From a virus, in IMG/VR virus record IMGVR_UViG_3300045241_000101, positions 1-21,297 of that record: a DNA stretch of 21,297 nt. One strand, 5' to 3'. A program made the position numbers and the translations under genes. Below are positions 1 to 21,297 of the stretch, piece after piece (positions within the stretch are counted from its first letter, which is position 1; every line of letters starts with the position of its first letter). A model generated the notes under the pieces. That model saw only the letters and a list, made by a program, of their open reading frames with translations, had not been told where the DNA came from and did no database searches.

Positions 1-541
1 CGATGACGACGTTCTTCTGGTCCTTGAAGTGCCAGATAGCGGCGCGGATGTTGTCGAAGTAGTCATAAGGCCCCGTCACATAGAAGTAAGACGCTTGCTT
101 GAAAGCTGAGGCGTAGTCGTCATAGAGCTGCGGCCAGTTTGTCCAATCGGCTACGAAGTCCCTGGGCTTGTCGAGGAAGGGGGACTTGTTCTTCGGAAGG
201 AGGCCGAACTTCACCGGGACTTGGGCCACGGTCCTTAGATCGCCGCCGTACGCCTTGGGGTCGCCGAGAAGCATTTTCTCCTTTCCAAAGACATAGTTCG
301 GGTCCATGAGGACGCTTTCATGGGCTTCCCCGGCTACCGCTGTTGCATACGCGGTACATTCGTCGTTCTGAGGTTCGTAAAAAGCTTGGTTCTTGATTTC
401 CAAGGGTTCAGAAACGAGCCAATCGGTCAGAGGGATGTCGGTAGGCTTCGGAAGGGAGAAGAAGCCGCCGAGCTTAAAGTCGCGCTTGTCTTTCTTGAGG
501 GGCTGAAGGGGGGACTTAGGGTGAAGGGGAAGGCGAAGCAT
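1..541 (-). CDS. Papain-like (C1 family) cysteine peptidase, 3' end cut by window edge
   Basis: I translated 180 codons without a stop from an ATG six bases after the preceding gene's TAA; the gene runs off the left edge. Residues 49-68 carry a papain-type nucleophile motif: IKNQ, a short loop, then PQNDECTAYATA with Cys62 as likely nucleophile and Gln52 or Gln58 as oxyanion-hole candidate. After it come a GKEKMLLGDPKAYGGDLRT stretch and a VKFGLLP stretch, matching the 'K...GDP..yG.DLR.a...l.k.G..p' layout of bacterial and phage C1 peptidases. The catalytic His and Asn would lie beyond the window, so activity cannot be judged. There is no signal peptide. As the last gene of the fibre block it could process virion proteins, act on the host surface, or take part in lysis; the role is inference. 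Confidence 0.72.
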   Translation of the reverse strand, partial: MLRLPLHPKSPLQPLKKDKRDFKLGGFFSLPKPTDIPLTDWLVSEPLEIKNQAFYEPQNDECTAYATAVAGEAHESVLMDPNYVFGKEKMLLGDPKAYGGDLRTVAQVPVKFGLLPKNKSPFLDKPRDFVADWTNWPQLYDDYASAFKQASYFYVTGPYDYFDNIRAAIWHFKDQKNVVI

Positions 542-547
542 GTGATG

Positions 548-1894
548 TTAGCGAATGAGTAGTGTTGCGTTGCGGAGGAGGGTCGTTAGCTTAGATAGAA
601 TGGCTTTCGTGGAATTTACGGCGTTTGCGATGGTGTAGGAGATTTTGACTTGACCCCCGGCACCGTTTCCGCCAGCGCGGTCAGTAGCGTTCCCAGCTCG
701 ACCACCGCCTCCTCCTCCGCCGAAGGCGAAGCCGGGCTGCAAGCCAGCGGAGGTAGTTGTTCCGATGCCTCCGTTTCCGCCTCCAATGGAAGTTCCAGCG
801 CCGGAAGATGTTGCGAAAGGACTTCCAGCGTTCCCGCCTGCGCCCGTGGAACCTGCGCCTCCACCTCCGCCGCCGGAAGCCGTGGAGGCGGTCGATGTGG
901 CTCCGCTTCCGCCCGCGTATATGGTGGATGTGTGTGTGGTGTCGAAGACGTAAAATACAAGGTCAGCGGTGTTATCAGCTGTCCATGTAGCGCCATTGTA
1001 AGAGGCAAAGTTTCCGGCGGCGGTGGGCGAGCTGAAGTCTGCGCCGATGATTATATCGTTCGCTGTACCATCGCCTGCGTATTGAACGGCTAAGGCATAG
1101 TTGGTCCCATTAGTAAGTGTTATCTGATTTGCGCCGGAGAAGGTGTAGGTGACGAGTGCGACGGCGCCGACATTCTGCGGGATGGTTGAGATGGTGACGT
1201 CGGTGGAGGTTGCGAGGGGTGCGCCAGTCGGAACGGCATTTGTACCGGGCGTTCCGGTAATAGCGTAAATCTTTGCCGTGGTGGTGCCGGTGGCGAGCTG
1301 GTTATACATATAAAACTTCGCCGTGCCTAAGGTGGAGCCGTTGCCGACAAATGTTTGCGCGTAGCCCTTCTGAAAGCTTGTGCCTTCGGGTTGGTCGTTG
1401 TCATAGTTGGATTCGGAGTAGGAATCGACGGGTGTGCTTTTAGCGACGCACCCGGATGTGGAGCCTGCGCCTCCTGTGGAAGTAGCGACGCTCGCAATAG
1501 CGCCACCTGTTCCTCCCTTCGCAACAAAGGTTGTAGTGGCGAAGGTAGATGTGGCTCCGTTAACAAGGGTGCTTGTGAGAGCGGTTGAGGTTGCGGCGAC
1601 GGTTACGGCGTAGGTGTTGCCTGCGGTCACATCAAGGATGCCGGTTACATAGCATCCGCCCGCTCCGCCGCCTCCTGCCGAGCCGTTACCCGTTGCAGGG
1701 CCGCCCGTTCCGCCGCCTCCCCAGGCTTCTACGGTGATTTGCGAAACTCCAGTTGGTACGGTGAAAACGTAGTTGCCGGGTGCTGAGTAGGTTGTGGAGG
1801 ACGCGGTGGCGAGAACTATTGCCGGCGTTATTAGGACGGTTACGAAGGTTAGCGCGATTAAGAGATGACCTAGTTGCAGGCGGTTGTGTTGCAT
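548..1894 (-). CDS. Glycine-rich adhesin-like protein with signal peptide
   Basis: About 448 residues from the ATG at 1894. The open frame extends to 1963, but the extra 23 residues are basic and His-rich and sit in front of an obvious signal peptide, so I prefer the inner start; it overlaps the previous gene by 25 bases. Order: Sec-type hydrophobic segment (LLIALTFVTVLITPAIVLATA); a glycine-rich module starting YSAPGNYVFTVPTGVSQITV then EAWGGGG; a central, probably beta-sandwich region of roughly 150 residues containing KGYAQTFVGNGSTLGTAKF; then long polyglycine stretches and GGQVKISY near the end. The YxxPGxYxFTVPxGVxxITVEAWGGGG pattern belongs to glycine-rich phage and surface proteins. 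Polyglycine loops are used by some phage tip adhesins to bind receptors, so a receptor-binding or surface role is likely but inferred. Confidence 0.75.
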   Translation of the reverse strand: MQHNRLQLGHLLIALTFVTVLITPAIVLATASSTTYSAPGNYVFTVPTGVSQITVEAWGGGGTGGPATGNGSAGGGGAGGCYVTGILDVTAGNTYAVTVAATSTALTSTLVNGATSTFATTTFVAKGGTGGAIASVATSTGGAGSTSGCVAKSTPVDSYSESNYDNDQPEGTSFQKGYAQTFVGNGSTLGTAKFYMYNQLATGTTTAKIYAITGTPGTNAVPTGAPLATSTDVTISTIPQNVGAVALVTYTFSGANQITLTNGTNYALAVQYAGDGTANDIIIGADFSSPTAAGNFASYNGATWTADNTADLVFYVFDTTHTSTIYAGGSGATSTASTASGGGGGGAGSTGAGGNAGSPFATSSGAGTSIGGGNGGIGTTTSAGLQPGFAFGGGGGGGRAGNATDRAGGNGAGGQVKISYTIANAVNSTKAILSKLTTLLRNATLLIR

Positions 1895-3414
1895 GTGAGT
1901 GTGCCGGACTGAATGGTGCAGTAAGAGAACCCGCCGTCGTTCTTGTCCCGCATGATGAGACATGCAGGTATGCCGACATCACCGATTTGGAGTGTGCTTG
2001 TGGAGGTGTTGGTGTTAACGCTGAACATTTCTGCGCCGCTGGTGGACGAAGCGACGGTGAATATCTTTGCAGGCGTGGTTGTGCCGACACCGACATTTCC
2101 TCCGCCGGTTGCGAGTATGGCTTGGTTCGTCGATTTGATTTGGGTGCTCGTTACGCTCGCGAACTGGACGTTCGCGGCGGTATCGATGTTCTGAGGCGTG
2201 GAGAGAGTGAGCTTGGAGGGGTTGCTGCTGGAAGCTACGTTCACCTGATTGGTTGTCCCTGCGATGGTCCAGGGGCCTATGAGCGTGTTGAGGGTGGAGG
2301 ACGCTTGGAGCTGGCAAGTGGTGCAGGTAAGCGTGAGGTCGCCGGAAAGCGCTCCGCCTCCGGCGAGCGGGGAAGTTGTATTGACATTCCGTGCTGCGGG
2401 AACCAAGCCCCATGTAGAGGAGGGCGTGTTGCTCCATGTGCAGGTCGAAGTACCGCAGAGGATTTGGTTAATACCGGCTGAGGAAGTTGCGTAGGTAAAG
2501 GCGTTGCCCGTCGCCGTGCCGCCTCCGGCAATGATAGTGGATGTCACATGGGGTTGAGTATTTGTAATTGTCGAGGTGCCGTTTAAGGTTGAGACACTAA
2601 CTCCGTTTCCTGCGGCGATCGTGACGTGCGTCGTTGAAGCGAAAGGCAGAGGGAAGGTAAGCGCATTTTGCTTGGCGTTCCAAGTTGCGGCGGAGGCGAT
2701 GCGGCCGTCCGCGAGAGTTCCTATCCAGACTGGCGTGAAGGTGAGGGTCGGGCCGGAGCCGCCTATGGTGATGCCGAGGTTGGTATCAGTCGAACTGGCG
2801 AAGGTGTATGCGGTGGATGAGAGAGTATTTGCACCAGCGGATATGGTGGTCGTAGTGAAGGAACCCGCGCCGCAGGTCGGACAGGAGATAACACCGTTCG
2901 AGAGGACGATGGGCGCGGTGGAGGAAACGGCGAAGGTGCCGGCGCGGTCGGGGAAGGTGAAAGAGCGTTCGCCAGTAAGGCCGGAGATGTCGAAGTCGGC
3001 CGCGCCGGAGTTTTGCTCGGAGTAGAGCTGGAGAACGTCAGCGGAAGCGACCGTAAAGCCGACACCTTGAGTCGCGGTAGTGGTGCCGAGGTAGAGATTA
3101 AGGGATGGGTTGTCATAGAGATAAAGACTGGCGGCCGTCTTGTCCCAGGTGAAGTTGCTATCGCCGCCAAAAGCCCCGGCGTCGTTGAATTGGATTTGGG
3201 TAGTCGAGCCGCCGGGCGTGCCGCCGCCGGAGCCGCATGAGCCCAATTGGTAGACGAGAGGGTTAACGGAAAGGACCTTGAGGCAGTTGCCGATGTTGCC
3301 GGCAGTCGTGGTCGAGATGCCTGTTCCGCCTTGTTGCGGAAAGAGTACGGTTGCGGCGCTTCCGAGTAGTGGGAAGGAAAGAATCGCTATTCCTAAGGCG
3401 AGGTATTTCTTCAT
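1870..3414 (-). CDS. Cysteine-rich tail-fibre-like protein with signal peptide
   Basis: 514 residues. The ATG overlaps the stop of the upstream gene (ATGA, 3411-3414), which fixes the start. The N-terminus is a clean signal peptide (MKK, then LALGIAILSFPLLGSAA) followed by LFPQQGGTGISTTTAGN, a motif typical of modular phage fibre proteins. The body is Ser/Thr/Gly-rich and repetitive, as expected for a trimeric beta-structured fibre. Near the C-terminus NVGVGTTTPAKIFTVASST precedes a short terminal module with ACLIMRDKNDGG and CNTTACN. Cysteines come in close pairs (CPTC, CTTC, CGTSTC, CNTTAC), which would suit disulfides in an oxidising compartment. The gene ends in TAG inside the next gene's 5' end. 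Role as fibre is well supported in style but not proven; export is inferred from the signal sequence. Confidence 0.78.
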   Translation of the reverse strand: MKKYLALGIAILSFPLLGSAATVLFPQQGGTGISTTTAGNIGNCLKVLSVNPLVYQLGSCGSGGGTPGGSTTQIQFNDAGAFGGDSNFTWDKTAASLYLYDNPSLNLYLGTTTATQGVGFTVASADVLQLYSEQNSGAADFDISGLTGERSFTFPDRAGTFAVSSTAPIVLSNGVISCPTCGAGSFTTTTISAGANTLSSTAYTFASSTDTNLGITIGGSGPTLTFTPVWIGTLADGRIASAATWNAKQNALTFPLPFASTTHVTIAAGNGVSVSTLNGTSTITNTQPHVTSTIIAGGGTATGNAFTYATSSAGINQILCGTSTCTWSNTPSSTWGLVPAARNVNTTSPLAGGGALSGDLTLTCTTCQLQASSTLNTLIGPWTIAGTTNQVNVASSSNPSKLTLSTPQNIDTAANVQFASVTSTQIKSTNQAILATGGGNVGVGTTTPAKIFTVASSTSGAEMFSVNTNTSTSTLQIGDVGIPACLIMRDKNDGGFSYCTIQSGTLTCNTTACN

Positions 3415-4187
3415 TGGGCTTCGTAATCTATGACGGGTGACTGGCCTCCTTGTGGCGGGGCTGGATTCACGGTAAAGGTCCGCCCGGAGAAGGTGTAATC
3501 AACATTGTTCTGTAGTCTTGCTCCGTTCAAGAAGAGGCGGACGGAATCGGACTTCGGATTTGGGTATGTCGTGGGGATGGTGAAGGTGGTGTTAACTCCG
3601 TCAACGGTGCCGTCCAAGATGATTTCGGTCTTCTGGTTTATGCCTCCCCGGAAGAGAGGTACGGACCCGGCGGTCGGCCGCTGTACGAAGAGCTTGGAGA
3701 GGTCGATGGGTCGGCCTTCCGAATCGACGAGGGTTACGCGATCGATGGCGGGCTCGTTAGCCTGTGCAGAAGTTAGGGCGTCTATGACGGGCTGGATGGC
3801 ATCTTGTATGTCGGCTTTACTGAGGGGCTGGTACCAGGATGGACGCGTTATGGAAACGGTCTCCGTTGGATTGAGTACGGTCACGTCGAGTTCTGTAGGA
3901 TGGGCCGGGTATTCTGGGAGCTCTATTGGTTCGGGAGGTTCAGGGTCTTCGCGGTTCGCAATAGCCTGAAGTATCGGCGTCAGGGCCTTGAGCGTCGAAA
4001 GAGTCTCAGTGAAGGACTCGGCGAACTTCTGGAAGCGGTCGGCTCGGTCTTGGTCGAGAGATTGAGAGGCCTGCTTGAAGAGGTCGAGCATGGCGGCGAG
4101 CTGTGCAGGGTCGAACGGGGCTGGCTGCGGTTCGGGTGTAGGCGCTGGCTTCTGCCCTTTGAGTGTTTTGATGTAAGACTTCTCCAT
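3411..4187 (-). CDS. Fibre or neck-associated virion protein with C-terminal beta module
   Basis: 258 residues, ATG two bases after the stop of a 23-codon gene. The N-terminal half is charged and proline-rich (PAPTPEPQPAPFDPAQ), then probably helical or coiled coil (QLAAMLDLFKQASQSLDQDR). A second part contains TELDVTVLNPTETVSITRP. The C-terminal ~70 residues carry a recognisable phage structural module: LDGTVDGVNTTFTIPTTYPN, then VRLFLNGARLQNNVDYTFSG and a final VIDYEAQ, the 'dG.VNg.NttFt...v..NG..l..g.DYt.sG' pattern found in many tail-fibre and neck proteins. There is no signal peptide, unlike the two genes downstream. Probably a fibre base or adaptor linking exported-type fibres to the tail; this link is inference. 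Confidence 0.7.
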   Translation of the reverse strand: MEKSYIKTLKGQKPAPTPEPQPAPFDPAQLAAMLDLFKQASQSLDQDRADRFQKFAESFTETLSTLKALTPILQAIANREDPEPPEPIELPEYPAHPTELDVTVLNPTETVSITRPSWYQPLSKADIQDAIQPVIDALTSAQANEPAIDRVTLVDSEGRPIDLSKLFVQRPTAGSVPLFRGGINQKTEIILDGTVDGVNTTFTIPTTYPNPKSDSVRLFLNGARLQNNVDYTFSGRTFTVNPAPPQGGQSPVIDYEAQ

Positions 4188-4189
4188 TT

Positions 4190-4261
4190 CTAGTATTCAT
4201 TAGGCCGACCGAGACAGATGAAGGCTATGAACATGATGACCGCGAGGATGACGCCTATCAT
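4190..4261 (-). CDS. 23-residue single-pass membrane peptide (micro-gene)
   Basis: Found by hand in the 70-base gap between two larger genes. The ATG overlaps the upstream stop as ATGA (4258-4261), the frame is 23 codons plus TAG, and the stop lies two bases before the next ATG, so it fills the gap exactly. The peptide starts MIGVILAVIMFIAFICLG and ends RPNEY: one uninterrupted hydrophobic helix with a short polar tail, long enough to span a membrane once. Candidate roles are a small holin, antiholin, pinholin-type lysis factor, or a membrane anchor used during DNA injection. No homologue is recognised. Tight coupling and fit argue for a real gene; its shortness leaves doubt. Confidence 0.6.
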   Translation of the reverse strand: MIGVILAVIMFIAFICLGRPNEY

Positions 4262-5910
4262 TTGCCGAAGATGCGCTTGCCAATGTTCGTGGCGGACGGG
4301 GCCACGTTTTGAAGTTTAGAGCCGAGCGTGGAGAGGAAGTCGCCTACCCTGCCGCTCTTCGAGGCCTTGTTGATAAGGGCGATGGGAGCCACTTGGGGAT
4401 GAGCTGCGGTCTCGACGAGGGAGATTACATCGGTGAGGCTGACGGCGTTCTGACGCTCGGCAATCGGTATCCGGCGGATGACGGCGTTATGGACCGGGAT
4501 GAGTTCTTGGAGCTGCTGGTTTATCGCATGGACCTCCGGGCCTACATCGGTTCCCTCGATGGCCTTTTTGAGGTTCTGGTAGAACTTCGTGTAGACGGCT
4601 TCGGTGGCAGAAGCGTCCTTGTCGGCGAAACCATAGACCCATGAGCCCATCGTGCCTGCGGCGCGTTTGACATCGGTAGCGGTGCCGAGGTCCACCGCTC
4701 CCTGGGGTGCGACTTGGTTCGTTTCGCTCTTTAGCTCCGCGAGGATGTTCTTTATCCTGGCGTTCTGGCCGAAGTTCTTAGCCGTGCTTTCCGAGAGGAG
4801 CTGCTTTTCGGTCTGTTGGTAGACATTGTTAAGATTGACGGTATCGCCGGAGGCTTGCGAGAGGTTCTTGAGCTGGGATGCAAGCTCGTTCATCTTGGAG
4901 TTGGTCTTTTCGAGGGTTTGGTTCAACGATCCGCCGAGGTCGTACTTCTTGAGGGTTTGAACGCTGAATCCGTCCTCCACGTCCTTCGAGGTAGGCCTGA
5001 TGACGCTCGTTTGAATCTTCTCTCCGAGGTGTTCGAGGCCCTTGCCGGTGCCCTGTTTCAGAGAGGAGAGCAAACTACCGACGAAGGGAATCATAGCGGC
5101 GACGCCAGCGGTAGCGGCTACGCCTTCGGAAGGATTGGTCGAATTGGCGAGGTTCGTACCCAATCGACCAGCCGCTCCGAGAGCGCCGGACTCAATCATG
5201 CGGGGGACGGTATTAGCAGCAAATTGTGCGACGCGGCCGGCCCCACCTGCGGCGGCGCGTTCGGCGAGGTTCGCACCAATTTTCGTCCCCACACCAGCAG
5301 AGCCTCCGCCGTAGAGGGTCGCTTCGGCGTTCAGGGTGTTCCCGAAGGCTTGCTTAGCGGTCTCCGAAGAGCCGGAGAGCTGGGCGAGGTCTTCGGCCGT
5401 CATATTGAGAACCCCCATGTTGTCTTGGACGGTCTGGAGCAGTTGGTTCTTCTTGAATCCTTCGGGCATGGTCCGCGCCTGCTGGAGGGCGTGGAGGGTG
5501 GCTTGAGTGAGCATGTTCCGGCTTTCCGTGAGCGAGTCGGTCGCCGGTTGGAACATGAAGGATGAGGCGACGCGCCCGGGTTGTTCGAGCGTCCCGATTA
5601 CACCCCTAGAACCTACGGTGTTCTGGGCTAAGCCGCCGACAAAGGACTGGGCCTTGTAAGAAGGGTCAACTAGACCCCGGAGGGTGTCCGAGAAGAAATT
5701 GGAGGGATGGGCGAACTCGGCTTTGTTAGCTGCGAAGCCGGTCGGAGCGGGTGCGGGAGCAGCAGAAGGTCCGAAGAATTGGTCGGGGGAAACGCCTTGG
5801 TCCTGAGAAACGACTTGGACATCGTTCGTTCCGAGGTAGTCTGAGGCCGGAATGTCCTGCTGCTGTTGTTGGGGCTGAGGGTCTGGGGCGAAGTCCTGTT
5901 CGGGGTCCAT
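4258..5910 (-). CDS. Large internal virion / ejection-type protein (550 aa)
   Basis: The ATG at 5910 shares a base with the preceding stop (TAATG). N-terminal ~60 residues are Gln/Pro/Ala-rich, with a run of five Gln near residue 15. Residues ~75-195 look helical (FFSDTLRGLVDPSYKAQSFV; LTQATLHALQQARTMPEGF). Residues ~195-290 are unusually rich in Ala and Gly with amphipathic character (GSAGVGTKIGANLAERAAAG; GVAATAGVAAMIPFVGSLLS), suited to membrane interaction. The rest is helical with coiled-coil potential and ends NIGKRIFGK. No enzymatic motif, including the transglycosylase Glu region, is evident. Its place after the nozzle and beside another long helical protein resembles the internal core or ejection proteins of short-tailed phages (T7 gp14-16-like position). 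Function is inferred from position and composition. Confidence 0.6.
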   Translation of the reverse strand: MDPEQDFAPDPQPQQQQQDIPASDYLGTNDVQVVSQDQGVSPDQFFGPSAAPAPAPTGFAANKAEFAHPSNFFSDTLRGLVDPSYKAQSFVGGLAQNTVGSRGVIGTLEQPGRVASSFMFQPATDSLTESRNMLTQATLHALQQARTMPEGFKKNQLLQTVQDNMGVLNMTAEDLAQLSGSSETAKQAFGNTLNAEATLYGGGSAGVGTKIGANLAERAAAGGAGRVAQFAANTVPRMIESGALGAAGRLGTNLANSTNPSEGVAATAGVAAMIPFVGSLLSSLKQGTGKGLEHLGEKIQTSVIRPTSKDVEDGFSVQTLKKYDLGGSLNQTLEKTNSKMNELASQLKNLSQASGDTVNLNNVYQQTEKQLLSESTAKNFGQNARIKNILAELKSETNQVAPQGAVDLGTATDVKRAAGTMGSWVYGFADKDASATEAVYTKFYQNLKKAIEGTDVGPEVHAINQQLQELIPVHNAVIRRIPIAERQNAVSLTDVISLVETAAHPQVAPIALINKASKSGRVGDFLSTLGSKLQNVAPSATNIGKRIFGK

Positions 5911-8030
5911 TAGAGAGGTGTGATGGTTCCATTAGCGTTAACCCGACCTTTCTTGCCATTAGCACCTGTGATGATTGAACCTGCGGAGTAGAACTTCCCG
6001 GCGACGGTGATACCCGCCTGGCTGGTGTTGGTCGTTGCGCTCTTGTACCTAAGCTCTTCCAAGCCCTTCTTCCGGTTCTGAATGAACTCTTTGACGATTG
6101 CCATGTTCGAGGCGAAGACTTCGGGTTTCACGCTGGGGTCGGTGACATCGAAGCCGAGTTGCAGCTTCATGTCTGATACGGTGCCTGCGCCCAAAGCCAC
6201 GCCAATTTCGTCGGCGATGAGCTTCTGGGCTTCGTGGAAGTTCGAGACCTTCTTGTTCCCGAGCTGGATGGCTCCTTTCTGAAGCAAGGAGTCGACGCCT
6301 TTCACCCCGAGGCGTTTCACTTGGTCGGAGAGCTGGACAATCTTGTCTATGTTCGGAAGGACGGAGTTGATAGAGCCGATGGCCTTCTGGTAGTACGAGC
6401 TAGAGACGGCCTTGCCTCCGGCGTCGGAAGCTACGTAGTCGAAGTTGGGGTCTATTTTGTTTATAGCGTCGCGGACTTTCTGCATATAGGCAGCGGAGGA
6501 GTTCGAGCGACCCATCGTTTGCCGGATGTTGTAGAGGGTGTTCCTGCCTTCGAGGACGGCTTTCACATCGTTCGCAATGGTGTTCTCTTGGGCCGAGAGT
6601 TTGTGAGTGGCTGGGGCGGAACCTGTGGCTCCGGGAGCGACGGGGCCTTTGCCTGGGGCAGAGGGCGTAGGCGGTGGCGTGGAACCGGGGAAGGCGGGCG
6701 TGCTGTAGCTCGTCGTGCGATAGGTAGTGTTTCCGGCACTGTCCGTCGTCGAGGAGTTGGCGGTCGGGTGCTTGAGCTTCTCTTGGTAGGCCTGGTAGTC
6801 CGTGAAGCTCAAGGGGGTCTGGCCGGACTTCCGAGCTTGGTCTGCGTAGAACTGATACTCACCTACGGTTCCCGTGTATTTCTCGTTCTTTGTGTTGAGC
6901 TCGTCGACTTTGCTTAAGAGCTGCGTGAAATCCACGCCGTATTGCGCCGCGAGGCTCTTGATGGATTGAACGTCCTGCTGTTCATTCCCGGTCAAGGAGT
7001 GGAGTGCGATGTAGCCGATGGAGTCAATGGTCTTCGCGTTGATGTCCTGGGTCAGTTTGAGATTCGTGAGCTTCTGATTCACCGCGTCCTGGGCGTTCTT
7101 CTCGTTCTCCATTCGAAGCTTGTACATGTCGATGACGGACTGGTTCATCTCCTTCGCGGCTTGCTGCGCCTGGCTGTAGGAGTCGTAAAACATCTTCCAG
7201 TCCTCTTGGGTCTGGGCTACCTGAGCCTGGGCAATCAAAGAGTCGCGTTTTCCTTGAAGGTCAGCGATCCGTTGTATGCCAGCGGTCATTTCCGCTGAAA
7301 GCGCGGAGGTCTCGGCTTCGGATTCGTACCGGCTCCTTCCCGCGCGGATGCCGGTTTGGGTGAGTCCGGCAAGGGTCGCGTCGTTGACCTTCTTTTGAGC
7401 CTGTACCTGATTCGCAAAGCTCTGGCTGATGCTGTCGATTAAGTTTTGGTTCGCGCTCGTAAGCTTCGCCCTCACCGCCGCAGCCTGGGTTTGGAACTGC
7501 TGAAGGCTCGTTGCCATCGCTTGCTGGTTGGCGGTCTGAGTAGCGAGGAACTTGTCCCATTCCGTGTTGCCAGTGGAGGCAGGGGTCTGGGTGTCGGTCG
7601 AAGACTGCGTGTTCGTCGTAGGAGCCTGAGTGGTAGAAGGAGTCGTCTGAGTTGAAGGCTGCGTGGTCGTCGGAGAGGAGAGTTGCAACTGGCCGTCTTT
7701 GAAGACGTACTGCTGGCCTTCCTGGGGCGCGGCGGGGTTTGTGGTTGCGGTGCCTGTACCGGCCGGGGCGATGCCGGGTTCCTGTTTGAAGCTCTGAAGG
7801 GCCGTTTGCGTAGCCGTTCTAGCGGGTTCGCTCGTCACGACGGCGGAAGTGCTCGTAGGCGCGAGGGTTTCGGTAGGAGGCTGGTAAAGCGTGAAGCCGG
7901 TGGCGTTCTTCACATACATGTTCCCGTTCGGGTCGTTGTACGCCGTCCCGCCGCCCGGGGTGGTCGTTTCAGTGAACCCCGTCGGCGTCGAGTAGGGGTC
8001 GGTCTGCGGGATGTATTGGGCTACTGCCAT
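5910..8030 (-). CDS. Large helical internal virion / ejection-type protein (706 aa)
   Basis: Starts two bases after the previous TAA (TAACAATG). Layout: ~50 residues with DPYSTPTGFTETTTPGGG; a Thr/Ser/Gln/Pro-rich linker (~50-165, e.g. TTTQPSTQTTPSTTQAPTTN); a long helical, probably coiled-coil part (~165-400, e.g. QQAMATSLQQFQTQAAAVRA); a second Pro/Gly linker (~440-475); and a compact C-terminal domain with INSVLPNIDKIVQLSDQVKR and ADEIGVALGAGTVSD, ending in a small Gly-rich tail. The C-terminal domain looks like one I recall in internal proteins of uncharacterised podovirus-like phages. Tape measure function is unlikely: 706 residues with low-complexity linkers, no tail-tube genes nearby. 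An ejectosome or core role is the best reading. Confidence 0.6.
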   Translation of the reverse strand: MAVAQYIPQTDPYSTPTGFTETTTPGGGTAYNDPNGNMYVKNATGFTLYQPPTETLAPTSTSAVVTSEPARTATQTALQSFKQEPGIAPAGTGTATTNPAAPQEGQQYVFKDGQLQLSSPTTTQPSTQTTPSTTQAPTTNTQSSTDTQTPASTGNTEWDKFLATQTANQQAMATSLQQFQTQAAAVRAKLTSANQNLIDSISQSFANQVQAQKKVNDATLAGLTQTGIRAGRSRYESEAETSALSAEMTAGIQRIADLQGKRDSLIAQAQVAQTQEDWKMFYDSYSQAQQAAKEMNQSVIDMYKLRMENEKNAQDAVNQKLTNLKLTQDINAKTIDSIGYIALHSLTGNEQQDVQSIKSLAAQYGVDFTQLLSKVDELNTKNEKYTGTVGEYQFYADQARKSGQTPLSFTDYQAYQEKLKHPTANSSTTDSAGNTTYRTTSYSTPAFPGSTPPPTPSAPGKGPVAPGATGSAPATHKLSAQENTIANDVKAVLEGRNTLYNIRQTMGRSNSSAAYMQKVRDAINKIDPNFDYVASDAGGKAVSSSYYQKAIGSINSVLPNIDKIVQLSDQVKRLGVKGVDSLLQKGAIQLGNKKVSNFHEAQKLIADEIGVALGAGTVSDMKLQLGFDVTDPSVKPEVFASNMAIVKEFIQNRKKGLEELRYKSATTNTSQAGITVAGKFYSAGSIITGANGKKGRVNANGTITPL

Positions 8031-8032
8031 TG

Positions 8033-9394
8033 TTATTGGCCGATGTATTCAGTGGTGAGTCGGGCGAGGCCGGAGCCTGAGCAGGAACCGCCTGTAACGA
8101 TGGAGGATGAAGCGGTGACGGTGTGGGAGGCAGCGGTAAGGACGCTGGTTATGTAGGTCGTGCCTACGTTCTGGCGGTTTCCTCCGCTCGCGGAAGTGAC
8201 GGTAGTGGTTGCCCAATCCGAGGGCATGACCCCGTCTATGAGGAGCGTAATGGCGCAACCGTCGCCGCCGGTTCCGTTGGACATAGAGCCTCGGATGGAC
8301 GTGAGGACGCGGCCGGAGTTCGAGAGGGAGAAAGTGCTGGTGGCGATAGAAGCGGTGCCGCTGTCAACGAAGGCATTGTCGTTCAAGTAGAGCGGCGCGA
8401 GCGTTCCGAGGTAGCTCTTGCTGACCACCTGGGCGGAGGAGGTGGGAGTGCTCGTTGGTATGAAGGGAATACCCGTAAAGGTCGTGGAGGCGAGCGTGGA
8501 GCTTCCGGTCTGGTTGAACGTGCCGGAGAAGTTGACCGCGCCGGAGAACGTGCTCGTGCCGCTCCAAGCGTACGCAGAGGACGTGGCAATCCAAGCGGGG
8601 TCGAGCTTGTAGACGCTATTTTCGAGCTTGTTCGCTATCGGTGCGGTGGTTGTGGTTTGCGGGGTGGCGTTGAAGCTGGTGCTCCGGGCGACGAGAGGAG
8701 CAGTCGTGCCTCCGGCGGAAGTCCCGGCCGCGAGTTCCTGGTTCGTGGCTATCTCCGCGACGCCCTTCTGCGATATGGAGCTGTCCACCGTTCCAGCGAA
8801 AGAAGTGGAGGCAAGCTGGCGATACGTCACGAACTTGTCTTCGTCGCCTGCGCCGTAAGTATAGGAGGTATCGAGCCGGGGGATAGCCGAACTGGAGAAG
8901 GTCCAGGTTCCCGTGATGTTCTCGTTGTTCTTCGAGATGTCGAACTCGGAGTAGAAGCAAGCTGTATTCGAGAGGATGAAGATGGTCCCGCCGGCGTGGG
9001 CCTTCTGGTTGGCTGATACCGAGGTGCAGTTAGACGATCTGAAGTCGAGGCCGCGAGTAACCCCGGTCAAAGTGGCTGTCCCGTTGGCGTTCTGGCTGAC
9101 CCCCGTGAAGCTGATTTGCTCCTCTTTGGAGGTTCCGGGTTCCAGGGTGCCATAAGCCACGGAGCCAAGGTCGGACATGCTGATGGTCGTTGAAGCGTCC
9201 GGGAGCTTGAAGCTTTGAAGGGTTATGGAGCTGGCGGAGGAGGTTATACCCGAGCCGGAAAGCTTGAACTTCTGGGCTTGGACGGGGGTAAAGGACCCCA
9301 GGGGCGGCGTAACAGGCTGAACGGGGTGAATCCATGAAGCTGCCGCGAGGAGCAACGAGGCTATGAATACTTTGGCGGAGGCGAAGAAGGACAT
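8033..9394 (-). CDS. Fibre-like protein with signal peptide (453 aa)
   Basis: Starts with a Sec-type signal (AKVFIASLLLAAASW, then a Pro-rich spacer). Residues ~40-160 hold a typical phage fibre base module: FKLSGSGITSSASSITLQSF, GTLEPGTSKEEQISFTGVSQ, NANGTATLTGVTRGLDFRSS, AHAGGTIFILSN. A second widespread fibre module follows (QKGVAEIATNQELAAGTSAG, GTTAPLVARS), then a Ser/Thr-rich shaft and a C-terminal beta-rich knob (GRVLTSIRGSMSNGTGGDGC to LARLTTEYIGQ) with two late cysteines in DGC and GSCSG. It lies directly after the nozzle gene, where short-tailed phages often place a fibre. The modules support a virion fibre; the signal peptide is unexpected for one assembled in the cytoplasm. Confidence 0.8.
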   Translation of the reverse strand: MSFFASAKVFIASLLLAAASWIHPVQPVTPPLGSFTPVQAQKFKLSGSGITSSASSITLQSFKLPDASTTISMSDLGSVAYGTLEPGTSKEEQISFTGVSQNANGTATLTGVTRGLDFRSSNCTSVSANQKAHAGGTIFILSNTACFYSEFDISKNNENITGTWTFSSSAIPRLDTSYTYGAGDEDKFVTYRQLASTSFAGTVDSSISQKGVAEIATNQELAAGTSAGGTTAPLVARSTSFNATPQTTTTAPIANKLENSVYKLDPAWIATSSAYAWSGTSTFSGAVNFSGTFNQTGSSTLASTTFTGIPFIPTSTPTSSAQVVSKSYLGTLAPLYLNDNAFVDSGTASIATSTFSLSNSGRVLTSIRGSMSNGTGGDGCAITLLIDGVMPSDWATTTVTSASGGNRQNVGTTYITSVLTAASHTVTASSSIVTGGSCSGSGLARLTTEYIGQ

Positions 9395-9418
9395 TGAGGG
9401 ATATTCTTAGTATGGACG

Positions 9419-11266
9419 TTATTTTCTAATTGCAAACTGGTTGTCTGGGGATAAGGTGGCGTTCGAGCCATACGCCAGAATCTCCCACTGCTGGTCCACG
9501 TCGTTCGAGCTGTATTGGACCTGGCGTTCGTAGTAATTCTGCTTCACAAGGTCGTGGATGACCCGGAACTTCGGGGTGTTGGAGATGGAGTCGGTGATTC
9601 CGCCGATGGGTTGCTCACCGATAGGGTTCTTGCCGATGGAACCGTCCACCGAGGTCGAGAAGATGATGTCGTCGTCCGCGCCGTCTATGGTTTCCTCGAC
9701 GATGGAGGTAAAACCGCCGAAGTCGTACTTTAGGACGCAGGTTAGCGCGGTGTTCGAGGAGATGTACCCTTCCGTGTAGTGGGCGTCTTCGGACTTCTGG
9801 GCATCCCTTCTCCCGCTGTTCTCGTAAGCAAAAGCCGCGATAGCGTCTATGGGATTCGAGTTGTCGTTGTAGGACCCGTCGAAGAGGTGGTAGGTTTCCG
9901 GGACGGCGTTGGAGTGGCCGTATAAATCGCCGCCGATAATCGCCAGACGCCCGATGGGAAGGACCTGGGGAGCCTCCCAATACTGCTTTTGGATGTTGTA
10001 CATGAGGAGGATGGATTCATTGGGGAGAGCGACGCAGATGTACTGCCGCCAATACTTGATGTGCGCGTTCGTGAAGTCATAGGACTCGAAGTCGGTCTTT
10101 ATCGGGTCGGAGATAGGTTTGGTCTGGGTGGTGTCGATGCTCTCTACCCGGCCGAGTTCGTCCAGGGTGGGTTCGTTCGAGATGTAAACGGTCTTGTTCT
10201 TGATTTTCGCTATTGCTCCCTGCGAGATTGCGGCTTCCCTCGGAGCTGAGGCGAGGCGCTTGATTTGCGCGGTCTCCTTGGTGAGGTCGGAGGAGAGCTG
10301 GTAGGAAACGCGATACCAGAAGTCCTTGCCGGCCGAGATGAACATGAGGGAGCCGTTCTGGTCGCTCTCGTTCGTCTCCGGGGCGAAGCCGACAATTGAA
10401 CCGTCCAAAGTGAGCGTATCGCCTTCTCCGGGGGCGCGGGGACTCGATGATGTGTACGTCAGGTAGTCGTTCTGCTTGGAAATCCACGCATACCTCGAAG
10501 TCGTGGAGGCGAGGTAGAGCTGGTTGTTCAAGGATGAGATGAGGTCGAAGACCTGGGAGGTGGACATGGAAGAGGGCCGGGCCGTGAAGCCTCCGGTCGA
10601 GACTCCTACGACGGTTTGGAAGGCGAGGTCGCCCTGGGCGATCGCGGGACCTGCCAAAGCCGGGTCGGGGGTTACTCCCGTGAGGGTCGTGGAGCTTTCA
10701 CCCCCGGTGTAGGTGTATTCAACGCCGCCGATGGTGACTTTGCGAGGTGTGAGGGAGGTCAAGAACCCCGATGCCGCCCAAGTGCCGGTACCTGTTTTGG
10801 TCAAAGTGTTCGTGCCTACGGAATCTATCGTCGTAATTGCTCCGCCCCAGCGGTACAGGTTCGCGGTTCCATCGACGAACAAAAGCTCGTCTATCTTCTC
10901 GGTGGTGTTCCAAAACTCCGCGAACTGGACAATTGCCGTAGCAGTTAGGCCGGACTTCAGCGTGTACCACGTTCCTAGGTAGGCGAACTCAAGGTCGCCG
11001 TTCGTGTTGAAACGCAGGGGCCTTTCTTCTCCCCTGCATGTAATCCATTCGTAGCTTGAGGAAATCGGGTAAAGGTCGGTCGCTGCGACGCCGTAAAGCG
11101 AGTAGCCCTGTCTCACGCCCACCCTGTCGGCGTCGTTCGTTATGACGTTCTGGGAAGGAGGGACCAAAGTGCCGGGCGGAAGGGCGGTCATGTCCGTCTT
11201 GGACTGGTAGCCGAGGAATGAATAGCCCTTGTTCCTATTGGGGATGAGGTTGAATTGCTCAGGCAT
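9419..11266 (-). CDS. Tail nozzle / tubular protein B-like (615 aa)
   Basis: The ATG overlaps the end of a 27-codon micro-gene by 8 bases. The N-terminus includes the pattern typical of podovirus nozzle or hub proteins: PGTLVPPSQNVITNDADRVG then VRQGYSLYG, i.e. 'a.N...d....v..R.Gy..yg'. The rest is predicted beta-rich, with blade-like repeats (IDELLFVDGTANLYRWGG; NNQLYLASTTSRYAWISKQN; AIAKIKNKTVYISNEPTLDE) suggesting a beta-propeller-like body, as in T7 gp12 and P22 gp10-type nozzle proteins. Length is between those two. It directly follows the connector gene, matching the gp11-gp12 order in T7. Sequence similarity to T7 itself is not evident, so the assignment rests on the N-terminal pattern, fold impression and position. 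Confidence 0.68.
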   Translation of the reverse strand: MPEQFNLIPNRNKGYSFLGYQSKTDMTALPPGTLVPPSQNVITNDADRVGVRQGYSLYGVAATDLYPISSSYEWITCRGEERPLRFNTNGDLEFAYLGTWYTLKSGLTATAIVQFAEFWNTTEKIDELLFVDGTANLYRWGGAITTIDSVGTNTLTKTGTGTWAASGFLTSLTPRKVTIGGVEYTYTGGESSTTLTGVTPDPALAGPAIAQGDLAFQTVVGVSTGGFTARPSSMSTSQVFDLISSLNNQLYLASTTSRYAWISKQNDYLTYTSSSPRAPGEGDTLTLDGSIVGFAPETNESDQNGSLMFISAGKDFWYRVSYQLSSDLTKETAQIKRLASAPREAAISQGAIAKIKNKTVYISNEPTLDELGRVESIDTTQTKPISDPIKTDFESYDFTNAHIKYWRQYICVALPNESILLMYNIQKQYWEAPQVLPIGRLAIIGGDLYGHSNAVPETYHLFDGSYNDNSNPIDAIAAFAYENSGRRDAQKSEDAHYTEGYISSNTALTCVLKYDFGGFTSIVEETIDGADDDIIFSTSVDGSIGKNPIGEQPIGGITDSISNTPKFRVIHDLVKQNYYERQVQYSSNDVDQQWEILAYGSNATLSPDNQFAIRK

Positions 11267-11342
11267 GTTTCGGTTTGGGCTTCTGCTTCTGATGCTTCTT
11301 CCAAGCCCTCTTCCACTTCCTTGTGGTTTCGTTCGAGGGCAT
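11259..11342 (-). CDS. 27-residue highly basic peptide (micro-gene)
   Basis: Found by hand in the gap between connector and nozzle genes. The ATG shares one base with the connector's stop (TAATG, 11340-11344) and its own TGA lies 8 bases inside the nozzle gene, so it bridges the gap with coupled signals at both ends. The peptide contains TTRKWKRAWKKHQKQKPKPK and ends HA: ten Lys/Arg, two His, two Trp and one acidic residue in 27. Such a composition suits binding to nucleic acid or an acidic protein surface. It may be a tiny virion or packaging accessory, or the frame may exist only to keep ribosomes moving between the two flanking genes. No homologue recognised. Confidence 0.5.
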   Translation of the reverse strand: MPSNETTRKWKRAWKKHQKQKPKPKHA

Positions 11343-12043
11343 TAGTAGCTTCGTGTGGGGCCGAAGGGCTGGCGGTAATAGAAGGTCTGCGGTGATTGGG
11401 CCTCGCTCTTGTTCTGGGCGACGTACCGGGCGCGGGCGGTTTTGTATTCGTTCTGGTAGAAGGCAAGGTCGAAGGCCGAGTCTTTGCCCTGGAGCTGGGG
11501 GGCGAGGAGAATCATTACCTTGTCGAAAAGGAGGTTGTAGCTCTCGGTGTCGAGGTTGATGAGGTTCGAGTCGTCCGTGACGGTCTCCTGCCAGTCGCCG
11601 GAGGTAGCGTCGCGGAAGAGGTACTTGGAGTAGTAGGCGATCTCCCAGGTAGTAGCGGTTGAGCCGGTCGAGAGGCGGAGGGTCTTCGTCGTCCCGTCGA
11701 TGTCGATGGTGAAGGTGTTTCGTTCTCTCCGAAGGTCAAACTCCTTGCTATATCTCGCGCGGTAGTTGTCGAGCGAAGTGTTCGAGCCGGAGGGAGCGAG
11801 GTAGGTCACTTTCCTTCCCTTCAGGTCTTCAGGAAGGTCCGTGTAGGTGTAGGTGTCGTCCGAGGAGTCGTAGGTTCCCCCGGTCAAAGAATCGGTCCTC
11901 TGGGTCTCCTTCGGGTCGATGTCCAAGAGCAAATCCCCGGCCGCCCGGTAGATTACTTGGTCGATGGCCTGGACCTTGTTGAGGTTCGTGCCGTGCAAGG
12001 CTCCCTGGAGGTCTACCTTGAGGTCAGTGATGCTCTTCGCCAT
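11342..12043 (-). CDS. Head-tail connector / adaptor (tail tubular protein A-like)
   Basis: 233 residues from the ATG at 12043. The frame can extend to a TTG at 12067, but the ATG gives MAKSITDLKVDLQGALHG, the expected beginning, and a smaller overlap (20 bases) with the gene upstream. Near the N-terminus LHGTNLNKVQAIDQVIYRAA then LLDIDPKETQR is a pattern I associate with connector proteins of uncultured short-tailed phages. A beta-rich middle (YTYTDLPEDLKGRKVTYLAP) and a helical C-terminus (YNLLFDKVMILLAPQLQGKD) follow. It stands just before the nozzle-like gene, as gp11 precedes gp12 in T7, and is somewhat longer than T7 gp11. Assigned mostly from position and this pattern. Confidence 0.62.
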   Translation of the reverse strand: MAKSITDLKVDLQGALHGTNLNKVQAIDQVIYRAAGDLLLDIDPKETQRTDSLTGGTYDSSDDTYTYTDLPEDLKGRKVTYLAPSGSNTSLDNYRARYSKEFDLRRERNTFTIDIDGTTKTLRLSTGSTATTWEIAYYSKYLFRDATSGDWQETVTDDSNLINLDTESYNLLFDKVMILLAPQLQGKDSAFDLAFYQNEYKTARARYVAQNKSEAQSPQTFYYRQPFGPTRSY

Positions 12044-12257
12044 GTTCGTCGCGGATTGAGATGCCAATGGCCGCGACTATGGCCTTGGGGTTCGTTGTGA
12101 GCCTTGGAACGAGGTCGATGCCGTGCTTGTCGGAGACGGCTTTAATCTCTTCGAGGAAGGCGGTGATTCGAGCCTCGCGCTTCTCGTTCTGTTCATCCTC
12201 GTAAGCCTTCAGAGCGGCTTCGTTCACGATGAGCTGCGGTTTGGTGTTATTGGCCAT
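12024..12257 (-). CDS. Small charged protein of unknown function (77 aa)
   Basis: From the ATG at 12257, overlapping the holin-like gene's stop by 11 bases. A longer open frame reaching 12515 exists, but that extension is Ser/Arg/Lys-rich and is only the shadow of the holin-like gene. The protein is probably helical: residues 10-45 (VNEAALKAYEDEQNEKREAR, then ITAFLEEIKAVSDK) look like a long amphipathic helix, followed by a KHGIDLVPRLTTNP turn, a hydrophobic IVAAIGISI, and an acidic His-rich tail EHGEEHH. The 'KHgidLvprL...p' element is seen in small phage proteins of unknown role. No transmembrane helix of full length. It may be a partner of the upstream membrane protein or of the connector. 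Confidence 0.65.
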   Translation of the reverse strand: MANNTKPQLIVNEAALKAYEDEQNEKREARITAFLEEIKAVSDKHGIDLVPRLTTNPKAIVAAIGISIRDEHGEEHH

Positions 12258-12489
12258 GGTTGAGGAGGAGGGCCATGAGCGCGCCGAGAAGGGCGAGTCC
12301 GATGGCCGAGCCGATGAATATAAGGACTTTCTCGGTCCACTTCCCGGCGAATGTTTCTTGCGATGAGGCAATGAAGTCTTTGAGGTCCGCATGTAAGGCG
12401 TCAACCTTCTCGTTAATGCCTTTAACGTCCTTCTTGAGGTCTCCGATGTCGATTTGCATTTGTGTGAATTCACTCGGCATCGCGAACAT
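12247..12489 (-). CDS. Holin-like / XhlA-type membrane protein (80 aa)
   Basis: The ATG follows the previous TAA with no gap (TAAATG). Residues ~10-45 form a predicted amphipathic coiled coil (DIGDLKKDVKGINEKVDALH), followed by KWTEKV and one strong transmembrane helix at ~54-76 (VLIFIGSAIGLALLGALMAL), ending LLLNHGQ. A cytoplasmic coiled coil followed by a single C-terminal helix is the architecture of hemolysin XhlA-type proteins, which assist holins in some phages. The homology is judged only by architecture. It sits between capsid accessory genes and the connector, not beside an endolysin; no classical endolysin is found in the window. Alternatives: membrane-anchored assembly factor or superinfection-exclusion protein. 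Confidence 0.6.
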   Translation of the reverse strand: MFAMPSEFTQMQIDIGDLKKDVKGINEKVDALHADLKDFIASSQETFAGKWTEKVLIFIGSAIGLALLGALMALLLNHGQ

Positions 12490-12903
12490 TTAACCTTGGG
12501 AGTAACTGATACCAACAGTGGAAGAGGCCCCGTTGCCGATGCAGGAATACGCTCCTGAGTAGGCGTCCTGTTGGTGGAAGATTCCCGCGCTCGAAGAGGC
12601 GGAGGATACGATGGTCAAGCCGGAAGCCTGAGTACAGGTAGCGGCCCGGCAAAGGGTGATGCTGGTCGTGGACGCTACGGTGGCATCGAAGGCGATGCGG
12701 TTGTCGGCCCGGGAGGAGGTGGCGAGGAGGACGGTCGAGACTGCGCCGCTGCAAACGACGGAAGCGTTCGTCGCGCTGTTGTAGTAGTTGGCGTTCAGGT
12801 AAGCGGTGCCGCCGAGGTTGTGAGTGCGGCTGGCAACGAGGGGTCCTGCCGTGGCTCCGATGAGGAGGGCGAGGACGATGGTGAGGAAGGTGTTGAGTTT
12901 CAT
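12490..12903 (-). CDS. Small signal-anchored beta-rich accessory protein (137 aa)
   Basis: The N-terminus is MKLNTFLTIVLALLIGATAG, a signal peptide or N-terminal membrane anchor, followed by NLGGTAYLNANYYNSA. The rest resembles a small beta-structured module common in phage accessory head or fibre proteins: LLATSSRADNRIAFDATVAS, TTSITLCRAATCTQASGLTI, then GAYSCIGNGASSTVGIS. Four cysteines (one in VVCSG, two in CRAATC, one in YSCIG) could form two disulfides. The next gene upstream has the same plan: hydrophobic N-terminus, then NLGGTxxxNA. The start context is AATTAACCC-ATG with no Shine-Dalgarno. Probably a decoration or surface-exposed structural protein; why it needs a signal sequence is unknown. 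Confidence 0.75.
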   Translation of the reverse strand: MKLNTFLTIVLALLIGATAGPLVASRTHNLGGTAYLNANYYNSATNASVVCSGAVSTVLLATSSRADNRIAFDATVASTTSITLCRAATCTQASGLTIVSSASSSAGIFHQQDAYSGAYSCIGNGASSTVGISYSQG

Positions 12904-12984
12904 GGGTTAATTAGTGGTTGGTTTCCGCTCCCCGTCCCCGGCCCCTGGGGTCATGACTTCCAAGGGACAGAGCGGGGAGCCGAT
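12904..12984 (-). promoter_or_regulatory. Spacer with long GC-rich inverted repeat and TTAAC box
   Basis: 81 bases without a convincing gene. An exact 8-base inverted repeat GCTCCCCG / CGGGGAGC (12973-12980 and 12927-12934) encloses further pairing (GTCCC / GGGAC nearby) and CCCCAGGGG, so the transcript should fold into a strong stem-loop of about 54 bases. What follows is GGAAACCAACC, not a T-run, so it is not a standard terminator. TTAAC (12906-12910 on the plus strand as GTTAA) lies two bases before the downstream ATG. Possible mRNA processing or 5'-stabilising element. Confidence 0.5.
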
Positions 12985-13452
12985 CTAGTAGCTGAAGTAG
13001 CAGGTGCGAGCGGTCGACGTGACCATGTTCAGGCCGGCGTTGTACGTGGCGCTGCCGGGAACTGAAGTGATTATGATGGTCGCGGTATCCGCTGCGGACA
13101 CCTTGCCAGTGACTACCCAATCGGAGGTCGAGCTGGCGGAGTTGAAGGACGCGATAACAGGGTCGCCAAGGGCGGCTCCGGTCAGGGTAATCGTCGTCGA
13201 GGCTGCGGTGCTCGAAGAGACGCTGGCCGGGTCCCAGCTCAAGGTCGCACAAGCGTGCTCCAAGAGAGGGGTGCCGGAGTTGACGGTCAGGCTCGCGCCG
13301 GTAACTGCGCCGGAGGACGTGAGGCTATCGACGGTCAGGGCGTTGAAGTTCGTGGTGCCTCCAAGGTTCACTCCCTTGTGAGAGGAAGCGTAGATGGAGA
13401 TACCAACGACGACTACGGCCAGGAGGAGGATGAGAGCGGTTCCTTTTTGCAT
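12985..13452 (-). CDS. Signal-anchored capsid-accessory / fibre-type protein (155 aa)
   Basis: First gene after the capsid gene. MQKGTALILLLAVVVVGISI is a basic start followed by a strong hydrophobic segment, then KGVNLGGTTNFNALTVDSLT. The C-terminal ~95 residues match a beta-sandwich-like module I recall in proteins encoded next to phage capsid genes: ATLSWDPASVSSSTAASTTI, LTGAALGDPVIASFNSASST, VTGKVSAADTATIIITSVPG, ending MVTSTARTCYFSY. The usual form reads 'atwdP.s...g...t..vtGAalGD...asf...l....v.g.VsaadtV.v...N.tg...dla'. Two cysteines, one at the start of the module and one four residues from the end, could pair. Start context CTTAACACCACC-ATG. Probably a decoration or head-fibre protein; topology with an N-terminal membrane segment is odd. 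Confidence 0.76.
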   Translation of the reverse strand: MQKGTALILLLAVVVVGISIYASSHKGVNLGGTTNFNALTVDSLTSSGAVTGASLTVNSGTPLLEHACATLSWDPASVSSSTAASTTITLTGAALGDPVIASFNSASSTSDWVVTGKVSAADTATIIITSVPGSATYNAGLNMVTSTARTCYFSY

Positions 13453-13485
13453 GGTGGTGTTAAGTGTTAGGACCGACCATGAATG

Positions 13486-14412
13486 TTAAGAACCGTTCGA
13501 GCCTACGATGCCTTCGAAGGACAAAGCGCCTACGACTTCGCGGAACTTGCCGCCGTACTTGTAGGTGTCGTTGTCGGAGTATTCCGGCGGAACGAGCCAA
13601 GTAGAAACGGCAGACCGGACATAGCGCATGATGCTGTGGTTCGAGGACAGGAGGAACCAGGCGGAATCAGAGCCGCTGGCCGCCGCGCCGAGCCACTGCG
13701 AAGTGGCGACCTGGATGCCGTACTTCGAGGAGTAGACGTTCATGTCGTTGTTCGCGGTGCCGGAGCGGAGTTCGGACTGGGTGACTTCGCACGCGGTCTT
13801 GAAGAGCGCGGGCGGGACCAAGAGGACGGAAGGCATGTTGCCTCCGACCACGCCGTCCTGGGACTTCATCTCGAGCAACTGGATGATGGCGGTGTTCAGG
13901 GTGGTTTCCGAGAACGCGCCGGTCACTTTGTTGTCGATGGTGTAGCCGCCGAGGTTCGTGTGGGTGTCGGAGATAAGAGCCGTGCCGTCGTAGGTCGTCG
14001 CGGCGCTGAAGGCGTTGCGGAAGACGGCAAAGGCGTTCTTGTCGCGGGTGTTGCGAGCGTTGGCCGCGAAGTTCTTGACCATCTTCTCGTACGCGCCGTG
14101 CATGTTGTCCGCGAAGAACTCGGCCGGGATGATGATGTTCCGGGCGAACTTCGTGACGGTGAACGTCTTGGAGCCGGTCACGCGGGGCTGGCCCTGGGTT
14201 ATCTCGGCCTCTTCAGCGAGGGAATCCCACAAGCCGGAGCCGAGGAAGTTTTCGACTATCTCGGCCGCGCGGTCGGTGGTCTCCTGGTTGAAGACGGAAC
14301 CGGAGTTCGCGTCCACATAGCCGACGTGCTGGGTGATGTTGTGCTCCTGGAGGAACACGTCGTCCAAAGCCGTCTTGACGACATTGGGCGACAACGATGA
14401 ATTCATAGACAT
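13486..14412 (-). CDS. Major capsid protein (HK97 fold, Mu gpT-like)
   Basis: 308 residues, complete. Follows scaffold and decoration genes. Residues ~140-160 carry NAFSAATTYDGTALISDTHT, then NLGGY, and ~195-225 PSVLLVPPALFKTACEVTQS, then ELRSGTANND, close to the 'F..a......dG..Lf...H...gG...sN... LlvPp.L...a.ei..s....g...N..N' pattern of Mu gpT-type major head subunits. The N-terminal part FNQETTDRAAEIVENFLGSG and EEAEITQGQPRVTGSKTFTV also fit. About 34 kDa, usual for the family, with no N-terminal delta domain because scaffold is separate. Start: the first of two nearby ATGs, context CCCTTAACCA-ATG; beginning at the second would only lose two residues. Expected to be the most abundant protein made from this window. 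Confidence 0.9.
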   Translation of the reverse strand: MSMNSSLSPNVVKTALDDVFLQEHNITQHVGYVDANSGSVFNQETTDRAAEIVENFLGSGLWDSLAEEAEITQGQPRVTGSKTFTVTKFARNIIIPAEFFADNMHGAYEKMVKNFAANARNTRDKNAFAVFRNAFSAATTYDGTALISDTHTNLGGYTIDNKVTGAFSETTLNTAIIQLLEMKSQDGVVGGNMPSVLLVPPALFKTACEVTQSELRSGTANNDMNVYSSKYGIQVATSQWLGAAASGSDSAWFLLSSNHSIMRYVRSAVSTWLVPPEYSDNDTYKYGGKFREVVGALSFEGIVGSNGS

Positions 14413-14423
14413 TGGTTAAGGGA

Positions 14424-14930
14424 TTAGCTGAGGTCCTGGTCGCCCAAGAACGTCGCCCCCGACTTCAGGATGACGTTGAGAGACGCGCTGCCCGGGTCGC
14501 CGCCCACAATGGTGAACGGAGAGGTCTGCGCGTTGCCCGCTGCGGTGTCGAGCGTGTAGGACGACCCGGTAAGGTCGATAATCACGGAATCGCCGCAGAG
14601 AGCAGCAATCTCGCTCGCGGAATCAGCGAGCGTAGAGGTCTTTGCTTTTATGTTGTAGACGACGCCCGGCAAAGGCAGGTATACGTCCACGGTGCCGTCG
14701 GCGGAAGCGGTCTGGGTAGAGTCGGACTTTGCGAGTCCCACAATGCCCGTGATGGTTCCGATTACGCCGTCAGCATCAGCGAGGGGGATGACGTAAGGGG
14801 AGCCGGTGGACTTCCACTTTACGAACTCACCCGCTTTGATGGCGGTGGCGTTGGCTTCGGTCTGGAAGGTCAGGACCGGGAGGGACTGGGAGCCGCCGGT
14901 CGAGACAATCTTGATGTCGTTTTGTGCCAC
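14424..14930 (-). CDS. Capsid decoration-type protein (168 aa)
   Basis: Begins with GTG in the context CCAATTAAC-GTG. Contains NDIKIVSTGGSQSLPVLTFQ, an AIKAGEFVKW element, PYVIPLADADGVIGTITGIV then GLAKSDSTQTASADGTVDVY. This matches small beta-rich proteins encoded directly before phage capsid genes ('NdIk.v.TGgs....l.f.teA....ikaGEpVk......yv.plaD......f.GiA.sdSthTasaDGtVdVy.p'). The C-terminal half is also beta-rich. No signal peptide, unlike the accessory proteins on the other side of the capsid gene. Likely a decoration or cement protein that binds the expanded capsid; a role as a protease or maturation factor is not supported by any motif. Confidence 0.72.
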   Translation of the reverse strand: MAQNDIKIVSTGGSQSLPVLTFQTEANATAIKAGEFVKWKSTGSPYVIPLADADGVIGTITGIVGLAKSDSTQTASADGTVDVYLPLPGVVYNIKAKTSTLADSASEIAALCGDSVIIDLTGSSYTLDTAAGNAQTSPFTIVGGDPGSASLNVILKSGATFLGDQDLS

Positions 14931-14973
14931 GTTAATTGGTGGTTAGCGCGGCCGTTCGATTTGGCCGCGGCTA
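14931..14973 (-). promoter_or_regulatory. Hairpin at the scaffold stop codon, before decoration and capsid genes
   Basis: Perfect 7-base inverted repeat CGCGGCC / GGCCGCG (14963-14969 and 14947-14953) around a 9-base loop. The scaffold's TAG stop can pair with CTA on the other side past one bulged base, extending the stem into the stop codon. The bases after it are AACCACCAATTAAC, unpaired and A/C-rich, leading to the GTG start. No T-run follows. Position right upstream of the most highly expressed pair of genes suggests RNA processing or a 5' protective structure. Confidence 0.5.
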
Positions 14974-15546
14974 CGAGGGTTCTTTCGTTGCGATGCCGCT
15001 TTGCGAAAGAGGGTTGTGTTTTAGGTACTCCTTCACCGTCTGATTGCTTCTCCGGGCGCGGGCCTCGATAAAGGCGCGATCTGCCGGGGAGAGAGGTTTC
15101 AACGGGTCGGTCTCAGGCTCGTAGCGGTCCTGATTCGTACCTTGCGACGATGCAGAGGTGGTGGCTTTCGCTTTAAGGGCGGCGGTCAATTCACCAATGG
15201 TCGTGTGGGCTGCTTTAAGCTCGGTGACGGTCGGGTCAGGCTGGTTGGCTTTCAGCTTCTCTTCGACCTTCCGGTCGATGATGGCTTCGAGCGCGGCTGG
15301 GTCTAGTGCCGGTGCCTCCTCGGGGTCTGCCTCGCTTACGCCTGCATCCTTCAACTGCCGTTTGAGCTGGACGATGGTGTGTTCGGCCTTCTCAAGCGTG
15401 GCGGTCGCGGATTCAAGGGCTTTGACGGTAGCGTCGTCGGTCGGTTTGGTTTCCCCGGAAGCTGGGGGCGCAGGTGGCTCTGCGGGCTGCTTAACTTCCT
15501 CTTGAGGGGCTTTCGCCTCCTCGGACGTGTTTTGTACTTCGGACAT
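14971..15546 (-). CDS. Scaffolding protein
   Basis: 191 residues from the ATG at 15546. The open frame continues to a GTG at 15669, but the extra 41 residues are basic and Pro/Arg-rich, lie over a strong RNA hairpin and contrast with the acidic protein, so I exclude them. Composition is typical for scaffold: acidic Glu/Pro/Ala-rich N-terminus (SEEAKAPQEEVKQPAEPPAP), a helical coiled-coil middle (TVKALESATATLEKAEHTIV, QLKRQLKDAG), a second helix (ALEAIIDRKVEEKLKANQPD), and a basic C-terminal part (DRAFIEARARRSNQTVKEYL) as needed for capsid contact. It lies between portal and capsid genes as in most podoviruses. No sign of a protease domain, so it is probably reused or released rather than self-cleaved. 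Confidence 0.75.
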   Translation of the reverse strand: MSEVQNTSEEAKAPQEEVKQPAEPPAPPASGETKPTDDATVKALESATATLEKAEHTIVQLKRQLKDAGVSEADPEEAPALDPAALEAIIDRKVEEKLKANQPDPTVTELKAAHTTIGELTAALKAKATTSASSQGTNQDRYEPETDPLKPLSPADRAFIEARARRSNQTVKEYLKHNPLSQSGIATKEPS

Positions 15547-15669
15547 TTGAAACGTGTGTTGGACGCGATGTGTTGAGGCTCGCGCTGCCTCTTTAGGGTT
15601 CACGGTCAGTGCCCCTGCCCTCCCTCTATCCGTGACACGCACACGGATGCGGGGAGAGGGCGGGAGCAC
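15547..15669 (-). promoter_or_regulatory. 123-base spacer with 45-base hairpin upstream of scaffold
   Basis: Longest non-coding stretch in the window. On the minus strand, ATCCGTG - 7-base loop - CACGGAT forms a perfect inner stem (15642-15648 with 15628-15634), and GCCCTCTCCC pairs with GAGGGAGGGC outside it with one wobble and about one mismatch, giving a 45-base stem-loop at 15617-15661. It is followed by AGGGGCACTGACC, with no T-run. The remainder (to CACGTTTCAA-ATG) shows no clear promoter. It may be a processing site, a 5' stabiliser or an unknown regulator at the start of the capsid module. Confidence 0.5.
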
Positions 15670-16038
15670 CTACCGGTCGTCCTCTTCGTCGATGGGCTTG
15701 GCTAACGGCCTGGACTTCGGAATGGGGAGGTTCGCGGCGTTCTGGACTTTCTTCTTGGCGATGTCTGCGATGTAGAGACATGCTTTGCCGAATTGAACCG
15801 CGTCCCAATCCTTCGCTTTGGTCATTTGCGAGTACCCGGCCCGGCAGAGGTCTTCGATGAGAAGCTGGTAGAACGGGTTGGCTGTGAGGGCTTGCGCCGA
15901 GGCGATAAGTGTCTGGGTCTCGGCGTCCGTCGTCACCTTGCCGTTCTTCACGATGTGTGAGCCGTTCCATCGGAGAATGGCCTCTGGTATCGGGGTCGAA
16001 GGGAACTCTAGATTTTCAAGGGCGTGTGGGTCGGACAT
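15670..16038 (-). CDS. Hypothetical protein between portal and scaffold (122 aa)
   Basis: Starts five bases after the previous stop (TAACACGC-ATG). The N-terminus includes PHALENLEFPSTPIPEAILR and WNGSHIVKNGKV, then a mostly helical region TLIASAQALTANPFYQLLIE, DLCRAGYSQMTKAKDWDAVQ, FGKACLYIADIAKKKVQNAA, and an acidic C-terminus KPIDEEDDR. Two cysteines, no membrane segment, no enzyme motif. I do not recognise a family. A gene at this place between portal and scaffold often encodes a head-assembly or packaging accessory; this is positional inference only. Compact, well-formed and flush with neighbours, so I regard it as real. Confidence 0.68.
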   Translation of the reverse strand: MSDPHALENLEFPSTPIPEAILRWNGSHIVKNGKVTTDAETQTLIASAQALTANPFYQLLIEDLCRAGYSQMTKAKDWDAVQFGKACLYIADIAKKKVQNAANLPIPKSRPLAKPIDEEDDR

Positions 16039-16043
16039 GCGTG

Positions 16044-16427
16044 TTACTTGGTCTTCTTCGTGCGGGTCTTCTTGGGGGCTGGTGCGTCGACCTTTGCGGG
16101 TTCGGGAGCGTGGATGGTATCGGTCCCAGCGGCAGCGGCCGTAGATGTGGGGACTGGCTCTAGGACCTCTCCTTTGGCCTGGCGGACGATGAGAGCAAAG
16201 AGGGCGTCGCTAGAGGTTGCAGCCGGAGCGTTCGGAAGTTCCTGTTTCATCCGCTCGACGCTGAAGACCCGCGCCAGGGATTCCTGCGTTACCCCGTCAG
16301 AGATAACGCGGTCGTCGATGACATAGGTACTCTCGGTAATGCGGAGGTCGTACTTCTTCCGAAGGGCGATACGAACATCGCTCGGAAGGACGGTCCACTG
16401 CTCTTTCAAGATGTGTTGCTTTTCCAT
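16044..16427 (-). CDS. Hypothetical protein after portal, with basic tail (127 aa)
   Basis: Starts 10 bases after the portal stop (AAAAACAAACAC-ATG). Residues 1-65 look folded (KEQWTVLPSDVRIALRKKYD, LRITESTYVIDDRVISDGVT, QESLARVFSVERMKQEL); the remainder is Ala/Pro-rich and ends in a lysine-rich tail (APAPKKTRTKKTK). Such a tail could contact DNA or the acidic scaffold. No recognised family. Transcriptional coupling with the portal and the 122-residue protein suggests a role in head assembly or DNA packaging, without direct evidence. Confidence 0.68.
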   Translation of the reverse strand: MEKQHILKEQWTVLPSDVRIALRKKYDLRITESTYVIDDRVISDGVTQESLARVFSVERMKQELPNAPAATSSDALFALIVRQAKGEVLEPVPTSTAAAAGTDTIHAPEPAKVDAPAPKKTRTKKTK

Positions 16428-16437
16428 GTGTTTGTTT

Positions 16438-18402
16438 TTATGCGGCGACCTTGTTTAAAGCTTGGTTCGGGCCGGCACCGAGGACGCTTGAGAGCGGGTT
16501 CCCGGAGGCCGTTGGCTGGTTCGGTTGGTTCGGCTGCATCCCCTGGGGCTGCATGGGCTGCTTGGCGACGTACTTCTCGGTGTCGCCTTTGGTAGCGTCG
16601 TAGGAACCAAGGAGGAGGTCGGAGTACAAAGCCTCCTGGTCGGCGTAGGGGGATCCGATGGCTCGGTCGTAGAGTTCGAGGTTCAAAGCGCGTTTCACAT
16701 TGTCAGACGGCGGGGTGATGGTGTCCGGGGTTACCTTGACCTTGAACTTCAGCTCCCTAAAGAGCTTCGGTGCGACGAGATAAAGCTGCTGGTCGGTGTT
16801 CAATCCCCCTTCCTGCTGCATGACATCGAAGGACTGGTCGAGGGGAGGCTTGGGGTTGTCAGCTATGGAGTTATCAAGAACGATGCGCCGGGTCTTCTTC
16901 TTGCCGTTCACGGTCTTGTTGGGGACGATGAAGGACTGGAACTTTATCCGGGAGCCGTCCGAGACCAATTCATCGACATCAGCCACCGTGAGGTACTGAA
17001 GGATGTCGGACATTCGGAGCTGGCCCAGGTCCTTAACGAGGTAGCCAATCATTTTGGCGAACATGCCGAGCATTATCTTGGCGTTCTGCTCCAAGCGGCT
17101 TATCTCGAAAGCCGTGTCCTGCGTGCCGTTGTCCTGGCCGGACTGCAAGAGGTCGTTGGAAGATTCTGAGAGGCTGGATTCCACCTTGTCCAAGGCGGCG
17201 AACCCGGAACTGAGGTTAGCCCCGATGTTCAAAGCTTCGGCTTTGGTCGTCCCGTCGAAGGTGGTGATGGTTCCCGGCGTGACGATGGAGCTTGAAATGT
17301 CCTCATCTCCGAAGATTGCGACCGGGGGCATGAGCTGCAAGTAGGTCCCGTCGATGACCATGCGGTAGAGGGTGTTCAAGACTTCCTCGTCCTTGGACAT
17401 CTTCTTGGCGAGAGAGGAGTAGTAAAAGAACTTGCCTTCGTCGAAGAGTTCGTACCCGGTTTTGACAAAGGGATAGTTCTTGTCGTTCCGGGGGTTCGGC
17501 TGGTCCGGGTCGGTCACAAGGACGCCGTTCAGCATAACGAGCTGCAAGTCCTCGGTCCGGTTGTAGTAAATCACCTCCTCAACAAGCCGGTTCTGCAAGC
17601 TCTCGTCGTAGGCGTCGTAGAACTGGGAAGTCTCGGAATCGAAGATGATCTGGAGTCCGGGTTTCACATACTCCTTGAAGTTCTTGTTATCCCCGTACTT
17701 AGCGAGAGCTACGGTGTAATCAATCGCCCTCCGCCAGATGAGGAAGGGCTGCTTTTGTATCTCCGGCTCGTAGATGTCCCCGATGAACAATTCGTCAACC
17801 GGGACGATGGAATCGCGGAAGCCCGAGAACAACTCGTCCTTGACCCGTTTCTCCTTCCAGCCACCCTTGGCAAGGATTTCCTTGATGGTCCGGTAGGATT
17901 CAGCGTACTCGGTGTGGACGATGACGGCCGGGTTCACAAGCGCGGCGATGACGGCATAGACAAAGGTCTTCTCGTAGTTAGCTTGCTCTCCCGCCCATTC
18001 CATGAGGTCCTTCATGACCTCGGCGGCGTCGTTATCCGCTTGGTCCTGGTCGTTCTGAGCGTAAACCTGGGGGTAGATGACCGAACCCGTCACATGAGCC
18101 GCGATGGAGATGGTCCGGTTCCTGACGATAGGTCTCACAGCCTGGGAGTGCCACGCTTCGTCCGGGTCGGCGCTTTGAGGCTCGACATAGGCGTTGAAAG
18201 AGGCCTGGTCCCTGGACTGCCTTTGGAGGACGGAGAGGTCGTTGAACTGCCGATAGGCACGGTCCATGATTCCCCGGCCTACCTCGAAGTGCTGCTTGAC
18301 CTGGGCGAGGCGTTCCTTCTCCTTCTCCGAGGGAGCGTACTTAGATACGGGGTTTTCTACTGTCCCGTTCGAGCCGCGCTTCAGGGTTAGGTCGAGGATC
18401 AA
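16438..18402 (-). CDS. Portal protein (654 aa)
   Basis: Follows the large terminase. The N-terminal region has RAYRQFNDLSVLQRQSRDQA, SFNAYVEPQSADPDEAWHSQ, then IVRNRTISIAAHVTGSVIYP: helical wing then the conserved 'R.k...i.a.....l....' of large podoviral portals. Middle: AALVNPAVIVHTEYAESYRT, PVDELFIGDIYEPEIQKQPF, LIWRRAIDYTVALAKYGDNK. Around residues 400-450 long helices (SLSESSNDLLQSGQDNGTQD, TAFEISRLEQNAKIMLGMFA) fit the tunnel region. The last ~40 residues are Gln/Pro/Met-rich. The length is near that of P22-type portals. The start is TTG (no ATG before residue ~45), so the true start might be a few codons off. The dodecameric ring would sit at the capsid vertex and bind terminase and connector. 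Confidence 0.85.
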   Translation of the reverse strand: MILDLTLKRGSNGTVENPVSKYAPSEKEKERLAQVKQHFEVGRGIMDRAYRQFNDLSVLQRQSRDQASFNAYVEPQSADPDEAWHSQAVRPIVRNRTISIAAHVTGSVIYPQVYAQNDQDQADNDAAEVMKDLMEWAGEQANYEKTFVYAVIAALVNPAVIVHTEYAESYRTIKEILAKGGWKEKRVKDELFSGFRDSIVPVDELFIGDIYEPEIQKQPFLIWRRAIDYTVALAKYGDNKNFKEYVKPGLQIIFDSETSQFYDAYDESLQNRLVEEVIYYNRTEDLQLVMLNGVLVTDPDQPNPRNDKNYPFVKTGYELFDEGKFFYYSSLAKKMSKDEEVLNTLYRMVIDGTYLQLMPPVAIFGDEDISSSIVTPGTITTFDGTTKAEALNIGANLSSGFAALDKVESSLSESSNDLLQSGQDNGTQDTAFEISRLEQNAKIMLGMFAKMIGYLVKDLGQLRMSDILQYLTVADVDELVSDGSRIKFQSFIVPNKTVNGKKKTRRIVLDNSIADNPKPPLDQSFDVMQQEGGLNTDQQLYLVAPKLFRELKFKVKVTPDTITPPSDNVKRALNLELYDRAIGSPYADQEALYSDLLLGSYDATKGDTEKYVAKQPMQPQGMQPNQPNQPTASGNPLSSVLGAGPNQALNKVAA

Positions 18403-18489
18403 GTGAACACGGAAGGTTGCGCGTGTGTGGATGTACCTTCAGTATGAAGGCAAGATGAATCCGGGCGCTATATAGAGGCTGGGGATAAC
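18403..18489 (-). promoter_or_regulatory. Terminase-portal spacer with short palindromes
   Basis: 87 bases without an ATG-started frame. Contains the inverted repeat CCTTCA-TAC-TGAAGG (18436-18450) and the 8-base palindrome CTATATAG (18468-18475), whose TATATA could be a -10-like element; no convincing -35 is seen 17 bases further upstream. Could carry a promoter for portal and capsid genes or an RNA structure; weak evidence either way. Confidence 0.3.
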
Positions 18490-19848
18490 TCAGGCGGCTT
18501 TGGCGTAGTTCGGCCGCCACTGCTTCGCCTTGTGGGTCTTCGCGGGGTTCAGCTCGAAGAACATCCGCATCATGAGCATGTCGGCGTAATCCGGGCTTCT
18601 TCCGAGCTGTTCCTTGATTTCGTCCTTCTGAAGAACCTTGAGCTTGCCGTCCTTGTCTGCATCCCGCGATTTGACCTGTTCCAGCTCCTCGACGATGGCC
18701 TGTTTGACCTGTTCGCCCTCGGTCGTGATGGCGAGCCTTCGGAGGTTCACAAGGTCAGCGAGGGTGTAGTAGCACTGCGATTTGAGGTGCTGGTAGTTGG
18801 GCTTCTCCCCGGCCTCCTCGATGGGCGGGAGGTTGGCGACGAAGCCTTTAACGCCTTTGATGTGGTCGACGATACCCCCCCCGATGCCGTCCTCGTCGAT
18901 GATGATGTGGGAGTACGGGATGCCGTGGTCGCGGGCTAGCTCCTTGATGCGGGTCTCCGTCACTTCGGTGCCCTGCTTTGTGTAGGTGTAGACCTTGTAG
19001 CAGTGGAGACCGTTCCAAAGACCGATGACGGTCTTGTCGTTACCGAACCGGGCCACGTCGACGGTCATGTACTTGTCGTCTGAAGCCTCGGCGGTGTTCG
19101 AGAAGAGGTCGAGGATGGCGTCGTACTCAATGAGGGCCGAGGGGTCGTCGTCGTACTCCCAGTTCCCGAACATCAAGCGTTGCCGCGTTGCTTGGTCTTT
19201 GATCTGGGCTAGCTGGTCGCCGTACTCGGTTCCGGTGAAGGGGTTGTCGTTGTAAAGCGCAGGGATGAAGGCGTACTCCGGCGGCAGAGTTCCCTCTTTC
19301 CAAGGTTTGTAAAAGAGGCGGTAGAGGAAGTTCTTTGACGGGTTGGCGGTCAACCCTATCTTCGGGAGGATGCCGTATTCCTTGTTGAGATGCCGGCCGA
19401 CGCGGGACTTAAGAACCTCGAAGGCGAGCTCGTTCCATTCGCCTACCTCTTCCCCGTCGCCCTCGGTGTACTCAAGGGAACCAAAACGCTCGTACAGAGG
19501 GTCGGATGGAAGGTAATCGACATCGAGAAGGTCAATGCGGGAGCCGTTCTTAAACTCGATGTAGTTGTATTGGCCGTTCAGGTGCCAGTCTGAAGGCGGA
19601 ATCTTGTGAAAGGCGCATACCTTCGTCCAGGTAACGAAGGTCGATTGCATTAAGCGTTTCAGTTCTTTGCGACCGATGAACGCTCTGATCCCGGGGTACT
19701 GGTAAGCCCTTACTAATCTCTTCTCGCAAATCCACCAGCTCTTCCCGCCGCCGGCAGCCCCGCCGAACAAAACGAACCGGGTAGTAGGGTCGAGCCACTT
19801 CTGCCAGGCTTCGTGTTGCTTAGGGGTTGGCCGGAGGGTTGGTGTCAC
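18490..19848 (-). CDS. terL: Terminase large subunit
   Basis: 452 residues starting at a GTG that overlaps the small subunit by 29 bases; no other start precedes the ATPase motif. Walker A is FGGAAGGGKS at residues 28-37. The second acidic motif region is GSLEYTEGDGEEVGEWNE (123-140), with EE133-134 the best candidates for the Walker B and catalytic carboxylate; LTANP (166-170) fits the coupling motif. The RNase H-like nuclease domain shows VDVARFGNDKT with Asp264, SHIIIDEDGIGGG with Asp318/Asp320, and RSPDYADMLMM with Asp423, the expected three acidic sites. It translocates DNA through the portal and cuts concatemers. Length is normal for the family. Confidence 0.95.
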   Translation of the reverse strand: MTPTLRPTPKQHEAWQKWLDPTTRFVLFGGAAGGGKSWWICEKRLVRAYQYPGIRAFIGRKELKRLMQSTFVTWTKVCAFHKIPPSDWHLNGQYNYIEFKNGSRIDLLDVDYLPSDPLYERFGSLEYTEGDGEEVGEWNELAFEVLKSRVGRHLNKEYGILPKIGLTANPSKNFLYRLFYKPWKEGTLPPEYAFIPALYNDNPFTGTEYGDQLAQIKDQATRQRLMFGNWEYDDDPSALIEYDAILDLFSNTAEASDDKYMTVDVARFGNDKTVIGLWNGLHCYKVYTYTKQGTEVTETRIKELARDHGIPYSHIIIDEDGIGGGIVDHIKGVKGFVANLPPIEEAGEKPNYQHLKSQCYYTLADLVNLRRLAITTEGEQVKQAIVEELEQVKSRDADKDGKLKVLQKDEIKEQLGRSPDYADMLMMRMFFELNPAKTHKAKQWRPNYAKAA

Positions 19849-20248
19849 TCGGCAAGAGGTAGTTGAACCCCTCGATTCGTTCTCCCTTCGAGGTGTGGTC
19901 TATCTCCTGCTTGTCGGTGTAGCCGTGCTTCGTCAAAAGGACCTTCGCAATGGTCGGGTTGTAGTCCCCCGAGAGTCCTTTGCTTATGAGGGTGTCCGCT
20001 TGTTCCGCGCGGAGAGCTTCTAAAATGTCGGAAAATTCCGGGTAGAGCTTCTCCCATTCGTACAGAGTGTCCCGGTGGACTCCCAAGTGAACAGCTAGTC
20101 CTTCGATGGTCGGCAGTTTAACTCTGAGCTTGTATACGGGTCTTTGGTCGGGGCCTACGGTGTCTTCCGTGTCCTCACAGGCCTTGAGGTAGTCCGAGGC
20201 TTTCTCTAGGATTTCCGGGCCGTAGTCTGTTGGTCTTCCTGAAGGCAT
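19820..20248 (-). CDS. terS: Terminase small subunit
   Basis: 142 residues, ATG two bases after the previous stop (GGAATAAAC-ATG). It begins MPSGRPTDYGPEILEKASDY, has a helix-turn-helix-like stretch LPTIEGLAVHLGVHRDTLYE and WEKLYPEFSDILEALRAEQA, then SGDYNPTIAKVLLTKHGYTD and KQEIDHTS, the latter being a familiar ending of phage small terminases ('lk.~hgy.dk...~dhts'). It would bind the packaging start site and regulate the large subunit encoded next to it. The 29-base overlap with terL supports coupled translation. Confidence 0.9.
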   Translation of the reverse strand: MPSGRPTDYGPEILEKASDYLKACEDTEDTVGPDQRPVYKLRVKLPTIEGLAVHLGVHRDTLYEWEKLYPEFSDILEALRAEQADTLISKGLSGDYNPTIAKVLLTKHGYTDKQEIDHTSKGERIEGFNYLLPSDTNPPANP

Positions 20249-20250
20249 GT

Positions 20251-20436
20251 TTATTCCGCGCGAATCGTGTGCTCGGCCCTTTTGAGATTCGTTGCCATAG
20301 TTTCAAAGACCTTCTTGTCCGCGCTTCTCGGAGGCTTCGTCGGGGTGTCGTGGGAACATTCCCGGCCGTCCTTCGTGAAGTTGACCCGGCAGGAAAAGAG
20401 GTACGGCTTGTTGCAAACGGGGCAGGTCTTCTCCAT
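20251..20436 (-). CDS. Small cysteine-rich, probably zinc-binding protein (61 aa)
   Basis: Ends two bases before the small terminase start. N-terminal half: MEKTCPVCNKPYLFSCRVNF then GRECSHDTP. CPVC (Cys5, Cys8), Cys16 and Cys27 or His29 could form one zinc knuckle. C-terminal half is basic and probably helical (ADKKVFETMATNLKRAEHTI). No known family recognised. The pairing of a zinc knuckle and a basic helix suits DNA or RNA binding; place directly before terS suggests packaging or late regulation, inferred. Confidence 0.68.
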   Translation of the reverse strand: MEKTCPVCNKPYLFSCRVNFTKDGRECSHDTPTKPPRSADKKVFETMATNLKRAEHTIRAE

Positions 20437-20451
20437 ATGTCTTTACAGTAC

Positions 20452-20871
20452 CTAATCGGGGTTGTTTGTCGAGGGGAAAGGTGTGGCGAAGTATTGGACG
20501 ACATAGACCTTACCATCCACGGATGTTTCGAGCGCGATTCCCGTGTCGCGGAAGTCTGCGTAGAGGATGTTGGACCGATGGGTCGGGGAGTTCATCCAGG
20601 CTTGTACGGTTTCTGAGGGCGTAGAGAATCCCCGGGCGAGATTCTGGCCCGCCCACTGCCAACGGTAGCCCGTTTGTCTTAGGTAATCCCATGCTCCTTG
20701 GTGGGTGAAGGATCGGCTCCGGGCGAGGTCGTCGGCCGAGTTCCCAGCTGCGTCATACAGCTTGTTACTCCACACAAGCGGCGGAAGGTGGTGCTCTATC
20801 CGGGCTTGGTTAGTCGCTTGGAAAAGCGTGGTTGTCGAGTAGATGGCTATTGCCGCTAGGAGAGAGGTCAT
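20452..20871 (-). CDS. Secreted CAP (SCP / YkwD-like) domain protein
   Basis: 139 residues. The ATG overlaps the nuclease stop (ATGA, 20868-20871). A longer open frame to 21177 exists but its extra part is the shadow of the nuclease gene. MTSLLAAIAIYSTTTLF is a short signal-like segment. The body matches bacterial CAP domains: FQATNQARIEHHLPPLVWSN, KLYDAAGNSADDLARSRSF, THQ with His57, WAGQNLARGFSTPSETVQAW, MNSPTHRSNIL with His98, then FRDTGIALE and VYVVQYFATPF. In the usual GEN motif Glu is replaced by Gln76, one of the residues of the CAP cavity. Function of bacterial CAP proteins is largely unknown (binding to lipid, wall or metal has been proposed). In this phage it might act at the host envelope. 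No paired lysis gene adjoins. Confidence 0.85.
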   Translation of the reverse strand: MTSLLAAIAIYSTTTLFQATNQARIEHHLPPLVWSNKLYDAAGNSADDLARSRSFTHQGAWDYLRQTGYRWQWAGQNLARGFSTPSETVQAWMNSPTHRSNILYADFRDTGIALETSVDGKVYVVQYFATPFPSTNNPD

Positions 20872-21278
20872 GGCTGGGAGTATTTGGTGATGATGGCTTC
20901 GAGTTCCGGGCGGGTGAATTGCTTTGAAACCTTGCTCCGGGCGATGAGAGCTTGGAACGCTTCGAGGCCGTAGTCCGCGATGAGCCGTTCCGCGTAAGGC
21001 CCGGTGGCTCCGTAGTCGTACATATTGCAGAACATACATTGGGCGTGGACGTTCATCTCGTCGAAGAGGGTGGAGTTCATTCTTCGGCTGATGAAGTGGC
21101 CGGCGTGGAGCGCGGGGCTGCCCTTCATATCCTTGCCGCAGGTGTAGCAGACGTATTGATCGCGTTCTCTCACCCATTTGCTAAACACCTTCCAAGCCTT
21201 CTTCTTGAGCGTTGAGATGGATTCCGCGCGGACCTTCTTGAAAGCCTTTGACGCAGAGCTATTCGGGTTCCTCTTCAT
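20868..21278 (-). CDS. NinG/Rap-like HNH-type endonuclease, 5' end may extend past window
   Basis: 136 residues from the ATG at 21278, but the frame stays open to the right edge, so the true start could lie outside. A basic N-terminus (KAFKKVRAESISTLKKKAWK) leads to RDQYVCYTCGK (Cys44, Cys47), ALHAGHFISRRMNST (His58, His61), FDEMNVHAQCMFCNMYDYG (Asn76, His78, Cys81, Cys84, Asn85), and YAERLIADYG. This is the layout of lambda NinG/Rap recombination nucleases: zinc-binding Cys pairs around a GHyiSR-type core and 'N.h.QC..CN'. NinG-type enzymes resolve branched DNA; HNH enzymes beside terminase can also aid packaging. Cys pair upstream of residue 1, common in NinG, may be missing or off-window. 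Confidence 0.85.
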   Translation of the reverse strand: MKRNPNSSASKAFKKVRAESISTLKKKAWKVFSKWVRERDQYVCYTCGKDMKGSPALHAGHFISRRMNSTLFDEMNVHAQCMFCNMYDYGATGPYAERLIADYGLEAFQALIARSKVSKQFTRPELEAIITKYSQP

Positions 21279-21297
21279 GGGCTTGGTGGCCGTAGGG

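Follow-up and report, generated by a model that had tools for sequence, protein, structure and literature searches.

Probable tiny membrane-peptide genes in a sieA-like slot between presumed ejection and fibre genes of uncultured short-tailed phages

In phage P22 the genes run in the order 14, 7, 20, 16, sieA and then the tailspike gene 9. Gene 16 ends at position 13313; sieA (13336–13830) follows 22 bases later on the other strand and has an annotated promoter of its own. One report (PMC2629481) treats the interval from 16 to 9, designated immunity I or the ‘ant moron’, as a moron whose content varies. According to a second (PMC10883804), SieA is a protein of 162–164 residues with three transmembrane domains, and mutations that escape SieA fall in the C-terminal parts of gp16 and gp20. 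We find position-conserved, strand-variable genes for tiny membrane peptides in this sieA slot of uncultured short-tailed phages; a search of the PMC library listed no paper on these junction peptides.

The window, by which we mean the whole stretch of DNA analysed, is a linear virus record of 21,297 bases whose late genes lie on the minus strand. Its gene order is tail nozzle, a 453-residue protein, a 706-residue protein, a 550-residue protein, a 23-codon frame and a fibre adaptor (Table 1). Like P22 sieA, the 23-codon frame sits between the last ejection gene (so labelled by position) and a fibre gene, encodes a predicted membrane protein and occupies a slot of variable content; as with sieA, most of the corresponding genes in relatives are convergent with the ejection gene and some have a promoter of their own. 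Unlike SieA, with its 162–164 residues and three spans, the junction peptides have 16–57 residues and one or two spans. The window peptide in particular has 23 residues and one hydrophobic core and is encoded on the sense strand without a promoter, and an exclusion role for it would be assigned by analogy. The locus resembles morons in being a small extra gene between late genes, with differing content among relatives and a promoter spacing in 9 of 25 opposite-strand copies. Unlike a typical moron, the window copy has neither promoter nor terminator of its own, and an ATGA overlap ties it to the operon.

Terminase, capsid and portal-region proteins of the window were identified by profile. The 615-residue protein is placed in the nozzle class by many concordant podovirus-tail matches, all with low TM-scores (0.14–0.28). 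Its AlphaFold model (A1), built from a seven-sequence alignment, is of low confidence (mean pLDDT 56.6); the best PDB matches found by Foldseek are podovirus tails, including the Pan3, T7 and P22 gp10 complexes, and the viral-library matches include several proteins named P22 Gp10. By this class assignment, the phage of the window most probably has a short tail. The ‘ejection’ label of the 550-residue gene follows from gene order, between nozzle and fibre: the protein has no confident profile annotation and no PDB match, and neither kind of match confirms an ejection role for it or for the 706-residue protein. Of the 49 records compared, L169 alone encodes a clear homologue of the 550-residue protein (38% over residues 212–549, E 1.4e-52), the match in L108 being partial. 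The ‘fibre’ label of the 258-residue gene is suggested by alignment with a coiled-coil and collagen-like fibre-adaptor family. At the end of the record, a truncated frame (2–541, minus strand) resembles by eye the N-terminal parts of a 443-residue protein of L107 and a 346-residue protein of L169; it matched no profile and is a candidate lysin or peptidase. The host may be patescibacterial, to go by protein style. Contigs L171 to L173, which come from metagenome-assembled genomes (MAGs), bear mixed labels. One contig of 38,618 bases (L165/L171) occurs both as an IMG/VR virus and in a Pacearchaeota MAG, with identical junction sequence, and its double placement is probably a binning matter.

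Table 1. Features of the window and of the opposite-strand genes in related loci
Feature	Coordinates	Strand	Remarks
23-codon ORF, MIGVILAVIMFIAFICLGRPNEY	4190..4261	(-)	Hydrophobic core of 18 residues beginning at residue 1, followed by the polar tail RPNEY
ATGA stop/start overlap with the upstream 550-residue gene	4258..4261	(-)	ATG of the 23-codon frame at 4261-4259, TGA of the 550-residue gene at 4260-4258; presumed translational coupling
TAG stop and two bases ahead of the next ATG	4188..4192	(-)	TAG at 4192-4190, ATG of the 258-residue gene at 4187
550-residue upstream gene	4258..5910	(-)	Ejection-like by position; homologue in L169, partial in L108
258-residue downstream gene	3411..4187	(-)	Putative fibre-adaptor family; coiled coil, conserved C-terminal domain, collagen-like repeats in most relatives
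706-residue gene	5910..8030	(-)	Second ejection-like candidate by position; L107 homologue 42% over 315 residues
615-residue tail nozzle, P22 gp10 / T7 gp12 kind	9419..11266	(-)	AlphaFold model with Foldseek podovirus-tail matches; anchor for relatives
Terminase large subunit	18490..19848	(-)	First anchor for relatives
Opposite-strand micropeptide genes with TTGAC at 34-38	L107:17504-17620, L128:17649-17765, L148:17576-17656, L182:4558-4632, others		Convergent with the ejection-like gene

The 23-codon frame has the layout that the earlier note had read from the sequence: it overlaps the upstream gene by ATGA, its TAG falls two bases before the next ATG, and it encodes a hydrophobic helix followed by a polar tail. 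This is the build of the single-span class, in which a core of 14–21 residues at or near the start is followed by a short tail. Tiling by itself is weak evidence, because 8,446 of 40,000 shuffles of the gap (21%), made with the ATGA held fixed, yield some tiling frame. The unusual property of the frame is its hydrophobicity. With the ATGA again fixed, a hydrophobic tiling frame (15-residue Kyte–Doolittle mean of at least 2.3) arose in 83 of 40,000 dinucleotide shuffles, and the observed hydropathy of 3.19 was matched in one. The codon choice fits that of the phage's own genes: codon adaptation is 0.62, 15 genes of the window range from 0.53 to 0.75, and random synonymous recoding gives 0.48 (p 0.04). 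No promoter-like site was found by a scan of the window gap, nor was a terminator; a relic promoter suspected by eye on the plus strand of the window did not appear in the scan and was dropped. No homologue of the window peptide was found, and a PHROGs and Pfam profile search returned 0 families, profiles being insensitive at 23 residues. The 23-codon ORF is probably a real gene; that it is translated we regard as highly likely, and we infer that its product is inserted in the membrane.

The tail proteins of the window are too diverged to be traced one at a time: in the viral collection, the 550-, 258- and 615-residue proteins each brought up zero relatives as single queries, and the 706-residue protein two short matches only. 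The terminase anchor gave 80 loci, and an alignment of seven nozzle homologues used as the query gave 64 viral and three MAG loci. The closest nozzle relative is L107 (65%), and L169 has the same gene order as the window; the nozzles of the window and L169 matched nothing in 50,697 named phage records. A scan with an alignment of the 550-residue protein and its L169 homologue returned the L169 record alone, and a search of 50 records gave no match to the 550-residue protein and one to the 258-residue protein. The junction of interest (J) was therefore located by gene order in 31 records, the window among them, as the region that follows the fourth tail gene and the last presumed ejection gene. 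Loci ending before J were excluded, L186 and L187, identical at the junction, were counted once, and L172 is absent from the homologue search.

Twenty-seven of the 31 junctions have a gap of at least 40 bases; the shuffle test omits the other four (L115, L133, L144 and L162). Both forms of peptide gene were required to start with ATG and to reach a 15-residue hydropathy of at least 2.3. A sense-strand gene had to encode 15–75 residues with both ends no more than 8 bases from the neighbouring genes, and an opposite-strand gene 18–75 residues with its stop at −25 to +20 relative to that of the upstream gene. These criteria were fixed after several junctions had been viewed, with the first examples counted within the 27, and for this reason a second sample of 10 gaps was taken through the fibre adaptor.

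A sense-strand peptide tiles the gap in 4 of the 27 junctions, where 300 shuffles of each gap predict 0.0: the window, L105 (MIRIIITIFLVYVLGIISIYFMDKMSKYKI), L127 (MDPLFEELGIFALIYLIAVIIDHL) and L146 (METQIGEIGDADRVFKLVIILTISLFVLHRLGLL). An opposite-strand peptide, convergent with the ejection-like gene and ending at or near its stop, is found in 17, where 0.56 are expected from the same number of shuffles (L107, L108, L109, L112, L117, L125, L128, L135, L138, L140, L142, L148, L153, L154, L164, L165 and L169). Other gaps of the same loci contain the sense form in 0 and the opposite-strand form in 2 of 136 cases, and 210 gaps of the terminase-anchored loci contain three sense and no opposite-strand forms. 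Counted by gene end, the opposite-strand form occurs at 17 of 31 junctions versus 9 of 426 ends elsewhere, and in the fibre-adaptor sample it occupies 4 of 10 gaps (0.45 expected). Junction J is a slot for tiny membrane-peptide genes in this phage group. The earlier note's proposal of a hidden membrane-peptide gene is supported by the hydrophobicity of the tiling frame, by its codon choice and by the presence of membrane-peptide frames in 21 of the 27 gaps, the window included.

The slot is not always filled. Six of the 27 gaps pass neither criterion (L110, L114, L116, L126, L155 and L160), and in L114 and L126 opposite-strand hydrophobic frames reach further into the upstream gene. Over all 31 junctions, a peptide is present by the criteria in 21, mostly unrelated in sequence, and none is present by the criteria in 10. 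Given the six gaps with neither form and the four junctions shorter than 40 bases, the peptide is dispensable across the group. The earlier note had taken a broken frame or an unrelated spacer at the same junction of related genomes as the sign that the frame is no gene. The sense frame is indeed absent in L107, the nearest relative by nozzle, and in L169, the nearest by the ejection-like gene. Both, however, have a hydrophobic frame on the other strand at J, an outcome that the note did not foresee, and for that reason the lack of the sense frame does not make the window frame a spacer. None of the relatives shows the window's own gene under selection. An inversion of one gene between L169 and the window, suggested by the likeness of the two peptides by eye, is not proposed: the pair falls outside the six best window pairs in the shuffle comparison.

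The opposite-strand genes share a feature upstream of their start codons. Among 25 upstream regions, which include four that were added by eye and fail the strict criteria (L114, L126, L192 and L197), TTGAC lies 34–38 bases before the ATG in 9, against a mean of 0.14 and a maximum of 3 in 5,000 shuffles. Within the 100 bases before the ATG, TTGAC occurs in 13 of the 25 (2.5 expected) and TTGACA in 9 (0.64 expected), and of the sense-strand genes of the same loci 2 of 446 have TTGAC at 33–39. The peptides were chosen without reference to a promoter, so the spacing supports the opposite-strand genes as real. Example sites are TTGACG-16-TAGGGT in L107, TTGACA-17-TAAAGT in L148 and TTGACA-16-TAAGGT in L182, with the second hexamer ending a few bases ahead of the ATG. 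With a −35 element this far upstream, transcription would begin at the ATG, and the spacing suggests a host-type promoter making a leaderless mRNA.

Searched as a pattern (TTGA[CT], 30–42 bases, ATG, hydrophobic ORF), the arrangement turned up in 31 rows across 1.93 Mb, of which 13 lie at J, and there were three matches in 1.23 Mb of shuffled control. The rows with TTGAC number 16, of which 11 are at J (L139 duplicates the junction of L140); among those elsewhere, the rows of L193 and L204 lie inside long genes and that of L085 lies in the gap before a 757-residue gene. A two-hexamer sigma-70 score reaches p<0.05 for 5 of the 25 peptides (L117, L148, L164, L165 and L197) and is not significant for most. 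The evidence for promoters lies in the shared spacing and not in sigma-70 scores of single peptides.

One sense-strand pair allows constraint on the peptides to be assessed. L085 and L146 have 76% DNA identity around the junction, and the similarity of their peptides (METETLNELDTFFKIFVGMVVVMLILNRLGLL and METQIGEIGDADRVFKLVIILTISLFVLHRLGLL) is far above that of shuffles (z 8.0). The two differ by a two-codon indel and, over 33 aligned codons, at 43 places, yet start, stop and frame are intact. Simulated neutral change of equal size kept the frame in 0.3% of trials (0.003) and both frame and hydrophobicity in 0.03%. Because 20 of the 23 changed codons among the 33 aligned are non-synonymous, it is the hydrophobicity, and not the sequence, that has been retained. 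Among the opposite-strand peptides, L125/L154 (the second peptide of the latter), L154/L165 and L128/L138 are clearly above shuffled similarity. The L128 and L138 peptides have GW[VW]AIPI in common, within a hairpin-like hydrophobic stretch (LGWVAIPI and FGWWAIPI). The L154 junction, a 350-base gap after a 424-residue gene, contains two tandem opposite-strand hydrophobic peptides, one of which resembles the single peptide of L125.

We propose that the 23 codons of the window encode a single-span membrane micropeptide in a ‘moron’ slot, which would lie between the last presumed ejection gene and the tail-fibre adaptor gene of uncultured short-tailed phages. In most relatives the slot contains another tiny membrane-peptide gene, which lies on the opposite strand and converges with the ejection gene, and about a third of these genes have a sigma-70-like promoter so placed that the mRNA would start at the ATG. 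The window peptide, encoded on the sense strand without a visible promoter, would be made late, through coupling to the ejection gene. Like P22 SieA, it may reside in the inner membrane and disturb injection by related phages, or otherwise alter the envelope of the infected cell; it would be neither the main lysis hole nor a part of the virion. We put the probability of this full account, SieA-like role included, at roughly 0.45. The frame with its hydrophobicity, the enrichment of the slot on both strands, the promoter spacing in relatives and the P22-like gene order are computed results; the inner-membrane site and the interference with injection or change to the envelope are proposed with less confidence, by analogy with SieA. 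Where a membrane-peptide gene lies tail-to-tail with the ejection gene, it is most simply taken for an occupant of a P22-type slot, and interference with injection is our best guess at function. A PF00589 integrase occurs in only 4 of 36 records (those of L107, L109, L153 and L192), so prophage-based exclusion would not be the general use.

The peptide might instead be an accessory to lysis, acting as a pinholin, an antiholin or a single-peptide lysis protein made with the late genes; the earlier note had named a pinholin as one of two candidates. S21 68 of phage 21 is a pinholin, and the window peptide resembles pinholins and small holins in being a small phage membrane protein, here produced late from the sense strand with a single hydrophobic helix and a short polar tail; sense forms also occur in L105, L127 and L146. 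It differs from them in having one span and 23 residues, in lying away from the lysin candidate and in matching no holin profile, or indeed any PHROG or Pfam family. The lysin candidate, so identified by eye, is more than 3 kb from the peptide gene. We regard a lysis role as unlikely, since the lysin-like genes of several relatives have a separate small membrane protein beside them: a 64-residue protein follows an Amidase_2 protein in L114, a 55-residue protein follows a papain/peptidoglycan-binding protein in L165 (weak holin match, 0.071), and a 70-residue protein follows an endolysin-like protein in L107 (no holin match). A 75-residue protein in the record of L116 matches the phrog_1299 holin at 1e-16, the sole strong holin match of the four. 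The host-type promoters of some opposite-strand forms would also fit lysis timing poorly, and the pinholin proposal is not upheld.

Quite improbable, in our estimate, is a small membrane toxin of the type I toxin–antitoxin kind, or an early effector of the host membrane, that has moved into the late operon of the window. KdpF and type I toxins are small single-span bacterial peptides, and they share with the window peptide a length of 20–30 residues, one span and a short tail. Size, single span and, in relatives, a promoter of their own on the other strand would all suit such an origin, but the promoter is explained equally well by a moron, and the window copy has none. The junction peptides further differ from KdpF and type I toxins in giving no convincing Pfam or PHROGs sequence match and in their location in a phage late operon.

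Similarly improbable is that the frame is no gene at all, a chance hydrophobic reading of a 70-base spacer whose real content is the hand-over of ribosomes between two long genes. The frequency of tiling frames in shuffles (21%), the lack of a homologue and the lack of the frame in the nearest relatives would agree with this. Against it stand a hydrophobicity reached in 1 of 40,000 shuffles, a codon choice like that of the phage's genes, and the three other sense-tiled and 17 opposite-strand junctions, where close to none are expected.

Least probable is a helper of the virion or of injection that is produced along with the ejection proteins and works in the conduit (the injection-pore helper of the earlier note, likewise not upheld): a place between ejection-like and fibre genes with presumed translational coupling, and the sense forms of L105, L127 and L146, would accord with it, but most junction peptides are on the other strand (17 of 27 junctions), some with a promoter that a virion component would not need, which makes such a role less likely, and at 10 of 31 junctions the criteria identify no peptide.

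If the proposal of a SieA-like membrane peptide in a moron slot is correct, gene callers miss a recurrent phage gene that is too short for them and often opposite-strand and leaderless. Short-tailed phages in general may then keep membrane peptides in the P22 sieA slot, and the peptides, at about 20 residues, would be very small candidates for blocking DNA injection. A further-reaching version is doubtful: that these are, in a large group of uncultured short-tailed phages, an unrecognised class of membrane peptides of 16–57 residues, encoded on either strand and constant in hydrophobicity and position though not in sequence, the opposite-strand members being leaderless from a host-type promoter. 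Such peptides would be minimal SieA-like exclusion factors that travel with the ejection gene and act on its product, and the window would hold a member captured into the late operon.

Three other loci deserve mention for their content. The junction of L116 (L101:6304–6381, minus strand), where no peptide was found by the criteria, has a promoter-like TGGTATAAT and a hairpin with T-rich sequence after it, as though regulatory DNA alone filled the slot there. A 205-residue frame at L102:612–1229 (plus strand) consists of cysteine-rich repeats of the type NACYACDSCNACRAC, and a 218-residue frame at L089:3–659 (plus strand) of short tandem repeats of the type NSSYVDNSSYLY.
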